From assembly GCF_004138485.1 (NCBI RefSeq), contig NZ_RYEV01000003.1, forward strand, positions 620,001-684,000: a stretch of DNA of 64,000 bases, written 5' to 3'. A model generated the notes under the pieces. The model saw only the letters and a list, made by a program, of their open reading frames with translations, made no database searches and was not told where the DNA came from. The translations under genes and the position numbers were made by a program. The DNA is from Peristeroidobacter soli. GTDB taxonomy: Bacteria; Pseudomonadota; Gammaproteobacteria; Steroidobacterales; Steroidobacteraceae. Below are positions 1 to 64,000 of the stretch, piece after piece (the stretch's first letter is position 1; every line of letters begins with the position of its first letter).

Positions 1-1
1 T

Positions 2-1165
2 TGGCAGCCCAATGTGCCGCCCGCCTGGGTGAAGTCGTTCGTCGAGCGATGTTTCAGCGCGTCGCCTTTCTATCGTCGTTACGGCGCCATGCCTCGCAGC
101 TTCACCGAGCTGCCAACGATGACACGCGAAGATCTCGCGCGTGACATGCCGTATCTGGTGCCGGACGACATCGATATCGACCGGCTCATCAACTTTCGAA
201 CCAGCGGCACCAGCGGCCATCCGTTGCTGATGGCATCGCATCCGCTGGTCGCGGCTCAGTACCTCGGTTATCACAAACGGGCGCTGCGCCGGTTCGGTGT
301 GACGCTCAGGCACGGGCGCGGCCAGGTTGGCGTCATCCTGCTGGGCGTGCAGTCCATCTGCTTCACGTATGTCTCCATCACGCCGACCATGGATGATTCG
401 GGTCTGGCGAAGATCAATCTGCATCCTAACGACTGGCGCTCGCTCGACGACCGGGCGAAGTATCTGGAGGCGATGAATCCGGAGGTGCTCGCGGGCGATC
501 CCATTTCGTTCGCGACGCTGCTCGACATCGATCCCAAGCTCCGACCCGCCGCGTTGCTATCCACGTCGATGACGCTCATGCCGGCGCTTCGCGAGCGGCT
601 CGAGGAACGTTTCGGCTGTCCCGTGCTCGACCTCTACTCCATGAACGAAGCGGGGCCGATTGCGGTGCTCGATGAGACAGCGGGCGGTCATGTGCTGCTT
701 CAACAGCGCATGTATGTGGAGATTCTGGATGATGCCGATCGGCCTGTCGCTCCGGGCCAGCGCGGCGAAGTGACGCTCACCGGCGGCTTCAACTTCTGCC
801 TGCCGCTGGTTCGTTATCGCACCGGAGATCACGCGTCGCTGGAACGTCGCGGCGACGATCTCGTGCTGATCGGGCTCGAAGGCCGGCCGCCCGTGAAGTA
901 CCGGCGTCACGATGGCCGGTGGCTCAACAACATCGAGATCACGCATGCGTTACGCCCGATGCCCATCGTGCAGTTCAGCGTGCATCAGGATGCGTCGGCG
1001 CATATCCGCGTCGACTACGTTGCGGCGTCGGTCGCGCCGGGCGATGTGGAGCGGGCGCTGCGAGCGCTGTTTGGTGAGGAAACTTCGTTGCAAGTCAGTC
1101 AGGTCGACAGCTTCGATCGCAAGATCATTCAATACACGTCTGCGTTGCCCGGAGCGCAGGCGTGA
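2..1165 (+). CDS. PaaK-like AMP-dependent ligase (5' end outside window)
   Basis: This resembles the phenylacetate-CoA ligase / coenzyme F390 synthetase branch of adenylate-forming enzymes, which activate a carboxylate with ATP. Visible motifs, counted from the GTG at 14, are the glycine-rich TSGTSG loop (residues 63-68), YSMNEAG (208-214) and YRTGD (268-272), followed by a short C-terminal domain. The frame stays open to base 2 with sensible residues before the GTG, so the true start probably lies outside the window. Its stop overlaps the GTG start of pnuC (GTGA), implying co-transcription with pnuC and nadR. The substrate is unknown. A link to NAD metabolism is suggested only by position. 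Confidence 0.75.
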   Translation, partial: WQPNVPPAWVKSFVERCFSASPFYRRYGAMPRSFTELPTMTREDLARDMPYLVPDDIDIDRLINFRTSGTSGHPLLMASHPLVAAQYLGYHKRALRRFGVTLRHGRGQVGVILLGVQSICFTYVSITPTMDDSGLAKINLHPNDWRSLDDRAKYLEAMNPEVLAGDPISFATLLDIDPKLRPAALLSTSMTLMPALRERLEERFGCPVLDLYSMNEAGPIAVLDETAGGHVLLQQRMYVEILDDADRPVAPGQRGEVTLTGGFNFCLPLVRYRTGDHASLERRGDDLVLIGLEGRPPVKYRRHDGRWLNNIEITHALRPMPIVQFSVHQDASAHIRVDYVAASVAPGDVERALRALFGEETSLQVSQVDSFDRKIIQYTSALPGAQA

Positions 1166-1758
1166 GAGCGTGGGAGATCGCCGCCAATCTGGCGTATCTG
1201 GTTTCCATCCTGCTCGCGACCCGGAACAGTGGGCACACGTGGTGGACCGGCATCGTCGGCTGCTTGCTGTTCGGTTGGGTGTTTCTGCAGACGCAGTTGT
1301 ACGCGGATCTGACGCTGCAGGGGTTCTTCATCGTCACCAGCATCTACGGCTGGTGGCATTGGCAGCGAGGTTGCGAAGGCGCGCCGGCGCCAATCCAGAG
1401 AAGCTCGGCGCGCGAGATCGTCATGTGGGCGGCGGCGGCAATTGTTGGTGCGATCGGCTACGGGGCGCTGCTGCTGAGGTTTACGGATGCGTATGCGCCG
1501 TTCGTCGACTCGCTGGTGCTGACGTTCAGCATTCTGGCGCAGCTTTTGTTGATGCGTCGGCGTGTCGAGACCTGGTGGTGTTGGCTGGTCGTGAACACCA
1601 TCGCGGTGCCCCTTTATCTGAGTCGTGATTTGCAGCTGACCGCCGCGTTCTACGCCGCCTATTGGGTCAATGCATGCGTGGCGATGCCACGCTGGTATGC
1701 GTTGTTGTGTCGGGAGCGGAGTCTGCAGGTGTCGCAGGTTTCCGCCGGTGCTCAGTGA
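1162..1758 (+). CDS. pnuC: PnuC-type nicotinamide riboside transporter
   Basis: This 198-residue polytopic inner-membrane protein shows the PnuC pattern: hydrophobic segments separated by short loops and a WW/WxxW-rich core (SGHTWWTG near residue 24, YGWWHWQRG near 62). PnuC proteins move nicotinamide riboside down its gradient, and trapping depends on phosphorylation by a ribosylnicotinamide kinase. The next gene encodes such a kinase. The start is a GTG that overlaps the previous stop, and the 3' end overlaps the nadR GTG start (GTGA), so all three genes appear translationally coupled. Length is slightly below the usual 200-250 residues. Confidence 0.9.
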   Translation: MRAWEIAANLAYLVSILLATRNSGHTWWTGIVGCLLFGWVFLQTQLYADLTLQGFFIVTSIYGWWHWQRGCEGAPAPIQRSSAREIVMWAAAAIVGAIGYGALLLRFTDAYAPFVDSLVLTFSILAQLLLMRRRVETWWCWLVVNTIAVPLYLSRDLQLTAAFYAAYWVNACVAMPRWYALLCRERSLQVSQVSAGAQ

Positions 1759-2855
1759 GTGCTCGATTTGAATGGGGTCTGGTGGTGGGGAAGTTCGCGC
1801 CGCTCCACCGAGGGCATCAGCATGTGATCGACACGGCATTGAGCCAGTGTCGTCACGTCGTTCTGCTGTCGTATTCGAATCCAGAGATGCCTGGCTGCGA
1901 GCCGGCGCGACGCGAGGGCTGGCTCGCGGCGCTATATCCGCAAACGACGCGGCTGGTCGTGACGAATGAGCGACTGGCGATATGGTTCGGCGATCAGCAG
2001 CGGCAGATTCCGCCGAACAGCGCGCCCGACGACGTGCATCGCGCGTTCACAGCGGAGTTGATCGAGCGCGTCGTAGGTCGCCGACTTCGACGCGATGCTT
2101 GCGCGCGATCGATTCCATGGTCGCGAGGCCTGGTCGACGCGGTGTTTACGAGCGAGAGCTATGGGGAAGGTTTCGCCGCATATCTCGACCGGTATTTTCG
2201 TCGCGTCGATTCATCGGCGAGGCCCGTTCAGCACGTGCTCGTGGACGCGGCCCGAACTACCGTTCCAACCTCCGGCACAAGCATCCGCGCCAACGTCCAC
2301 GCCGAACGTCAGTGGCTGCACCCTTCCGTCTACGCGTCTTTCGTCGATCGCATCGTGTGCCTCGGCGGTGAATCAAGCGGCAAGAGCACGCTGACGGAAG
2401 CTTTGGCTCGCGCGTTTGGCACATGTCATGCGCCGGAGTTCGGCAGGGAATTATGGGTGGAGCGCGGCGGCACCCTGGAGTTCGACGACTTGCTGCTGAT
2501 CGGCCGAACTCAAGTGGCGCGAGAAGAGCGTCTTGCCGGGCAGTCGAATCGCTACTTGTTCTGTGACACCTCGCCGCTGACGACGCTGTTCTATTGTCTG
2601 GAGCAGTTCGGCAGGGCCGCGTCCGAGCTGGAGCGCCTCGCCGATCGCGAATACGCGCTGACCATTCTGTGCGCGCCGGACTTCGATTTCGTCCAGGACG
2701 GCACGCGGCGCGAGCCTGAGTTCCGTCTGAAGCAACACCAGTGGTATTTGCAAGAGCTGCAGCGACGCGGCGTGCCTTATATCGAGGTACGCGGCAGTGT
2801 CGAGGCGCGGATCGAGCAGGTGGACAGAGCGCTGGTTACTCGATCCGGCGCTTGA
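1755..2855 (+). CDS. nadR: NadR-like NMN adenylyltransferase / ribosylnicotinamide kinase
   Basis: This 366-residue bifunctional protein should phosphorylate nicotinamide riboside and adenylylate NMN to NAD. The N-terminal nucleotidyltransferase has GKFAPLHRGH (residues 12-21), the GxFxPxHxGH signature. The C-terminal kinase has a P-loop, GGESSGKST (204-212). The helix-turn-helix repressor domain found in enterobacterial NadR is absent, so this form should be purely enzymatic. I place the start at the GTG at 1755, which overlaps the pnuC stop and puts the catalytic motif near the N terminus as in the family. An upstream in-frame start would run inside pnuC. The 3' end overlaps the convergent RpiR gene by 20 bp. 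Confidence 0.88.
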   Translation: MSARFEWGLVVGKFAPLHRGHQHVIDTALSQCRHVVLLSYSNPEMPGCEPARREGWLAALYPQTTRLVVTNERLAIWFGDQQRQIPPNSAPDDVHRAFTAELIERVVGRRLRRDACARSIPWSRGLVDAVFTSESYGEGFAAYLDRYFRRVDSSARPVQHVLVDAARTTVPTSGTSIRANVHAERQWLHPSVYASFVDRIVCLGGESSGKSTLTEALARAFGTCHAPEFGRELWVERGGTLEFDDLLLIGRTQVAREERLAGQSNRYLFCDTSPLTTLFYCLEQFGRAASELERLADREYALTILCAPDFDFVQDGTRREPEFRLKQHQWYLQELQRRGVPYIEVRGSVEARIEQVDRALVTRSGA

Positions 2856-3729
2856 TCAGTTCCTCGCCGGAGGCCTGCAGCTTGGCCGCCGTCCGGCTCT
2901 TGTGCTTCAGGGCCAGGAAAACGAACAAGGCATCGATCAACGCCAGTTGCGTGACGCGCGAGGCCAGCGGCGCCTGGAAATATTTGATCTCGCTCGGCGT
3001 CGCGTACAAACAATAATCGCTGTGGGTGGTGATCGGCGACTTCATGGCGTTGGTCAGGCCGATGGTGGTCGCGCCCTTGGCCTTGGCGACCTCCAGGCAT
3101 TCCACGGTTTCGCGAGTCGTGCCCGACAACGAAATGCCGATCGCCACGTCGCCTTTCTCGAGCTGAGTGGCGGCGATCAGCTGGATATGTGAATCGAAGT
3201 GGGCCGATGCCTGCAGGCCGAGCAGCAGGAATTTGCAGTACGCCGTATGCGCGACGGGATAGGACAGGCCGATGGAGAACAGCTCCACGCGACGGCTCTT
3301 GTCGATGACCTGCGCAATCTTCTCGAACTGGGCCGGCGGATTGATCTGCAGCGTCTCGGTCAGGCTTTGCGCGTGAACTCCGAACACTTTCTCCAGCAGC
3401 GTGCCGCTTTCCTGAGTGTGGCCGGCCGGTAGCCCCGACTGCGCCAGGTCCCGGGCCAGCGCGATCTTGAACTCGGCAAAGCCGGTCAGACCGACGCGAC
3501 GACAGAACGCCACGATGGCGCCGACACTGGCGCCACAGTCGTCTTTCAACTGCGCGATCGAGGAGGTGATGACCCGTTCCGGGTCGGCGAGCACACAGTC
3601 CGCGATCAACCGGTCTGTCGGATTGAGGGACGCGAGGATCCCTTTGATATAGGTCAGCAACGGCCGCCGGCTGTCCGCCAGCGTGTCAGTCGATGCCTTT
3701 ATTGATGAGTTCTTGCGTCGCACACGCAC
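2836..3729 (-). CDS. RpiR/MurR-family transcriptional regulator
   Basis: This 297-residue protein has the RpiR layout: an N-terminal helix-turn-helix of about 75 residues (around 25-100, with ITSSIAQLKDDCGASVGAIV) followed by a SIS sugar-phosphate isomerase-like domain (about 140-265, with ELFSIGLSYPVAH and GISLSGTTRETVE). SIS domains in this family bind phosphosugars as effectors. The gene is divergent from the sugar operon starting at 3881, and the 151-bp gap between them carries two matching palindromes that are plausible binding sites. It probably controls that operon and itself. The start is a GTG at 3729, with other starts possible slightly inside. The effector is unknown. Confidence 0.9.
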   Translation of the reverse strand: MRVRRKNSSIKASTDTLADSRRPLLTYIKGILASLNPTDRLIADCVLADPERVITSSIAQLKDDCGASVGAIVAFCRRVGLTGFAEFKIALARDLAQSGLPAGHTQESGTLLEKVFGVHAQSLTETLQINPPAQFEKIAQVIDKSRRVELFSIGLSYPVAHTAYCKFLLLGLQASAHFDSHIQLIAATQLEKGDVAIGISLSGTTRETVECLEVAKAKGATTIGLTNAMKSPITTHSDYCLYATPSEIKYFQAPLASRVTQLALIDALFVFLALKHKSRTAAKLQASGEELIKRRIE

Positions 3730-3773
3730 ATTCTATGAGCAGCCTTGACAGCGCACCAGCGGCCGCGTAGTTT

Positions 3774-3786
3774 TGAACCAAGTTCA
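3774..3786. promoter_or_regulatory. Palindrome TGAAC-N3-GTTCA, site 1
   Basis: A perfect 13-bp inverted repeat with half sites TGAAC and GTTCA and spacer CAA, in the AT-rich divergent region between the RpiR gene and the sugar operon. An identical pair of half sites recurs 31 bp away (about three helical turns). That spacing and position suggest operator sites for the adjacent RpiR-family regulator. Assignment to this protein is inference. Confidence 0.6.
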
Positions 3787-3804
3787 TTAACACTACAACA
3801 TTTG

Positions 3805-3817
3805 TGAACATAGTTCA
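3805..3817. promoter_or_regulatory. Palindrome TGAAC-N3-GTTCA, site 2
   Basis: The second copy of the same 13-bp inverted repeat, with spacer ATA. A further lone half site, GTTCA, lies at 3824-3828. Together the sites cover the likely promoter zone of the operon whose first start codon is at 3881. Confidence 0.6.
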
Positions 3818-3880
3818 GTCGTAGTTCACAGGCTGTTTCCCAGGGGTTTCCGCTCTTTTCTCGAATCACGGGTTCATTTC

Positions 3881-4741
3881 ATGTCGCTCGAATCGATCAC
3901 TCGCCTGATGCAACACGCCCGCCACCACGACTACGCTCTGGGGTATTTCGAGAGTTGGAGCCTCGAGTCGGTCCAGGGCGTCATCGATGCGGCCGAGGCC
4001 ACCCGCTCGCCCATCATCATCGGTTTCAACGGCGAATGGCTGGCCGAGCGCCAGAACGCCTCGTCCCAGGAACTGCGTCTGTATGCCGCCCTGGGCAAGG
4101 CGGCGGCCGAGCAGGCCGGCGTGCCGGTGGGTTTCATTTTCAATGAATGTCCGAACGACGCCTGGGTCGAGCAGGCCATCGGCGCCGGTTTCAATCTGGT
4201 CATGCCCGCGGACCCGCAGGCGCCGCTGGAGGACTACACCCGCCGGGTGAAGCGGCTGACCGCGCTGGCCCACAGCCGCCAGGTGGCGGTGGAGGCCGAT
4301 TTCGAAGGCGACGATCTGGAGACCGCCGACTATGCCGACGGCGCCGCGAAGTTCGTGGCCGAGACCGGCGTCGATCTGCTGGCGGTCAGTGTCGGCAACG
4401 AAGAAATCAAATTGCAGGGCCGGGCGCCGCTCGACCTGAGCCGTCTGGAAGCGGTGGGGCGCAAGCTCGATGTGCCGCTGGTGTTACACGGCGGCACCGG
4501 CATCGAGGACGACTCGATCAAGGCCGCGATCCATCTGGGTGTCAGGAAGATCAACTATGGCACCTACATGAAGCAGAAGTATCTTCGGGTGATCCGCCAG
4601 GCGCTGGCCACGGCCGAGCCGAATCCGCATGCCCTGCTCGGCGACGGCAGCGACACCGATCTGATGGTGGTCGGCCGTCAGGTGGTGAAAGAGGCGGTGC
4701 TGGAACGTATCGAACTTCTCGGGTGCTGCGGCAGGGCGTGA
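3881..4741 (+). CDS. Class II aldolase-fold protein with altered metal ligands
   Basis: This 286-residue protein belongs by overall pattern to the class II fructose/tagatose-bisphosphate aldolase family (GatY/KbaY/FbaA). It has HHDYALGYF near the N terminus, GAGFNLVMPAD, an AKFVAETGVDLLAVSVG segment, LVLHGGTGI, and RKINYGTYMKQ. However, the usual catalytic/zinc pair DH in the LHxDH block reads N88-E89 (GFIFNEC), and the second zinc histidine (GTAHG in relatives) aligns with E175. Only the third histidine, H203, is kept. It may use another metal arrangement, another reaction, or no aldol chemistry. It is the first gene of the operon, 139 bp from the regulator-side palindromes, with pfkB 3 bp downstream. 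Confidence 0.8.
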   Translation: MSLESITRLMQHARHHDYALGYFESWSLESVQGVIDAAEATRSPIIIGFNGEWLAERQNASSQELRLYAALGKAAAEQAGVPVGFIFNECPNDAWVEQAIGAGFNLVMPADPQAPLEDYTRRVKRLTALAHSRQVAVEADFEGDDLETADYADGAAKFVAETGVDLLAVSVGNEEIKLQGRAPLDLSRLEAVGRKLDVPLVLHGGTGIEDDSIKAAIHLGVRKINYGTYMKQKYLRVIRQALATAEPNPHALLGDGSDTDLMVVGRQVVKEAVLERIELLGCCGRA

Positions 4742-4744
4742 TCT

Positions 4745-5698
4745 ATGCCTGACGTGGGCTGTGCAGGACTCCTGGTCGAAGACACTTTCTGCGGTCCGCT
4801 GGCGGCGCTGCCGCCGGCCGGGTCGTTGGTGGCGCTCGACGACATGCCGGTGCGTGCCGGCGGTTGTGCCGCCAATGTGGCCATCGACCTTGCCAAGCAG
4901 GGCATTGCCGTCGATCTCGCCGGCTGTGTCGGGCGCGACGGTTCCGCCGATGCGCTGCTGAAAACATTCGCAAAACACGATGTCGGTGCTTCGCGAGTCC
5001 TGCGGGTCGAGCAGTATCCGACCAGCCGCACCATCATTTTATTGATCGAAGGGCAGGACCGGCGCTACCTGCACGTGATCGGCGCCAACCGCGCGTTCAG
5101 TATCGATCAGATCTCCCATCAGTGGCTGTCGTCGCTGAAAGTCTTTTATCTCGGTGGTTTGTTTGCTCTGCCCGGCATCGAGTTCGCCAAGCTCGCAGCG
5201 CTGCTGGCGTTCTGTCGCGAAGCCAACGTCAAGACGGTGGTCGATGTGGTGGTGCCCGAGGGGCAGGGCGGCGTCACGGCGCTGAAGTCGTTGTTGCCCC
5301 TCATCGACGTGTTCCTGCCGAACGACGACGAAGCCCGTGCCTTCACGGGGCTCTCCGATCCGTTCGATCAAGTGCGTGCGCTCACCGAGGCCGGTGCCAA
5401 CACTGTGATCGTGACTCGTGGCGGGCTCGGCTCGGTCGCCGCACGAGGCGGCAAGATCTGGACCTGCGGTGCTTACAGCATGAACGTGGTCGATCCATCC
5501 GGCTCCGGTGATGCATTTACGTCGGGCGTCATTCGCAGCCTGCTGCAGAACTGGAACTTGCCACAGACCCTTCGTTACGCGAGCGCCGTCGGCGCGTCGG
5601 CTACCCGAGCCGCGGGCACGACCGATTCCGTTTTCTCCGCCGCGGAAGCCGAAGCCTTTGCAATCGACCATCCGCTGACTGTCTCCGAGGTTCGTTGA
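4745..5698 (+). CDS. PfkB-family carbohydrate kinase
   Basis: This 317-residue ribokinase-fold kinase is expected to phosphorylate a sugar or sugar phosphate with ATP. It shows the N-terminal substrate-binding GGCAANVAIDLAKQG block (about residues 39-53), an NDDEA motif, and the C-terminal signature DPSGSGDAFTSG with D256 as the likely catalytic base. The common GAGD anion hole is GSGD here. It lies 3 bp after the aldolase-like gene and is followed at once by the lipoyl-domain gene. The substrate cannot be read from sequence. The nearby isomerase-like and epimerase-like genes suggest a ketose or its phosphate. Confidence 0.88.
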   Translation: MPDVGCAGLLVEDTFCGPLAALPPAGSLVALDDMPVRAGGCAANVAIDLAKQGIAVDLAGCVGRDGSADALLKTFAKHDVGASRVLRVEQYPTSRTIILLIEGQDRRYLHVIGANRAFSIDQISHQWLSSLKVFYLGGLFALPGIEFAKLAALLAFCREANVKTVVDVVVPEGQGGVTALKSLLPLIDVFLPNDDEARAFTGLSDPFDQVRALTEAGANTVIVTRGGLGSVAARGGKIWTCGAYSMNVVDPSGSGDAFTSGVIRSLLQNWNLPQTLRYASAVGASATRAAGTTDSVFSAAEAEAFAIDHPLTVSEVR

Positions 5699-5700
5699 GT

Positions 5701-5943
5701 ATGGAAGTGAATATGAAGATGCCGGATCTCGCCACCAATGAAGGCGTGGAGCTCGGCATCACCCGTTGGCTCGCCAATGTCGGCGACGCCGTGAAGCGCG
5801 GTCAGGCGCTGCTCGAGATCGAGACCGATAAAGCGGTCCAGGAAGTGGAGTGCATCGCCAACGGCACGCTCCAGACCATTCATGTGCAGTCGGGGGAGAA
5901 GGTTCCCGTCGGCACCGTCATCGCGACCATCAAGGTGAGCTGA
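5701..5943 (+). CDS. Free-standing lipoyl/biotinyl-attachment domain protein
   Basis: This 80-residue protein is essentially a single biotinyl_lipoyl domain. It has VNMKMPDLA at the N terminus, GDAVKRGQALLEIETDKA with the modifiable K44 in the ETDKA turn typical of lipoyl domains, and GEKVPVGTVIATI at the end. In 2-oxoacid dehydrogenase complexes such domains are fused to the E2 acyltransferase. Here there is no catalytic E2 domain. Its stop overlaps the ATG of the fused E1 gene, so it is probably the acyl carrier for that E1. ATG 5701 was chosen because the open frame upstream begins only with a TTG inside the kinase stop. ATG 5713 is an alternative. Confidence 0.88.
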   Translation: MEVNMKMPDLATNEGVELGITRWLANVGDAVKRGQALLEIETDKAVQEVECIANGTLQTIHVQSGEKVPVGTVIATIKVS

Positions 5944-7955
5944 TGTCAGGCCACGACCGCAAGTTCCTGCTGGGGCTGTATGAACGGATGCTGTTGATCC
6001 GTGAGTTCGAGGATACGGTCAAGTTCCTGTTCCTCGAAGGCACCATGCCCGGGACCATTCATCAATGTCAGGGGCAGGAGGCGACCGCTGTCGGCGTGTG
6101 CGCGGCGCTCGGTGCCGATGACTGGATTACGTCGACGTTTCGGGGACACGGCCATGCGCTGGCGAAAGGGCTGACCCCGCAGGAAATGATGGACGAGTTG
6201 TTCGGTGCCGAGACCGGCTGCTGCAAGGGTCGCGGCGGCTCGATGCACATGGGCAACATGAGCAAGGGGATGGTCCCGGGAATCGCCATCGTCGCAGGAG
6301 GCATCCCGCTGGCTGCCGGCATGGCGCTGTCATTCAAGATGGAAAACAAGCCACACGTAGTGGCGTCCTTCTTTGGTGACGGCGCCATTGCCGAGGGCGC
6401 CTTCCATGAAGGCGTCAACATGGCGGCCATCTGGGATCTGCCGCTCATCCTGGTCTGTGAAAACAATCTTTACGGCGCGTCGACGCATGTCGATCTGGTG
6501 ATGAAGAACTCGCGCATCTCGGAGCGCGCGAAGTCCTACGGATTCCGTGGTGAGACGGTCGACGGCAACGATGTGCTCGCAGTCTATGAAGCCTCGCAAA
6601 GAGCGGTCGCCGATTGCCGTGCTGGCAAAGGCCCGGTGTTGCTCGAACTGCTGACCTATCGTCGCACCGGCCACTCGCGTCGCGACCCGTGTCATTACCA
6701 ACCTAAAGATGAGCGCGAGGCGTGGGCCCAGCGCGATCCCATCGAGCGATTCCGTGAGCAGGCTCATATCACCGCGGAAGAGCATGAGCTCATCAACACG
6801 CGCATTCAAAAGATGCTCGCCGACTGTGTGGAGCGAGCCAAGGTCGCGCCTCACCCGAGCGTGAGCGGGCTGGCCGAGTACGTTTTTGTCGAGGCGCCGC
6901 CGCGATCCCCTGCTCTCAATGTACAGAACCCCGTCGTGAGTGCAGCCGGGTCAACGCGGCGTCTCGGCATCGCCGAGGCGTTGCGCGAAGGGATCGCCGA
7001 AGAAATGGCGGCGGATCCACGCGTGTTCTGCATCGGTGAAGATATTGGGGTGCCGGGAGGTTGGGGCGGGGCGTTCACGGTGACGCTGGGCCTGGAGAAG
7101 AAGTATTCCGAGCGGATGATCAATACGCCGATCGCGGAACTCGGCTTCTTCGGCCTGGCCACCGGGGCGGCGATGATGGGCATGCGCCCCATCGCCGACG
7201 TGCAGTATGGCGATTTCCTGTTCCTGGCCAGCGATCAGATCATCAATAACGCGGCCAAGCTTCGTTACATGTCGGGCGGCACCATCAGCGTTCCGCTGGT
7301 GATGCGCGCACCGGTCGGCGCGACCGGTCGCGGCTCGCAGCACGCTCAAAACATGGAACGTTACTTCACCGGTGTTCCAGGCTTGAAAGTCGTTGCGCCA
7401 TCGAATGCGTACGACGCCAAGGGTTTGCTCAAGGCCGCGCTCCGCGATGGCAATCCGGTGCTGATGTTCGAGCACAAGTTGTTGTACGGCTCGAAGGGCG
7501 CGCGTGCAGAGGGTGGCGCCGTGGACGCGTCGAGTGACGTTCCGGCGGAAGATTACATCGTGCCGCTCGGCAAGGCCGCGGTTCGACGCGAAGGCAAGAA
7601 CGTCACCGTGCTCGCCTGGCTCTTGATGGTCCATTACGCGATGCAGACGGCCGACGAGCTCGATGCGGAAGTCATCGACGTGCGCAGTCTGAATCCCATC
7701 GATTGGGACACGATTGGCGCGTCCGTGCGCAAGACCGGTCGCGCCGTGATCGTGGAGGAAGGTCCGATCACGGGCGGTGTCGGTGCCGAGATCGCCGCCG
7801 GCATCGCCGAACGCTGGCCGTCGGTGCGCGTGACTCGCGTCGCCTCGCCAGATGTCCCTGTTCCTTTCACGCCCGTGCTCGAGAACGCGTATCGACCCGA
7901 TGCGAATCGGATCTCCGCGGGCGTGCGCCAGATTTTGGAGGAGAGTCATGGCTGA
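5943..7955 (+). CDS. Fused alpha-beta E1 component, thiamine-diphosphate dehydrogenase
   Basis: This 670-residue protein joins the alpha and beta subunits of a pyruvate/acetoin/branched-chain-type E1. The alpha half (about 1-325) has the ThDP motif GDGAIAEG (145-152) ending in N175 and the [11 protein letters not shown] loop. The beta half (about 337-670) starts at [13 protein letters not shown] and contains [19 protein letters not shown] and [16 protein letters not shown]. Such enzymes decarboxylate a 2-oxo acid or cleave acetoin-like compounds and transfer the acyl group to a lipoyl domain. The preceding gene supplies a lipoyl domain, but no E2 or E3 gene is present in the window. The substrate is unknown. 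The ATG at 5943 overlaps the previous TGA. Confidence 0.88.
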
Positions 7956-8841
7956 TACAGACGGTCTGAAAGAAGCGAAGAACTTTCATGAAGACGTGCC
8001 GATGCGCACGCCCGGGTTCTTCCTGCGCGGCGCGGGCTCGCTGGATTGGGGAATGAAGAATCGCCTGGCGCGCATCTTCAACCCCGAGACGGCGCGCACG
8101 GTGATGCTCGCCATCGATCATGGCTATTTCCAGGGACCGACGACCGGTCTGGAGCGCGTCGATCTGAACATCGTCCCGCTCATGCCCATGGCCGATGCGT
8201 TGATGCTCACGCGCGGCATTCTGCGATCCACGGTGCCGCCGGCCATCAACAAGCCCATCGTCATGCGTTGTAGCGGCGGTCCCAGCATTCTCAAGGAACT
8301 GTCGAACGAAGAGCTGGCGGTCGATATCGAAGACGCCATTCGCATGAATGTGTCGGCGCTGACCACGCAGGTGTTCATCGGCGGTCAGTTCGAGACGCAC
8401 TCGGTGCACAACATGACGCGACTGGTCGACATGGGCCTGCGCTATAGCATCCCGACGATGGCGGTCACGGCGGTGGGCAAGGAGCTGACGCGTGATGCTC
8501 AGTATCTGCGCCTGGCTTGCCGCATCTGTGCCGAGCTCGGCGCGCAGATCGTCAAGACTTACTACTGCGCCGAAGGCTTCGAAACCGTCACGGCATCGTG
8601 CCCGGTGCCCATCGTCATGGCCGGTGGCAAGAAGCTGCCGGAACTCGAGGCGTTGACGATGGCATACAACGCCATCCAGCGCGGCGCCGCCGGTGTCGAC
8701 ATGGGTCGAAACATTTTCCAGAGCGACGCGCCGCGCGCCATGATGCAGGCGATTCACAAAGTCGTGCACAACGGCCTCAAGCCCAAGGAAGCGCATGAGC
8801 TGTTCCTGAGCTTGAGAAGCGAAGAGTCGAAGGGACGTTGA
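7948..8841 (+). CDS. LsrF-like class I aldolase / thiolase
   Basis: This 297-residue DeoC/FbaB-type TIM barrel closely follows LsrF, which transfers the acetyl group of 3-hydroxy-5-phosphonooxypentane-2,4-dione to CoA during AI-2 breakdown. Key blocks are [16 protein letters not shown] with H58, and IVKTYYC with the Schiff-base lysine K203, followed by [15 protein letters not shown]. These fall at the positions I recall for the E. coli enzyme. No other lsr gene is nearby, so the substrate is probably an analogous phosphorylated diketone or ketose of this operon. The ATG at 7948 has a strong GGAGGAG Shine-Dalgarno and overlaps the E1 3' end by 8 bp. Confidence 0.85.
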
Positions 8842-8842
8842 G

Positions 8843-9544
8843 ATGGCGCGCTCCCCTCTCGTTGATCGATTGCGCGCCTCCGCGCCTCAGATCAGCGTGG
8901 GGGTGCTCACCGCCGATTGGCTGACGCTGGGTTCGCAGCTGAAATATCTGGAATGCGCGGGCGTCGATCTGTTGCATTTCGACGTGATGGATGGCGTCTT
9001 CTGTCCTCAGTTGACCTTGGGTGCGCCGGTCGTCGCCGGCATCAAGACGAATCTGCTCAAGGACGTGCATCTGATGATCGAGGACCCGCTCAGCAAGCTG
9101 GATTCGTTCGTCGCCGCCGGCGCGGACATCGTCACTGTGCACGCGGAATCCACTCGTCACATCCATCGCGTGCTCCAGGCGCTGGGCAAGATGACCAATG
9201 CCAACGATCCAAATCGGGGCATCGTGCGGGGCATCGCTTTGAATCCCGGCACCCCGCTGGAAGTGCTCGAGCCGCTGGCGGGCGAATTCGAAATGGTGCT
9301 GGTGCTGGCGGTGAATCCCGGGTGGGGCGGGCAGAAGTTCATCGCATCGACCTGCGATCGCGTCAAACGGCTGCGGGAAAGTCTGGGCGATACGGCTTTG
9401 ATTTGTGTGGATGGCGGCGTGACTCGCGACAACATCGTAAATATTGCCCGCATGGGCGCGGACATCATCGTCACCGGCAGCGCGGTCTTCGACGGCAAAG
9501 CGCCGTTGGAAAATGCCAAGTACATGATGGGCGCGCTGCGATGA
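8843..9544 (+). CDS. Ribulose-phosphate 3-epimerase-like protein
   Basis: This 233-residue TIM barrel belongs to the Rpe/AlsE family, which epimerises ketopentose or ketohexose phosphates at C3. The metal and catalytic blocks are intact: LLHFDVMDGVF, KDVHLMIEDP, NPGWGGQKF and ICVDGGVTRDN. The N-terminal block reads ISVGVLTADW where Rpe usually has IAPSILSADF, and PQLT replaces PNIT, so it looks like a paralog rather than the housekeeping enzyme. It follows the LsrF-like gene by one base and overlaps the next ATG (ATGA). Confidence 0.85.
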   Translation: MARSPLVDRLRASAPQISVGVLTADWLTLGSQLKYLECAGVDLLHFDVMDGVFCPQLTLGAPVVAGIKTNLLKDVHLMIEDPLSKLDSFVAAGADIVTVHAESTRHIHRVLQALGKMTNANDPNRGIVRGIALNPGTPLEVLEPLAGEFEMVLVLAVNPGWGGQKFIASTCDRVKRLRESLGDTALICVDGGVTRDNIVNIARMGADIIVTGSAVFDGKAPLENAKYMMGALR

Positions 9545-11505
9545 AGAGTCTCTGGAACGAACCGGACGCGGCCCGCTTTCAAGGGCTGCTGGGCCAGCGC
9601 GTTTATACCTCGCGTCTGCTCGGTCGCGATCCGTCGCTGGTGCTCCACGGCGGTGGTAATACCTCGGTCAAACTGGTCGAGTCGAACGTCTTTGGCGAGT
9701 CGGAGGACGTGCTCTACGTCAAAGGTCGCGGCGCAGATCTTGCGACGATCGATGCCGCTGGATTCTCACCCTGCCGCCTGCGCCGGTTGCTACGGCTGGT
9801 GAGTCTCGGCGAGCTTTCCGACGAGCACATGGAGAGTGAGCTGAAGTTGTCACTGACTCGTGCCTCGGCACCGGCACCCTCAGTCGAAACCCTGTTACAC
9901 GCCCTGCTGCCTCAGAAGTTCGTCGATCACACGCACTCCGACGCGCTGATAGCTGTCATGAACTCGCGCAATGGCTTCGAGCGATTGCAGGAGATCTATG
10001 GCTCGCAGGTCGTGGTCATCCCCTATGCGATGCCGGGCTTCAAGCTGGTGCGTCTGTGTCGCGAGATTCTTTCCAAAGAAGCGACGCGCGACACCATCGG
10101 CGTTGTACTCATGCATCACGGGATCTTCACCTTCGGTGAAACCGCGAAACTGTCCTATGAGCGCATGATCGATCTGGTGTCGCAGGCGGAGCGCTATCTC
10201 GAGACCCACGATGCCGGTCGGGCCGAGTGGATTACTCGAACGCCGAAGCCTGTGTCGCGCGTGGAGATCGCTTCGCTGCGCCGGGAAGTCAGCTGCGCGG
10301 CCGGTACGCCCATGGTGATGACGGTTCGCACCGACTCGCAGGCCTTGGGCTTCGCCCAGCATCCCGATGTTGTCGAGTTGTCGCAACGAGGGGGCGTCAC
10401 GCCGGATCATGTGATTCGCACGAAGCGCGTGCCGATGATTGGTCGCGATGTCGCGGCCTACGCGGCTGCGTATCAAGAGTATGTGCGTGCTCACGTGGCT
10501 GGGCGCGCGCTTGCGGTGGTCGATCCGGCGCCGCGCGTGATTCTCGATCCCGATCTGGGCATGGCAGTGCTGGGGCGGAGCGCCGAGGATGCGAGCATTG
10601 CCGAAGACATCTATCGGCACACAATCGACATCATCATGAGCGCCGAAAAGCTGGGCGGCTGGAAGGCGCTGCCGGCTCGCGATTTTTTCGATGTCGAATT
10701 CTGGGATCTGGAGCGCACCAAGCTGGCCAAGCCGAATCCCGAGGCGACATTTCTAGGTGAAGTCGCGCTGGTCACCGGCGCGGCGTCGGGTATCGGCAAA
10801 GCTTGCGTCGATTCGTTGCTGGCGCGAGGCGCGGCCGTCGTTGCCCTGGATGTTTCGCCCGCGGTCAAACAGCTGTACGACCGCAAGAGCTTCCTGGGGA
10901 TCGAATGCGATCTCACCAGTGAGGAACAGATTGGCGCCGCGCTGGATCAGGCAGTGCGCGTGTTTGGTTCGGTCGACATGCTGGTGCTCAATGCCGGCAT
11001 CTTCCCCAAGAGCTCGCCGATCGCCGCGATGGCTACGGATGTCTGGCGCCGGACCATGAGTATTAATCTGGATGCGAACCTGGTCCTGATGCGGGAGTGT
11101 CATCCCCTGCTCAAGCTCGCGCCGCGCGGCGGCCGGGTGGTGATCGTCGGCTCCAAGAATGTCGCCGCCCCCGGCCCCGGCGCCGCTGCTTATTCGGCTT
11201 CGAAGTCAGCCATGCAGCAGTTGGCGAGAGTCGCGGCGCTGGAGTGGGGCAGTGATGGCATTCGCGTGAACTGTGTTCATCCGAACGCGGTGTTTGATAC
11301 GGCGATCTGGACGCCGGAAGTGCTCGCGGCTCGCGCAGCGTCCTATAAGTTGAGTGTTCAGGAATATAAAACCAACAATATCCTCAAGGTCGAGGTGACG
11401 AGTAAGGACGTAGCAGAGCTGGCCGCCGAGCTGTGCGGACCCCGGTTCTCCAGAACCACGGGCGCGCAGATTCCGGTGGACGGTGGTAACGAGCGCGTCA
11501 TCTGA
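9541..11505 (+). CDS. Bifunctional class II (adducin-type) aldolase / short-chain dehydrogenase
   Basis: This 654-residue fusion is of the RhaD/RhaE-like type. The N-terminal aldolase domain (about 1-390) has LHGGGNTSVK, the zinc ligands HTH (H130, H132) and HHG (192-194). The C-terminal SDR domain has the NAD-binding VTGAASGIG (411-419), NAG, and the YSASK active site (Y551, K555). In rhamnose-type pathways such proteins oxidise a polyol phosphate or aldehyde and cleave a phosphoketose. The gene starts at an ATG overlapping the epimerase stop. The exact substrate is not readable. It supplies both a redox and a C-C cleavage step to the operon. Confidence 0.87.
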   Translation: MKSLWNEPDAARFQGLLGQRVYTSRLLGRDPSLVLHGGGNTSVKLVESNVFGESEDVLYVKGRGADLATIDAAGFSPCRLRRLLRLVSLGELSDEHMESELKLSLTRASAPAPSVETLLHALLPQKFVDHTHSDALIAVMNSRNGFERLQEIYGSQVVVIPYAMPGFKLVRLCREILSKEATRDTIGVVLMHHGIFTFGETAKLSYERMIDLVSQAERYLETHDAGRAEWITRTPKPVSRVEIASLRREVSCAAGTPMVMTVRTDSQALGFAQHPDVVELSQRGGVTPDHVIRTKRVPMIGRDVAAYAAAYQEYVRAHVAGRALAVVDPAPRVILDPDLGMAVLGRSAEDASIAEDIYRHTIDIIMSAEKLGGWKALPARDFFDVEFWDLERTKLAKPNPEATFLGEVALVTGAASGIGKACVDSLLARGAAVVALDVSPAVKQLYDRKSFLGIECDLTSEEQIGAALDQAVRVFGSVDMLVLNAGIFPKSSPIAAMATDVWRRTMSINLDANLVLMRECHPLLKLAPRGGRVVIVGSKNVAAPGPGAAAYSASKSAMQQLARVAALEWGSDGIRVNCVHPNAVFDTAIWTPEVLAARAASYKLSVQEYKTNNILKVEVTSKDVAELAAELCGPRFSRTTGAQIPVDGGNERVI

Positions 11506-11541
11506 CGACGAAGCGCCGGCCGGTGAGGCCGAGGGGGAATG

Positions 11542-12213
11542 ATGAAACGGTCCGAGATCAACGCGCTCATCGAGGGCGCGATTACGCTGTTGCACGAACA
11601 TCAGATTCGCCTGCCGCCGTTCGCCTACTGGAGCCCGGCCGATTGGGCCGCCAAGGGCGAGGAGTGCGATGAGATCCGCCAGTGCAAACTCGGCTGGGAT
11701 ATCACCGATTTCGGCTCGGGGGATTTCGACAAGGTCGGCCTGGTCGTTTTCACCGTGCGCAACGGCCATCATCGGCGCGTGCCTTATAACAAGAAGCCGT
11801 ATGCCGAAAAGCTGCTGGTGATTCGCGAGAATCAGCACACGCCGATGCACCATCACGTTCTCAAGTCCGAGGACATCATCTGCAAGTCGGGCGGCAATCT
11901 GCTGATCCGTCTGTTCAATCGCGGCCCGGACGGCAAGCTGGCGGACTCGGATGTCGAGGTGTCCCTGGATGGCGTGCGGCACCGGGTCAAGGCCGGCCAC
12001 ACCTTCCGCTTGAAGCCGGGCGACTCCATTACCTTGACGCCGTATCTGTATCACGAATTCTGGGCCGAAGAAGGCACCGGTACGTCCATTGTCGGCGAGG
12101 TGTCGTCGGTCAATGATGACGATATGGACAATGCCTTCTACGCCAAGATCGGGCGCTTTCCACAGATCGAAGAAGACGTGCCGGTGACGCACAAGCTGTG
12201 CACTGAGTACTAG
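11542..12213 (+). CDS. D-lyxose ketol-isomerase-like cupin
   Basis: This 223-residue cupin-fold protein resembles D-lyxose/D-mannose isomerases, which interconvert an aldose and its 2-ketose using a divalent metal. The likely ligands are H103, H105 and E110 (in HTPMHHHVLKSED) and H171 (YHEFWAEE), at the positions I recall for the E. coli enzyme of this family. The N-terminal MKRSEINALI helix is also typical. Two ATGs stand in tandem (11539 and 11542). The second has better spacing from the GAGGGGG Shine-Dalgarno. In this operon it would convert the imported sugar to a ketose for the PfkB kinase. Confidence 0.82.
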   Translation: MKRSEINALIEGAITLLHEHQIRLPPFAYWSPADWAAKGEECDEIRQCKLGWDITDFGSGDFDKVGLVVFTVRNGHHRRVPYNKKPYAEKLLVIRENQHTPMHHHVLKSEDIICKSGGNLLIRLFNRGPDGKLADSDVEVSLDGVRHRVKAGHTFRLKPGDSITLTPYLYHEFWAEEGTGTSIVGEVSSVNDDDMDNAFYAKIGRFPQIEEDVPVTHKLCTEY

Positions 12214-12243
12214 GGTTCACAGGCCCTCACGTTCGAGGTCCCC

Positions 12244-13422
12244 ATGACCTTCGAAGCCACCGTCAAGATTCAGGGGCAGGAGTCTTTCCTGCTGGGCACG
12301 CGGCACGTCGAGCTGGCGTTGACGCGGACCGGCGGCATGCTGGGGCCGGTGATTTTCTTTCCCAGGGAAGATGAGCCCATCCGGCCCTACGCCGTCGCGC
12401 CCTGGGCGGAAGAAACATTGCCGGACGATGTTCCTCCCATGCTGCGCGCCCTGCGCGGCGACTGGTTCTGTTCGGCTTTCGGTGAAAATGGCGAGCCGTA
12501 TCGAGGTCGGCGTCTGCCGCCGCATGGGGAGACGGCGAATCTCGAGTGGCGTGAGATCCGGAACGGCGAGACGAGCGAGGGTTGCTGGCTGCGTCTCGGT
12601 GTCGACATGCCTCTGCAAGGGGGCACGTGCCACGCGACGACCGCGCTGCTCGCCAATCAATCCATCATCTATCAACGCCACGATCTTGCGGGGTTGAGCG
12701 GGCCGATCAATCCCGGGCATCACGCGACATTGGCGTTTCCAACGACCAAGGGCGGCGCGCGGCTGTCGTTCAGTTCACTGGTCCACGCTCGAACGTACGT
12801 CGAACCGACGGCTCGGCCGGAAGATCGCGGCTACTCGTGGCTGAAGACCGACGCTGAGATTGCCGATCTGCACGCGGCGCCATGCATCGATGGGTCGAGC
12901 ACCGACCTGTGCCGATATCCCGCGCGGCGTGGCTTCGAAGACCTCGCCATTCTATGTGCCGATCCGACTCAGGAATTCGCGTGGTCGGCCGTGACCTTCC
13001 CCGAGCAGCGCTATGTCTGGTTCGCGATGCGCGATCCGAAGCAGCTGGCGTCGACGTTGCTGTGGTTCTCCAATGGCGGGCGGCATTTTCCGCCTTGGAA
13101 CGGCCGGCACGTCAACGTCATGGGGATCGAAGACATCACGGCGTACTTTCACGCCGGTCTCGCGGCTTCCGCGCGAGAGAATCCGTTGAGCGCGCGAGGC
13201 ATACCGACGTGCCTGCGGCCGGACGCACAGGGCCGGCTGTCGATCTTCTATCTCCAGGGCGTCGCGCGCATCCCGGCGGATTTCGATTGCGTCGCCGATA
13301 TCGAGGGTCACTGGAGAGATAACAGTATCGTGCTACGCGCGGAATCGGGGGCGGCGGTGGCGGTTCAATGCCATCTCGACTTTCTGCGCACGGGAACGTT
13401 ACCGGGGCTGGAAATACAATGA
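12244..13422 (+). CDS. Uncharacterised protein, possibly galactose-mutarotase-like
   Basis: I do not recognise this 392-residue protein with certainty. It has no signal peptide or membrane segment, is rich in short beta-type stretches, Gly, Pro and aromatics, and has a distinctive block SNGGRHFPPWNGRHVNVMGI (about residues 279-298) followed by ED. Such an arrangement recalls sugar-binding beta-sandwich proteins of the aldose-epimerase superfamily, and an epimerase or hydrolase-like role on the sugar would fit. It lies between the isomerase gene and the sugar porter, and its stop overlaps the porter ATG (ATGA), so it belongs to the operon. Confidence 0.6.
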   Translation: MTFEATVKIQGQESFLLGTRHVELALTRTGGMLGPVIFFPREDEPIRPYAVAPWAEETLPDDVPPMLRALRGDWFCSAFGENGEPYRGRRLPPHGETANLEWREIRNGETSEGCWLRLGVDMPLQGGTCHATTALLANQSIIYQRHDLAGLSGPINPGHHATLAFPTTKGGARLSFSSLVHARTYVEPTARPEDRGYSWLKTDAEIADLHAAPCIDGSSTDLCRYPARRGFEDLAILCADPTQEFAWSAVTFPEQRYVWFAMRDPKQLASTLLWFSNGGRHFPPWNGRHVNVMGIEDITAYFHAGLAASARENPLSARGIPTCLRPDAQGRLSIFYLQGVARIPADFDCVADIEGHWRDNSIVLRAESGAAVAVQCHLDFLRTGTLPGLEIQ

Positions 13423-14798
13423 CACATACGCTCAACGGCACTTTGGTCCGGACCGTCTTCGTGGCCGCCCTCGGCGGCTCCTTGCTCGGTTTCGATACGG
13501 CCGTCATCGCCGGATCGACGCACGGACTGACTCAGATGTTCAATCTGTCACCGAGCGAGCTCGGTTTCACTGTATCCGCGGCGCTCTGGGGCACGGTGCT
13601 CGGTGCGATGGCGGCGGGCTCGATGGGGCGGGTGCTCGGTGGTCGCACGAGTCTGTTGATTCTCGCGTCCTGTTATCTCATTTCCGCACTGGGCTGCGCC
13701 TTCTCGTCGTCCTGGACATGGCTGCTGATCTTCCGTTTCGTCGGCGGCCTCGGCATGGGCGGATCGTCCGTGATCGCGCCGGTGTACATCGCCGAGATCG
13801 CGCCGGCCGCGTGGCGAGGGCGACTGGTCGGTGCGTTTCAGATCAATATCATCGGCGGCATTCTGCTGGCGTACCTGTCCAACTATGTGATCGGGATGTT
13901 TGCATTGGGCGAGCTGGTCGAGTGGCGCTGGCAGTTGGGAATCGCGGCGGCGCCGGCGGCGTTGTTTCTGGTGATGCTGGTCGGCATTCCGCAGAGCCCG
14001 CGCTGGCTGGTCGCGCAAGCTCGCCTGGAGGAGGCGGAGCAGGTGCTTCGCAAGCTGGGCTCCGAGAAGCCACTCGGCGAGCTGGCCAGTATTCGCGCGT
14101 CACTCGAAGGGGATGCCGGGCCGAGTTCCGATCGACTGTTTCAATGGCGCTATCGTCGCCCCATCCTGCTGGCGCTGGTGCTGGCGATGTTCAATCAGCT
14201 GATCGGCATCAACGCCGTGCTCTATTACTTGAACGACATCTTTGCGATGGCGGGCTTCGATCGCACCTCACAGAACGCGCAGGCGGTTGCGGTCGGCGCG
14301 ACCATGCTGATCTCCACCCTGATCGCGCTCAGCCTCATCGATAAGTTCGGCCGGCGTACGCTGTTGCTGGTTGGCTCCGTGGGCCTGGCCATTTGTCTGG
14401 CCGCGATCGCGACGATCTTCCACATCCAGCAGTATCAAAGCACGTTGCTGATGTTCCTGGTCGGCTACGTCGCGTTCTTCTCGTTCTCGCAGGGTGCGGT
14501 GATCTGGGTGTACTTGAGCGAGATCTTTCCCGATCGGGTGCGCGCTCAGGGCCAGAGTCTGGGCAGCTCGACCCACTGGGTGATGAACGCCATCGTGTCC
14601 GCGGCTTTCCCGGTGATCGCCACTCAGTCGCAGTCGGGTCCGTTCTTCATGTTCCTGGTCATGGTGATTCTGCAGTTCCTGGTGGTGCTGATGTTCTTTC
14701 CCGAGACCAGCGGCGTCAGGCTCGAGGACATTCAGCGGCGACTGGGTACCACCGAGGGCTCGGACACCCCCGTCGTAGTGGCGCGCGAAGCTCAATAG
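13419..14798 (+). CDS. Sugar:H+ symporter, MFS sugar porter family
   Basis: This 459-residue integral membrane protein with about twelve hydrophobic helices should import the substrate of the operon. Sugar-porter signatures are GGSLLGFDTAVIAG in helix 1, the GRRTLLLVG loop, FNQLIGINAVLYYLND in helix 7, WVYLSEIFPDRVRAQG, and PETSGVRLEDIQ at the C terminus, equivalent to PETKG. The ATG at 13419 overlaps the previous stop. A longer frame upstream would lie inside the preceding gene. It ends the operon, and a GC hairpin follows at 14815. The specificity is unknown. It differs from the xylose-locus porter at 22728. Confidence 0.9.
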   Translation: MTHTLNGTLVRTVFVAALGGSLLGFDTAVIAGSTHGLTQMFNLSPSELGFTVSAALWGTVLGAMAAGSMGRVLGGRTSLLILASCYLISALGCAFSSSWTWLLIFRFVGGLGMGGSSVIAPVYIAEIAPAAWRGRLVGAFQINIIGGILLAYLSNYVIGMFALGELVEWRWQLGIAAAPAALFLVMLVGIPQSPRWLVAQARLEEAEQVLRKLGSEKPLGELASIRASLEGDAGPSSDRLFQWRYRRPILLALVLAMFNQLIGINAVLYYLNDIFAMAGFDRTSQNAQAVAVGATMLISTLIALSLIDKFGRRTLLLVGSVGLAICLAAIATIFHIQQYQSTLLMFLVGYVAFFSFSQGAVIWVYLSEIFPDRVRAQGQSLGSSTHWVMNAIVSAAFPVIATQSQSGPFFMFLVMVILQFLVVLMFFPETSGVRLEDIQRRLGTTEGSDTPVVVAREAQ

Positions 14799-14814
14799 CG
14801 CCAGCGGATTAAAT

Positions 14815-14842
14815 GTGACTGGGGCGAACCTGCCCCGGTCAC
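14815..14842 (+). terminator. Hairpin after sugar operon
   Basis: An 11-bp stem with one G-T wobble (arms 14815-14825 and 14832-14842, core GGGGC/GCCCC, 6-base loop) sits 16 bp after the porter stop. It lacks a T-run, so it could be a weak terminator or mRNA-stabilising element. It also covers the GTG at 14815, which argues that the next gene starts at a later ATG. Confidence 0.4.
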
Positions 14843-14850
14843 GGGCTGAT

Positions 14851-16260
14851 ATGCTGCGCCGTCCAGCGATCCCGGCAGCACGCATGTTCCCTGACTCCGA
14901 ATCTCCGCCGACCGAAGCCGCGCCCCGGGTAATAGCAACGCCGCGGCCCTCGCAACTCCGCGCATCGTTACATTTGCTTACATTCCGATCGATCGACAGC
15001 GCGGTTCTCACCGGCAGCGCTTCTTCGATCGCCGTGCCGACGCTGCTGGCGCTGGCGTTGTGGGTCGGGCTCGGCTGGTTCAATGCCCTGCCGGAGGCGC
15101 AGTTCTTTCCCTACGCCTTGCCATACGTTACTTGGTATGTGCTCGCGGCGTTGCTGGCCGCGGTGGCGTTGAAGCTCATCTCGCGTCCGGTCATTTCCTT
15201 TGCGCAAGCGTGCTCGTTGGTGGCGTTGCTCGCGCCGGTGCTGGTGGTCGCGCAATTCGTTATCGACCGCTGGGTGCCGGCACGCTGGACCGACGCGGCG
15301 TTGGGAGCAGTCGCGCTCTATGCGGCCATCTACTGTCTCAGAGGATTGCGTTCCATCACGGGCAGCCTGCACCTCATCGGGACAGCCGGAGGTATCGCGG
15401 TCGCCGTGCTGGCCGTGTGGCTGGGCAATGTTTTGTATGTCGACCCGACGTTATGGAGTTCGGGCGAAGATGTTGAAGAGGAGCCCGCGAGCGACTGGAA
15501 CGCCGACGAGCCGGTTCTCTTCGAGCAAGCCGCGCGCATCGACGAGTCGGTGGCTCAACTGGTGCGGCCGGCGGGCGAGGCGCCAGTCGGGTTCTTCGTC
15601 GGCTTTGCGGGGTTTGGCGATCAGAAGGTTTTCGCCGAGGAAATCAAATTCGCCGCCGATCGATTCGCGGAACGCTATCACACGGGCCAGCGCACGTTGC
15701 TGCTCATCAACGATCGCCGCTCGTTGGACGAGCAGCCGCTCGCGAGCGCCACGGCACTGAGCTACGCGCTGAAAGGTGTGGCATCCAGGATGGAACTGGA
15801 TCGCGACATCCTGTTCCTCGCGCTGTCCTCACATGGATCGGATGAGCCGCTGCTGTCAGTGACCAACGGTTCGCTGCCGTTGCGGCAGCTGTCCGGAGAG
15901 CTGCTGGCCGAAGCCTTGCGAGACTCCGGCATCAAATGGAAAGTGATCGTGATCTCGGCGTGTCACGCCGGAGCATTCATCGAGCCGCTCAAGGATGAGC
16001 ATACGATCCTGCTCACCGCGGCCGCCGCCGACAGATCTTCTTTTGGCTGCGCGGACGATCGCGATCTCACCTATTTCGGGGAGGCGTTCTATCGGGAGGC
16101 CTTGCCGGGTGCGAGCTCATTGCGCGATGCCTTCGACAAGACCAAGACATTGATCGCGGAACGGGAAAAAGAGGAAGGAGTCGAGGCGTCCCTGCCTCAG
16201 GCTTACTTCGGCGAGCAGATGCTGAAGCAGCTGGCCGTGATGACTGAAGAAGGCACCTGA
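14851..16260 (+). CDS. Membrane-anchored C13 family (legumain/caspase-fold) peptidase
   Basis: About 470 residues. The N-terminal half has about five hydrophobic segments (for example LLALALWVGLGWF and GIAVAVLAVWLGNVLYV). The C-terminal half is a C13-type cysteine protease domain with catalytic H328 in LSSHGSDEP and C371 in VISACHAGAF. In family C13 these cleave after Asn/Asp, but bacterial substrates are poorly known. I prefer ATG 14851 (or 14884) over the GTG at 14815 because the latter is inside a stable hairpin. The gene is convergent with the phosphatase at 16261 with no gap. No partner gene reveals its target. Confidence 0.82.
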   Translation: MLRRPAIPAARMFPDSESPPTEAAPRVIATPRPSQLRASLHLLTFRSIDSAVLTGSASSIAVPTLLALALWVGLGWFNALPEAQFFPYALPYVTWYVLAALLAAVALKLISRPVISFAQACSLVALLAPVLVVAQFVIDRWVPARWTDAALGAVALYAAIYCLRGLRSITGSLHLIGTAGGIAVAVLAVWLGNVLYVDPTLWSSGEDVEEEPASDWNADEPVLFEQAARIDESVAQLVRPAGEAPVGFFVGFAGFGDQKVFAEEIKFAADRFAERYHTGQRTLLLINDRRSLDEQPLASATALSYALKGVASRMELDRDILFLALSSHGSDEPLLSVTNGSLPLRQLSGELLAEALRDSGIKWKVIVISACHAGAFIEPLKDEHTILLTAAAADRSSFGCADDRDLTYFGEAFYREALPGASSLRDAFDKTKTLIAEREKEEGVEASLPQAYFGEQMLKQLAVMTEEGT

Positions 16261-17919
16261 TCAGGGCAGCACGATCGGCAGTGCGCGCCCGTCGAATTCC
16301 CCCGCGGGAACCTCGAGCCCGATGATCTTCGCCAGCGTCGGCGCGAGATCCACCGTTTCCACGGCGACGGGCTGCTCGAAACCAGCGACGCCTTTCCACC
16401 AGAACACGAGCGGCACGCGCCGGTCGTAGCCCCATGCCGAACCGTGCGAGGCGGTGTAGTCGCTGTCCACATTCCTGGGCGCCTGATACAGCGAGATGTA
16501 AGGCTTGAGCAGCACGATCAGATCGCCCGAGCGCTGTGCATTGAAGCTGGCCTTGGCGCGCTGGAGCAGCGTCCACTCGTCGACCGGCCCGGACGGCTGC
16601 TCGGCTTCGATGAGGTCGTGCTTGGTGAATACCGCCGCCACTTGCGGATGATTCCGATAGTACAGATAGGCGGCACGCAGCACGCCTTCGCGGCGGTCCG
16701 CCGGAATGGCGGCATTCAAGTAAACATCGTTACCGAATTCCCTGGCGCCGAGCACGATGGGTTTCGGCAGGCCCGGCTGATCCTTTTCCAGCGCCGCGGC
16801 GACGTTGACGGGCAGCAGGCTCGATTCGAGGCGCGCCGCCTCGGTGACGCCGCGCTGTTTGTTTCTTTCAGTGGTATCGATGCCGCCGTGATCGGCGGTC
16901 ATCGCTACGACGTACGGAATGCCGGTCTTATCCAAGCCGTCCAGCAGCCGCCCGAGCGATTGGTCGAGGGCCAGTTGCTGAGTGCACATCTCCGCACCTT
17001 CGGTGCCGTAGTAATGGCCCGCGTAATCGGTGCCGGAAAAACTCACGGCGAGCAGATCGGTGGAGTTCTTGCCCAGATTGAAACTCTTCACCGCGGCCAG
17101 CGCGGCGTCGACGGTGAACGAGTCCAGCGCCGGCGTCGCGCGCCACCGTTTGGAGTTGGCGGGAAGGTTCTGCAGCGTGCCGATAGAGATGGCGTCGGTG
17201 ACTTTGACCGGGCGCGATCGGGAGGCGCAGGCAGCTGGCAGCTTGGTCACGGTGGGCTGGCCGTAAGACTTGCGCACGTTCGCATTGACCTTATCGGCGA
17301 TCTCCTTCGGGATGTTCGATTCCTTGCCGACGTAGGTCGTGAAGCCCGCTGGCGTCCACCACAATGCGAGATCCGCGTTGTGACCGCCGAGCATCACCGC
17401 CGAGCGATCCTTGCCGGCAACAGTGACGACCTTGGTGGCCGGATCGCGTGCTTTCATGCGATCACCCAGCGTTGGCACGAGCAATGGGTCGGCAGAAATG
17501 ACCTTCTCGTCCGCTGAGCTGCCGGCCGGGCCCGGTTTCTCCACGCAGTAGAGCGTGAATGTTTCCTTGCCTCGCTCCGTGCGCGGCAGCGTCGGGTCCT
17601 GCCAATCGTTCGCGATGATGCCGGTTCGGGCCGGGCGCGCGCCGGTCAGGATGGTGGAGTGACCGGGACAGGTTTCAGTCGACGCGTGGCTCTGGTGTCC
17701 GCGCGGAAACACGACGCCGCTAGCGAGTCGCTTCAAGCCGCCTTGATACAAGGGCCGGTATTCGGTGAACACGTCCGAGGAGAGCTGGTCGACCGCGATG
17801 GTCACGACCAGCTTGGGATGCGGCGCTTCGGCTGCATGCAACGGTCCAGCTGCGAGCGAGCCGACGAACAGGCAGGCGGACAGGCAACGCACGATTGCCG
17901 GGCGAGACAATGAACTCAT
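16261..17919 (-). CDS. Secreted PafA-type alkaline phosphatase
   Basis: This 552-residue protein has a Sec signal peptide (cleavage after about residue 29, ...GPLHAAEA) and the type I phosphodiesterase/nucleotide pyrophosphatase-alkaline phosphatase fold. Metal and nucleophile regions are visible: VVTIAVDQLSSD (first metal Asp), TETCPGHSTILTG (nucleophile Thr), SFSGTDYAGHYYG and AMTADHGG. Such periplasmic enzymes hydrolyse phosphomonoesters or diesters to supply phosphate. It stands alone, convergent with the peptidase gene, and has its own upstream region of 191 bp shared with the end of the xylose operon. I saw no clear Pho box. Confidence 0.85.
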   Translation of the reverse strand: MSSLSRPAIVRCLSACLFVGSLAAGPLHAAEAPHPKLVVTIAVDQLSSDVFTEYRPLYQGGLKRLASGVVFPRGHQSHASTETCPGHSTILTGARPARTGIIANDWQDPTLPRTERGKETFTLYCVEKPGPAGSSADEKVISADPLLVPTLGDRMKARDPATKVVTVAGKDRSAVMLGGHNADLALWWTPAGFTTYVGKESNIPKEIADKVNANVRKSYGQPTVTKLPAACASRSRPVKVTDAISIGTLQNLPANSKRWRATPALDSFTVDAALAAVKSFNLGKNSTDLLAVSFSGTDYAGHYYGTEGAEMCTQQLALDQSLGRLLDGLDKTGIPYVVAMTADHGGIDTTERNKQRGVTEAARLESSLLPVNVAAALEKDQPGLPKPIVLGAREFGNDVYLNAAIPADRREGVLRAAYLYYRNHPQVAAVFTKHDLIEAEQPSGPVDEWTLLQRAKASFNAQRSGDLIVLLKPYISLYQAPRNVDSDYTASHGSAWGYDRRVPLVFWWKGVAGFEQPVAVETVDLAPTLAKIIGLEVPAGEFDGRALPIVLP

Positions 17920-18110
17920 GGGGGCAGCGGCCTCTTGGCGGGTTCTTGACAGCCAGGACCGGATTCCAGCGGCCGGTCAGCCCAGGTAGTTTACGGCGGC
18001 CGGCGAGTCACGTCAGGTTAAGCCTCCGACATGAACGAGCGCAGCGAGCTGGCGCCCGCCTCCAGCTCATGACTCTGATCCGTGTTGTGTCGCCAGTGTT
18101 ACAGAGGCGA

Positions 18111-19883
18111 TCAGTGATTGTGCCGAGGCGTCTTCTTCGCGACCTGCCGATATTTCAGCGCCATTTCCATCACGCCGCCCTGGTCGAGCTGACTGACGGT
18201 GGAGCGATACAGTTCCTGCCACGGCGTCGCGCTGTCGGGCACCGCCGGAATGCCGTCCTGCTTGCGGCGTTCGATCTCTTCGTCGGAGACCAGCATGTCG
18301 CAACGAGCCTGGTTCAAGTCGATGCGAATGATGTCGCCGGTTCGCAGCCACGCGAGACCGCCGCCGGCCGCGCTCTCGGGCGAAGCATTCAGAATCGAGG
18401 GACTGTCCGAGGTGCCGGACTGACGGCCATCGCCGATGGTCGGCAAGCTGGCGATGCCTCGCTTCAACAGAGCATCCGGCGGCTGCATGTTCACGACTTC
18501 GGCGGAGCCGGGCCAGCCCAGCGGGCCGGCGCCGCGAATCACCAGCACGCAGCGCTCATCGATGTTCAGCGCCGGATCGTTGATGCGCGCTCTATAGTCG
18601 TCCGAACCATCGAATACGACAGCGCGACCTTCGAACACGTTGTCGTGTCCGGCCTCGCCCAGATAGCGACGGCGGAAATCCTCAGTGATCACGCTCGCCT
18701 TGAGAATCGCGAAGTCGAACAGGTTGCCGCTCAACACGACAAAGCCCGCGCGCTCGCGCAGCGGCTTGTCGTAGGTCGCGATCATTTCGCGGTCTTTGCT
18801 CGCGCGGCCTTTGATGTTCTCTCTCAGCGTGCGACCGGTAACAGTCATCGCGTCCGCATGCAGCTTGCCCGCTTCGATCAGCTCGTGCAGAACGGCGGGC
18901 ACGCCACCGGCGCGATGAAAGCGCTCGCCCAGGTACTTACCCGCGGGCTGCATGTTGAGCAGCAGCGGGATGTCATGTCCGTACCTGGTCCAGTCCTGAG
19001 CATGCAACTCGAGACCGGCGTGACGAGCCATCGCAGTCAGATGCGGTTGCGCGTTGGTCGAGCCGCCGAGCGCCGCGATCGCAGTGATTGCGTTGAGGAA
19101 CGACTCGCGCGTGAGAATCTTCGACGGACGCAGATCTTCGAACGCCATTTCCACGGCGCGGCGACCTGTCTCATACGCCATCTGCCCACGCTCACGATAG
19201 GGTGCGGGAATGGCGGAACAGCCGGGCAACGAAAGCCCGAGCGTTTCGGCGACGGCGTTCATCGTCGAAGCCGTGCCCATGCTGTTGCAGTGGCCGGGCG
19301 AGGGGGCGGACGCGGCGGCGGCATCCAGAAATTCCTGTTCGGTAATCTGACCGGCGGCGAGGCGACGGCGACTCTTCCAGATCACCGTGCCCGAGCCGAC
19401 CAGTTCATCTTCGAACCAGCCATCGAGCATCGGGCCGCCGGAGAGCACGATCGCTGGAATATCGACGGTCGAAGCGGCCATCACCGCGGCGGGCGTCGTC
19501 TTGTCACAGCCAGTCGTGAGCACCACGGCGTCGATCGGGTAGCCATGCAGGATTTCGACGAGGCCGAGGTAGGCAAGATTGCGATCGAGCGCCGCCGTCG
19601 GGCGACGGCAATTCTCGAAGATCGGATGGGTCGGGAATTCCATGGGAATGCCGCCGGCATCGCGAATGCCTTCCTTCACGCGCGTCGCGAGATCGACGTG
19701 AATACGATTGCAGGGAGTGAGATCGCTGCCGCTCTGGGCGATGCCGATGATGGGCTTGCCGCTCATCAGCTCCTTGGGCGTCAGCCCGTAGTTCATGAAG
19801 CGCTCCAGATAGAGCGCCATCATGTCGATGTGATCGCGGGCGTCGAACCAGTCCTGGGAACGAAAGCGGCGCTCAGCCGTCAT
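18111..19883 (-). CDS. xylD: D-xylonate dehydratase (IlvD/EDD family)
   Basis: This 590-residue Fe-S dehydratase of the IlvD/EDD superfamily has PCNRIH, TTGCDKTTPA and PGHCNSMGTASTMN, which carry the cluster cysteines. The family removes water from aldonates, and pentonate dehydratases of this length include XylD of the Caulobacter Weimberg pathway. The operon context (XylB-, XylC- and XylX-like genes, xylan genes nearby) favours D-xylonate to 2-keto-3-deoxy-D-xylonate. L-arabinonate is the main alternative. I place the start at the ATG at 19883, whose first bases overlap the lactonase stop by 11 bp. A longer frame upstream runs through the lactonase gene. Confidence 0.85.
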   Translation of the reverse strand: MTAERRFRSQDWFDARDHIDMMALYLERFMNYGLTPKELMSGKPIIGIAQSGSDLTPCNRIHVDLATRVKEGIRDAGGIPMEFPTHPIFENCRRPTAALDRNLAYLGLVEILHGYPIDAVVLTTGCDKTTPAAVMAASTVDIPAIVLSGGPMLDGWFEDELVGSGTVIWKSRRRLAAGQITEQEFLDAAAASAPSPGHCNSMGTASTMNAVAETLGLSLPGCSAIPAPYRERGQMAYETGRRAVEMAFEDLRPSKILTRESFLNAITAIAALGGSTNAQPHLTAMARHAGLELHAQDWTRYGHDIPLLLNMQPAGKYLGERFHRAGGVPAVLHELIEAGKLHADAMTVTGRTLRENIKGRASKDREMIATYDKPLRERAGFVVLSGNLFDFAILKASVITEDFRRRYLGEAGHDNVFEGRAVVFDGSDDYRARINDPALNIDERCVLVIRGAGPLGWPGSAEVVNMQPPDALLKRGIASLPTIGDGRQSGTSDSPSILNASPESAAGGGLAWLRTGDIIRIDLNQARCDMLVSDEEIERRKQDGIPAVPDSATPWQELYRSTVSQLDQGGVMEMALKYRQVAKKTPRHNH

Positions 19884-20742
19884 AGCGAACCTCATTCGGA
19901 GCCACGCCGGCTGTGCCGACGCGGGTCGCGAACAGGCCTCCAGCAAGCGGTTGCGCGGCGATCTGTTCTTTCGACAGGCCTTTCCACGCGGTGGTGATGT
20001 ACAGGGTGCGCAGGTCGTCGCCGCCGAAAGCGACCTTCGTGCAGTTGGCGACCGGCAGGGCGATAGTTTGTAGCAATTCGCCCCGCGGTGAGAAGCGCTG
20101 CACGCCCCAACCGCCGAACAGAGCGATCCAGACGCAGCCTTCGGCATCGATGGCCGGGCCATCGGGATAGGCGCCGGGCTTGTCGATGCGGGCGAACACG
20201 CGACGATTGCTCAGCTCGCCGCCGTTCCGGTCGAAGGCGTAGATGACTCGCTCCAGCGTGTCGACGTGATACAGCGTGCCGCCGTCGGGGCTGACCGTCG
20301 GGCCATTCGTGATCACGTAATTTTCGTCACAGCGCCGCAGGCCGTGATGGTCGAAACGATACAAGGCGCCGGTGGGTCGAGACTCGTCGTTGTCCATGCT
20401 GCCGAACCACAGGCGGCCGGCAGCGTCGACATAGCCATCGTTGAGGCGGTTGCGCGGTTTGTCCGAGTCCACGCGAGTGATCAGAGCGAACTTGCCGCTC
20501 TCCGGGTCGAAGGAATACAGGCCGCTCTTCATGCCGGCGACGAAGCGCTCGCCCGGGGCTTTGACGACGAAGCCCACTTCCTCCGGCGCCGGCCAGGAAG
20601 TGAGCGCGCTGCCCCGCGTGTCGAAACGATGGATCTGGCGCCCTTTGATATCGACGAACCAGACGGCCTGGTTGCTCGCCGACCATAATGGTCCCTCACC
20701 CAGCTGGGCGCCCACGGCGCAGACGCACTCGACCTTGGTCAT
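19873..20742 (-). CDS. xylC: SMP-30/gluconolactonase family sugar lactonase
   Basis: This 289-residue six-bladed beta-propeller has the SMP-30/LRE signature: LGEGPLWS near the N terminus (metal Glu), RLNDGYVDAAGRLWFGSMD (metal Asn/Asp), NGPTVSPDGGTLYHVDT, and PDGPAIDAEGCVWIALFGGW. It should hydrolyse the aldonolactone made by the adjacent sugar dehydrogenase, here probably D-xylonolactone. Its length equals that of Caulobacter XylC as I recall it. It is third-to-last in translation order, lying between the SDR gene (31 bp upstream) and the dehydratase gene, which it overlaps. Confidence 0.85.
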   Translation of the reverse strand: MTKVECVCAVGAQLGEGPLWSASNQAVWFVDIKGRQIHRFDTRGSALTSWPAPEEVGFVVKAPGERFVAGMKSGLYSFDPESGKFALITRVDSDKPRNRLNDGYVDAAGRLWFGSMDNDESRPTGALYRFDHHGLRRCDENYVITNGPTVSPDGGTLYHVDTLERVIYAFDRNGGELSNRRVFARIDKPGAYPDGPAIDAEGCVWIALFGGWGVQRFSPRGELLQTIALPVANCTKVAFGGDDLRTLYITTAWKGLSKEQIAAQPLAGGLFATRVGTAGVAPNEVRYDG

Positions 20743-20773
20743 GCTCAGTCCGTGATGTCAGAGCTCAAATTGA

Positions 20774-21538
20774 TCAACGCCAGCCGGCGTCGACGAAATA
20801 CTCGTGGCCCGTGCACATGCGGGCGTCGTCCGAAGCAAGAAACACGACCATGTTGGCCACGTCGTGCGGCTCGACCCGCGCCTTGATGCACTGGAGCCCG
20901 AGCATGCGCTGCTCTTCGTCAGGCGTATGCCACAGCTTCATCTGGCGCGGGGTGCGGACGCCGCCCGGCACTACACAATTCACGCGGATGCCAAACGTTC
21001 CCAGGTCCCGGGCCAGCGCACGGGTCAGGCCTTCGATGCCGGCCTTCGCGGTCTGGTAGATCGACAGGTCCGGCAGTGCCAGATGCCACGACACCGAGCC
21101 GAGATTGACGATGGCGCCACCGCCGGCGGCCTTCATGTCCTCGACCACGGCCTGCGCGCAGAACAGATGGTGACGCAGGTTCACAGCGATACGGTCGTCC
21201 CAATACTTCTCGGTGATTTCCTGCAGCGTGTGACGGTCGTCGTTGGCCGCGTTGTTCACCAGGATGTCGATGCCGCCGTCCAGGTCGGCACGAATCCGAG
21301 GAAACAATTCCTTGATGGTGTCGATGTCCTTGAGGTCGCAGCGATAGTAGCGGGGCGGCGTCGGGCTGGACGCCAGCTGACGCTCCAGTTGTCTGGAGTC
21401 GTCGTCGGCGATGTCGAGGAACGCCACGCGCGCGCCCTGGCGGGCGAACGCTTCGACGATGGCCGCGCCGATGCCGGAGCCGCCGCCGGTGACGACGACA
21501 CGTTTGTTACGAAGCGACGGGTAGACGGTGTGAGACAT
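20774..21538 (-). CDS. xylB: SDR-family sugar dehydrogenase, probable D-xylose 1-dehydrogenase
   Basis: This 254-residue short-chain dehydrogenase has the NAD(P)-binding VVTGGGSGIG near residue 15, NNAAND, a serine in NLGSVSWH, and YQTAK with the catalytic Tyr and Lys, then PGGVRTPRQM. It ends with TGHEYFVDAGWR, a typical SDR terminus. It is expected to oxidise the aldose at C1 to the lactone in the Weimberg pathway. The start is the ATG at 21538. Upstream in-frame codons fall into the gap and the 3' end of the FAH-family gene. The sugar (D-xylose versus L-arabinose) is inferred from neighbours. Confidence 0.82.
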   Translation of the reverse strand: MSHTVYPSLRNKRVVVTGGGSGIGAAIVEAFARQGARVAFLDIADDDSRQLERQLASSPTPPRYYRCDLKDIDTIKELFPRIRADLDGGIDILVNNAANDDRHTLQEITEKYWDDRIAVNLRHHLFCAQAVVEDMKAAGGGAIVNLGSVSWHLALPDLSIYQTAKAGIEGLTRALARDLGTFGIRVNCVVPGGVRTPRQMKLWHTPDEEQRMLGLQCIKARVEPHDVANMVVFLASDDARMCTGHEYFVDAGWR

Positions 21539-21557
21539 AAATTCGTTGAGCCTGAGC

Positions 21558-22715
21558 TTAAGTGGAGCGCTGGGCCAACAAGCCCCGGCTGGCAAGATTG
21601 CGCATCAGATGACCGATGCCGTGGGACCACGGCGGCGCCTGGTCCGAGGTCGTGAGTTTGTTCTCGAGCGTGCCCAGATGCGGCGAGGACACGCGCACGA
21701 GATCGCCGACTTTGTGCGTGAAGCCGCGGCCGGCCACATCGCGATCGTCGGTGGGAGCAAACATGGTGCCGAGGAACAGCGCGAAGCCGTCTGGATATTG
21801 ATGCTGACTGAGCGTCTGCTCGACCAGCTCGAGCGGATCGCGGCTGATGAGCGACATGGAGCTGCGGCCTTCGAGCTTGTAGCCGTCATCGCCTGCCACG
21901 GTCAGAGAGACCACGGTCTTGCGCACGGCATCGATGTCGAACGTCGCGTCGAACATGCGAATGAAGGGACCGATGGCGCAGGATGCGTTGTTGTCCTTGG
22001 CCTTGCCGAGCAGCAGCGCGCTACGGCCTTCGATGTCGCGCAAGTTCACATCGTTGCCCAGGGATGCACCGAGTGTGCGGCCTTTCGCGTCACAAGCGAG
22101 CACGATCTCGGGCTCGGGATTGTTCCACTGCGATTCTTTGCGCACGCCGATCCAGTCGCCCCAACCCACGGAGGACAGCACCGGCGACTTGGTGAACACT
22201 TCGGCATCGGGGCCGATGGCCACTTCGAGATACTGCGACCACAGGCCGTCGGCGATCAGCGCTTCTTTCAAGCGGACCGCGGTGGCTGAGCCGGGTTTGA
22301 CCGAGCGAATGTCGGCGCCGACGCGTTCACCCAGCGCGTCACGAATGGACTGAGCTTTGGCGTAATCGCCGCGGGCGCGTTCTTCGATCACGCGTTCCAC
22401 CGCGGAGACAGCGAACGTCACACCGCACGCTTTCACACATTGCAGGTCGACCGGCGCGAGCAAACGTGTCGACGACGACGCGCCGCCATTGAATGCAGCC
22501 GACAGCGGCAGCTGATCGAGCGGACCGAGATCCTCGCCGGCTGGAATCGTATCGTTCCAATTGTTCAGCAGATCCGAAACGGTCGGCGCGACTCGCGACA
22601 CGTCGCGAACGCGACCGCGAGTCACGACGACCGGCGTCGGGCCGGCGGCGGTGGCGATGCGGCCAACCAAGGTGGCCTCACGCCAGTCCGCCGGAAGATG
22701 GGCAAGTAATCTCAT
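21558..22715 (-). CDS. xylX: FAH-family 2-keto-3-deoxy-D-xylonate dehydratase
   Basis: This 385-residue protein has a C-terminal fumarylacetoacetate-hydrolase fold with metal-binding PEPEIVLACD, GNDVNLRDIEG and GTMFAP. Its length and operon position match Caulobacter XylX, which dehydrates 2-keto-3-deoxy-xylonate to alpha-ketoglutarate semialdehyde. The last enzyme of that route, the semialdehyde dehydrogenase XylA, is not in the window. The gene follows the sugar porter by 12 bp and precedes the SDR gene by 19 bp. A 2,4-diketo-3-deoxyaldonate hydrolase, as in fucose catabolism, is a possible alternative. Confidence 0.8.
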   Translation of the reverse strand: MRLLAHLPADWREATLVGRIATAAGPTPVVVTRGRVRDVSRVAPTVSDLLNNWNDTIPAGEDLGPLDQLPLSAAFNGGASSSTRLLAPVDLQCVKACGVTFAVSAVERVIEERARGDYAKAQSIRDALGERVGADIRSVKPGSATAVRLKEALIADGLWSQYLEVAIGPDAEVFTKSPVLSSVGWGDWIGVRKESQWNNPEPEIVLACDAKGRTLGASLGNDVNLRDIEGRSALLLGKAKDNNASCAIGPFIRMFDATFDIDAVRKTVVSLTVAGDDGYKLEGRSSMSLISRDPLELVEQTLSQHQYPDGFALFLGTMFAPTDDRDVAGRGFTHKVGDLVRVSSPHLGTLENKLTTSDQAPPWSHGIGHLMRNLASRGLLAQRST

Positions 22716-22727
22716 GGGCTGAGTCGA

Positions 22728-24215
22728 TCAGAGCGCGTTGGCAGTGCTGGCCTTGGACGAAGCGTTGGTGGGGTGGCCGTCGGGCTTTGCCATCCACAGG
22801 TGCTGAATCGCTTCCAGGCTGTGACCCTTGGTCTCGGGCACGAAACGCCACACGAACAGCGCGGCGAGAACGCTCATCACGCCGTAGATCCAGTAGGAGA
22901 AGCCGTGGTTGAACATCGCGTTCAAGGCCGAGTTGCCGTCCAGCACCTTGAACGACCAGGACACGAACAGATTCGCGATCCACTGCATGGCCACGGCGAT
23001 CGCCATCGCCTTGCCCTTGATCGGGTTCGGGAAGATTTCGGCGAGCAGCACCCACACCACCGGGCCCCACGACAGCGCGAAGCCGGCGATGTAAGCGACC
23101 ACGGCGACCAGCGCGGCGGTGCCGACGTTGTGGCTGTTGAACAGGAAGCCGAGCGTCAGCATCGAGACCGCCATCACGACACCGCCCAGGATCAGCAGCG
23201 GCTTGCGGCCCCAGCGGTCCACGGTGACCAGCGCGACCAGCGTGAACACGATGTTCGCGACGCCGACGATGATGGTCTGCAGCAGCGCGCTGTCGGTCGA
23301 AGCGCCCATGTTCTGGAACATCAGCGGCGCGTAGTACAGCACCGCGTTGATGCCGATGAACTGTTGGAACACCGACAGCATGATGCCGACGAAGATCACC
23401 AGCGTGCCGAAAGCGAACAACTTGCCGGTGCGCTCGTGCAGCGACTCGTCGATCTCTTTCAGCACCACGCGTGCATCGGCCTCGTTGGTCAGGCGTGCCA
23501 GAACATTCCGTGCCTCATCCATGCGGCCCTTCATCACCAGCCAGCGCGGCGTTTCCGGGACCAGCATCAACAGCGCGAAGAACAAAGCGGCGGGCAACGC
23601 GGCCGACAGCAGCATGTAACGCCAGCCGGTCGAGACCACCCACTGATCGTCACCTTGCGAGGCGATGAACCAATTCACGAAGTACACCAGCGTCATGCCG
23701 ACGACGATGGCGACCTGCTGATAAGTGACCAGCTGACCGCGCTGCTTGGGCGGAGCGATCTCGGCGATATAGAGCGGGGAGAGCATCGAGGCCACGCCGA
23801 TGCCGACGCCACCGAGGATGCGATACAGGATGAAGGCCGTCAGTGCGTCCGGGCCCTTGCCGCCGATCCACAAAAAGCCGAATTCCGGAAACGCGGAGCC
23901 GGCCGAGGACAGCATGAACAGAATTGCCGACACGAGCAGACCGCCGCGCCGGCCGATCTTCTGTGACATCGGGCCAGCCAATGCCGCGCCGATCACGCAA
24001 CCGAGCAAAGCGCAGGAAATGGCCCAGCCGGACAGACTGGCCGCGCTGGTTTCGGACAGGCCTCGCGGGTCGATGAAGTTATGGTCGATGGCGCCGACGG
24101 CACCGGAAATGACCGCCGTGTCGTAACCGAACAGCAGTCCGCCGAGTGCGGCAACGAACGCAAGTCCACGCACCAGCGTGGGATTCAGCTCGGCCTGGGG
24201 AATCCCCTGTGACAT
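22728..24215 (-). CDS. Sugar porter (XylE/GLUT-like MFS), probable D-xylose importer
   Basis: This 495-residue protein with twelve predicted helices has full sugar-porter motifs: LGGLLFGYDTAVISGAVGAI, RWGRKPLLILGG, FQQFIGINAVLYYAP, VPETPRWLV, and VPETKGHSLEAIQ near the C terminus. It is first in the minus-strand xylose operon and should carry the pentose across the inner membrane with protons. I place the start at the ATG at 24215, which has an AGGGGG Shine-Dalgarno and puts helix 1 at the normal distance. A longer upstream frame has no support. A LacI-type palindrome at 24298 lies 83 bp upstream. Confidence 0.9.
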   Translation of the reverse strand: MSQGIPQAELNPTLVRGLAFVAALGGLLFGYDTAVISGAVGAIDHNFIDPRGLSETSAASLSGWAISCALLGCVIGAALAGPMSQKIGRRGGLLVSAILFMLSSAGSAFPEFGFLWIGGKGPDALTAFILYRILGGVGIGVASMLSPLYIAEIAPPKQRGQLVTYQQVAIVVGMTLVYFVNWFIASQGDDQWVVSTGWRYMLLSAALPAALFFALLMLVPETPRWLVMKGRMDEARNVLARLTNEADARVVLKEIDESLHERTGKLFAFGTLVIFVGIMLSVFQQFIGINAVLYYAPLMFQNMGASTDSALLQTIIVGVANIVFTLVALVTVDRWGRKPLLILGGVVMAVSMLTLGFLFNSHNVGTAALVAVVAYIAGFALSWGPVVWVLLAEIFPNPIKGKAMAIAVAMQWIANLFVSWSFKVLDGNSALNAMFNHGFSYWIYGVMSVLAALFVWRFVPETKGHSLEAIQHLWMAKPDGHPTNASSKASTANAL

Positions 24216-24297
24216 AAATTGCGCCCCCTGAGATGACGCTTGTGAGTGGCTTGGCGGTGCTGAGGCTCTCAATGGCCTCATGCCATGACGAGCGTAG

Positions 24298-24311
24298 TGA
24301 TAGCGCTATCA
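24298..24311. promoter_or_regulatory. LacI-type operator TGATAGCGCTATCA
   Basis: A perfect 14-bp palindrome with central CG, 83 bp upstream of the xylose operon. It resembles operators bound by LacI-family xylose repressors (the Caulobacter site, as I recall, is TGTTAGCGCTACCA). Related palindromes stand before the other xylan genes in this window. The flanking LacI gene is the natural candidate binder. Confidence 0.75.
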
Positions 24312-24381
24312 AAATTCAAGCGCGACCTCGCCCTGCCGGGACGCCGGAGCAGCAAAGGGGAGTGCGCTCCGAAGCGCGGAA

Positions 24382-25464
24382 TCAGCCCGGAGCGGGGGCG
24401 GCCACCGAGTCGCGCTTGACCAGGACGTGAGCCACGACGTGATCGACCACGACACGGGCTTCACCGTCCTTACGCCGACGAATGCTACGTAACAACAGGT
24501 CGATGGAAGAGGCGGCCATCGCGGCGATGGGCTGGCGAATGGTGGTCAGCTCCGGCCAGACAGTCGTCGCGATTGGCGTATCGTCGAAGCCGACTACGGA
24601 TATGTCGCGCGGTACATCCATTCCCCGGCGGTGAGCTACCGACACGGCGGCCGCGGCCATGTCGTCGTTGCTGGCAAAAATGGCTGTGGGCGGCTTCTTG
24701 CGCGCGAGCAATTTCTCGGCCGCTTCCAGGCCGGACCGATAAGTGAAAAAGCCTTGCTGAACGAGTGTGGGATCGACCGGGATGCCGGCCGCAGCCATGG
24801 CCGATTGGAACCCTTCGTAGCGCAGGGCGCTGGCCGTCTGATTGGGATGGCCTTTGATAAAGGCGATGCGCGAATGTCCGAATGAAATCAGATGCTCGGT
24901 CATTTCTTGCGCTGCGCGAAAGTCATCGATGCGCACGCCGGAAATGTCGGGCTGGAAGCGTCCGGACGCGATCGCTACCACTGGAATTCCAGCGGCCACC
25001 AGTTCGGAACAGACGGCCTTCGATTCGCACAGCGGCGGCGGAAGAATCACGCCCGCCACGCTCTGCGCGATCTTGCGAGCGGCGGCCCGTTCGGTCGCTC
25101 GCGTCATGTGATCCCAAGTATCGAGCACGAGTTGTGTCGCTGCCTTGCTGGCGCCGTCGAGCGCACCGACCAGCAACTCGCTCAAGTAAGCGGAGCTCGG
25201 GTTGGTATAGATCAGCGCGATTCGCGTTCCCGACGCGGCCGCCAGCGAACGGGCTGCGGCATTCGGTGTGTAGTTGAGCTCGCGCACCGTTCGCATCACC
25301 AACTCGCGCGTCGCGGCTCGCACATTGGCATTGCCGTTGACTACACGGGACACGGTCATCGGCGACACGCCGGCGCGCTGAGCCACCTCATGGATGGTGA
25401 CCGCCGCGCCTTTGCGACGGGTCGAATTGGCCGAGTTCCTGGCTTTGCGAGGTGCGTTTTGCAT
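24382..25464 (-). CDS. LacI-family transcriptional regulator of the xylan/xylose region
   Basis: This 360-residue regulator has an N-terminal LacI HTH (VTIHEVAQRAGVSPMTVSRVVNG, about residues 22-44), a hinge helix (NAAARSLA) and a periplasmic-binding-protein-like effector domain with FASNDDMAAAAV and VVGFDDTP. It lies between the xylose operon and the divergent GH67 operon, and a near-palindrome sits in its own upstream region. It probably represses both units until xylose or a related sugar binds. An Arg/Lys-rich N-terminal tail of about 20 residues precedes the HTH, and a shorter start is possible. Confidence 0.9.
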   Translation of the reverse strand: MQNAPRKARNSANSTRRKGAAVTIHEVAQRAGVSPMTVSRVVNGNANVRAATRELVMRTVRELNYTPNAAARSLAAASGTRIALIYTNPSSAYLSELLVGALDGASKAATQLVLDTWDHMTRATERAAARKIAQSVAGVILPPPLCESKAVCSELVAAGIPVVAIASGRFQPDISGVRIDDFRAAQEMTEHLISFGHSRIAFIKGHPNQTASALRYEGFQSAMAAAGIPVDPTLVQQGFFTYRSGLEAAEKLLARKKPPTAIFASNDDMAAAAVSVAHRRGMDVPRDISVVGFDDTPIATTVWPELTTIRQPIAAMAASSIDLLLRSIRRRKDGEARVVVDHVVAHVLVKRDSVAAPAPG

Positions 25465-25552
25465 GAAGGTCTGAGCAGCGGGCCGGCAGGCCCAAGGAAT
25501 TCATCACATTATTGCCTCGGACCGGCAAGGGTGGAAGCGCGTCGATTACCCA

Positions 25553-25566
25553 TGGTACCGTTACCA
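25553..25566. promoter_or_regulatory. LacI-type operator TGGTACCGTTACCA
   Basis: A 14-bp near-palindrome (one mismatched base pair) with central CG, in the 134-bp divergent region between the LacI gene and the GH67 operon, 33 bp before the GH67 ATG. Its TG...CA ends and length match the operator at 24298. It could control both directions. Confidence 0.6.
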
Positions 25567-25598
25567 AAAGTCCGGTCAGTCGATGGTAGGGGGAAGTG

Positions 25599-27791
25599 AT
25601 GGCACCAGGGCATCGTTCGCTGGGTGGCGGGTGCGCGCCTTTGTTTCGATCGATGTTGTCTCTTTGGGCTCTGTGCGCGGCGTTTTTCATGCGGCCGGCG
25701 GCGGCCGAAGACGGCTATGAGCTCTGGCTGCGTTATCACCCATTGCCTGCCGAACAGCGCGCGCTCTATGCACCGGCCACGTCCCAGCTGGTGATGCCGA
25801 CTCCATCACCGACGCTGGCGGTGGCCAAAGACGAACTGTTGCGTGGGTTGAATGGCTTGCTGTCGCAGCGGCCGGCTTCTGTTGAGCGTGTGTCGGCGTC
25901 TGGCTTGATCATAGGCACGCCGCAATCGAACCCGCAGATTGCTCAGCTCGATCTGGGATTGCAGGGACTGGCCGCGCAGGGCTATGTCATTCGACATCGT
26001 CGGGCCGACGACCAAACGGTGGTAGTGATCGCCGCCAACGACGACGTGGGCGTGCTGTACGGCGTGTTTCATTTCCTGCGCCTGTTACAGACCCAGCAGC
26101 CGCTGGGGAACCTCAACGTCACCGAGTCTTCGCGCATCCAGTTGCGCATGCTGAATCATTGGGACAATCTGGATCGCACCGTCGAGCGCGGCTATTCGGG
26201 CTTTTCGCTGTGGGACTGGCACAAGCTGCCCGATTATCTCGACCCGCGTTACACCGACTACGCGCGAGCCAACGCGTCAATCGGTATCAACGCGACAGTT
26301 CTCACCAACGTCAATGCCAATGCGACGAGTCTGACCGCGCCGTATCTGGAGAAGGCGGCGGCGCTGGCGAACGTGTTTCGCCCCTACGGCATCCGAGTGT
26401 TTCTCACCGCACGGTTCAGTGCGCCCGTCGAGATCGGCGGCTTGAAGACCGCCGATCCCGCGGACCAGGGCGTGCAGCAGTGGTGGAAGGACAAGGCGGC
26501 GGAAGTCTACAAATACATTCCTGACTTCGGCGGCTTCCTGGTGAAAGCGAACTCGGAGGGACAGCCTGGTCCACAGGACTACGGCCGCACGCACGCCGAC
26601 GGCGCGAACATGCTGGCCGATGCGGTGAAGCCGTTCGGCGGCATGGTGATCTGGCGCGCGTTTGTTTATTCGCACGAGCAGCCGGACGATCGCGCCAAGC
26701 AGGCTTACGACGAGTTCGTTCCGCTCGATGGCAAGTTCCGCGACAACGTGCTGGTGCAGGTGAAGAACGGCGCCATCGATTTCCAGCCGCGCGAACCGTT
26801 CCATCCGCTGTTCGGCGCCATGCCCAGGACGCCGCTGGCCATGGAGTTCCAGATCACCAAGGAATATCTGGGCTTCGCGACCCACCTGGTCTACCTCGGC
26901 GCGTTCTATGAAGAAGTTTTGCGCGCGGACACTCATCGTCCGCGCCAGGGCTCTACGGTCGCCAAAGTCCTCGACGGCTCAATCGACAACTACGCCCACA
27001 CCGCCATCGCCGGCGTGGCCAACATTGGTACCGATCGCAACTGGAGCGGCGCTCAGTTCGAGCAGGCGAACTGGTATGCGTTCGGCCGGCTTGCCTGGAA
27101 TCCGATGCTGTCGTCGAAGGACATCGCCGAAGAGTGGGTGCGGATGACATTCTCGAACGACCCGCAGTTCGTGCGGCCCGTGGTCGCGATGATGATGAAA
27201 TCGCACGAGGCCGTCGTCGACTACATGACGCCGCTGGGTCTGCATCACTTGATGGGGCGCGGTCATCACTACGGCCCGGGCCCATGGGTTGAAGGCGGGC
27301 CGCGCGCAGATTGGACGTCTGTTTACTACCATCGCGCCGATGCGAAAGGCATTGGCTTCGATCGCACCAAGACGGGTAGCAATGCCGTCGCTCAATACGC
27401 GCCGCCGGTGGCTGCGCAGTTCGGCGATCTGAAGCGCGTGCCCGAACAGTTCCTGCTGTGGTTCCATCACGTGCCTTGGGACTATCGCACCCAGTCCGGT
27501 CGCATCCTGTGGGATGAGCTGGTGTATCGATACACGCGGGGCGTCGATACGGTGCACGAGATGGCAGGAACGTGGCAGGGATTGGCGCCGTTCGTCGATA
27601 CCGAGCGGTACCAGGAGGTCGCCGCGTTCCTCAGGATTCAGGAGCAGGAAGCCAAGTGGTGGCGTGACGCCAGCATCGCCTACTTCCAGACTTTCTCTAA
27701 GCGACCGCTGCCCGCCGGCTTCGCGCCGCCCGAGCATTCGCTCGATTACTACAAATCGCTGGAATTCCCATACGCGCCTGGGCATCACTGA
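25599..27791 (+). CDS. GH67 xylan alpha-1,2-glucuronidase
   Basis: This 730-residue enzyme removes (4-O-methyl)glucuronic acid from the non-reducing end of xylo-oligosaccharides. A signal peptide (ALCAAFFMRPAAAEDG) predicts export. The GH67 fold is evident from WDNLDRTVERGYSG, VKANSEGQPGP with the probable acid E320, KNGAIDFQPREP with D394, and MEFQITKEY with E422, the probable general-base pair by family comparison. Length is normal. GTG 25596 directly precedes ATG 25599, and the latter is preferred after AGGGGGA. It heads a four-gene operon with gaps or overlaps of 2 bp or less. Confidence 0.93.
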   Translation: MAPGHRSLGGGCAPLFRSMLSLWALCAAFFMRPAAAEDGYELWLRYHPLPAEQRALYAPATSQLVMPTPSPTLAVAKDELLRGLNGLLSQRPASVERVSASGLIIGTPQSNPQIAQLDLGLQGLAAQGYVIRHRRADDQTVVVIAANDDVGVLYGVFHFLRLLQTQQPLGNLNVTESSRIQLRMLNHWDNLDRTVERGYSGFSLWDWHKLPDYLDPRYTDYARANASIGINATVLTNVNANATSLTAPYLEKAAALANVFRPYGIRVFLTARFSAPVEIGGLKTADPADQGVQQWWKDKAAEVYKYIPDFGGFLVKANSEGQPGPQDYGRTHADGANMLADAVKPFGGMVIWRAFVYSHEQPDDRAKQAYDEFVPLDGKFRDNVLVQVKNGAIDFQPREPFHPLFGAMPRTPLAMEFQITKEYLGFATHLVYLGAFYEEVLRADTHRPRQGSTVAKVLDGSIDNYAHTAIAGVANIGTDRNWSGAQFEQANWYAFGRLAWNPMLSSKDIAEEWVRMTFSNDPQFVRPVVAMMMKSHEAVVDYMTPLGLHHLMGRGHHYGPGPWVEGGPRADWTSVYYHRADAKGIGFDRTKTGSNAVAQYAPPVAAQFGDLKRVPEQFLLWFHHVPWDYRTQSGRILWDELVYRYTRGVDTVHEMAGTWQGLAPFVDTERYQEVAAFLRIQEQEAKWWRDASIAYFQTFSKRPLPAGFAPPEHSLDYYKSLEFPYAPGHH

Positions 27792-27793
27792 TC

Positions 27794-29734
27794 ATGAGGG
27801 CTCGCTGTATGTCGAAGTGGCTCCCGGGCGCGATGCTGTCGTTGGTGGCTGCGTCGAGTGCGAACGCGGCGCTCCTGCACGACTTGTTTCAGGATCACGC
27901 AGTCCTGCAACGAGAGCAGGCCATCAACGTTTGGGGGCGTGCCGCGCCGGGCGAGTCGCTGACGGTCACGCTGGCGAACTCCAGCTCGCAGGCGAAAGCT
28001 GATTCGACCGGGCTGTGGCGACTGAGCCTGCCAGGCATGGGCGCGGGCGGCCCATATCAACTGTCCGTCACTGCGGCGTCGGGTGAAAAGCAGGTTGTCG
28101 ACGATGTGATGATCGGCGACGTGTGGCTGTGCTCCGGCCAATCCAATATGGTCCTGCAGGTTCATCGCGCGCTCGACTCCCGGTCCGAGATCGCGAACTC
28201 CACGAACGATTCCATTCGCATGCTTACTGTGCCGCTGGCGAACAATCCCGTTCCTCAGTACGGGTTCGTCGGTCCGGTGCAGTGGCTGAAGGCGTCGCCG
28301 ACGACTGTGCCGGAGTTCTCGGCCCTTTGTCTGTACTTCGCGCGCGAGCTGCAGAAGAAAGACAAGGTGCCGATGGGCTTGATCAATGCCGCTTGGGGCG
28401 GCTCGAAGATTCAGTCGTGGATGACCGCGTCCGCGCTCCGTTCCATGGGCGGTTACGATCGCGCTTTGGATGCATTGGCGCAGTCGAGTAAAGATCCATT
28501 CGCTGCGAATTCGCAGTGGGCAAGCATCTGGGAAGATTGGTATCGGCAGCGCGCGAAGGATCAGCCCTGGAGTGCGAAGCCGACGGGAGAGTGGAAGCTG
28601 GCACCCGTAGAGCGCGGCTACTGGGAGGACTGGGGCGTCCCCGAGCTGGCCAGGTACGACGGCATGCTGTGGTATCGGACAAGTGTGACTTTGACGAAGT
28701 CACAAGCGTCGCAGCAGGCCACGTTGGCGTTGGGGCGGGTCGATGAGTCGGATCAGGCGTGGATCAATGGCCGACTGGTCGGAGCCGCAGGTCCCGGCGG
28801 TGAGAAGTCCTATCCGTTGCCGCCGAATGTGCTGCACGCAGGCGAGAATTCTGTCGTCGTCAGCATCCTCGATACTTACGCGAACGGCGGGCTGCCCGGC
28901 TTGATGGAAAGTCGCGCGCTTCGATTCGCCGATGGTTCGAGCGTCGTGCTCAACAAAGAATGGCGCTATCGATTGCCGCCTGCCAACGCCGCGTTTCCAT
29001 TGCGTGCACCTTGGGAAGCTACTGCCGGATTGGGCGTGATTCACAACGGCATGATCGCGCCGCTGTCGAATCTGAGCTTGCGTGGCGTCGCCTGGTATCA
29101 GGGCGAATCCAACACCGATGAAGGCGATCGGTATCAGGCGCTGCTGACACGCTTCTTCGCTGATTGGCGCGCGCAGTTTGGCGCGAAGACACCGTTCTTC
29201 GTGGTGCAACTGGCGGGCTACGGGCCTGCCTCGTCAAAGCCCTCCGAAAGTGGCTGGGCAAATCTTCGCGAAGGCCAGCGCCTCGCTGTGAACGCCGATG
29301 GGAATGCAGGTCTGGCGATTGCGGTCGATCTGGGCGAGCGCACCGATGTGCATCCGGCGAACAAACAGGAGGTCGCTCGTCGACTCGCGCGAGCGGCTCG
29401 ACACCTTCTGTACAAGGACGCGGCTCCGCCGTCCGGCCCAATGCCGGTGAGTGCACGACGCGATGGTGACGCGGTCTCTGTCGAATTCACCGACACCACG
29501 GGCAAGCTCGTGGCTTACAGCGCTGCGCGGCCGATTGGTTTCGAAACATGCGGCTCGTCTGCAGGCAGTTGTGAGTACGCCGAAGCGACGCTGCAGGGAC
29601 AGCGCGTGATTCTGAAGAGCGCCAACGCAAGCAGCGCCACTCGTGTTCGTTACTGTTGGGCAGACAGCCCGGTCTGCACGCTATACGACGAAGCTCCGCT
29701 GCCGGCGGGGCCGTTTCAGATCGAGGTCAAGTGA
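27794..29734 (+). CDS. Secreted SGNH acetylesterase (sialate O-acetylesterase family)
   Basis: This 646-residue protein has a signal peptide (…[11 protein letters not shown]) and the SASA-type SGNH hydrolase fold. Block I is WLCSGQSNM with the nucleophile Ser, block V-like is WYQGESNT, and DVHPANKQ carries the catalytic His. A galactose-binding-like insert (about 290-390, [10 protein letters not shown]...[10 protein letters not shown]) resembles the beta-galactosidase jelly roll. In a xylan locus it most probably deacetylates xylan or xylo-oligosaccharides rather than sialic acid. It starts 2 bp after the GH67 stop. ATG 27809 is an alternative start that still gives a good signal peptide. Its TGA overlaps the next ATG. 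Confidence 0.85.
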
Positions 29735-30984
29735 TGAGTGTCGAAGCAGCGTCGGTGGCCGGCTCGAGTCGAGATCGCGAGATCGTCGCAGCGAAAGTGA
29801 TCGTGACTTGTCCGGGCCGCAACTTTGTCACGTTGAAGATCGTGACCCGCTCGGGAATCACCGGCCTCGGTGACGCCACGCTCAACGGCCGCGAGCTGGC
29901 CGTCGCCGCGTATCTGCAGGAACACATCGTTCCCAACCTGATTGGCAGGGACGCCGGTCGCATCGAAGACACCTGGCAGTTCTTTTATCGGGGCGCCTAT
30001 TGGCGTCGCGGCCCCGTGACGATGACGGCGATCGCTGCTGTCGACGTGGCGTTGTGGGACATCGTTGCGAAGCTCGCAGGCCTGCCGCTGTATCAAATGC
30101 TCGGCGGCCGTTCGCGCGGAGGTGCGCTGGTTTACGCACATGCCAACGGTCGTGACATCGCCGAGACCAGTGATGAAGTCCGCAAGTACATCGATATGGG
30201 CTTCCGCGCGGTTCGTGCTCAATGCGCTGTGCCGGGTCTGGCGAAGACGTATGGAATCGCGAGCGGCGGCAAGGCCTACGAGCCCGCCGAAACGCAGCTG
30301 CCGCTGGAAACGTTGTGGTCGACGCCGAAGTATCTGGAGATCGTGCCGAAGCTGTTCGAGCAGTTGCGCGTGGATCATGGTAACGATGTCGAGCTGCTGC
30401 ACGATGGTCATCACCGCATGACGCCGATCGAGGCGGCGCGGCTGGCGCGCAGCCTGGAGCCGTACCGCTTGTTCTGGTTGGAAGACGCGACGCCCGCGGA
30501 GAATCAAAAGGCGTTCGAGGTCATTCGCCAGCACTCTGTCACGCCGCTCGCTGTCGGCGAGGTGTTCAACTCGATCTGGGACTGCAAGCATCTGATCGAG
30601 AATCAACTCATCGACTACATCCGCACGACCATCGTGCACGCCGGTGGCATCACGCATGTGCGTCGGCTGGCGGACTTCGCATCGCTCTATCAAGTGCGCA
30701 CGGGCTTCCACGGCGCAACCGATCTGTCGCCCGTCTGCATGGGCACGGCGCTGCATTTCGATACTTGGGTGCCGAACTTCGGCATTCAGGAATGGATGCA
30801 TCACGCCAGGGAAACCGACGAAGTGTTTCCTCACGACTATCAGTTCCGGGATGGTCGCCTGCATTGCGGTGAGTCGCCGGGCCACGGCGTCGGCATCGAC
30901 GAGAAGCTCGCGGCCCGCTATCCCTATTCGCCCAAACAACTGCCTATCGCTCGTCTGGAAGACGGCTCCATGTGGGATTGGTAA
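29734..30984 (+). CDS. manD: D-mannonate dehydratase, enolase superfamily (ManD/RspA-like)
   Basis: This 416-residue cytoplasmic enzyme of the enolase superfamily has the metal ligands in LLHDGHHRM (Asp), [12 protein letters not shown] (Glu) and [10 protein letters not shown] (Glu), and the catalytic His region [12 protein letters not shown], ending LEDGSMWDW as in ManD. It dehydrates D-mannonate to 2-keto-3-deoxygluconate in hexuronate breakdown. Here it would process glucuronate released by the GH67 enzyme two genes upstream. Some family members have little activity, so function is inferred. The ATG overlaps the esterase stop (TGATG). Confidence 0.85.
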
Positions 30985-30986
30985 CC

Positions 30987-33656
30987 ATGCGCTACACCAA
31001 GTCGGGATCGACCAAACTTGCCGTGACCGTTGCCGCGTTGCTGTCGCTTGCTACGTCAGCGTTCGCCGAGCAACCGGTCTACAAGGATCTGAGCAAATCG
31101 TTCGAAGATCGCGCGGCCGACCTGGTGTCGCGCATGACCTTGGAAGAGAAGGTCGCGCAGCTGGGCAACAACGCGCCCGCCATTGCGCGACTCGACGTGC
31201 CCGAATACGAATGGTGGAACGAGGCATTGCACGGTGTCGCGCGCGCCGGTGCGGCGACAGTATTCCCGCAGGCCATCGGACTCGCCGCCACCTTCGACGA
31301 CAGGATGATGTTCGAGATCGCGACCGCCATCAGCGATGAGGCACGCGCCAAGCATCACGAGTTCGAACGTCGCGGCCTGCGCAAACGCTATCAGGGCCTG
31401 ACGTTCTGGTCGCCGAACATCAACATCTTTCGCGATCCTCGCTGGGGCCGTGGCCAGGAAACGTACGGCGAAGATCCTTGGCTCACCTCGCGCATGGGCG
31501 TCGCGTTCGTGAAGGGCTTGCAGGGCGACGACCCGAAGTATCGCAAGGTCGACGCTACCGCCAAGCACTTCGCTGTTCACAGCGGGCCCGAGGCGGATCG
31601 CCACCACTTCGACGTTCACCCGAGCGAGCGCGATCTGTATGAAACCTACCTGCCGGCGTTTCAGGCGCTGGTGCAGGAGGGCGGTGTCGCATCGGTGATG
31701 GGCGCGTACAACCGCGTCTACGGCGAATCGGCCTCCGCCAGTCCGCGACTGTTACAGCAGATCCTCCGCAAGGACTGGGGCTTCGATGGCTACGTCGTGT
31801 CGGACTGCGACTCCATCGAGGACATCTTCAAACATCACAAGATCGTTGGCACCGCACCCGAAGCCGCGGCGCTTGGCGTGCGCTTTGGATGCGATCTGGA
31901 TTGCGGCAAGACTTACGACGCGCTGGTCCCGGCCGTGAAGCAAAAGCTGGTGAGCGAGGCTGAGATCGACGCAGCGGTGCGCCGACTCATGCTGACGCGG
32001 TTCAAGCTCGGCATGTTCGATCCGCCGGAGCGCGTTCGTTGGGCGCAGATTCCGTACTCGGTCAATCAGTCGCCCGGGCACGATCAGTTGGCCCGGCGCG
32101 CGGCGCAGTCGTCTATCGTGATGCTGAAGAACGACGGCATGCTGCCGCTGTCGCGCGACATCAAGACGATTGCCGTCATCGGACCGACGGCGGATGAGGT
32201 CATGTCGCTGCTGGGCAATTACTACGGCACGCCGGCGGCGCCCGTGACGATCCTGCAGGGCATTCGTGAGGCGGTCGGCAAGCAGACCAAGGTGGTGTAT
32301 TCGCGGGGTGTCGATCTGGTCGAGGGTCGCGAAGAGCCGCGAGCGGTGCCGCTGATCGATGCGAACTTCCTGCGGCCCGACGCGAGCTCGAAGGAGCAGG
32401 GACTCAAGGGCGAGTACTTCCGGGGTCGCGACTTTGCCGGCGCACCGGTGCTGACTCGCATCGATTCGCGAATCGCGTTCCGATGGGATCGCGGCGCGCC
32501 GACGGATGACCTGGCGGCGCGAGGTGAGCTGTCGAACGCGCAGGCGTTGGCAGGCGATGACTTCAGCGTTCGCTGGACCGGTCAGCTGTTGCCGCCGACG
32601 TCGGGCAAGTATGAGCTGGTCGTGGGCGCCAATGACGGCGTGCGTCTGTATATCGACGATCGCTTGATCGTCGACGGCTGGGATCTCAATGAGCGCGTGA
32701 AGAGTCACACGGCCAGCGTCGATCTCGAAGGGGGGCGTGCCTATCGGATCAAGCTCGAATACTTCGAAGACATTCGCGACGCCGAAGTGCGTCTGGGCTG
32801 GCGGCGTCCGGGTGCGAAAGAACCTTTCGAGGAAGCGATGGATGCCGCTCGCGGTGCCGACGCTGTCGTATTCGTCGGCGGTCTGACCGGCGATGTCGAA
32901 GGCGAAGAGATGAAGGTGAGCTATCCAGGCTTCGCCGGCGGCGATCGCACCGATCTGCGTTTGCCCGGCAGCCAGCGCAAACTGCTCGAGGCGCTGCAGG
33001 CCACCGGCAAGCCGGTGGCGTTGGTGCTCACGGGTGGTTCGGCACTCGCTGTCGATTGGGCGCAGCAGCGTCTGCCTGCGATCTTGATGGCGTGGTATTC
33101 CGGTCAGCGCGGCGGTAACGCGGTGGCCGATGTGTTGTTCGGCAATGTGAATCCGTCGGGGCGTTTACCCGTCACGTTCTACAAGGAGAACGAGAAGCTG
33201 CCGGCCTTCGACGACTACGCCATGCAGGGCCGCACGTATCGATACTTCACGGGGCAGCCGTTGTATCCGTTCGGGCACGGGCTCTCCTACACGCGTTTCG
33301 AGTATTCGAACCTGAAGCTGGATCGCGCGAATGTTGCTCCGGACGGAACGATCCAGGCGTCGCTCACGGTGAAGAACGTCGGGCAGCGCGCGGGTGAGGA
33401 CGTCGTTCAGCTGTATGTCGCGCCGAAGGATTCCAAGCAGCAGTGGGCCAACAAGGATCTGCGCGGAGTGAAGCGAGTGGCGCTGAAGCCGGGTGAGGCG
33501 GGCAACGTCAGCTTCACGCTGAAGGCTGCCAACGATCTGCGGCACTATGACGTGAACGCGGATCGCTACGCGGTCGAAGCAGGCAAGTACGAGGTGCAGG
33601 TTGGCGCGTCGAGCGCGGATATTCGCGCCCGACAGACGTTTGAAGTGAAGCGCTGA
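30987..33656 (+). CDS. GH3 beta-xylosidase/beta-glucosidase with PA14 domain
   Basis: This 889-residue exported glycosidase has a signal peptide (LLSLATSAFAEQ). The N-terminal GH3 barrel contains NEALHGVARAG, TFWSPNINIFRDPRWGRGQETYGEDP, KHFAVHSGPE and the nucleophile D273 in VVSDCDSIED. The second GH3 domain is interrupted by a PA14 module (about 470-610, with GEYFRGRDF and NDGVRLYIDDRLIVDGW), and a fibronectin-like C-terminal domain ends the chain. The WWNEALHG form is typical of beta-xylosidases. It is the last gene of the GH67 operon, 2 bp after manD. An upstream in-frame start at 30972 lies inside manD and was rejected. Confidence 0.9.
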   Translation: MRYTKSGSTKLAVTVAALLSLATSAFAEQPVYKDLSKSFEDRAADLVSRMTLEEKVAQLGNNAPAIARLDVPEYEWWNEALHGVARAGAATVFPQAIGLAATFDDRMMFEIATAISDEARAKHHEFERRGLRKRYQGLTFWSPNINIFRDPRWGRGQETYGEDPWLTSRMGVAFVKGLQGDDPKYRKVDATAKHFAVHSGPEADRHHFDVHPSERDLYETYLPAFQALVQEGGVASVMGAYNRVYGESASASPRLLQQILRKDWGFDGYVVSDCDSIEDIFKHHKIVGTAPEAAALGVRFGCDLDCGKTYDALVPAVKQKLVSEAEIDAAVRRLMLTRFKLGMFDPPERVRWAQIPYSVNQSPGHDQLARRAAQSSIVMLKNDGMLPLSRDIKTIAVIGPTADEVMSLLGNYYGTPAAPVTILQGIREAVGKQTKVVYSRGVDLVEGREEPRAVPLIDANFLRPDASSKEQGLKGEYFRGRDFAGAPVLTRIDSRIAFRWDRGAPTDDLAARGELSNAQALAGDDFSVRWTGQLLPPTSGKYELVVGANDGVRLYIDDRLIVDGWDLNERVKSHTASVDLEGGRAYRIKLEYFEDIRDAEVRLGWRRPGAKEPFEEAMDAARGADAVVFVGGLTGDVEGEEMKVSYPGFAGGDRTDLRLPGSQRKLLEALQATGKPVALVLTGGSALAVDWAQQRLPAILMAWYSGQRGGNAVADVLFGNVNPSGRLPVTFYKENEKLPAFDDYAMQGRTYRYFTGQPLYPFGHGLSYTRFEYSNLKLDRANVAPDGTIQASLTVKNVGQRAGEDVVQLYVAPKDSKQQWANKDLRGVKRVALKPGEAGNVSFTLKAANDLRHYDVNADRYAVEAGKYEVQVGASSADIRARQTFEVKR

Positions 33657-33673
33657 TCTCGTCTCGAGGAAGG

Positions 33674-33700
33674 GGCGTCCGCCGAAGCACGGCGGACGCC
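33674..33700. terminator. Bidirectional hairpin between convergent GH3 genes
   Basis: A perfect 11-bp GC-rich stem (GGCGTCCGCCG with its complement) and a 5-base loop lie between the 3' ends of the two convergent GH3 genes, 18 and 28 bp from their stops. There is no T-run, but location and symmetry suit termination or protection of both messages. Confidence 0.6.
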
Positions 33701-33727
33701 AATGTCGTGACTGCAGTCGAGGTCGAT

Positions 33728-36079
33728 TCAGTCGCCGACGGTCAAGGTCGCGGACTTGAGATCGACCGAATTGGGCCCGGTCATGATGCTGAATTCGCCG
33801 GGCTCGACCACGTACTTCATTTGCTCGTTCCAGTAGGCGAATGCCTCCTTGGCCAGGGTGAATTCCACAGTGGTCGACGCGCCCGGTTGCAGCGAAACGC
33901 GGCGGAAGGCTTTGAGCTCTTTCACCGGACGCGTGATGCTGCTGGCGACGTCGCGCACGTACAGCTGCACGACTTCGTCTCCTTGCATGCCGCCGGTGTT
34001 ACGAACATCCACTGATACTTTCACGCTGCCGGCGGCATCGATGCGAGCGCTCGACAGCTTCGGTTCGCCGAGCTCGAACTTCGTATAGGACAGGCCGAAG
34101 CCGAACGGGAACAGCGGCTCCTTCGATTCGAAGTGATAACCGCGATGCGCGCTGGGCTTCTGGTTGTAGAAGTAAGGCAGCTGTCCGACGTCGCGTGCCA
34201 CGGTGACAGGCAGCTTGCCGCCAGGATTCGCGTCGCCGAACAACACCTCGGCGAGCGCCGTGCCGCCTTCCTGGCCGGCATACCAGCCTTCGATCACGCC
34301 GTTGGCTTTCTCCACGACTTCGGGAATCGACAGCGGCTGACCGTTGATCAGCACCACGACGACCGGCTTGCCGAGAGCAAACATCGCCTGCGCCAGGTCG
34401 TTCTGTTCGCCACAGAGGCCGAGATTGAGGCTGTCGCCGAGATGGTTCTTCGCCCACGCCTCTCGATGCAGAGCGCTGCTGCCGCCAACCGCGAGCACGA
34501 TGGCGTCGGCGCCCTGCGCGATTTTGACCGCCTCTTTGATCCGTTCGAGATTGTCCTCGCGCTTGGCGAGGATGACTTCGTCCGTGTACCAATCGCCCGA
34601 CTCGGTCAGACGCACACCTTCGGCCGACACGACATTCACACGCTGGCCGAGCTTCGCCTTGATGCCGTCGAGCAGCGTCACGACGTGCTTGGGAACGTTC
34701 GAATAGCCGCCCAGTTCGACGCGAGCCGCGTTCGGGCCGATGACGGCCAATGTTTTCAAGCCGTCCGCACGCAACGGCAGCACGCCGTCGTTCTTCAACA
34801 GCACGACGGTCTTGCGGGCGGCTTCGAGCGCCAGCGCGCGTGCTTCGGCGTTGCCGGTGATCTTCTCGGCGTACCTGGCATCCGCATACGGTTGTTCGAA
34901 CAGGCCTGCCAGGAACTTCAGCCGCAGCATATCGGCGACCGCTCTATCGATATCCGCTTGCCGGATGCGACCTTCAGCCAATGCCTTGGGCAGTAGCGCG
35001 AAGCTTTCGCCGTTCGGCAGATCGGCGGACACACCGGTTTTCAAGGCGCGGACGGCGGCCTCCATCGGGTTTGTCGTGATGTGGTGAACGTCGATGAGCT
35101 CTTTGATCGCGAAGTAGTCGCTCACGATCGCGCCCTTGAACCCCATCTCGCCGCGCAGGATGTCTTGCAACAGCCAGCGATTGGCATGCGACGGCACACC
35201 GTCGATTTCATTGTACGAAGGCATCACCGCCTGAGCGTTGGCAGCGACCGCGGCCCGGAACGGCGGGAAGAACACTTCGCGCAGAATGCGCTCGGAAATG
35301 TTTGCTGGGCCGACATTGGTGCCGCTTTCGGGCTGGCCGTGACCGGTCATGTGCTTGAGGGTGGCGAACACTCGATCTTTGGCGAGTGGCAACGTCGTGC
35401 CCTGGAAGCCACGCACGGCGGCCACGCCCATCGTGCTCACGAGATAGGGATCTTCGCCGTAGGTTTCCTCGAAGCGTCCCCAACGCGGATCGCGCGCTAC
35501 GTCGACGACCGGTGCCAGCACCAGTTGTGAGCCGCGGGCGCGAATCTCGCGACCAACGATCGTGAAGACTCGCTCGAGCAGCGCCGGGTCCCAGCTGCTG
35601 GCCAGTGCGATGGCTTGTGGAAAGGAGGTGCCGCCGAGCGCCTGAAAGCCGTGCAGGCCTTCTTCATGAAACAAAACCGGAATGCCCAGTCGCGTGCTGC
35701 GAGCGGCATGGCGCTGGATGGCATTGATCAATTCAACGGTTTCACGCTCATTACGAAATGGCGTGCTCAGCGGACTGCCGACGTTCTGACGATCGCTGGG
35801 ACGCGTGAAATGACCGATGCCCGCTGGATACAGCCGTTGCGCGGCCTCGGGACTGAAATTTCCCTTGGCGTCGAGCAGATCGTTCTTGCCGGTCCAGACC
35901 GCCGTGATCTGCGCGATCTTTTCTTCCAGCGTCATGCGCGAGAGCAGGTCCTGCACGCGCTGCTCGACGGGAGCGGCGGGGTCTTTATAGACAGGGCGGT
36001 CGTTGCGTACCTGCGCCGATGCGTCCGATGCAATCAACAACGTGGCCACAACCGTGGCCAGGCGAAATGCACTCACCAT
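33728..36079 (-). CDS. GH3 beta-glucosidase/beta-xylosidase (BglX-like)
   Basis: This 783-residue exported GH3 enzyme has a signal peptide (VATLLIASDASAQ), FHEEGLHGFQALGGTSFPQAI, DVARDPRWGRFEETYGEDP, KHMTGHGQPESGTN, and the nucleophile D321 in GAIVSDYFAIKE. The second domain has VAVGGSS-type loops and a fibronectin III-like C terminus (VKVSVDVRNTGGMQGDEVVQLYV). It is of the BglX type without PA14 and probably differs in linkage preference from the GH3 at 30987. It is transcribed alone, with a perfect LacI-type palindrome 31 bp upstream of its start. Confidence 0.9.
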   Translation of the reverse strand: MVSAFRLATVVATLLIASDASAQVRNDRPVYKDPAAPVEQRVQDLLSRMTLEEKIAQITAVWTGKNDLLDAKGNFSPEAAQRLYPAGIGHFTRPSDRQNVGSPLSTPFRNERETVELINAIQRHAARSTRLGIPVLFHEEGLHGFQALGGTSFPQAIALASSWDPALLERVFTIVGREIRARGSQLVLAPVVDVARDPRWGRFEETYGEDPYLVSTMGVAAVRGFQGTTLPLAKDRVFATLKHMTGHGQPESGTNVGPANISERILREVFFPPFRAAVAANAQAVMPSYNEIDGVPSHANRWLLQDILRGEMGFKGAIVSDYFAIKELIDVHHITTNPMEAAVRALKTGVSADLPNGESFALLPKALAEGRIRQADIDRAVADMLRLKFLAGLFEQPYADARYAEKITGNAEARALALEAARKTVVLLKNDGVLPLRADGLKTLAVIGPNAARVELGGYSNVPKHVVTLLDGIKAKLGQRVNVVSAEGVRLTESGDWYTDEVILAKREDNLERIKEAVKIAQGADAIVLAVGGSSALHREAWAKNHLGDSLNLGLCGEQNDLAQAMFALGKPVVVVLINGQPLSIPEVVEKANGVIEGWYAGQEGGTALAEVLFGDANPGGKLPVTVARDVGQLPYFYNQKPSAHRGYHFESKEPLFPFGFGLSYTKFELGEPKLSSARIDAAGSVKVSVDVRNTGGMQGDEVVQLYVRDVASSITRPVKELKAFRRVSLQPGASTTVEFTLAKEAFAYWNEQMKYVVEPGEFSIMTGPNSVDLKSATLTVGD

Positions 36080-36109
36080 GAATCCCCCGTGCGCCGATAA
36101 TTTCTAGAT

Positions 36110-36123
36110 TGATAACGTTATCA
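36110..36123. promoter_or_regulatory. LacI-type operator TGATAACGTTATCA
   Basis: A perfect 14-bp palindrome with central CG, 31 bp upstream of the minus-strand GH3 start. It shares 12 of 14 bases with the operator of the xylose operon at 24298, so the same LacI regulator may act here. Confidence 0.72.
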
Positions 36124-36244
36124 TCAACTGAGGCTCCCGACCGGGTCAATCGTTGTTGTGAATGCCGTCCGCCGGGCCGCGCCATGCTCTGTGGCGTGCC
36201 GACATCAGGCGCGGATACCGGGATTTTTAGACGATTTTTCTAGA

Positions 36245-36258
36245 TGGCGCCGGCGCCA
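36245..36258. repeat. Palindrome TGGCGCCGGCGCCA
   Basis: A perfect 14-bp palindrome with the same TG...CG...CA frame as the nearby operators but a GC-rich body. It may be another site or a chance GC palindrome. Confidence 0.3.
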
Positions 36259-36328
36259 CAGCGGCTGCGTCGGCCGGCTTTGCCAGTTTGTGAGTTCGGT
36301 CCCATTCAGGTGGTTGCATTTCCTGAAT

Positions 36329-36342
36329 TGTGAGCGCTATCA
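36329..36342. promoter_or_regulatory. LacI-type operator TGTGAGCGCTATCA
   Basis: A 14-bp site matching the 24298 operator at 12 of 14 positions, with an intact AGCGCT core and right half. It lies 128 bp before the TonB-dependent receptor and is likely its control site. Confidence 0.6.
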
Positions 36343-36469
36343 TCAAATCGCCACTGCCGACTGAGTGGATGGCCAAGATAAAGATCGAATTGTCAGGGGG
36401 AGAGAACAACCATCCCTCCCTCATTGCCGATGTCAACGCGATTCATAACGTTCGTGACCGGAGGGGATT

Positions 36470-39400
36470 GTGAGTATTCGCAAACTGGATGCGGGTCTCG
36501 CCCGCAGTAAAGCGCTGAGCATTTGCATCGCTGCTGTACTGAGCCAGGCGCAGTTGGCGCACGCACAGGAGGCTGCCGCGAACGACGACACGGCGCTCGA
36601 AGAGGTGGTCGTTACCGGCTATCGCCAGAGCCTGGAGAACTCCACCAGCGCCAAGCGCGATGCGGTGGGCTTCCTCGACGCCATTTTTGCCGAGGACATC
36701 GGCAAGTTTCCCGATACCAACATCGCCGAATCGTTCAATCGCATCCCCGGCATCACCATCAGCCGTGAGACCTCGGGCGAAGGCCTGAACATCGCCATTC
36801 GCGGTCTGGGCACGAACTTCACCAAGGTATTGCTCAACGGCGCGCCGGTCGCGGTGGCTTCCACCGGCCGTACCGATGCGCAGAGCACGAATCGCGAAGT
36901 CGATCTGGATTTGTTTCCAACCGAATTGTTCTCACAGCTGACTGTCAGCAAGACGCCAACGGCCGCGATGCTCGAAGGCGGCGCCGCCGGTACCGTGAAC
37001 ATGCGCAGCGCGCGTCCCTTCGACAAAGAGGGCGGGCGCATCGCTTATTCGCTCCAAGGCGTCGACAACAGCAACGCGGACTCGATGGGCAGCCGCGGTT
37101 CCATCGTCGCAAGCAACACGTGGGGCAGCTTCGGTGCGCTGATCGGCGTGGCCGGCGTTCACAACAAGGTGAAAACCACGGGTTTTGAAACCATCGGCTG
37201 GACCAATCCCAATCTCACCGCCGGTCAGTGCAGCGGTACCTGTAACACCACGGGCGGCGGCAATTTCACGATTCCGGCCACCGTGCCTACGCTCGCCGGC
37301 AACGGACTCACGCCGGGCGCGACCATCGATCAAGCGTTCCTGCTCGCGAACAATCCGGGCCTCACCATTCAACAGATCGACAACGCCATCATTCCCCGGC
37401 TGGGCCGTCCGGCGGTGATCGAAGGCGATCGCGATCGTTACAACGCCGTCGCCAGCTTCGAATTCCGGCCCACCGACGACTTCCATGCCTACCTCGACAC
37501 GATGTACGGCAAGAAGGAGAACGATCTGGAGCGTATCGACATGAACCTGGTCGGTCGCAACGGCGCGATGATTCCGTTGAACATGCAGGTGGATCGGGCC
37601 AATTGTGCGCAGGGCTGCGTGGTCACCAGCGCCACATTCGCGAATGCGCAGGCGTTCCTCGAATACCGGCCCTTCATCGAGGACACGGAATTCTACGGCG
37701 CCAATCCGGGCTTCAGCTGGCAGCTCACCGACAAGCTGAGCTTGAACTGGCAGGGCGACTACACGCACAGCGAATTCCATCGTGAATCGCCGACGTTCCT
37801 GGTCAGCACGCCGGCGAACTCCGGCATGACGGTGCAGTACACCAACAACGGCGGCATTCCGAACATCGTCAGCAGTCTCGACTTGAACAATCCGGCCAAC
37901 TTCGGCTGGACCGGCGGTCGAGTGAACATGCAGGACGAGGAGCGCGAGACCGAAACGAAGGGCACGCGCGCCAGCCTCACATGGGGCGACAGCAAGTTCA
38001 GTGTCAGTGTCGGCGGCGCCTATGACGACGTCGAGCGTCGCATTCGCGCGTTCGACAACAGCCAGGCCTGGCAGAACGCAGCCTGCGGTAACAATCCAAA
38101 TGTCTTCGTGCAGGCACCGAACACGCAGCCGGCGTGTCAGGGATTAGCTTCACCGGGCGCCGCGCCCGCGGGCTATCCGACGTATCCGGGCCTGGGCACC
38201 GGCGCTTCCGTCGGCTTCCCGGCGCTGGTGTATCAGGGCTCGTTGATTCCGCAGTCGGCGCTGGCGAACTATCTGCGTCCCGGTCCGGGTTTCATCACGG
38301 CCAATTGGGATGCCTTCGCGCGTGATTCGCAGTACGCGGCGTTCCACAACGCCTCGCCGGAAGCCGGCTCGTCGAACACCGGCGCCAACGGTGGTTTGAT
38401 TCGCGAACAGAGCACGGGCTTCTTCACCGAGCTCAACGGCGACTTCGACATCAACGATCAGCGCCTGCGTTACAACGTCGGCGTTCGCTACGTCACCACC
38501 GATCAAACGGTCGGCGGTCGCGTTTCCATCAGCGATCCGCGCAACACGCTGGCGGGCGGCGCATTGATCGCCGACGGTTCGCGCTATCCGAACGTCGTGA
38601 ACTTCGTCGAGACCGAGCGCACTTACGAGAACTGGTTGCCGTCGGCGAGCGTCGCCTTCAACGCAACCGAGAACGTCGTGATCCGCGCCGCAGCCTCTCG
38701 TTCGATGACGCGCGCGAATCCCAACGACATGTTGCCCGGCCTGGGTTTCAGCACGCCGTCGGCCGACGTCGGCACGGTCGGCAATCCGGATCTGAAGCCG
38801 TTCCTTTCGGACAACCTCGATATCGGCTTCGAGCTCTACACCGGCAAGGAAGGTTACGTCGGTGCCACCGCGTTCCGGAAAGGCATCAACGGCTTCACCG
38901 TGCTCGGCTCGCGCACGGTGCCGTTCACCGATCTCGCGATCTACGGCGTGACGTTCGACAGCCTGACCCGCGATCAGCAGAACGCGATCAACTCGCGCGG
39001 CGGCCCGAACGCGGCCACGGTCGTGTTGAATCAGCAGGTGAACGCGGACGGGCGCCTCACGGTGAACGGCCTCGAGTTCAACTGGGTGCAGCCGCTGGAT
39101 TTCCTGCTCGCGGGCATCGGTCTCGAAGGCCTGGGCTTCACCGCCAACTACACGATCGTCGATCAGAAGGGAGAGGGCCAGGTGCCGGCGGTGGCGGTCG
39201 GTGTCGCGCCTGAAACTTACAACGCGACGATCTACTACGAGAACCATGGCATCAGCGCGCGTCTGTCGACGACGTTCTCGGAGGGCTCGCAAGCGTCGGG
39301 CCTGAATCAGAACGGCATCGCGGCCGCCGCGCTGTACAACGACGACTATGAGCAGTGGGACTTCTCGTCCAGCTTCGACCTGGCGACGATGTTCGGCTTG

Positions 39401-39544
39401 TCCGACGCGATTCCCCAGATCACGGTGGACGTGATCAATCTGTTCGACGAGGAACAGCGCCAGTACTTCCAGTTCCCGAACGCGACCTTCACTCAATATG
39501 AACCCGGCCGCACCGTGATCGTCGGTTTGCGCGGCAAGTTCTGA
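36470..39544 (+). CDS. TonB-dependent outer-membrane receptor for oligosaccharide uptake
   Basis: This 1024-residue receptor has a signal peptide (…AQLAHAQ), a TonB-box-like EEVVVTGYRQSLE, a plug domain (KFPDTNIAESFNRIPGITISR, NIAIRGLGTNFTKVLLNG) and a long beta-barrel ending in the terminal Phe needed for BAM insertion (IVGLRGKF). The plug resembles receptors for plant-polysaccharide fragments in Xanthomonas, Caulobacter and relatives. Context with xylan enzymes and the operator at 36329 suggests xylo-oligosaccharides as ligand. The start is a GTG with a GGAGGGG Shine-Dalgarno. A strong terminator follows at 39606, so it is probably monocistronic. No SusD-like partner is present, as expected outside Bacteroidetes. 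Confidence 0.9.
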   Translation: MSIRKLDAGLARSKALSICIAAVLSQAQLAHAQEAAANDDTALEEVVVTGYRQSLENSTSAKRDAVGFLDAIFAEDIGKFPDTNIAESFNRIPGITISRETSGEGLNIAIRGLGTNFTKVLLNGAPVAVASTGRTDAQSTNREVDLDLFPTELFSQLTVSKTPTAAMLEGGAAGTVNMRSARPFDKEGGRIAYSLQGVDNSNADSMGSRGSIVASNTWGSFGALIGVAGVHNKVKTTGFETIGWTNPNLTAGQCSGTCNTTGGGNFTIPATVPTLAGNGLTPGATIDQAFLLANNPGLTIQQIDNAIIPRLGRPAVIEGDRDRYNAVASFEFRPTDDFHAYLDTMYGKKENDLERIDMNLVGRNGAMIPLNMQVDRANCAQGCVVTSATFANAQAFLEYRPFIEDTEFYGANPGFSWQLTDKLSLNWQGDYTHSEFHRESPTFLVSTPANSGMTVQYTNNGGIPNIVSSLDLNNPANFGWTGGRVNMQDEERETETKGTRASLTWGDSKFSVSVGGAYDDVERRIRAFDNSQAWQNAACGNNPNVFVQAPNTQPACQGLASPGAAPAGYPTYPGLGTGASVGFPALVYQGSLIPQSALANYLRPGPGFITANWDAFARDSQYAAFHNASPEAGSSNTGANGGLIREQSTGFFTELNGDFDINDQRLRYNVGVRYVTTDQTVGGRVSISDPRNTLAGGALIADGSRYPNVVNFVETERTYENWLPSASVAFNATENVVIRAAASRSMTRANPNDMLPGLGFSTPSADVGTVGNPDLKPFLSDNLDIGFELYTGKEGYVGATAFRKGINGFTVLGSRTVPFTDLAIYGVTFDSLTRDQQNAINSRGGPNAATVVLNQQVNADGRLTVNGLEFNWVQPLDFLLAGIGLEGLGFTANYTIVDQKGEGQVPAVAVGVAPETYNATIYYENHGISARLSTTFSEGSQASGLNQNGIAAAALYNDDYEQWDFSSSFDLATMFGLSDAIPQITVDVINLFDEEQRQYFQFPNATFTQYEPGRTVIVGLRGKF

Positions 39545-39605
39545 TCGAGAGACGTCGACGGGGGTGCTGTCGTTTACCCCCGGTGGTGACCCGTCGACGA
39601 CTTTT

Positions 39606-39641
39606 AACGGCAGGAGAACGCAACGCTCCTGCCGTTTTTTT
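39606..39641 (+). terminator. Rho-independent terminator after TonB receptor
   Basis: An 11-bp perfect stem (AACGGCAGGAG and complement, arms 39606-39616 and 39626-39636), a 9-base loop and a run of seven T. It stands 62 bp after the receptor stop. Confidence 0.9.
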
Positions 39642-39920
39642 ATTCCCGCCACGCCGTCGCAACCGGCAGCCGAGTCTCGGCGAATGGACACATGGATGTG
39701 TCCACGCCACGCGAGTAGCGGTTCCGAGGCCATCTTGATCGTTGCGACGACGCCTTTCCTCGGAACACGACCGTCGTGACAGGATGTCCGATCGGTCGCT
39801 TTTAATCAGGGAATGCCGTAGGGCTGTGCCTGTCGCAATCTGCGAACTGCACCGCTGTGCAAGCGCCAAGGTTTTACATAGTCTTGCTTGCCTGGATTTT
39901 CCCGTTCCGCTGCCGGATTC
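39642..39920. other. Structured intergenic region without gene
   Basis: Between the receptor terminator and the lytic transglycosylase I see no credible gene. It holds an 18-bp hairpin with GGACACAT/ATGTGTCC arms at 39686-39703 and a 9-bp inverted repeat (GTTCCGAGG at 39721, CCTCGGAAC at 39758) around a 28-base spacer. The promoter of the next gene should be here. Confidence 0.4.
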
Positions 39921-42104
39921 ATGAAGACGACCTCGTATCGCCTCGCTCTACTGTTGTTGCTCACATCGCTGGCCATGGCGCTGGTGCTGCCTGCCCGCGC
40001 GGATTCCAGTACGAGCAAGCACTTTGTGCGACCGGCCGAGCTGGAACCGGACATCGCGTTCTGGCGCCGGATCTACACCGAGGTCACGACCGAAGGCGGT
40101 CTGCTGCATGATCCCGAAGACCTGAGCGTCGTCTACGAAAAGCTCGAGTTCCCTTCGGACATCGCGCCGAAGGCGCGCTCCAAGCGCATCGATGACGCGA
40201 AGAAGAAGTACTCGCACATCCTTGATCGTCTCGCCAGCGGCGCCGACGATCTGAGCGAAGAGGAACTGCGCGTTCAGGCGCTGTGGCCGAAGAACACGCG
40301 TCGCTCGCGGTTCGAGCAGGCGTCCGAGGAAGTGCGTTTCCAGCTGGGTCAGGCCGATCGCTTCCGCGAAGGCCTGGTGCGCTCGGGCGCGTGGCACGAC
40401 CACATCGCCGATACGTTCGCCAAGGCGGGCCTGCCGCGCGAGCTGGCGGCTTTGCCGCACGTCGAGTCGTCCTTCAACACGTACGCATATTCCAAGGTCG
40501 GCGCCGCCGGCATGTGGCAGTTCATGCGAAGCACGGGTCGTCGCTTCCTGCGCATCGACGCGGTGGTCGATGAGCGTCTCGATCCGTATCGCTCCACCGA
40601 GGCTGCTGCGCGCTTCCTCGAACAGAACTACATCATTCTCGGCAGCTGGCCGTTGGCGCTGACCGCTTACAATCACGGTCCGGGCGGCATGAAGCGCGCT
40701 CAGGAACAGCTGGGCACCAGCGACATCACCACCATCGTGCGCAAGTATGAGAGCCGCTCGTTCGGCTTCGCTTCGCGCAACTTCTATCTCGCGTTCCTGG
40801 CCGCGCTGGAAATCGATCAGAACCCGGAGAAGTTCTTCCCTGGCATCCGTCGCAACGTCCGGGACAGCAGCCTCGTGTTGAAGCTGCCGCAGCCGTTGCC
40901 GGCCAGCCGCATCGCGACCACCCTCGATGTGGATCGGGAGGATCTGCGTCGTCTGAACCCGGCGCTGCTGAACACCGTGTGGAAAGGCGCGCGCAATGTG
41001 CCGAAGGGTTATGAGTTCCGAGTGCCGTCGCACATCGATCTGACGAGCGTGGTGGCCAAGTTGAACGCGGGCGGCGGCGCCGAGGCGGTCGAAGTCGCGA
41101 TTGCCGACTCTCAGCATCGCGTGGCAAGCGGCGAGACGCTGTCGGTCATCGCGAGCCGCTACGGCGTTAGTCAGCAGCAGCTCGCCGAGCTGAACGATCT
41201 GAATCGTCCGTATCGTCTGCGCGTCGGCCAGGTGCTGGAGTTGCCTTCCAAGGGCACGCGTCCGGCCGCCACGGTCGCAGCGGCACCGAAGGAGCCGACA
41301 CCGCCTGCCGCTCCAGCCGCCAAGCCGACGCCTCCGACCGGCGTGGTCGGCAACGCGAGCTATGTGGTCCGTCGTGGCGACACGATCGGCAAGATCGCGA
41401 AGAAGCATGGACTGACCGAAGACCAGTTGCTGGAGCTGAACAACATTCGCAATCGCCAGTTCATCTACGAGGGGCAGGTGCTCGCGTTGGCCGCGTCGGC
41501 GCGCGCCAGGCCGCCGGTGGAAGCGGAAGTGCCGGTCGAGACCATCGCTGCCGTCAGCGAGCCGCCGGCCGAAGCGGAAGCCGTCGAGCCGGTGTCGGAG
41601 CGCGAAGCTGAAGAAATCGGTCCGGCGCTCGTGCCTGGGACGGCGGCTGCCGCGTCGGCGGATCCGGCGGATTACACCGTCAAGGACAACGCCGTGATCG
41701 TGCAGGCCACGGAAACGATCGGGCACTACGCCGAATGGCTCGATGTGCGTGCCAGCCAGCTGCGCCAGCTGAACCGGATGTCCATCGCCACGCCGATGGT
41801 GATCGGTCGCAAGGTGAAACTGAATTTCTCCAAGGTCACGCCCGACCAGTTCGAGGCGCGTCGCGCGGAATATCACCGTGCCTTGCAGGAAGCGTTCTTC
41901 ACGCAGTTCCGTATCCAGGGCACCAGCGAGCACGTGATCAAGCGCGGCGAGTCGGTGTGGGTGCTGGCTCAGCAGCGCTACAACATTCCCATCTGGCTGC
42001 TGCGCCAGTACAACCCGGATCTGGACCTCGGCTCGCTGCAGCCCGGGGCACGTTTGGTGATCCCGCTGGTCGAAGCCACGGGTGTTTCGGAGCCATCGGC
42101 TTGA
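39921..42104 (+). CDS. MltD-like lytic transglycosylase with LysM repeats
   Basis: This 727-residue envelope enzyme cleaves peptidoglycan glycan strands, forming 1,6-anhydromuramyl ends. A signal peptide (LLLLLTSLAMALVLPARA) is followed by an SLT domain with catalytic E182 in LPHVESSFN, GAAGMWQFM and ALTAYNHGPGGM. Then come LysM modules: two clear ones (HRVASGETLSVIASRYGV, SYVVRRGDTIGKIAKKHGL), a weak one (VQATETIGHYAEWLDV) and a C-terminal one (HVIKRGESVWVLAQQ), separated by Pro/Ala/Glu-rich linkers. This is longer than E. coli MltD. ATG 39921 was chosen because it begins the signal peptide. Its stop overlaps the next gene (TTGA). Confidence 0.9.
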   Translation: MKTTSYRLALLLLLTSLAMALVLPARADSSTSKHFVRPAELEPDIAFWRRIYTEVTTEGGLLHDPEDLSVVYEKLEFPSDIAPKARSKRIDDAKKKYSHILDRLASGADDLSEEELRVQALWPKNTRRSRFEQASEEVRFQLGQADRFREGLVRSGAWHDHIADTFAKAGLPRELAALPHVESSFNTYAYSKVGAAGMWQFMRSTGRRFLRIDAVVDERLDPYRSTEAAARFLEQNYIILGSWPLALTAYNHGPGGMKRAQEQLGTSDITTIVRKYESRSFGFASRNFYLAFLAALEIDQNPEKFFPGIRRNVRDSSLVLKLPQPLPASRIATTLDVDREDLRRLNPALLNTVWKGARNVPKGYEFRVPSHIDLTSVVAKLNAGGGAEAVEVAIADSQHRVASGETLSVIASRYGVSQQQLAELNDLNRPYRLRVGQVLELPSKGTRPAATVAAAPKEPTPPAAPAAKPTPPTGVVGNASYVVRRGDTIGKIAKKHGLTEDQLLELNNIRNRQFIYEGQVLALAASARARPPVEAEVPVETIAAVSEPPAEAEAVEPVSEREAEEIGPALVPGTAAAASADPADYTVKDNAVIVQATETIGHYAEWLDVRASQLRQLNRMSIATPMVIGRKVKLNFSKVTPDQFEARRAEYHRALQEAFFTQFRIQGTSEHVIKRGESVWVLAQQRYNIPIWLLRQYNPDLDLGSLQPGARLVIPLVEATGVSEPSA

Positions 42105-42484
42105 AGTCAGTCAGACTCAGTTTCATTGCGACGGTCGCGGTCCTGGCCAGCGGCTGCATGAGCGTGCAGCTCTATGACGGCCCGAAGCGCGACAAAGACG
42201 AAGTCGCCCGCATCACGGGCGATCCGGTGGTCACCGCCGGCTCGCCGGTCACCGTGATCCTGCGCCAGGTCGACGGTCACGACATCGGCGTCACCCAGAC
42301 TTCAGTCGAGGTGCTGGAAGGCAAGCACAACCTGCTGGTGGACTGCCGGATCGCCGAGACCAAGGGCGGCTCGCGCCACGCCCTGGAAGTGGAGGTGTTC
42401 GGCGGTCGCAAATACCGGCTGCGGGCTGAAACCGGCCCGGCGCTGCGGGAATGCACCGGCGTGACCCTGGAATCGGTCGATTAG
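42101..42484 (+). CDS. Small lipoprotein of unknown function
   Basis: This 127-residue protein starts at a TTG overlapping the transglycosylase stop. It has a short lipoprotein signal with lipobox ASGC (Cys at about residue 19). The mature part is about 109 residues with a basic/acidic N-terminal stretch (GPKRDKDEVARITGD) and beta-rich pattern, including LLVDCRIAETKGG. It ends at LESVD. I do not recognise the family. Coupling to the LysM transglycosylase hints at an envelope role. Confidence 0.72.
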   Translation: MKSVRLSFIATVAVLASGCMSVQLYDGPKRDKDEVARITGDPVVTAGSPVTVILRQVDGHDIGVTQTSVEVLEGKHNLLVDCRIAETKGGSRHALEVEVFGGRKYRLRAETGPALRECTGVTLESVD

Positions 42485-42652
42485 CACCGACGGCGTTGGT
42501 GACCTGCTTCACGGTTTTTCCCACCAAGCCCGTCAACATGCGTCGCCAGGACTCGACACGGACGATGCCCTACAGACTCAATGGTACGGCCTGTGAGCCG
42601 ACATAAGACAAAGCCACGCTATACTCTTCCAGCGTTGACCATCGCTACCCTT

Positions 42653-43201
42653 ATGCCGCGAAACATTGTTGCCCTAGTCACCGCTTCGTTGGTTCTTCTT
42701 TCCGCCGCCCCGCTGCGGGCGGAAACGCCATTGCAGTCCTCCGCGCTGGTGTCCTCCAGCGTCGAAGCCGCGCTGCCATTGGCGGACAAGATCGTCGTCC
42801 GCAAAGCCGAGCGCAAGCTCTTCCTGATGAGCAACGGCGCCGCGCTCCGGACCTTCAAGATTGCGCTCGGGCTGCGGCCGGAAGGTCACAAGCAGTTCGA
42901 GGGCGACTTCCGTACGCCCGAGGGCAGCTACCGCCTGACGCGCCGGAATCCGAACAGCGAATACTTCCTGTCCATCCAGGTCGACTATCCGAACGAGCAG
43001 GACATGAGGCGCGCCCGTGCCCAGGGCCTGCGTCCGGGCGGTGCGATCATGATCCACGGCCAGCCGAACACCCCGAAGAAGTCCCGCGACTACTACGCAA
43101 ATGTCGACTGGACCGAGGGCTGCATCGCCGTGTCGAATTCGGACATGGTGGAAATCTGGTTGATGACGCCGCCCGACACGCCCATAGAGATCCTGCCGTG
43201 A
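42653..43201 (+). CDS. L,D-transpeptidase family protein (YkuD domain)
   Basis: This 182-residue protein has a signal peptide (LVLLSAAPLRAE) and a YkuD catalytic domain with IMIHGQPN and the active-site TEGCIAVS (C157). L,D-transpeptidases crosslink peptidoglycan or attach proteins to it in the periplasm. Family members of this short type, with a KIVVRKAERKLFLM start to the domain, are common in proteobacteria. ATG 42653 begins the signal peptide. A further 24 in-frame codons upstream would add a basic tail and are less likely. The ppnN gene follows 13 bp later. Confidence 0.88.
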   Translation: MPRNIVALVTASLVLLSAAPLRAETPLQSSALVSSSVEAALPLADKIVVRKAERKLFLMSNGAALRTFKIALGLRPEGHKQFEGDFRTPEGSYRLTRRNPNSEYFLSIQVDYPNEQDMRRARAQGLRPGGAIMIHGQPNTPKKSRDYYANVDWTEGCIAVSNSDMVEIWLMTPPDTPIEILP

Positions 43202-43214
43202 AAGAGAGTGCAAG

Positions 43215-44633
43215 ATGAAGGCGCCGTCCAATGACGGACGCGCCTCGGCCTCGGTAACCCAGGCCGAACCCGAAGGAGTGGTCGACGCCAGAGTCTCGCC
43301 GCTAGGCAGCCTGGAAAACCTGTCGCAGCGTGAAGTGCAGCAACTGCTCAGCTCGAAGCAGAGCGGCGTGTACGAGCTGTTTCGGCGTTGCGCGCTGGCG
43401 GTGCTCAGCTCCGGCCTCGAGTCCGACGACGTGCGCGCCATCTTCGATCGTTACAAGGACTTCGAGATCAAGCTCGGCCGCCAGGCCTGGGGCATCAAGC
43501 TGGAAGTGAAGAACGCGCCGGCGAGCGCCTTCGTCGACGGCTCGATGATCCGCGGTATCAAGGAACATCTGTTCTCGGTCCTGCGCGACATCGTCTACAT
43601 CCACGACGCCATTCTCGGCAGCGATCGTTTCGATCTGAACGATCCGGTCAGCATCACCAACGCCGTCTATCACATCCTGCGCAACGCGCGGATCCTGGAC
43701 TACAAGGGCCGGCCCGACCTGGTGGTGTGCTGGGGCGGCCATTCGATCGGCACGGCCGAGTACGACTACACCAAGCGGGTCGGCTACGAGCTCGGCCTGC
43801 GCGCGCTGAGCGTGTGCACGGGCTGCGGGCCGGGTGCGATGAAGGGCCCGATGAAGGGCGCGACCATCGGCCATTCCAAGCAGCGCATTCGCGAGGGCCG
43901 TTATATCGGCATGACCGAGCCGGGCATCATCGCCGCCGAGCCGCCCAATCCGATCGTCAATCAGCTGGTGATCATGCCGGACATCGAGAAGCGTCTCGAA
44001 GCGTTCGTGCGCTGCGCGCACGCCATCATCGTGTTCCCGGGCGGCGCCGGCACGGCCGAAGAAATTCTGTACCTGCTCGGCATCCTGCTGGATCCCGCCA
44101 ATGCGGGTCAGCCATTGCCCGTGGTCTTCACCGGGCCGCCGTCGGCGGCCGAGTACTTCGGTCAGATCGATCATTTCATCGGCGCGACGTTGGGCGACGC
44201 CGCGCGCAGTCGCTACAAGATCATCATCGGCGATCCGCCGCAGGCGGCGCGCGAGGTGTACAAGGGCATCGAGTCGGTGCGTGAATATCGACGCACCAAG
44301 AGCGACGCGTACAACTACAACTGGCTGCTGAAGATCCCCGAGGACTTCCAGCGGCCGTTCGAGCCCACGCACGAAGCGATGGCGCGCCTCGAGCTGCGTC
44401 GGGATCTGCCGGCGCACGTGATGGCTGCCAATCTGCGCCGCGCGTTCTCCGGCATCGTCGCGGGCAACGTGAAGGAGAATGGCATTCACGCCATCGAAGA
44501 ACACGGGCCGTTCGAACTGCACGGCGATAAGGAAGTGATGACACTCCTCGACCAGCTGCTGTCGGCCTTCGTGCGGCAGAAGCGCATGAAGATCGCGGGC
44601 GAGTACAAGCCCTGCTATCGGCTGGTCGCATGA
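43215..44633 (+). CDS. ppnN: PpnN-type nucleotide 5'-monophosphate nucleosidase
   Basis: This 472-residue protein resembles E. coli PpnN (YgdH). A central LOG/lysine-decarboxylase-like Rossmann domain has the PGGAGTAEE motif (275-283), flanked by the N- and C-terminal PpnN-specific domains. PpnN cleaves purine and pyrimidine nucleoside monophosphates to base and ribose 5-phosphate and responds to (p)ppGpp in E. coli. VVCWGGHSIGTAEYDYTKRVGYELGLR and TGCGPGAMKGPMKGA are highly typical. Its stop overlaps the ATG of the next gene (ATGA). Confidence 0.92.
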   Translation: MKAPSNDGRASASVTQAEPEGVVDARVSPLGSLENLSQREVQQLLSSKQSGVYELFRRCALAVLSSGLESDDVRAIFDRYKDFEIKLGRQAWGIKLEVKNAPASAFVDGSMIRGIKEHLFSVLRDIVYIHDAILGSDRFDLNDPVSITNAVYHILRNARILDYKGRPDLVVCWGGHSIGTAEYDYTKRVGYELGLRALSVCTGCGPGAMKGPMKGATIGHSKQRIREGRYIGMTEPGIIAAEPPNPIVNQLVIMPDIEKRLEAFVRCAHAIIVFPGGAGTAEEILYLLGILLDPANAGQPLPVVFTGPPSAAEYFGQIDHFIGATLGDAARSRYKIIIGDPPQAAREVYKGIESVREYRRTKSDAYNYNWLLKIPEDFQRPFEPTHEAMARLELRRDLPAHVMAANLRRAFSGIVAGNVKENGIHAIEEHGPFELHGDKEVMTLLDQLLSAFVRQKRMKIAGEYKPCYRLVA

Positions 44634-45331
44634 GCAAGGTTGCGCTGACCTACCGTTTCACTTTCCCCGATTCCCAGGAACGAGTTTTCGAGCTGGAGAT
44701 GGATCGCGACACGGCCGAGCTGTCGCCGCCGGATGTGTCGCAACCGCCGGCATGGACCGCGCTCGCTTTCAATCAATGCACCGGCTGTCCGTTCAATGCC
44801 GCCGAGACGCCGCATTGTCCCGCGGCCTTGCAGCTGTCGGGAGTGATCGATGGGTTCACCGACATCGTTTCCTACGACAAGGTGAAAGTCTCGGTGGAAA
44901 GCGAAGAGCGGCAGGTCGTCGCGACGCTGGCCGCACAGCAAGCGCTGGCTTCGCTGATGGGGTTGATCATGGCTTCGAGCGGTTGTCCGCGGACCGCGGT
45001 GTTCCGTCCGATGGCGCGGTTTCATCTGCCGTTCTCGAGCGAATCGGAAACGGCGTATCGGGTGGCGTCGATGTATCTGCTCGCTCAGCACTACACGGCT
45101 CGCAACGGTGGTTCAGCGGATCTCGCGTTGAACGATCTCGAGCGCGTGTATCACGGCATGCACTCGGTGAATCGTGGCATGGCGACGCGTCTGCGCGCGG
45201 CGAGCCGGCAAGATGCGATCGTGAACGCGGTCGTGCTGCTCGATGTGTTCAGCAGTCTGGTGCCCGCGGCGATTCACGACATCCTCGATGAGATCAAACC
45301 CGCGTTCGCCGCGTTGCTCGCCGCGAAATAA
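44630..45331 (+). CDS. Conserved hypothetical protein with Cys cluster
   Basis: This 233-residue protein has no signal peptide. The N-terminal part (KVALTYRFTFPDSQERVFELEMD) looks like a small beta domain found in uncharacterised proteins. It is followed by a cysteine cluster CTGCPFNAAETPHC (about residues 50-63), another Cys in SSGCPRTA (about 122), then a helical region. The Cys spacing could bind zinc or an Fe-S cluster, but no function is known to me. Translational coupling to ppnN (4-bp overlap) suggests a shared role. It may be a DUF6901-type protein, which I cannot confirm. Confidence 0.75.
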   Translation: MSKVALTYRFTFPDSQERVFELEMDRDTAELSPPDVSQPPAWTALAFNQCTGCPFNAAETPHCPAALQLSGVIDGFTDIVSYDKVKVSVESEERQVVATLAAQQALASLMGLIMASSGCPRTAVFRPMARFHLPFSSESETAYRVASMYLLAQHYTARNGGSADLALNDLERVYHGMHSVNRGMATRLRAASRQDAIVNAVVLLDVFSSLVPAAIHDILDEIKPAFAALLAAK

Positions 45332-45381
45332 ATAAAACATTCGTTATTCGCGCCGAGTGTCGGAACTTTTTCCACTCGTGT

Positions 45382-45403
45382 GGCTGAACGCTCTCGTTCA
45401 GCC
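45382..45403 (+). terminator. Hairpin after ppnN operon
   Basis: A perfect 9-bp stem GGCTGAACG/CGTTCAGCC with a 4-base loop, 51 bp after the preceding stop. No long T-run follows. The 291-bp gap 45332-45622 otherwise holds nothing I recognise. Confidence 0.45.
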
Positions 45404-45622
45404 GTGTGCTTTGCGCGCGACGCTTCGCAAGCGCTCCAATAATCAATAACGGCCGGTTAAATACAGCGCGAAAACACCGCGCTTTGTGACGTGACACGAC
45501 TGTCAGTAGTGCTTCCCTTGCGATGGCTGTCGCACTCTGGAGACGTCGCTCGAACGCTGTGATGTAGTTCCTCTTGTGCGTGGTGTGTGCTCCGTAACTT
45601 CGCTCGCAACAGGAGATCACAT

Positions 45623-45898
45623 ATGACCACGACTGAACCGAAACTCGACGAGATGACCGCCACTGGCCGGCACCGTGCCTGGGCGGGTGAGAATGCGGGC
45701 GCCATCGTGCGCGCCGCCAGCTCCAACACGCCGCCGCGTGAGCAGCAGCGAGCCAACTGGCTCGATCGTGCGCAGCCGGCCGCGAGCAACTCGCGTCATG
45801 CCGCCATCACGCGTTCGTTGCACACCTGGTCCAACTACAAGAGCTGGACCGACAAGGTGAAGAGCAATTGGGACAAGGATACGAAGGGCGGCAAGTAA
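45623..45898 (+). CDS. Small hydrophilic protein of unknown function
   Basis: This 91-residue protein is Asn-, Ser-, Trp- and Arg-rich with no signal or membrane segment (for example QQRANWLDRAQP, LHTWSNYKSWTDKV, ending KDTKGGK). The ATG at 45623 has a CAGGAG Shine-Dalgarno 7 bases upstream, which supports it as a real gene. It is convergent with the ParA-like gene, 22 bp apart. I do not recognise the family. Confidence 0.55.
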   Translation: MTTTEPKLDEMTATGRHRAWAGENAGAIVRAASSNTPPREQQRANWLDRAQPAASNSRHAAITRSLHTWSNYKSWTDKVKSNWDKDTKGGK

Positions 45899-45920
45899 CG
45901 CGCTTCGTGAGCTGACTGCT

Positions 45921-46865
45921 TCAGCCGAAGACGCGGCGAAGCAGTGACGGGAGTAAGGACTCCGAACGCTCGATCTTGCTGGTGTTGCCGGTGCCCTTGG
46001 TGGACGACAGAGCGCTGGCGGGAGTCACCACCGCATTCATCACCGCGCGAGGATTGAGTTGAGGCGTGGTGGCCGCGGTCGGTGGAGTAAAGACGGAAGG
46101 TTTCGTCGGTGAGGGTGGCGGCGATGGAGCGACCGATTCCAAGGTCACTGTCGCGACCTTGGGCGCGGTCGTCAGCGCCGAAGTAATCGCCGGCGTGCCC
46201 GGCTCGATGTGCAGCGGCTTGCGTTGCGCGAGCCAGCCGACCAGCGGCAACCATTGCTCCAGGTCCTCGCGCACCGAATTCGGTTTCATCTCGAACACGC
46301 CCAGACCGATCTCCGCCGAGCGAATGTAAGCCTGCGAGTCGCGCAGCGTCGCGATGACTGGAATCTGCAGGTTCTCCAGAAACTTCATCAACGACTTGTA
46401 GACCAGCGTCTGCTTCTTCACTCGATTGGCGATCACGGCGATGCGCTGCTCATCGCGACGGAGCTTGGCAATCAGCAGCAGATTGGATATGCATTTAGCC
46501 GCGGCGTGAATGTCGATGTCCGAGGGCAAGACGGGGACCAGCACGGCGGTGGCGTTACGCGTGATGTCGGGCAATTTCTGCGGCTCGACCGCTGCCGGCG
46601 TATCCACCACGAGGCGCTCTGTATCCAGTGGCAGACGAGTGGCGAAACTGCGGGTCAATCCGGTATTACGTTCGTAAGCGGCAATGCCGTGGATCAGCGG
46701 CTGCTCCTGGGTGCGCTTGCTGAGCCAGTGCGTGCTCGAGCCCTGGGCGTCCATGTCCATGAGCGTGGGTCGCAGCTTCTCGAGCGCGAAATAGCTGGCC
46801 AGGTTGGTCGCTATCGTGGTCTTGCCGGACCCGCCCTTGGGATTTAGAACGACGATCTTTTGCAT
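45921..46865 (-). CDS. ParA/MinD-family ATPase with long C-terminal tail
   Basis: This 314-residue P-loop ATPase has the deviant Walker A motif KGGSGKTT (residues 10-17), MDMDAQGSSTHWL (A' Asp) and VVDTPAAVEP. After about residue 215 comes a Pro/Ala/Thr-rich low-complexity linker (APSPPPSPTKPS...), and the chain ends in an amphipathic stretch, ESLLPSLLRRVFG. ParA/MinD proteins position cargo or the division site by ATP-dependent dimerisation on DNA or membrane. The tail suggests membrane targeting as in MinD. No parB or minC/minE is adjacent, so it is likely an orphan positioning ATPase. Confidence 0.85.
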   Translation of the reverse strand: MQKIVVLNPKGGSGKTTIATNLASYFALEKLRPTLMDMDAQGSSTHWLSKRTQEQPLIHGIAAYERNTGLTRSFATRLPLDTERLVVDTPAAVEPQKLPDITRNATAVLVPVLPSDIDIHAAAKCISNLLLIAKLRRDEQRIAVIANRVKKQTLVYKSLMKFLENLQIPVIATLRDSQAYIRSAEIGLGVFEMKPNSVREDLEQWLPLVGWLAQRKPLHIEPGTPAITSALTTAPKVATVTLESVAPSPPPSPTKPSVFTPPTAATTPQLNPRAVMNAVVTPASALSSTKGTGNTSKIERSESLLPSLLRRVFG

Positions 46866-47077
46866 GCTCGCGGACGCCGCGGTTCTTGCCTCAACAATCG
46901 ACTGTCAAATTGAGTCAGTTTCTGTCGTGAATCAGCCTACGCAGCGTTTGGCAACGCCGCAAGCTCGGAAGTTGTGACGATCATCACCGGCCGTGCTTGC
47001 CCGTGCTGTGAGTCGGCTCACACCGACCCCAATTGACTCCCCGCTAGAGTCGTCACCGATCAACTTTGAGGACCCCT

Positions 47078-47308
47078 ATGGAATTCCTGCTGCTGTGGTG
47101 GGACAACCTTGACGATTCCCTGGGTGCCGCCCGGCACCTGGCGCCGAAGATTCTGGGTTTCCTGCTGGCCTTCGCTCTGTTCGCGCTCACTGGATTCGCA
47201 CTGCTGCTGGCCCCTCAGGTCGCCCTGGCCGCCATCGGGCTGATGCTGTCGGCCTCGCTCTATGATTATTGGCGTCGCCGTCGCGCGGCGCTCGCCGAAC
47301 CCCGCTAG
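47078..47308 (+). CDS. Small membrane protein
   Basis: This 76-residue protein has one long or two adjacent hydrophobic segments (KILGFLLAFALFALTGFALLL and an Ala/Leu-rich stretch) and a basic C terminus (YDYWRRRRAALAEPR). The ATG at 47078 has a TTGAGGA Shine-Dalgarno. Function is unknown. A hairpin follows at 47324 that may end its message. Confidence 0.65.
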   Translation: MEFLLLWWDNLDDSLGAARHLAPKILGFLLAFALFALTGFALLLAPQVALAAIGLMLSASLYDYWRRRRAALAEPR

Positions 47309-47323
47309 ACCCGCTGTTAGGCA

Positions 47324-47349
47324 TCTCCCCGAAAAATATATCGGGGAGA
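47324..47349 (+). terminator. Hairpin upstream of htpG promoter
   Basis: A perfect 9-bp stem TCTCCCCGA/TCGGGGAGA with an 8-base AT-rich loop, 16 bp after the small membrane gene and 17 bp before the htpG -35 element. It is probably a terminator of the upstream gene. It does not match the CIRCE sequence. Confidence 0.5.
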
Positions 47350-47365
47350 ATGCTCTCACCCCCGC

Positions 47366-47392
47366 CTTGAACTCGCGGCGTGGGGTCCCCAT
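47366..47392 (+). promoter_or_regulatory. Sigma-32-type heat-shock promoter of htpG
   Basis: CTTGAA at 47366-47371 and CCCCAT at 47387-47392 are separated by 15 bp, matching the RpoH consensus (CTTGAA, 13-17 bp, CCCCAT). It lies 104 bp before the htpG start, which fits the known heat-shock control of htpG in proteobacteria. Confidence 0.8.
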
Positions 47393-47496
47393 AAGCCGAC
47401 GCGTCCATCTATCATGGCCGGCCTCCCCGGACCGGGCCTATCACCGCATCAGGTTTTGCTGGCCGATGCGCGACGCGAACTTATGGAGAGCACTAC

Positions 47497-49452
47497 ATGA
47501 ACGACACGGGCACGCACGAGACTCAGACGCAGACGTTGGGTTTTCAGGCGGAGGTCAAGCAGCTGCTGAAGCTGATGATCCATTCGCTATACAGCCACAA
47601 GGAAATCTTTCTTCGCGAGCTGATCTCCAACGCTTCCGACGCGCTCGACAAGCTGCGCTTCGAGGCGCTCGCGAAGCCCGAGCTGCTGGAAGGCGGCGGT
47701 GAGCTGACCATCACCATCGATGCCGACAACAACGCGCACACCATCACCATCGTCGACAACGGCATCGGCATGAGCCGTCAGGAAGCCATCGAGCACCTGG
47801 GCACCATCGCCAAGTCCGGCACCTCCGACTTCCTCGCCAACCTCACCGGCGATCAGAAAAAGGACGCGCAGCTGATCGGCCAGTTCGGCGTCGGCTTCTA
47901 TTCATCGTTCATCGTCGCGGACAAAGTGGAAGTGTTCTCGCGCCGTGCCGGCCTCGAAGCGGGCGCTGGCGTGCACTGGACGTCGGCCGCGGACGGCGAG
48001 TTCACCGTATCGGATATCGAGTTGCCCGAGCGCGGCACGCGCATCGTGTTGCATCTGAAGGAAGGCGATCGCGAGTTCGCCGATCAGTATCGGATTCGTT
48101 CCCTGGTGCGGAAGTATTCCGACCACATCGCGTTCCCCGTGCGCATGCCGAAGCCGGCGCCCTATAAAGCGGAGGACGAAGAGAAGAAAGACGACTCGGT
48201 CGTCGCCGAGGTCAAGCCGGAAGACGCCAAGCCCGAATTCGAAACGGTCAACGCCGCGCAAGCGCTCTGGGCCCGGCCGCGTACCGAGCTGAAGGACGAG
48301 GAATACAAAGAGTTCTATCGTCACGTCACGCACGACTTCACCGATCCGCTGGCGTGGTCGCACGGCAAGGTCGAAGGCAAGAAGGAATACACCAGCCTGC
48401 TGTATATCCCGTCGCGCGCGCCGTATGACCTGTGGCATCGCGAAGGCGCTCGCGGTCTGAAGTTGTATGTGCGTCGCGTGTTCATCATGGACGACGCCGA
48501 GCAGTTCCTGCCGCTGTATTTGCGCTTCGTCAAAGGCGTGGTCGATTCGGCCGATCTGCCGCTCAACATTTCGCGCGAGATGCTCCAGCAGGACCCCGCG
48601 ATAGAGACCATGAAGACCGGTCTCGCCCGCCGCGTGCTCGACATGCTGGCGAAGATGGCCAAGGACGAGCCGGAGAAATACGCGACGTTCTGGAAGGAGT
48701 TCGGCACCGTGCTGAAGGAAGGTCCGGCCGAGGATCATGCCAATCGCGAGCGCATCGCCAAGCTGCTGCGTTTCTCCAGCACGCTGGCGGACAAGCCTGA
48801 GTCGGACGTGTCGCTCGAGGAATACGTCGGACGCATGAAGGAAGGCCAGAAGGAGATCTACTACGTCATCGCCGACAGCTTCGGTGCCGCGAAGTCGAGC
48901 CCGCATCTGGAAGTGCTGCGTAAGAAGGGCATCGAAGTGTTGCTGTTGTCGGATCGCGTCGACGAATGGCTGGTCGATCACCTGCGCGAGTTCGACGGCA
49001 AGCAGCTGAAGAACGTGGCGCGCGGCGAGCTGGATTTCGCGGCCATTCAGTCCGAGGACGAGAAGAAGGCGCAGGAAGAGTTGTCGAAGGGTCACACCGA
49101 GCTGGTGGAGCGCATGAAGAAGGCGCTCACCGATCAGGTCAGCGACGTGCGCGTCACTGTGCGCCTGGCGGATTCGCCGGCCTGTCTGGTGCTCGGTCAG
49201 TACGATATGGGCGCGCAGATGCGTCGGATCATGGAGGCGGCAGGGCAGAAGGCACCGACCAGCAAGCCCACGCTCGAGGTGAACCCGAATCATCCGTTGC
49301 TTCAGCGGATCGAGAAGACGTCCGAGGACGCCGAGTTCAACGACCTGTCGATGCTGTTGTTCGAGCAGGCTACGCTGGCTGACGGCGGTCAGTTGCCCGA
49401 GCCCGCGGCGTTCGTGCAGCGGCTGAACCGGTTGCTGATGAAGACGGCGTGA
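47497..49452 (+). CDS. htpG: Molecular chaperone HtpG (Hsp90)
   Basis: This 651-residue Hsp90-family ATPase has the full HtpG layout: N-terminal GHKL ATP site with [38 protein letters not shown]-type helices (only partly quoted here: [13 protein letters not shown]), [17 protein letters not shown]; a middle domain with [15 protein letters not shown]-like [16 protein letters not shown]; and a C-terminal dimerisation domain ending [10 protein letters not shown]. It remodels client proteins in the cytoplasm under stress. An RpoH-type promoter precedes it. The Glu/Lys/Asp-rich linker ([13 protein letters not shown]) after the N domain is slightly longer than in E. coli. Confidence 0.96.
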
Positions 49453-49476
49453 TTCTCGCCCGGGTATGATGGGCGC

Positions 49477-49983
49477 ATGAAGACCAAGCGCTCATCATCA
49501 TTGGTTCTGGTTGGCGTCGCCGCGACGGTGCTCGCGGCGGCGTGTAGCAACGATGTTCCCAGCACGGCTCGCCGTCCGGCGGATGCGCCGGCGGCGGACG
49601 CGGCACCGATCACCGAGTTGCAGAAGAACGATATCGTCAAAGGATCGGGTGAAGGAATTTCTTCCGGACAGCAGGCGGTCGTGCATTACACCGGCTGGCT
49701 GTACAACCCGAATGCGGCCGACCACAAGGGCAAGCAGTTCGACAGCTCGCGCCGCAGTGGCCGGCCGTTTCGTTTCGTCATTGGCGCGGGCAGCGTGATC
49801 AAAGGCTGGGACGAAGGCGTGCAGGGCATGCAGCCCGGCGGTCAGCGTCAGTTGGTGATCCCGGCGGATCTCGGTTATGGCGCGACGGGCGCGGGCAACG
49901 GCGAGATTCCGCCGAATGCCACGCTGCTGTTCGATATCGAATTGCTGGCGATCGAAGATGCGCCAGCCCCGCCGGCGCCGTAG
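49477..49983 (+). CDS. FKBP-type peptidyl-prolyl isomerase lipoprotein
   Basis: This 168-residue protein has a lipoprotein signal with lipobox LAAAC (C23), a short Ala/Pro-rich linker and an FKBP domain: VVHYTGWLYNP, GKQFDSSRRSGRPFRFVIGAGSVI in part, KGWDEGVQGM, GGQRQLVIPADLGYG and PPNATLLFDIELL. It catalyses prolyl cis-trans isomerisation, anchored to the envelope. It follows htpG by 24 bp and is ended by a clear terminator at 50013. Confidence 0.92.
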   Translation: MKTKRSSSLVLVGVAATVLAAACSNDVPSTARRPADAPAADAAPITELQKNDIVKGSGEGISSGQQAVVHYTGWLYNPNAADHKGKQFDSSRRSGRPFRFVIGAGSVIKGWDEGVQGMQPGGQRQLVIPADLGYGATGAGNGEIPPNATLLFDIELLAIEDAPAPPAP

Positions 49984-50012
49984 CCGGTCCGAAAGACCCA
50001 CCCCCTGGCCCG

Positions 50013-50053
50013 CTCCCGTATACGGGAGGGGGAATAGATTTTTATTTTTTTCT
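50013..50053 (+). terminator. Rho-independent terminator after FKBP gene
   Basis: A perfect 16-bp palindrome CTCCCGTATACGGGAG followed by GGGGAATAGA and a T-rich run (TTTTTATTTTTTT). It lies 30 bp after the FKBP stop and between two convergent genes. Confidence 0.8.
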
Positions 50054-50078
50054 ACGGTGGAGGAGGAATGCCGAAGGG

Positions 50079-50726
50079 CTATTCGTCCAGCGGCTTCGGC
50101 TGGTTGATCTTGGGATTGTTGGAGTAAGTCCCGGTCACGGTCGCCTGCGCCAGGATGTGCGGGCGAATTGCCTGCAATACCTGTTGACCGGTGAAATCGC
50201 CGTCCACCGGCGCTTTCGCGCAATCGAGCGCGTACACCGTGAAGTTGTAGTGGTGCACGATGTCGTCGTTCCAGGGCGGGCACGGGCCGTCATAACCCTT
50301 GTACGTGCCTTTCATGTCGGCGTCGCCCGCAAACCAGCCGGTGTAATCGTTCACGCCCTGGCGTGAGCCGGTCGGGCCGCCGAGCTCTTTCTTGCCGCCG
50401 GCGACGATGCCCTTGGAGCATTCGCCAGCTTTGATTTCCGTAGTCTGTGACGGGATATCGACCATCACCCAATGATAGAAATCGGTGCGCGGCAGGCTCG
50501 CCGGGACGCGGCGGCCTTCCTGGTTCACGTCATCCGGTTGGGACGGAACGTCCGGATCGACGCAGATCAGCGCGAAACTGCGCGTCTGCGCGGGCGCGTC
50601 GCTCCACTGCAATTGCGGGTTGTGGTTGTCCGTGAGGCGGATGTGCAGCACCGGATCCGGCGCGCCGAACGCGAACTTCTCCGGAATGGGCTGATCGGGC
50701 TGGAAGCTGGCGGAACTAAGCTTCAT
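50079..50726 (-). CDS. YbhB/YbcL family (PEBP, Raf-kinase-inhibitor-like) protein
   Basis: This 215-residue protein has the PEBP fold: LQWSDAPAQTRSFALICVDPD, a DFYHWVMVDIP block with the conserved His, GYDGPCPPWNDDIVHHYNFTVYALD and a C-terminal GQVLQAIRPHILAQATVTGTYS-type end (in part ILAQATVTGTY). Bacterial homologues are cytoplasmic or periplasmic phospholipid- or small-ligand-binding proteins of uncertain role. No signal peptide is visible, so it is likely cytoplasmic. The ATG MKLSSASF start is typical of the family. Confidence 0.9.
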   Translation of the reverse strand: MKLSSASFQPDQPIPEKFAFGAPDPVLHIRLTDNHNPQLQWSDAPAQTRSFALICVDPDVPSQPDDVNQEGRRVPASLPRTDFYHWVMVDIPSQTTEIKAGECSKGIVAGGKKELGGPTGSRQGVNDYTGWFAGDADMKGTYKGYDGPCPPWNDDIVHHYNFTVYALDCAKAPVDGDFTGQQVLQAIRPHILAQATVTGTYSNNPKINQPKPLDE

Positions 50727-50845
50727 GACAGTCTCGCAAGGTCGGATCTAACGGAATCGAAGGACGGCGGTCGATGTTCCCTCAGCGGGTGCGAAATCTT
50801 CGCCCGCGCGAGAGTGCCATACGCCATGAATGGTACCCTGGAACC

Positions 50846-51505
50846 ATGACTGCAACCGCTCCCATCGCCTCGCAAACGCTGACCATTCCCGGCCCGGCCG
50901 GGACACTCGAAGCCCTGCTCGATCTGCCCGCCGTGATGGCCGCGCCGGAATCGGTCGCGGTGATCTGTCATCCGCATCCGCAATACGGCGGCACCATGAC
51001 CAACAAAGTGGTGTACTCGATTGCCAGAGCATTCAACGAAGCGGGCGCGCCATCGGTGCGATTCAACTATCGCGGTGTGGGTGCAAGCACGGGCAGCTAC
51101 GATGAAGGTAACGGCGAGACTGACGACGCGATCGCCGTGCTGGACTGGGCCGCGCAGCGCTGGCCGGGCGCGCGATTGATGCTCGGTGGATTCTCCTTCG
51201 GTGGCGCCGTGGCGATTCGTGCCGCCGCCGCTCGTGATGTGGCGAGATTGGTGACAGTCGCGCCAGCCATTCGCCGGGTCTCCGTCGATGACCGCGCGTT
51301 ACCCCAATGTCCCTGGCTGATCGTGCAAGGTGACCGCGATGAACTGGTGGATCCCAATGACATCCAACAGTGGGCGCAGTCTCTGGCGGAGTCGCCGCGC
51401 CTGGCGATACTGAGCGGCGTGGAACACTTCTTCCATGGCCGCTTGAATGAGCTGCGGCAAGTCACGGTGCAATGGTTGATTGAGCTCGCGCAGCTGGGGC
51501 GCTGA
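50846..51505 (+). CDS. Alpha/beta hydrolase (YpfH/dienelactone-hydrolase-like)
   Basis: This 219-residue hydrolase resembles small serine hydrolases of the alpha/beta fold: ICHPHPQYGGTM oxyanion region, FNYRGVGASTGSYDEG, the nucleophile elbow GGFSFGGAV, the acid in QGDRDELVD, and H in GVEHFFHGRL. The HPHPQYGGTM block is characteristic of a widespread uncharacterised family. The substrate is unknown. ATG 50846 was chosen for its position just before the conserved beta-strand. The terB gene follows 16 bp later. Confidence 0.87.
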   Translation: MTATAPIASQTLTIPGPAGTLEALLDLPAVMAAPESVAVICHPHPQYGGTMTNKVVYSIARAFNEAGAPSVRFNYRGVGASTGSYDEGNGETDDAIAVLDWAAQRWPGARLMLGGFSFGGAVAIRAAAARDVARLVTVAPAIRRVSVDDRALPQCPWLIVQGDRDELVDPNDIQQWAQSLAESPRLAILSGVEHFFHGRLNELRQVTVQWLIELAQLGR

Positions 51506-51521
51506 GCTTCACGGAGTACGC

Positions 51522-51980
51522 ATGTTACTGGGGCAATTGAAAAAGATTTTTGGCGAAGATCCGGTGCCGCGCGGCGTGCTGGAAGATCGCGAGCCTTTCG
51601 AGCTGGCGACGGCGGCATTGCTGCTGGAGCTGGCGCGCGCCGATTTTTCCGAGTCCGATGCCGAGGTGCAGGCGATCCGTCATCTGTTGCAGAAACGGTT
51701 CGGGCTGAACGACGACGCGCTCGACGTGTTGATGGTCAACGCCGCGAAGCGCGCCGACAAGGCGGTCTCGCTGCATGAATTCACGCACCGGCTGAATCAG
51801 GGGTTACCCGAAGCGGACAAGCTGCAGATCGTGGAGATGCTCTGGCGCGTCAGTCACGCCGACGGCCGGATCGACAAGCATGAGGAGCAACTGGTCCAGC
51901 GAATCGCGGGGTTGCTGCATATTTCCGATCGCGACCGGGTGCGCTTGAAGCTGAAAGTGGTCGTGCAGAGCGATCGATAG
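51522..51980 (+). CDS. TerB-family protein
   Basis: This 152-residue all-helical protein has the TerB/DjlA-type pattern: ALLLELARADFSESDAEVQAI and a repeat MLWRVSHADGRIDKHEEQLVQRIAGLL, each containing acidic residues that can bind metal in the family. Members were first linked to tellurite resistance but mostly occur as stress-related or membrane-associated proteins of unknown role. No ter operon partners are present. ATG 51522 is in a normal position after the hydrolase gene. Confidence 0.85.
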   Translation: MLLGQLKKIFGEDPVPRGVLEDREPFELATAALLLELARADFSESDAEVQAIRHLLQKRFGLNDDALDVLMVNAAKRADKAVSLHEFTHRLNQGLPEADKLQIVEMLWRVSHADGRIDKHEEQLVQRIAGLLHISDRDRVRLKLKVVVQSDR

Positions 51981-51994
51981 AGTCGGGGCGGGGA

Positions 51995-52018
51995 CGGCGC
52001 CGGACGAATCCGGCGCCG
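51995..52018. terminator. GC hairpin between terB and HU genes
   Basis: A perfect 10-bp stem around a CGAA tetraloop (CGGCGCCGGA and complement) lies between the convergent stops of the TerB and HU genes. It lacks a T-run in either direction but is well placed as a shared 3' end. Confidence 0.6.
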
Positions 52019-52043
52019 CGAAAGCATCAGGAGCCGTGAACTA

Positions 52044-52355
52044 TCAGTTCACCATTTCCTTGAGGCTCTTCAGCGCAGCGATGCGCACCTTCTTGCTGGC
52101 GGGCTTCGCCTTGAAGGTCATCTTTTCGCCCGTGAACGGGTTGATGCCTTCGCGAGCCTTGGTGGCAGGCTTCTTCACAACCTTCATCTTCAGCAGGCCC
52201 GGCAGGGTGAACAGTCCCGAACCCTTCAGGCTCTTCTTCACTACGCCGCTCAACGACTCAAACACATCGGACACTTGCTTCTTGGCAAGACCGGTGTCCT
52301 TGGAAATCTGCGCAAGGATCTCCGACTTGGTCGGCGCAGCATTCTTTTTTGCCAT
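52044..52355 (-). CDS. HU-family nucleoid DNA-binding protein
   Basis: This 103-residue histone-like protein has AKKNAAPTKSEILAQIS at the N terminus, a GLFTLPGLLKMKVV beta region and the DNA-binding arm signature INPFTGEKMTFKAKPASK. It binds and bends DNA as a dimer. It differs from typical HU by an N-terminal KKNAAP extension and by lacking the GRNP motif (here GINPFTG), like the HU variants seen in several gamma- and betaproteobacteria. The start at 52355 places the Shine-Dalgarno AGGAG at the usual distance. Its upstream region contains the tandem repeats at 52576. Confidence 0.93.
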   Translation of the reverse strand: MAKKNAAPTKSEILAQISKDTGLAKKQVSDVFESLSGVVKKSLKGSGLFTLPGLLKMKVVKKPATKAREGINPFTGEKMTFKAKPASKKVRIAALKSLKEMVN

Positions 52356-52575
52356 TTGTAGTCTCCTGAGTAAGTGACAAATCGCGCCGTCTTGAAATGG
52401 ATCGGTCGCGGGCAATCGCAAGACGCGCGGAAAATAGCACAAGATTTGCCGGGAAATAAGCAGCTCACCCGTTTTTTCGCCTGTTTTTTCAGGCCCGCGC
52501 GCACTCCCTCACTGCGCTTGGACCCGCTCGGCGGGCCAAAGTCGTCGGGCGATTGCGACTGAAGGGTACTTCTCC

Positions 52576-52702
52576 GATCGAAAGCGGCCGAGGCCCTTTC
52601 GATACGGTCGGCAAAAGACGCGACTTTTGCCGGTCATGTGACTCTGATCGAAAGCGGCCGAGGCCCTTTCGATACGGTCGGCAAAAGACGCGACTTTTGC
52701 CG
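52576..52702. repeat. Two tandem 57-bp hairpin repeats
   Basis: Two identical 57-bp units at 52576-52632 and 52646-52702, separated by 13 bp (70-bp period). Each unit holds two inverted repeats: ATCGAAAG/CTTTCGAT around a GC core, and CGGCAAAAG/CTTTTGCCG around a 6-base loop, extended to 12 bp in the second unit (GGTCGGCAAAAG). They resemble REP/BIME-like elements. They lie between the end of the DUF4426-like gene and the HU promoter region. Confidence 0.85.
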
Positions 52703-52715
52703 ACCTGTGACACGC

Positions 52716-53243
52716 TCAGTTGGAGACGAATTCGCGCTTCAACTTCACGTTGAACGGCGCCGATTCGCCCTGCGGCGTGACGTTGATGTCGAACACCAGG
52801 ATTTCGGTGCCGGCGATGGTCACCTCGCCGATGGAGTAGATCGCTTCGCCTTCGGAAACACGGCGCATCTCCATATCCTTCAACTGACCGTTCAAGTTGT
52901 AGGCGTCGACCGCTACCGTGGCTTCCACCGGCTTGCGCGGCGCATGCTCGGCTTCCTTGCGCAACACCGTCACGTTGAGCATGACGCGATTGGCGCTACG
53001 CTGGATGCCGTAGGCGCGTGCGATCTCGGGTGTCAGCTCGTCGGTGCGAAGCGCGTTGAAGTGCACCTCGTAATTTCCGAAGTCCTTGAAGGTTTCGTCC
53101 AGTGCCTGCGCCGGCATGGCGCGTTGCTCGGGCTTCTCGGTGCAGCCCACGAGCAGGGTGGCCGCGAACAGCGCGAGCAGCGGGCCCATCGACGAAGCTC
53201 GGGTCTTGCGAACGCTGGTGTGCCTGCTGGTGTTATTGATCAC
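52716..53243 (-). CDS. DUF4426-like lipoprotein
   Basis: This 175-residue protein has a basic N terminus and lipobox LLVGC (Cys about residue 34). The mature part begins TEKPEQRA and contains DFGNYEVHFNALRTDELTPEIARAYGI and ANRVMLNVTVLR, a pattern I associate with DUF4426 proteins of pseudomonads, which also sit next to yggT and proC. Function is unknown. An internal ATG (about residue 19) would also give a lipoprotein signal. yggT lies 51 bp upstream in the same direction. Confidence 0.82.
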   Translation of the reverse strand: MINNTSRHTSVRKTRASSMGPLLALFAATLLVGCTEKPEQRAMPAQALDETFKDFGNYEVHFNALRTDELTPEIARAYGIQRSANRVMLNVTVLRKEAEHAPRKPVEATVAVDAYNLNGQLKDMEMRRVSEGEAIYSIGEVTIAGTEILVFDINVTPQGESAPFNVKLKREFVSN

Positions 53244-53294
53244 CGTTGTTCTCCAAAAGGCGTTGGAGAACTGTTTATAGCACCGTTCGTCGCG

Positions 53295-53828
53295 TCAGGT
53301 GATCGCGATGTGTAGCGCCTGCAGGATGATGATGGCGAACAGCGCCGACAGATCGATGCCGCCGAGTGGCGGGATGATCCTGCGCAACGGGCGTAGTAGC
53401 GGCTCGCACAGAGTATCGAGCAGCGACGCCGCCGGACTGTATGTGCCCGGTGCGATCCAGCTGAGAATGGCGTACAGGATCAGGGCGAAGATATAGAACC
53501 GCAGGACGGTCGTAACCAGCATCAGGAACACGACCTGGATGAACTGCGCGGGCGTGAAGATGCCCGGGTAACCGCCGAGCAACCACATCATGGCGACCGC
53601 CGCCGCCTGCACGATGATCAACGCGACGACCGAAGCGGTGTCGACCTTGCCGATCGGCGGCAGCACTTTCCGCAGCGGCAGCACCAGTGGATTGGTCATG
53701 CGGATCACGGCCTGCGACAGCTGATTGCGCGAGTCCGCGCGCGCCAGCGGTAACAGGACGCGCAACAAGAAGACCATGACCAACAGCACCTGAAGCAAGG
53801 TGCCGACGATGAATCTGATTGCTTCCAT
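53295..53828 (-). CDS. yggT: YggT family integral membrane protein
   Basis: This 177-residue protein has two YggT repeats, each a hydrophobic helix followed by a conserved PLRKVLPP / PLRRIIPP segment (residues about 46-60 and 142-155), with DTASVVALI and GIDLSALFAII after them. The family is implicated in membrane protein assembly, osmotic response or cell shape, but the role is not settled. It follows proC by 8 bp, as in many gammaproteobacteria. Confidence 0.92.
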   Translation of the reverse strand: MEAIRFIVGTLLQVLLVMVFLLRVLLPLARADSRNQLSQAVIRMTNPLVLPLRKVLPPIGKVDTASVVALIIVQAAAVAMMWLLGGYPGIFTPAQFIQVVFLMLVTTVLRFYIFALILYAILSWIAPGTYSPAASLLDTLCEPLLRPLRRIIPPLGGIDLSALFAIIILQALHIAIT

Positions 53829-53836
53829 GAGTGAAG

Positions 53837-54658
53837 TTACGCGCTACCCAGTTCTTTCGCCAGCTGCGCCGAGCGTTGCGCGGCGGCGGTGACGGCCTGT
53901 GAAAAGATAGCACGGACGTTGTTGGCTTCCAGATGCTTGAGTGCCGCTTCGGTGGTACCGCCCTTGGAAGTGACCTGCTGGCGCAAAGTTGCGGGCGAGT
54001 CGCTTGACTCGCGCGCCATGAAGCCGGAGCCGTACGCAGTCTCGACCGCCAGCTTGCGGGCCACTTCCGCCGACAGGCCGAGCGACTGGCCGGCTGCTTC
54101 GAGCATTTCGATCAGCAGGAAGAAATAAGCGGGGCCGCTGCCGGAGATCGCGGTCACGGTATCCATGTCGGTTTCACGCTCGACCCACAGCGTCGCGCCG
54201 ACTGCGCCGAGGATCTGCTCGGCGAGCGCGCGATGCTCTTGCGACACTTGCTCGTTCGCATAGAGCGCGGTGACGCCGCAGCCTTGCAGCGCTGGACGAT
54301 TCGGCATGCAGCGTACGACCGGCACGCCGCCGGCCCAACGCTGGATGTCGGCGGCGAGAATGCCGGCGGCCACCGAGATGATCAGCGGACGGGTGCGTTG
54401 AATCTGCTCCTGAAGCGCGCTGACCACATTACGCAATTCCTGCGGCTTGACGGCCAGCAGAATCACGTCCGCATCGCGCACGGCGTCGGCGTTGCTGGCG
54501 GCGGTCTGCACGTTGTATTGAGCTTGCAGTGACTGCAGCGTTGGCGCGTACGGATCGGCGACCACGAGCTGCGACGGCGCGGTGCCCTTGGCGATCAGGC
54601 CGCCGATCAGGCTGCGCCCCATGTTGCCGCCACCGATGAATGCAATACGTTGTTTCAT
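53837..54658 (-). CDS. proC: Pyrroline-5-carboxylate reductase
   Basis: This 273-residue enzyme makes L-proline from pyrroline-5-carboxylate with NAD(P)H. The Rossmann start is IAFIGGGNMGRSLIGGL, followed by VILLAVKPQ, RCMPNRPALQGCGV, and the family signature TAISGSGPAYFFLL with QVTSKGGTTEAAL near the C terminus. The first seven codons of a longer frame were dropped because the fold begins directly at MKQRIAF. It lies in yggS-proC-yggT order, common in proteobacteria. Confidence 0.95.
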   Translation of the reverse strand: MKQRIAFIGGGNMGRSLIGGLIAKGTAPSQLVVADPYAPTLQSLQAQYNVQTAASNADAVRDADVILLAVKPQELRNVVSALQEQIQRTRPLIISVAAGILAADIQRWAGGVPVVRCMPNRPALQGCGVTALYANEQVSQEHRALAEQILGAVGATLWVERETDMDTVTAISGSGPAYFFLLIEMLEAAGQSLGLSAEVARKLAVETAYGSGFMARESSDSPATLRQQVTSKGGTTEAALKHLEANNVRAIFSQAVTAAAQRSAQLAKELGSA

Positions 54659-54711
54659 GTTTATCTGGATCAAATTCAAGATCGAATGAGAGGATAGCCG
54701 CCCCAGGGCGG

Positions 54712-55449
54712 CTATCGGGTGGGGCGCTTACCAAAAATGGCCGTGCCAATTCTGACCCAAGTCGCGCCCGCAGCCACGGCGGCCTCGAGATCCTCGGACA
54801 TGCCCATCGATAAAGTATCGACCGCCAGTCCGGCGTCCAGCAGCTGACGCTGACAAGCGACGAGTTCCTCGAACAGCGCGCGCTGTTCCTCGAAAGTATC
54901 GCGCGGCGGTGGAATGCACATCAGGCCGCGCAGTTTGAGCTTGGGCAGCGTCGCCACTCTTTGCGCCAAGGGCAGCAGTTCCTCCGGGGTCACGCCGCCT
55001 TTGCCGGGCTCGGGCCTCAGGCTGACCTGCACACATATATTGAGAGGCGGCGCGTAGTGGGGGCGCTGCTCGTTCAGGCGAATGGCGATGCGCTCCCGGT
55101 CCAGCGTGTGGACCCAGTCGAACTGCTCGGCCACCGGGCGCGTTTTATTGCCCTGGAGCTGGCCGGTGAAGTGCCAGGTCAGCTTCAAGTCCTGCAATTC
55201 CTGCAGCTTGGGCAGCGCCTCCTGCAGGTAATTCTCGCCGAAATCGCGCTGGCCCAGGGCCGCCAGTGCCCGGATGCAGCTTGCCGGGTGGCCCTTACTG
55301 ATTGCGACCAGCCCCACGGAATCGCACAGTCTGCCCCACTGCGACGCAACGGTAGCGATACGTTGGCGGGTTTCCGTCCAGTTATTCGCCAGGTTTGAAG
55401 ATGCGCTGTCTGTCACTGTGTCAGCCGAAATCTGCGGACCGGTTAACAT
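54712..55449 (-). CDS. yggS: YggS-family PLP homeostasis protein
   Basis: This 245-residue PLP-binding protein of the alanine-racemase-like barrel has the PLP lysine in LVAISKGHP, FGENYLQEAL, WHFTGQLQGNK, and SMGMSEDLEAAVAAGATWVRIGTAIFG in part. It buffers pyridoxal phosphate and affects amino-acid metabolism and has no known catalytic activity. The usual VSKTKP motif is ISKGHP here. It is divergent from pilT across 103 bp, the conserved arrangement in pseudomonads. Confidence 0.93.
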   Translation of the reverse strand: MLTGPQISADTVTDSASSNLANNWTETRQRIATVASQWGRLCDSVGLVAISKGHPASCIRALAALGQRDFGENYLQEALPKLQELQDLKLTWHFTGQLQGNKTRPVAEQFDWVHTLDRERIAIRLNEQRPHYAPPLNICVQVSLRPEPGKGGVTPEELLPLAQRVATLPKLKLRGLMCIPPPRDTFEEQRALFEELVACQRQLLDAGLAVDTLSMGMSEDLEAAVAAGATWVRIGTAIFGKRPTR

Positions 55450-55552
55450 ATTGAGCCCGATACCGCTCCGTTATACTGCCGCACGCTCGTCTTTTGCGTC
55501 CGCGCCACCCTGACCCGTCCCCGGCAGGGCTCGCGGATTGAAAGGAAGATTC

Positions 55553-56593
55553 ATGCCTGTCGATATCGCGCAGCTGTTGGCTTTCGCCGTCAAGAACAAT
55601 GCCTCGGATCTGCATCTGTCGGCCGGTGTGCCGCCGATGATCCGTGTCGACGGCGACATGAAGCGCGTCAACATGCCGGCGCTCACTCATAAGGAAGTAC
55701 ACAGCATGGTGTACGACATTATGAATGACAAGCAGCGCAAGGCTTATGAAGAGTTCTACGAGACGGACTTTTCCTTCGAGATTCCCAAGCTGGCGCGCTT
55801 CCGCGTCAACGCGTTCAATCAGAGCCGTGGCGCGGCCGCGGTGTTCCGGACCATTCCCTCGTTGATCATGTCGCTCGACGACTTGAACGCGCCGAAGATC
55901 TTCAAGGATCTGGCCATGCAGCCGCGCGGCCTGGTGCTGGTGACGGGCCCGACCGGTTCGGGCAAGTCCACGACCCTGGCGGCGATGGTCAACTATGTGA
56001 ACGACAACAAGCCCGATCACATCATCACCATCGAGGATCCGATCGAGTTCGTGCACGAGAGCAAGCGCTCGCTGGTCAATCAGCGCGAAGTGCATCGTGA
56101 CACGCTGGGCTTCTCCGAAGCGCTGCGCTCGGCACTGCGCGAAGACCCCGACGTGGTGCTGGTCGGCGAAATGCGCGACCTGGAAACGATTCGTCTGGCG
56201 CTGACCGCCGCGGAAACCGGTCACTTGGTCTTCGGTACCTTGCATACCAGCTCGGCCGCCAAGACCATCGACCGTATCGTCGACGTGTTCCCTTCGGCCG
56301 AAAAAGAAATGGTGCGAACCATGTTGTCCGAGTCGCTGCGCGCGGCCATCTCGCAGAGCTTGCTCAAGCGCATCGGCGGCGGCCGCGTGGCCGCGCACGA
56401 GATCATGATCGGCACACCCGCGATCCGTAACCTGATCCGCGAAGGCAAGATCGCGCAGATGTATTCGGCGATCCAGACCGGCCAGAAAGACGGCATGCAG
56501 ACGCTCGACCAATGTCTGACCGAGCTGCTGCAGAAGGGCGTGGTGACGAAGGAAGAAGCCCGCTTCCGTGCTCAGAACAAGGATGCGTTCTGA
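55553..56593 (+). CDS. pilT: Type IV pilus retraction ATPase PilT
   Basis: This 346-residue hexameric ATPase drives pilus retraction for twitching motility. It has an N-terminal PAS-like domain starting MPVDIAQLLAFAVKNNASDLHLSAG, Walker A GPTGSGKST (132-140), the Asp box and Walker B VVLVGEMRDLET, the His box GTLHTSSAAKTIDRIVDVFP, and the AIRNLIREGKIAQM motif characteristic of PilT. Length and motifs are canonical. ATG 55553 is preceded by AAAGGAAG. It is followed by two PilU-like genes. Confidence 0.96.
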   Translation: MPVDIAQLLAFAVKNNASDLHLSAGVPPMIRVDGDMKRVNMPALTHKEVHSMVYDIMNDKQRKAYEEFYETDFSFEIPKLARFRVNAFNQSRGAAAVFRTIPSLIMSLDDLNAPKIFKDLAMQPRGLVLVTGPTGSGKSTTLAAMVNYVNDNKPDHIITIEDPIEFVHESKRSLVNQREVHRDTLGFSEALRSALREDPDVVLVGEMRDLETIRLALTAAETGHLVFGTLHTSSAAKTIDRIVDVFPSAEKEMVRTMLSESLRAAISQSLLKRIGGGRVAAHEIMIGTPAIRNLIREGKIAQMYSAIQTGQKDGMQTLDQCLTELLQKGVVTKEEARFRAQNKDAF

Positions 56594-56744
56594 TCATGGC
56601 GAGAGATCGGACATCCTGTCACGACGCTCGCGGAGGCGACCCATGTCTCATTGGAGATGGGCGTGGTTTTTGCCCGCCTCTGGCCGGGCCGTGCCGGCGG
56701 GGTACATCCTGTACCCGGTAGAAGATATTTGAATAGGTTGCGAA

Positions 56745-57908
56745 ATGGAACGCGAACAAGCCATCAAGCTGATGCAGGACCTGCTCAAGCGCGTCGTCGA
56801 CCGCAAGGGCTCGGACCTGTTCATCACCGCCGGGTTCCCGCCCGCGATCAAGGTCGACGGCGAAATCCGCCCGCAGTCCGAGCGCGTGCTCACGCCGGAG
56901 CAGGCGGCCGTGCTGGTTCGTTCCATCATGAACGACAAGCAGACGCGCGATTTCGACGCCTCCAAGGAATGTAACTTCGCGATCGCGCCCGCCGGCATCG
57001 GCCGGTTCCGTGTCAGCGCGTTCGTGCAGCAGGGTCAGATCGGCTGCGTGGTGCGAACCATCAACGCCAAGATCCCCACGCTGGAAGAGATGCAGCTGCC
57101 GCCCATCCTGCGCGATGTCGTGATGAGCAAGCGCGGCCTTTGTATTCTGGTCGGCGGGACCGGCTCGGGTAAGTCCACGTCGCTGGCCGCGATGTTGAAC
57201 TACCGGAACGAGAAAACCCGCGGTCACATCATCACCATCGAAGACCCGGTGGAGTACGTGCACAACCACAAGGGGTGCGTGATTACCCACCGCGAAGTCG
57301 GCGTCGACTGCGAAAGCTGGCACGTCGCGCTCAAGAACACCCTGCGGCAGGCGCCGGACGTGATCCTGATCGGCGAAATCCGGGACCGCGAGACCATGGA
57401 ATACGGCATTCAGTTCGCGGAAACGGGCCACCTGGTGCTCGCGACGCTGCACGCCAACAGCGCCAACCAGGCGCTGGACCGCATCATCAACTTCTTCCCG
57501 GAAGAACGCCGGGAACAATTGTTGATGGACCTGTCGTTGAATATCCGGGCGCTGATCTCGCAGCGTCTGATTCCGCGCGAGTCCGGCACGGGCCGCATCG
57601 CCGCGATGGAAATCATGCTGAACTCGCCGTTGATCGCCGACCTGATCTTCAAGGGCGAAGTCGCGCAGATCAAGGAAGTCATGGGCAAGTCGAATCGCGT
57701 CGGCATGAAGACGTTCGACCAGTCGCTGTTCGACCTGTACGAAAGCGGCATGATCTCCTACGAGGACGCGCTGCGTAACGCCGACTCGAAGAACGAGGTG
57801 CGCTTGCGCATCAAGCTCGAGAGCAAGCGCGAGATGAAGATTTCCGATGAGGCGAGCGACAGCTTGCGCATCATGGATGAAGAGACCGAAGGCGTAATTG
57901 GTAGATAG
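56745..57908 (+). CDS. pilU: PilU-type retraction ATPase, first copy
   Basis: This 387-residue PilT paralog has RKGSDLFITAGFPPAIKVDGEIRP in part, Walker A GGTGSGKST, Walker B LIGEIRDRETMEYGIQFAETGH-type sequence with IRDRETME, and a longer acidic C-terminal tail (MKISDEASDSLRIMDEETEG). PilU helps PilT under load and cannot usually retract alone. It lies 151 bp after pilT with no clear hairpin between. Its TAG stop shares its last base with the GTG start of the third ATPase. Function is assigned from family and position. Confidence 0.92.
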   Translation: MEREQAIKLMQDLLKRVVDRKGSDLFITAGFPPAIKVDGEIRPQSERVLTPEQAAVLVRSIMNDKQTRDFDASKECNFAIAPAGIGRFRVSAFVQQGQIGCVVRTINAKIPTLEEMQLPPILRDVVMSKRGLCILVGGTGSGKSTSLAAMLNYRNEKTRGHIITIEDPVEYVHNHKGCVITHREVGVDCESWHVALKNTLRQAPDVILIGEIRDRETMEYGIQFAETGHLVLATLHANSANQALDRIINFFPEERREQLLMDLSLNIRALISQRLIPRESGTGRIAAMEIMLNSPLIADLIFKGEVAQIKEVMGKSNRVGMKTFDQSLFDLYESGMISYEDALRNADSKNEVRLRIKLESKREMKISDEASDSLRIMDEETEGVIGR

Positions 57909-59044
57909 TGACAAACATGGCTGCCGACGGCGAAACGATCAACAACGAGGCGGGCGCGGACAACACCGGCGAGGAACGCGCGGTCGTCCTGAATACCAAG
58001 CCGTTGTTCAAGCTGATGGTGGACAAGCGCGCTTCCGACTTGTTCTTCACCTCCTACGCGCCCATCAAGATCAAGATCGAAGGCCAGATCTTTCCGGTCA
58101 ACAAGCAGATGCTGACGCCGGAAGTGGTGCGTCAGGCTGCTTACGGTCTGATGACCCAGGAACAGATCGACGCATTCAACGACGAGCTGGAAATCGACTT
58201 CGCCATCTCCGAGCCCGGCCTCGGCCGCTTCCGGGTGAACGTGTTCCATCAGCGCGGCAATCCCGCGATGGTGCTTCGCTACATCACCGCCGACATGCCG
58301 CGTCTGGATGACCTCGGCCTGCCGGAGATCCTCAAGGATCTGATGATGATGAAGCGCGGTCTGCTGCTGATGGTCGGCGCGACCGGCTCGGGCAAGTCGA
58401 CCACGCTGGCCTCGATGATCAATTATCGCAACGAGAATTCCTCGGATCACATCATCACCATCGAAGATCCGATCGAGTTCCTGCATTCGAACAAGAAGTC
58501 CATCATCAATCAGCGCGAAGTCGGCCTGGATACCAAGTCCTACGCCCGCGCGCTTCGCAGCGCCATGCGCGCGGCGCCGGACGTGCTGCTGATCGGTGAG
58601 ATCCGGGACCGCGAGACGATGGAGTCGGCGATCATGCTGGCGGGTACGGGGCACCTGGTGCTCGCGACTCTGCATGCGAACAACGCGGCTGAAACGCTCG
58701 ACCGCATCATCAACATGTTCCCGCTCGATCAGCACACGCAGATCTTCCTGGATATTTCCCAGTACCTGCGCGCGATCATTGCGCAGCGTCTGGTGCCGGG
58801 TAAGAACAAGCGCCGCGTGGCGGCGGTAGAGTTGCTGATCAACACGCCGCACGTGCAGGAGCTGATCAAGAAAGGCGACGTGCTGGGAGCGAAGGAAGCT
58901 CTGCGTACCAGTTCCGAGAAGGGCATGCAGCACTTCGATACGGCGTTGTACGAACTCTATAAAGCCGGTCGCATCACGATGGAAGATGCGTTGACCTACG
59001 CCGATTCGCGTACCAACCTCGAAGCGAAGATCAACTTCGGCTGA
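57908..59044 (+). CDS. Third PilT/PilU-like ATPase
   Basis: This 378-residue ATPase is a second PilU-like copy. It has an acidic, low-complexity N-terminal extension (about 25 residues, AADGETINNEAGAD), then KRASDLFFTSYAPIKIKIEG, Walker A GATGSGKST, Walker B LLIGEIRDRETME and the His box ATLHANNAAETLDRIINMFP. All nucleotide-binding motifs are intact. It lacks the acidic C-terminal tail of the preceding gene and ends KINFG. The start is a GTG sharing one base with the previous stop, or the ATG at 57917. A hairpin at 59039 overlaps its stop. Confidence 0.9.
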   Translation: MTNMAADGETINNEAGADNTGEERAVVLNTKPLFKLMVDKRASDLFFTSYAPIKIKIEGQIFPVNKQMLTPEVVRQAAYGLMTQEQIDAFNDELEIDFAISEPGLGRFRVNVFHQRGNPAMVLRYITADMPRLDDLGLPEILKDLMMMKRGLLLMVGATGSGKSTTLASMINYRNENSSDHIITIEDPIEFLHSNKKSIINQREVGLDTKSYARALRSAMRAAPDVLLIGEIRDRETMESAIMLAGTGHLVLATLHANNAAETLDRIINMFPLDQHTQIFLDISQYLRAIIAQRLVPGKNKRRVAAVELLINTPHVQELIKKGDVLGAKEALRTSSEKGMQHFDTALYELYKAGRITMEDALTYADSRTNLEAKINFG

Positions 59045-59060
59045 GCGGGCTCGCTCAGCC
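59039..59060. terminator. Hairpin at end of pilTUU cluster
   Basis: A perfect 8-bp stem GGCTGAGC/GCTCAGCC with a 6-base loop spans the stop codon of the third ATPase. It lies between convergent genes and lacks a T-run. Confidence 0.45.
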
Positions 59061-59086
59061 TCACGCAATGCGCCGTTACGGAACTG

Positions 59087-59422
59087 TTACCAGATGGAAG
59101 GTACGGCTACCGCTCTTATCTTGGGGTAGGTCTCGGTCGTGCCGATGCAGCCGTCATAGTACAGCGTGACAGTCTGTCCCGATGTATGTGCCGCGAGGAT
59201 CTGCGCCCAGATCGCTTTGAAGTTGGATGCCGCAGTGTCGATTCCCAGATACTGGGAAGAGGTGCAGCCATTGCCGGGATTCAGATTGCTCGTTGTTCGG
59301 ATGTACGCCAGACCGTTATCCCAGATGTAGTAACCAGTGATAGTCACGGGTTGCGGGGCCCAGGCCGCGAACGACGTGAGGGGTAACAGCAACGCAGCCG
59401 CCGCGAATTTTATCCTTTTCAT
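59087..59422 (-). CDS. Small secreted protein of unknown function
   Basis: This 111-residue protein has a signal peptide (AAAALLLPLTSFAAWA) and a mature domain of about 90 residues with two Cys (GNGCTSSQ and YDGCIGT) that could form a disulfide. Motifs include VTITGYYIWDNGLAYIRT and TVTLYYDG, suggesting a small beta-rich fold. I do not recognise a characterised family. It is convergent with the retraction ATPase cluster and appears to stand alone. Confidence 0.7.
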   Translation of the reverse strand: MKRIKFAAAALLLPLTSFAAWAPQPVTITGYYIWDNGLAYIRTTSNLNPGNGCTSSQYLGIDTAASNFKAIWAQILAAHTSGQTVTLYYDGCIGTTETYPKIRAVAVPSIW

Positions 59423-59453
59423 CGTATCCCTCGAATTTGTTGAAAGCGCGGAG

Positions 59454-59873
59454 CTACGATAGCACTCGCAACGAACTCACAGGGATGCTCAGGCGCTGCC
59501 CCAAATCTTCCGCCGCGGCAATCTGGTGCGCGGGGCCGCTGGTGACGATCCGGGTTTGAGTGCGGAGTTGTTTTGTCAGCGCGCTCAGCCACGCTTCCGC
59601 CAGTTCGATCGCCGACCCGTCGTAGCAGCCGGGCAGGCCGGCGGTGCTCGCCAATCGGCTCGCAACCCCGAACTCTTCGAGCGAAGGCACGGCGGCAATC
59701 ACGCCGGGGAGCATGCCGGGCACGAGAATGGTCGACGGTCGGGGCTTGAAGGAAAACGAGCCCGCGCTTCCGATCAGCACGAGCAGCGGCGAGCGCGCGT
59801 CCGCTTGATGCATCTCGTGGGCGGTCCGAATGACCGCCGCCTGTTCCGAGTCCATGCCGATCAGCAGTCGCAC
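59454..59873 (-). CDS. Hypothetical protein downstream of pyrB
   Basis: This 139-residue protein lacks a signal peptide. It has two hydrophobic strands (LLVLIGSAG, ILVPGMLPGVIAAV) and a GVASRLASTAGLPGCYDGSAIELAEAWL block. The last block faintly recalls electron-transfer subunits near dihydroorotate dehydrogenase, but I cannot support that assignment. It lies 81 bp after pyrB, where pseudomonads carry pyrC. An overlapping alternative frame (59419-59880) looks less protein-like (Arg/His-rich). Confidence 0.6.
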   Translation of the reverse strand: MRLLIGMDSEQAAVIRTAHEMHQADARSPLLVLIGSAGSFSFKPRPSTILVPGMLPGVIAAVPSLEEFGVASRLASTAGLPGCYDGSAIELAEAWLSALTKQLRTQTRIVTSGPAHQIAAAEDLGQRLSIPVSSLRVLS

Positions 59874-59954
59874 GGCTCACCTGCAGGAAAGTATCCGATC
59901 AACGCAGTACTTCAGGCGCACTAACGCGGCGGCGTCGACGAGCCGCGCGTTTGT

Positions 59955-60941
<987 letters not shown>

Positions 60942-60973
60942 AGTCGGAACGGGATTGTAGCCGCGCCGACCCG

Positions 60974-61420
60974 TTAGAGCACGTTCTCCGCCGCGCCGGG
61001 ATTCTCCAGCCACTGCTCCAGCAAAATGCGGGCAGCGATCATGTCCACGTCCGCATGGGTATTGCGACGTTTCTTCATACCCGAAGCGCGGGCCTCGCGC
61101 AGCTGCGCCTCGGCCTCACGCGAGCTCAGTCTTTCATCTACCAAGGCGACCGGCTTGCGGTAACGAGACTTCAACTCGGCTGCAAAGGAACGACTGACGT
61201 CGGTGAGCAGCGTCGGCGTGCCGTCCATGTTCCAGGGTAAGCCGACCACGAATTGCGACGGCTGATATTCCTGCACGAGCTTGCCGATCGCCGCCCACGG
61301 CACATCGCTACCACGCTCCAGTGTAGTGAGCGCGCGAGCGGTACGAGTCAGCGTGTCGCCGCTGGCGACGCCGATGCGTCGGGTGCCGTAATCGAAGGCG
61401 AGAATGACCTGCGGGCTCAG
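60974..61420 (-). CDS. ruvX: RuvX (YqgF) RNase H-fold resolvase, apparent CTG start
   Basis: About 148 residues of the YqgF/RuvX family, a putative Holliday junction resolvase or 16S rRNA maturation nuclease. The first catalytic Asp lies in ILAFDYGTRRIGVA, then VVGLPWNMDG, LVDERLSSREAEAQL and DVDMIAARILLEQWL. Between the upstream in-frame stop (61493-61495) and the FDYG block I find no ATG, GTG or TTG. A CTG at 61418-61420 overlaps the yqgE stop as CTGA and has an AGGTGG Shine-Dalgarno 7 bases upstream. The later GTG at 61303 would remove the active-site Asp. Confidence 0.85.
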   Translation of the reverse strand: MSPQVILAFDYGTRRIGVASGDTLTRTARALTTLERGSDVPWAAIGKLVQEYQPSQFVVGLPWNMDGTPTLLTDVSRSFAAELKSRYRKPVALVDERLSSREAEAQLREARASGMKKRRNTHADVDMIAARILLEQWLENPGAAENVL

Positions 61421-61980
61421 GCGTGGCCCACCTGATCGCTGATGGTGGCGAGGTCCACGCCGAGCAGGCGGCCGGCGGCGCGCCAGCGTTGCTCATAGGG
61501 CGTGTCGAACAGGATGCGCTCATCGGCGGGCGCCGTGAGCCAGGCGTTCTGCGCCAGTTCGGTTTCCAGCTGACCGGCGCTCCAGCCGGCATAGCCCAAT
61601 GCGACCAGCGCGGTATTCGGGCCGCTGCCGCGAGCCATGGCATTCAGAATGTCGGGCGAAGTCGTCACCTGCAGGCGGGGCGACACCTGGCGGGTATGTT
61701 CCCAATGACCGCCGATCTGGTGCACGACGAAGCCGCGGTCGGTCTGCACCGGGCCGCCTTGCAAGACTTGCTGGTGACCGAACACCCCAGGGGCCGTCGG
61801 CATTTTCAACTGCTCGAACACATCCAGCAGCCGCATCTGTAACGGGCGGTTGATGATGATGCCGAGCGCGCCGTCGGCGTTATGTTCCCAGATGAATGTG
61901 ACCGTCTGGGCAAAATTGCTGTCGGTCATCGCCGGCATGGCGATGAGGAACTGATTGGTGAGGAAGTCGCCTTCGGACAT
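61417..61980 (-). CDS. yqgE: YqgE/AlgH family protein
   Basis: This 187-residue protein begins SEGDFLTNQFLIAMPAM and contains GALGIIINRPL, VLQGGPVQTDRGFVVH and ALGYAGWSAGQLETEL, all diagnostic for the UPF0301/AlgH family. Function is unresolved. It nearly always sits just before ruvX, as here. ATG 61980 is the conserved start, and 13 further in-frame codons upstream were not used. Its TGA overlaps the ruvX CTG. Confidence 0.94.
   Translation of the reverse strand: MSEGDFLTNQFLIAMPAMTDSNFAQTVTFIWEHNADGALGIIINRPLQMRLLDVFEQLKMPTAPGVFGHQQVLQGGPVQTDRGFVVHQIGGHWEHTRQVSPRLQVTTSPDILNAMARGSGPNTALVALGYAGWSAGQLETELAQNAWLTAPADERILFDTPYEQRWRAAGRLLGVDLATISDQVGHA
61428..61433 (-). promoter_or_regulatory. 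Shine-Dalgarno that decides the ruvX start
   Basis: On the minus strand AGGTGG stands 7 bases before the CTG at 61420. This spacing supports translation of ruvX from CTG, independent of or coupled to yqgE termination. Confidence 0.6.
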
Positions 61981-62025
61981 GGTCCAAGTATCCGGCGCCG
62001 TCCGCCCTGGCTCAAGCACGGAAGC

Positions 62026-62928
62026 TCACTTTTTGGGGGCGCCGAGGAATTGCCATTCGTAGGCGAACCGCAATTCCCGGTACTGCTTGCGCAGCTCGCT
62101 CGGGAACGGGTCGAACGGCGAGGCCAGGCGCAGGATGGACAGCGCCGCCTGGTCGATTTCCTTGTTGCCGCTGGAGCGCCGGATCAGGGCGTCGCCCAGG
62201 GTGCCGTCGGCTTGCAAAGAAACTTCCAGCACCGGGTTGCCGGTCTGGCCGTTGCGGGCGTACTGAGGAAAGTTGAGCGTGCCCAGCCGCTCGACCTTGG
62301 AGCGCCACGCATTCAGGTAGGGCGCGAGTTTCGATTCGCGCGTGTTCGGCACGATCTCGATCGCTCCATCCAGGCGCTGACCGCGCAGGACCAGCGACGT
62401 GTCGGTCGCGCTGGTCGCGATCGGGCGCGGAGCGGTGGTCGACAGCGCCAACGGCGTTTCCGCCTGCTGCGACGGATTGTTGTCACCGCTGCGGTATTCG
62501 ACTTCGCTGCGATCACTCCGGCTGCTGATGATCTCCGTGGATCGCTGACCGGAGACCGCTTCCTTGTATTGATCGCTGTTGCCGTCGGGCACGCCGTCCA
62601 GATCGGCCACGACCGGCGAGGACGTCGGATTCGCCGGCCGGACGCGCTCGTCGGTGGTGCCGCTGCCTTGCTGATTGCGCTGGGCCAGATATTGAGCGGT
62701 GGGATTGTCGGCGGCCTTGGTGTCGTTACTGGTGAGCAACAGCACTTCCAGGGTCGGAGTAGGGCTGTTGTCACTGCGAGGCACGGCGAATGTGATGCCC
62801 AGAATCACGATGCCGTGAAACAGCGCCGCCAGAAACAAAGTGGTGGTCAGCCGGTCGTTGACCGGTGCCTGTCCCTCCCGCAATTCGCCGGCGAGGGCTT
62901 CGTCGTCTGGCGGGGCCGAAGCGTTCAT
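62026..62928 (-). CDS. TonB-family energy transducer (TonB3-like)
   Basis: This 300-residue protein has one N-terminal membrane segment (TTTLFLAALFHGIVILGITFAV), a long low-complexity periplasmic region rich in Ser, Thr, Asp and Asn rather than Pro/Lys, and a C-terminal TonB domain with YLNAWRSKVERLGTLNFP, VLEVSLQADGTLGDALIRRSSG and FDPFPSELRKQY. It probably spans the envelope to contact outer-membrane partners. The equivalent locus in Pseudomonas holds tonB3, linked to twitching motility. It overlaps gshB by 4 bp. Confidence 0.88.
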   Translation of the reverse strand: MNASAPPDDEALAGELREGQAPVNDRLTTTLFLAALFHGIVILGITFAVPRSDNSPTPTLEVLLLTSNDTKAADNPTAQYLAQRNQQGSGTTDERVRPANPTSSPVVADLDGVPDGNSDQYKEAVSGQRSTEIISSRSDRSEVEYRSGDNNPSQQAETPLALSTTAPRPIATSATDTSLVLRGQRLDGAIEIVPNTRESKLAPYLNAWRSKVERLGTLNFPQYARNGQTGNPVLEVSLQADGTLGDALIRRSSGNKEIDQAALSILRLASPFDPFPSELRKQYRELRFAYEWQFLGAPKK

Positions 62929-63941
62929 TTCAGTCGTTTCTCTATCGCATCCATGAGCAGGCCGGCGATCCGGGTGCCGAACTGCTTGTCCAGTTCACGG
63001 ACGCCGGTGGGACTGGTCACGTTGATCTCCGTGACGAAGCCGCCGATGACGTCCAGTCCAACAAAGAGCATCCCGCGACGCCGCAGCTCGGGCCCGATCT
63101 GAGCCACCAGCCAGCGGTCGCGATCGTTCAGCTCGCGGCCCACGCCCTTGGCGCCGGCGGCGAGATTGCCGCGATTGTCGGTGGCCGACGGAATGCGCGC
63201 CAGTGCATGGGGCGCCGGCTCGCCGTCGATGACCAGGATGCGCGAGTCGCCGCTCTCGACGATCTCCGGCAGATATTTCTGCACGATGGCGAAGCGCGTG
63301 CCGTACTCGGTCATGGTCTCGAAAATCACATTGGCATTCTTGTCGTGCTGTTCGAGCACGAAGATCGAGCGGCCGCCCATGCCGTACAGCGGTTTGCAGA
63401 CGATGCGCCCATGCTCCTTCAGGAACGCGTGCATGTCGGCCATGTCGCGGGTGATGAGCGTCGGCGCGCAACACTGCGGGAACCAGGCGGTGTATACCTT
63501 CTCGTTCATGTCGCGCAGACCCTGCGGCCGGTTCACTACCAGCACGCCGGCCTCCTCGGCACGTTCGAGGATGTACGTCGTATAGATGTACTCCATGTCG
63601 AACGGCGGGTCCTTACGCATCAGGATGACATCGAATTCGGACAATCCCTGCACCTGGGATTCGCCCAGCTGATACCAGTCCTCGAGATCGTTCTCGACCT
63701 TGAGCGGCGCCAGCCGCGCCAGCGGCACGCCGTCGCGCAGCCACAGGTCGCGCTGCTCGGTGTACCACAGCTCCCAGCCGCGCTCCTGGGCGGCCAGCAG
63801 CATGGCCAGCGTCGTGTCCTTGGCCGGTTTGATCTCAGAGATGGGATCCATGACCACGACGACGCGGACAGGTTGCGACACAGTGCTTGGGTGGGGGGGG
63901 GACATGGGCATTTCACCTGGGAAGTCGAGCGTACACATCAC
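62925..63941 (-). CDS. gshB: Glutathione synthetase
   Basis: This ATP-grasp enzyme of about 320-338 residues joins gamma-glutamylcysteine and glycine. Typical blocks are VVVVMDPISEIKPAKDTTLAMLLAAQ in part, MRKDPPFDMEYIYTTYILE in part, NRPQGLRDMNEK, VCKPLYGMGGRSIF, QKYLPEI and DVIGGFVTEINVTSPTG. Possible starts are ATG 63941, 63911 or 63905, or a GTG just after a tract of nine C. E. coli GshB begins about eight residues before MDP, so the later starts fit the family best. The gene is first in the run to pyrB, and its promoter should be in 63942-64000 or beyond. Confidence 0.94.
   Translation of the reverse strand: MMCTLDFPGEMPMSPPHPSTVSQPVRVVVVMDPISEIKPAKDTTLAMLLAAQERGWELWYTEQRDLWLRDGVPLARLAPLKVENDLEDWYQLGESQVQGLSEFDVILMRKDPPFDMEYIYTTYILERAEEAGVLVVNRPQGLRDMNEKVYTAWFPQCCAPTLITRDMADMHAFLKEHGRIVCKPLYGMGGRSIFVLEQHDKNANVIFETMTEYGTRFAIVQKYLPEIVESGDSRILVIDGEPAPHALARIPSATDNRGNLAAGAKGVGRELNDRDRWLVAQIGPELRRRGMLFVGLDVIGGFVTEINVTSPTGVRELDKQFGTRIAGLLMDAIEKRLK
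63893..63901. repeat. Homopolymer G9/C9 tract at gshB 5' end
   Basis: Nine consecutive G on the plus strand, read as C on the coding strand of gshB between two groups of possible start codons. Slippage here would change the frame for the upstream ATG starts but not for the GTG downstream of the tract. Confidence 0.7.
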
Positions 63942-64000
63942 ACGTCAATTCGCGGCGCGAGCGCTGTGTGACGGGCTTCATAGTATAGGAAGGCGGGCGA

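Follow-up and report, generated by a model that had tools for sequence, protein, structure and literature searches.

What route of sugar breakdown is encoded where an isomerase, a sugar kinase, two aldolase-family proteins, an LsrF-type thiolase and a ThDP-dependent E1 with its own lipoyl carrier are packed into ten adjacent genes? The genes lie in the window, the whole stretch of 64,000 nucleotides analyzed here, and the initial annotation had described them as ten nearly gapless genes forming a candidate undescribed sugar catabolic pathway under RpiR control. Our tentative answer, held at somewhat less than even confidence, is an RpiR-controlled operon for the import and oxidative breakdown of an aldose, in which LsrF would act as the CoA-dependent cleaver. 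Profile searches and coordinates recovered every module named initially:

2836..3729, - strand: RpiR-type regulator, divergent (Pfam HTH_6 57.9 bits, SIS 71.8 bits)
3745..3773, + strand: sigma-70-like promoter TTGACA-17-TAGTTT, sole match in the window
3774..3786, no strand: palindrome 1, TGAAC-N3-GTTCA, candidate RpiR operator
3805..3817, no strand: palindrome 2, TGAAC-N3-GTTCA, candidate RpiR operator
3881..4741, + strand: FbaII-NE, class II FBA-like protein (F_bP_aldolase 161.4 bits)
4745..5698, + strand: PfkB sugar kinase, presumably a ketose kinase (PfkB 159.9 bits)
5695..5943, + strand: stand-alone lipoyl carrier of 82 aa with ETDKA motif (Biotin_lipoyl 68.3 bits)
5943..7955, + strand: ThDP E1 alpha/beta fusion (E1_dh, Transket_pyr, Transketolase_C)
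7948..8841, + strand: LsrF-type thiolase (NF006081 500.3 bits, cut-off 297)
8843..9544, + strand: Rpe-family 3-epimerase paralog (Ribul_P_3_epim 181.3 bits)
9541..11505, + strand: RhaEW-type fusion of a class II aldolase/adducin domain with an SDR (NF006196 1016 bits, cut-off 831)
11539..12213, + strand: D-lyxose/D-mannose isomerase-type cupin (Pfam Lyx_isomer 315.6 bits, cut-off 20.8)
12244..13422, + strand: family-less protein (no Pfam or NCBIfam match)
13419..14798, + strand: MFS sugar porter (Sugar_tr 339.4 bits; TIGR00879 327.4 bits, cut-off 237.8)

Operon Layout and Control Region

The ten same-strand (+) genes span 3881..14798 behind the divergent RpiR gene. Five of their junctions overlap (by 4, 1, 8, 4, and 4 bp) and four are gaps of 1–33 bp (3, 1, 33, and 30 bp); judged by this spacing, the single transcript read initially from the start/stop overlaps is likely. 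The sigma-70-like promoter pattern matches once in the window, a count reached by none of 100 shuffles. Its TTGACA element is conserved in all five aligned intergenic regions, while TAGTTT is not conserved in two Steroidobacteraceae loci (L085 and L086). The two palindromes lie 31 bp apart and have counterparts at equal spacing, with at most one arm mismatch, in L083–L086, where the RpiR regulator is likewise kept (89–96%). Since 21 of 100 shuffles also attain three matches to TGAAC-N3-GTTCA when one mismatch is allowed, the argument for candidate RpiR operators is one of position and conserved spacing. A third palindrome at 11267, within the SDR half of the fusion, has no counterpart in L083–L086 and was taken as chance.

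Conservation of the Gene Set

Co-occurrence in other genomes, a check set beforehand, was found at several levels. All ten genes and RpiR appear in the same order in three Steroidobacteraceae genomes (L083, L084, and L085), so that the grouping is more than chance; at a fourth locus of this family (L086), the contig stops within lsrF. A kernel of FbaII-like protein, lipoyl carrier and E1 is accompanied by PfkB, cupin and aldolase-SDR fusion in Opitutae MAGs, and occurs together with lyxose isomerase, LsrF and SDR on another Verrucomicrobiota contig. An Arthrobacter plasmid also bears the kernel, and the pairing of FbaII-NE with E1 and lipoyl carrier recurs in three phyla.

The other genes vary around this kernel. 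In five kernel-bearing Opitutae/Verrucomicrobia genomes, LsrF gave no match at 1e-10 (two genomes) or matches of 31–33% (three genomes), so that the gene set does not always include LsrF. The best PfkB matches in two kernel genomes (G1089 and G1025) reach only 29–30%, and a search of both for the fusion at 1e-30 returned no match, an empty answer which by itself shows nothing. Many of the comparison genomes are MAGs or drafts in which genes may be missed.

Among open-licence papers, no description of the ten-gene set was found, nor any assignment of it to a known sugar, which agrees with the initial expectation. Gene order, promoter palindromes, a core found again in a different phylum and this literature result together support a co-regulated catabolic unit without assigned substrate; that part of the original claim is supported, and the unit may be undescribed.

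Candidate Genes for Import, Isomerization and Phosphorylation

The cupin aligns over its whole length with D-lyxose isomerase 3kmh (215.9 bits) and retains the HxH, E and H of that protein, which we take to be the metal site. Its score against the NCBIfam D-lyxose isomerase equivalog (269.1) lies below the cut-off of 350, so its substrate may differ from that of D-lyxose isomerase. The isomerase family suggests, as a first guess, a sugar of D-lyxo/D-manno configuration. The PfkB kinase finds relatives of 56–57% in four Opitutae loci, where they adjoin FbaII-NE; its specificity for C1 is assumed here. The Rpe paralog retains H-D-H-D, presumably the metal ligands, and scores slightly below the cut-off of TIGR01163 (197.2 versus 212.6).

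The family-less protein may perhaps be aldose-1-epimerase-like, to go by its top profile match, 2hta, which is weak and not significant (E 0.077). Its relatives (about 31%) lie in mixed loci, mostly on alphaproteobacterial plasmids, with no clear role in those records that carry annotation there. A counterpart in L085, missed by ORF calling, was found by tblastn at 77%, and a single-sequence AlphaFold model (mean pLDDT 33) was useless.

LsrF and Its Genomic Neighbors

The window LsrF scores 393.1 bits against LsrF 3glc. LsrF is reported to convert P-HPD and CoA to DHAP and acetyl-CoA (PMC6410053). By its structure, P-HPD would match the C4-oxidation product expected of a 5-deoxyketose-1-phosphate. 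Of 43 loci, chosen by LsrF similarity rather than at random and including close kin (two are from Shinella), 27 have a same-strand RhaEW-type SDR, either fused or single, no more than 4 kb from lsrF; a zinc alcohol dehydrogenase lies near lsrF in two further loci. In L141 and L142, a single SDR adjoins LsrF and no aldolase-domain match occurs within 4 kb on that strand; the same holds for L105 and L144, where the contig breaks off 1.1 and 2.1 kb, respectively, from lsrF. The kinases found beside LsrF and SDR are rhamnulokinase-like FGGY (L143 and L148) or DhaK/DhaL (L153), families whose members phosphorylate ketoses at the C1 hydroxyl. LsrF has Rpe as a neighbor (56–60%) in L143, L147, and L149. 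In the LsrF tree, the window protein belongs to a clade supported at 99/97, whose 14 rows are SDR-linked throughout and which lies outside the LSR (AI-2) rows.

The Aldolase-SDR Fusion

The aldolase half of the fusion retains E116, H130, H132, and H193, which we take to be catalytic residues, in all ten rows; it may therefore be a plain aldolase, which speaks against the proposed pathway. Also counted against it is the Ser column of the SDR half, occupied by Thr in 9 of 15 rows. A class II aldolase-SDR fusion with catalytic residues is common to the operon and to the RhaEW L-rhamnose pathway; compared with the latter, however, the operon lacks rhamnose isomerase and FGGY kinase and contains the LsrF and E1 parts in addition. 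The fusion scores 442.2 bits against the RhaEW model TIGR02632, below the cut-off of 567.75, on which ground a plain rhamnose RhaEW locus was rejected. RhaEW is reported to act on a ketose-1-phosphate and to yield DHAP, with neither DHAP nor lactate formed without NAD+ (PMC3870299). This need of NAD+ for DHAP fits an oxidation ahead of cleavage. BLAST (1e-4) matched none of the stand-alone aldolase-family proteins from L143, L147, and L148 to the window's aldolase half, so that L143 as an “unfused version” describes functional likeness, with descent not proven.

FbaII-NE, E1 and the Lipoyl Carrier

FbaII-NE belongs to the family of class II fructose-/tagatose-bisphosphate aldolases, with which it has one His ligand (H203) in common, but it scores below the cut-off of every NCBIfam aldolase listed. 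N88, E89, and E175 replace the catalytic Asp and two zinc-ligand His, columns which we take to be the catalytic and metal residues of class II ketose-bisphosphate aldolases, so that FbaII-NE lacks the set which defines those enzymes. The “metal-altered” aldolase of the initial annotation is thereby confirmed: Asn88 and Glu89 occur in 11 of 11 family rows, whereas Glu175 is present in all four Steroidobacteraceae rows and none of the seven others. Class II aldolases need the catalytic Asp, and its absence was counted for oxidation followed by thiolysis. The best plasmid-borne relatives of FbaII-NE share about 31%.

The E1 fusion matches Opitutae E1 alpha and beta at 69–77%. An Arg follows its GHS loop in 13 of 13 kernel members versus none of 20 comparators, a hint at an anionic substrate. 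E1 alpha/beta and a lipoyl domain are shared with pyruvate and acetoin dehydrogenase complexes; unlike these, the operon has no E3 and no E2 acyltransferase domain, and Pfam profiles find no E2 catalytic domain in the lipoyl carrier, which stands alone. Among plasmid relatives of E1, E2 adjoins E1 in three of four regions viewed; a Thermus plasmid relative combines E1 with a small lipoyl protein, and an FbaII-like gene is not among the genes listed there.

Proposed Pathway

We infer the following reactions and their order. The MFS porter would import the sugar, the cupin would isomerize the aldose to a ketose and PfkB would yield the ketose-1-phosphate. The SDR half of the fusion would then oxidize the C4 hydroxyl to give a 2,4-dioxo-sugar 1-phosphate (CH2OP-CO-CHOH-CO-R), with the Rpe paralog setting the C3 configuration, and LsrF would use CoA to split C3–C4 into DHAP and R-CO-CoA. 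The aldolase half may serve as an alternative (hydrolytic) cleaver or as a 4-epimerase. E1, lipoyl carrier and FbaII-NE would form a second acyl-forming module which loads the acyl group onto lipoate, and whose substrate would be that sugar or the aldehyde fragment derived from it; why LsrF and E1/lipoyl should be needed together, and how the acyl group leaves the carrier without E2, the pathway does not explain. The working model proposed at the outset, i.e., isomerization, phosphorylation, epimerization or oxidation, and cleavage to a C3 phosphate and an acyl group on CoA or lipoate, agrees with the comparative evidence. That model can be sharpened in two ways: the oxidation would probably come before the cleavage, and the CoA-dependent cleaver is likely LsrF.

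Alternative Explanations

An aldolase-first order, in which the ketose-1-phosphate is cleaved to DHAP and an aldehyde that the SDR or E1/lipoyl oxidizes, with LsrF serving a side reaction, is rather unlikely. In its favor, the catalytic residues of the aldolase half are kept, and RhaEW has been assigned as rhamnulose-1-phosphate aldolase and lactaldehyde dehydrogenase (PMC3870299). The missing DHAP without NAD+ in the same paper and the lone SDRs beside LsrF with no nearby aldolase domain (L141 and L142; L105 and L144 near contig ends) argue against this order. E1 and the lipoyl carrier might instead form a dehydrogenase of the usual 2-oxo acid or acetoin type which borrows E2 and E3 and acts on a late-pathway 2-oxo acid, as E1 family membership and the further E1 genes in the kernel genomes searched would allow. 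We regard this as improbable, given a lipoyl protein of just 82 aa without an E2 catalytic domain, an FbaII-NE pairing which recurs in three phyla, and a sugar route which foresees no decarboxylating step.

Ordinary use of D-lyxose or D-mannose is about as improbable. Here, isomerase and kinase would feed the pentose-phosphate pathway or glycolysis, while the other genes handle glycolaldehyde or side products; the cupin clearly belongs to the D-lyxose isomerase family and Rpe to pentose-phosphate chemistry. However, an isomerase-kinase route requires none of LsrF, FbaII-NE, E1/lipoyl and fusion, and leaves these partly co-recurring genes without a role. A variant operon for AI-2 (DPD) uptake and breakdown was rejected and is very improbable indeed. 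The LSR (AI-2) system shares the LsrF thiolase (DHAP and acyl-CoA), here above the NF006081 cut-off, and the Salmonella lsr operon also has an Rpe-family epimerase. Yet no LsrK/FGGY AI-2 kinase, LsrG, LsrACDB, or LsrR was found by family among the ten genes and the regulator, in contrast to L161 and L166; the operon adds isomerase, PfkB, SDR and E1 parts, and its LsrF lies in a separate clade outside the LSR rows.

Implications

If the oxidative pathway with LsrF as cleaver is right, LsrF would not mainly be a quorum-signal enzyme but a sugar-catabolism thiolase which saves the oxidized fragment as acyl-CoA, and the accepted order of steps in RhaEW-dependent rhamnose breakdown would have to be re-examined. 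An uncharacterized acyl-forming reaction is suggested by the trio of de-catalyzed class II aldolase, ThDP E1 and free lipoyl carrier, which recurs across three phyla. A broader and rather unlikely extension is a general oxidation-first breakdown of ketose-1-phosphates, where an SDR would make the C4 ketone and retro-Claisen cleavage would be carried out by interchangeable cleavers (a class II aldolase domain using water to give the acid; LsrF with CoA to give acyl-CoA; an Asp-less aldolase fold with ThDP E1 and free lipoyl carrier to give acyl-lipoate). Were this true, RhaEW would have been misread as an aldolase and aldehyde dehydrogenase, and sugar catabolism would include the LsrF-dependent breakdown of AI-2 as one of its branches.

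Organization of the Operon and Its Regulatory Region

The operon encodes, in order, an FbaII-like protein, PfkB, a lipoyl carrier, an E1 alpha/beta fusion, LsrF, Rpe, an aldolase-SDR fusion, a lyxose-isomerase cupin, a beta-rich protein and an MFS porter. The relevant features of the window are:

2836–3729, RpiR gene, divergent from the ten-gene operon (Pfam/NCBIfam)
3745–3773, promoter-like TTGACA-17-TAGTTT in the RpiR/operon intergenic region
Starts at 3774 and 3805, two exact copies of the palindrome TGAAC-N3-GTTCA, directly after the promoter-like sequence
3881–14798, forward strand, ten-gene operon (families from Pfam and NCBIfam)
18111–39544, neighbouring locus: GH67, two GH3, SASA-type esterase, IlvD/EDD dehydratase, FAH-type hydrolase, SDR, enolase-superfamily protein, second sugar porter, LacI regulator, TonB receptor

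Because the operon genes overlap (by 4, 1, 8, 4, and 4 bp) or are separated by short gaps (3, 1, 33, and 30 bp), they likely form one transcript. Both palindromes, which are candidate RpiR operators, have counterparts in the Steroidobacteraceae loci L083–L086, likewise spaced 31 bp apart and with no more than one mismatch in the arms. TTGACA is present in all five aligned intergenic regions, and the -10 hexamer is not kept in L085 and L086. A third exact TGAAC-N3-GTTCA occurs at 11267–11279 within the SDR half of the fusion, with no counterpart there in L083–L086.

The neighbouring locus probably serves glucuronoxylan and non-phosphorylative sugar-acid use and, with its own LacI-type regulator, is treated as separate from the operon. 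Upstream (2–2855) lie adenylate-forming-ligase-like, PnuC-like, and NadR-like proteins, named by reading the sequence; the NadR-like gene runs towards the RpiR gene, and the two overlap at their 3' ends. The genome measures 9.37 Mb, as opposed to 3.5 Mb in two genomes labelled as the same genus. For the beta-rich protein, relatives (~31%) are found mainly on alphaproteobacterial plasmids, profile searches gave no significant match and the predicted structure model was unusable.

Distribution of the Operon and of the FbaII-Like Family

The initial annotation had put the ten genes forward as a candidate sugar catabolic pathway under RpiR control. They and RpiR are kept together, in identical order, in L083, L084, and L085; the sequence of L086 stops inside lsrF. 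No description of the ten-gene set was found in the part of the literature covered, open-licence PMC articles, which does not prove that none exists.

The FbaII-like family is rare. A scan with FbaII-like residues 1–190 across one genome per species (84,980 species) yielded 61 stretches matching the pattern, nine of which encode a relative: four Steroidobacteraceae loci (82–92% over full length) and five MAGs (57–60%), of which four bear the title Opitutae and one that of Verrucomicrobia bacterium. Of 398 genomes sampled from the window's phylum, none besides that of the window passed the family profile at 1e-60, and 3 of 288 genomes of the Opitutae phylum, including the query's own, passed 1e-45.

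The Opitutae run begins with DeoR, FbaII-like (57–59%) and PfkB (56–57%) genes, a ~680–690-aa protein without Pfam match in the copies scanned (L087, L090) and the lipoyl carrier (45–51%). It continues with a 405-aa protein, likewise without Pfam match in the L087 copy scanned, a DUF4450 protein, a GH38-type protein and E1 alpha (69–75%) and beta (72–77%), which are separate genes in contrast to the fusion in the window. A small cupin (~27%), the aldolase-SDR fusion (63–64%) and a final large protein, resembling another GH38 as judged by eye with no profile scan, complete the run, and PhyH-type proteins are interspersed in some loci. The entire run lies on a single contig in L087+L092; the fusion was not found adjoining the cupin in L088+L093, and G803, G804, and G805 have the FbaII-like gene and E1 on separate contigs.

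Comparison genome G1089 carries DeoR, FbaII-like, lipoyl, and E1 genes with relatives of the unmatched, DUF4450, and GH38-type proteins; PfkB, cupin and fusion were not found nearby. On a 6.9-kb contig of G1025 (L105), DeoR, FbaII-like (52%), lipoyl (51%), E1 alpha (63%), and E1 beta (71%) genes accompany a full-length lyxose isomerase (61%), LsrF (71%), and a single SDR (37%), without PfkB. Genome-wide, the best PfkB matches of both reach just 29–30%, and the fusion was unmatched at 1e-30, an empty result that is no proof of absence. An Arthrobacter plasmid encodes the E1 fusion (48%), lipoyl carrier (50%) and an FbaII-like gene (29%, truncated at the record's start) with two FGGY kinases, a sugar-binding regulator, an ABC transporter and an SDR. 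On a Thermus thermophilus plasmid (L108:7992–10179), E1 alpha and E1 beta are accompanied by a small lipoyl protein and no E2, and adjoined by a TRAP transporter.

Residue Changes in the Aldolase-Like and E1 Proteins

Where class II aldolases have an Asp-His pair, all 11 sequences of the FbaII-like family carry Asn-Glu (window, L083, L085, L086, L087, L088, L090, L091, L101, L102, L080; two more loci without match are uncounted). Glu175 takes the place of the second zinc His in the four Steroidobacteraceae rows; the remaining seven keep this His, and H203 is retained throughout (11/11). In class II aldolases, this Asp works on the C4 hydroxyl. As a C4 ketone would make the lost Asp unnecessary, the substrate may be a 4-keto sugar phosphate.

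In E1, Arg246 directly follows the loop GHS in 13/13 members encoded with the FbaII-like gene and lipoyl carrier, Arthrobacter included (alignment numbering 4 higher), whereas 20 related E1 proteins of the same order have E (13), V (4), M (2), or I (1). The arginine hints at an anionic substrate, which it would suit.

Genomic Neighbourhoods of LsrF

LsrF is found at 1e-60 in 52 of the 398 genomes sampled from the window's phylum, that of the window counted; 58 of 387 genomes from the Opitutae phylum also encode it. An aldolase-SDR match adjoins it in 23 of the 29 other loci retrieved from the window's phylum (flank ≤1.5 kb). Larger stretches were available for 43 LsrF loci, a non-random set taken from best matches, in which neighbours had to lie on the same strand within 4 kb. 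An SDR of the type found in RhaEW, the class II aldolase-SDR fusion of the L-rhamnose route, is near LsrF in 27/43 (14/20 of L038–L057, L079, L110, L105, all nine L141–L149, L153), leaving out a 25% match in L155. None of the sought neighbours was found by LsrF in four of L038–L057; L055 is an LSR (AI-2) operon, and L057 has Rpe as sole sought neighbour. In L150 and L151, a zinc alcohol dehydrogenase without adjoining RhaEW-type SDR follows LsrF, then a small protein; in L151 the former most resembles threonine 3-dehydrogenase, although it scores under the cut-off, and the latter is glyoxalase-like. L152 is cut off by its contig. L143 combines an aldolase-family gene, LsrF, Rpe, SDR and a kinase nearest rhamnulokinase (346.9 bits, cut-off of 527.95 not reached).

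Among L153–L160 (56–62% identity), six loci have DhaK and DhaL, L156 has a DhaL match and L159 neither. As a further context of this enzyme, LsrF adjoins DhaK and DhaL in L154, L155, L157, L158, L160, L163, and L164 (Opitutae-phylum genomes, Bacteroidota records), the first five also encoding a 103–144-aa protein related to L155:12088–12405. In L042, L049, L050, L052, and L054 (unnamed class, window's phylum), very large proteins (1239–1336 aa) that resemble each other at their start, around HP(K/R)A, follow LsrF and aldolase-SDR. A Sagittula plasmid (L162) has LsrF with an FGGY kinase, a GlpD-like protein and a class II aldolase-family protein, and in Shinella (L079) the aldolase-SDR fusion lies within a similar set.

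In a tree of 56 LsrF rows (54 distinct), the window protein falls apart from the LSR rows, in a 99/97 clade whose 14 rows are all labelled SDR-linked. The SDR rows keep Tyr and Lys (15/15), the Ser column holding Ser in 6 and Thr in 9. H-D-H-D is kept in 6/6 Rpe sequences (LsrF neighbours in L143, L147, L149, L039, and L057; Salmonella epimerase).

Proposed Route

We propose that the SDR would oxidise a ketose-1-phosphate at C4, and that LsrF would then cleave it with CoA to DHAP and an acyl-CoA. In AI-2 breakdown, LsrF is described as converting P-HPD and CoA to DHAP and acetyl-CoA (PMC6410053), and the same products are reported elsewhere (PMC7828210). Read from its name, P-HPD is CH2OP-CO-CHOH-CO-CH3, and any C4-oxidised ketose-1-phosphate, CH2OP-CO-CHOH-CO-R, shares this frame, which would explain why LsrF is often adjoined by an SDR or another alcohol dehydrogenase. 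Such a substrate would also explain the accompanying kinases, which are of ketose-1-kinase families, and the presence of Rpe, since Rpe acts on the carbon of a ketulose phosphate that sits between a ketone and the carbon after it.

Without NAD+, RhaEW formed neither DHAP nor lactate, which the authors took to mean that its aldolase activity requires the dehydrogenase domain (PMC3870299, section 18). Oxidation preceding cleavage explains the NAD+ dependence more simply. On this reading, LsrF and the aldolase domain would be alternative cleavers of the oxidised sugar phosphate. Opitutae have the fusion and lack LsrF; in L141 and L142 (as well as L105 and L144, as far as their contigs reach), SDR and LsrF occur with no match to an aldolase domain on their strand within 4 kb; the window carries both cleavers.
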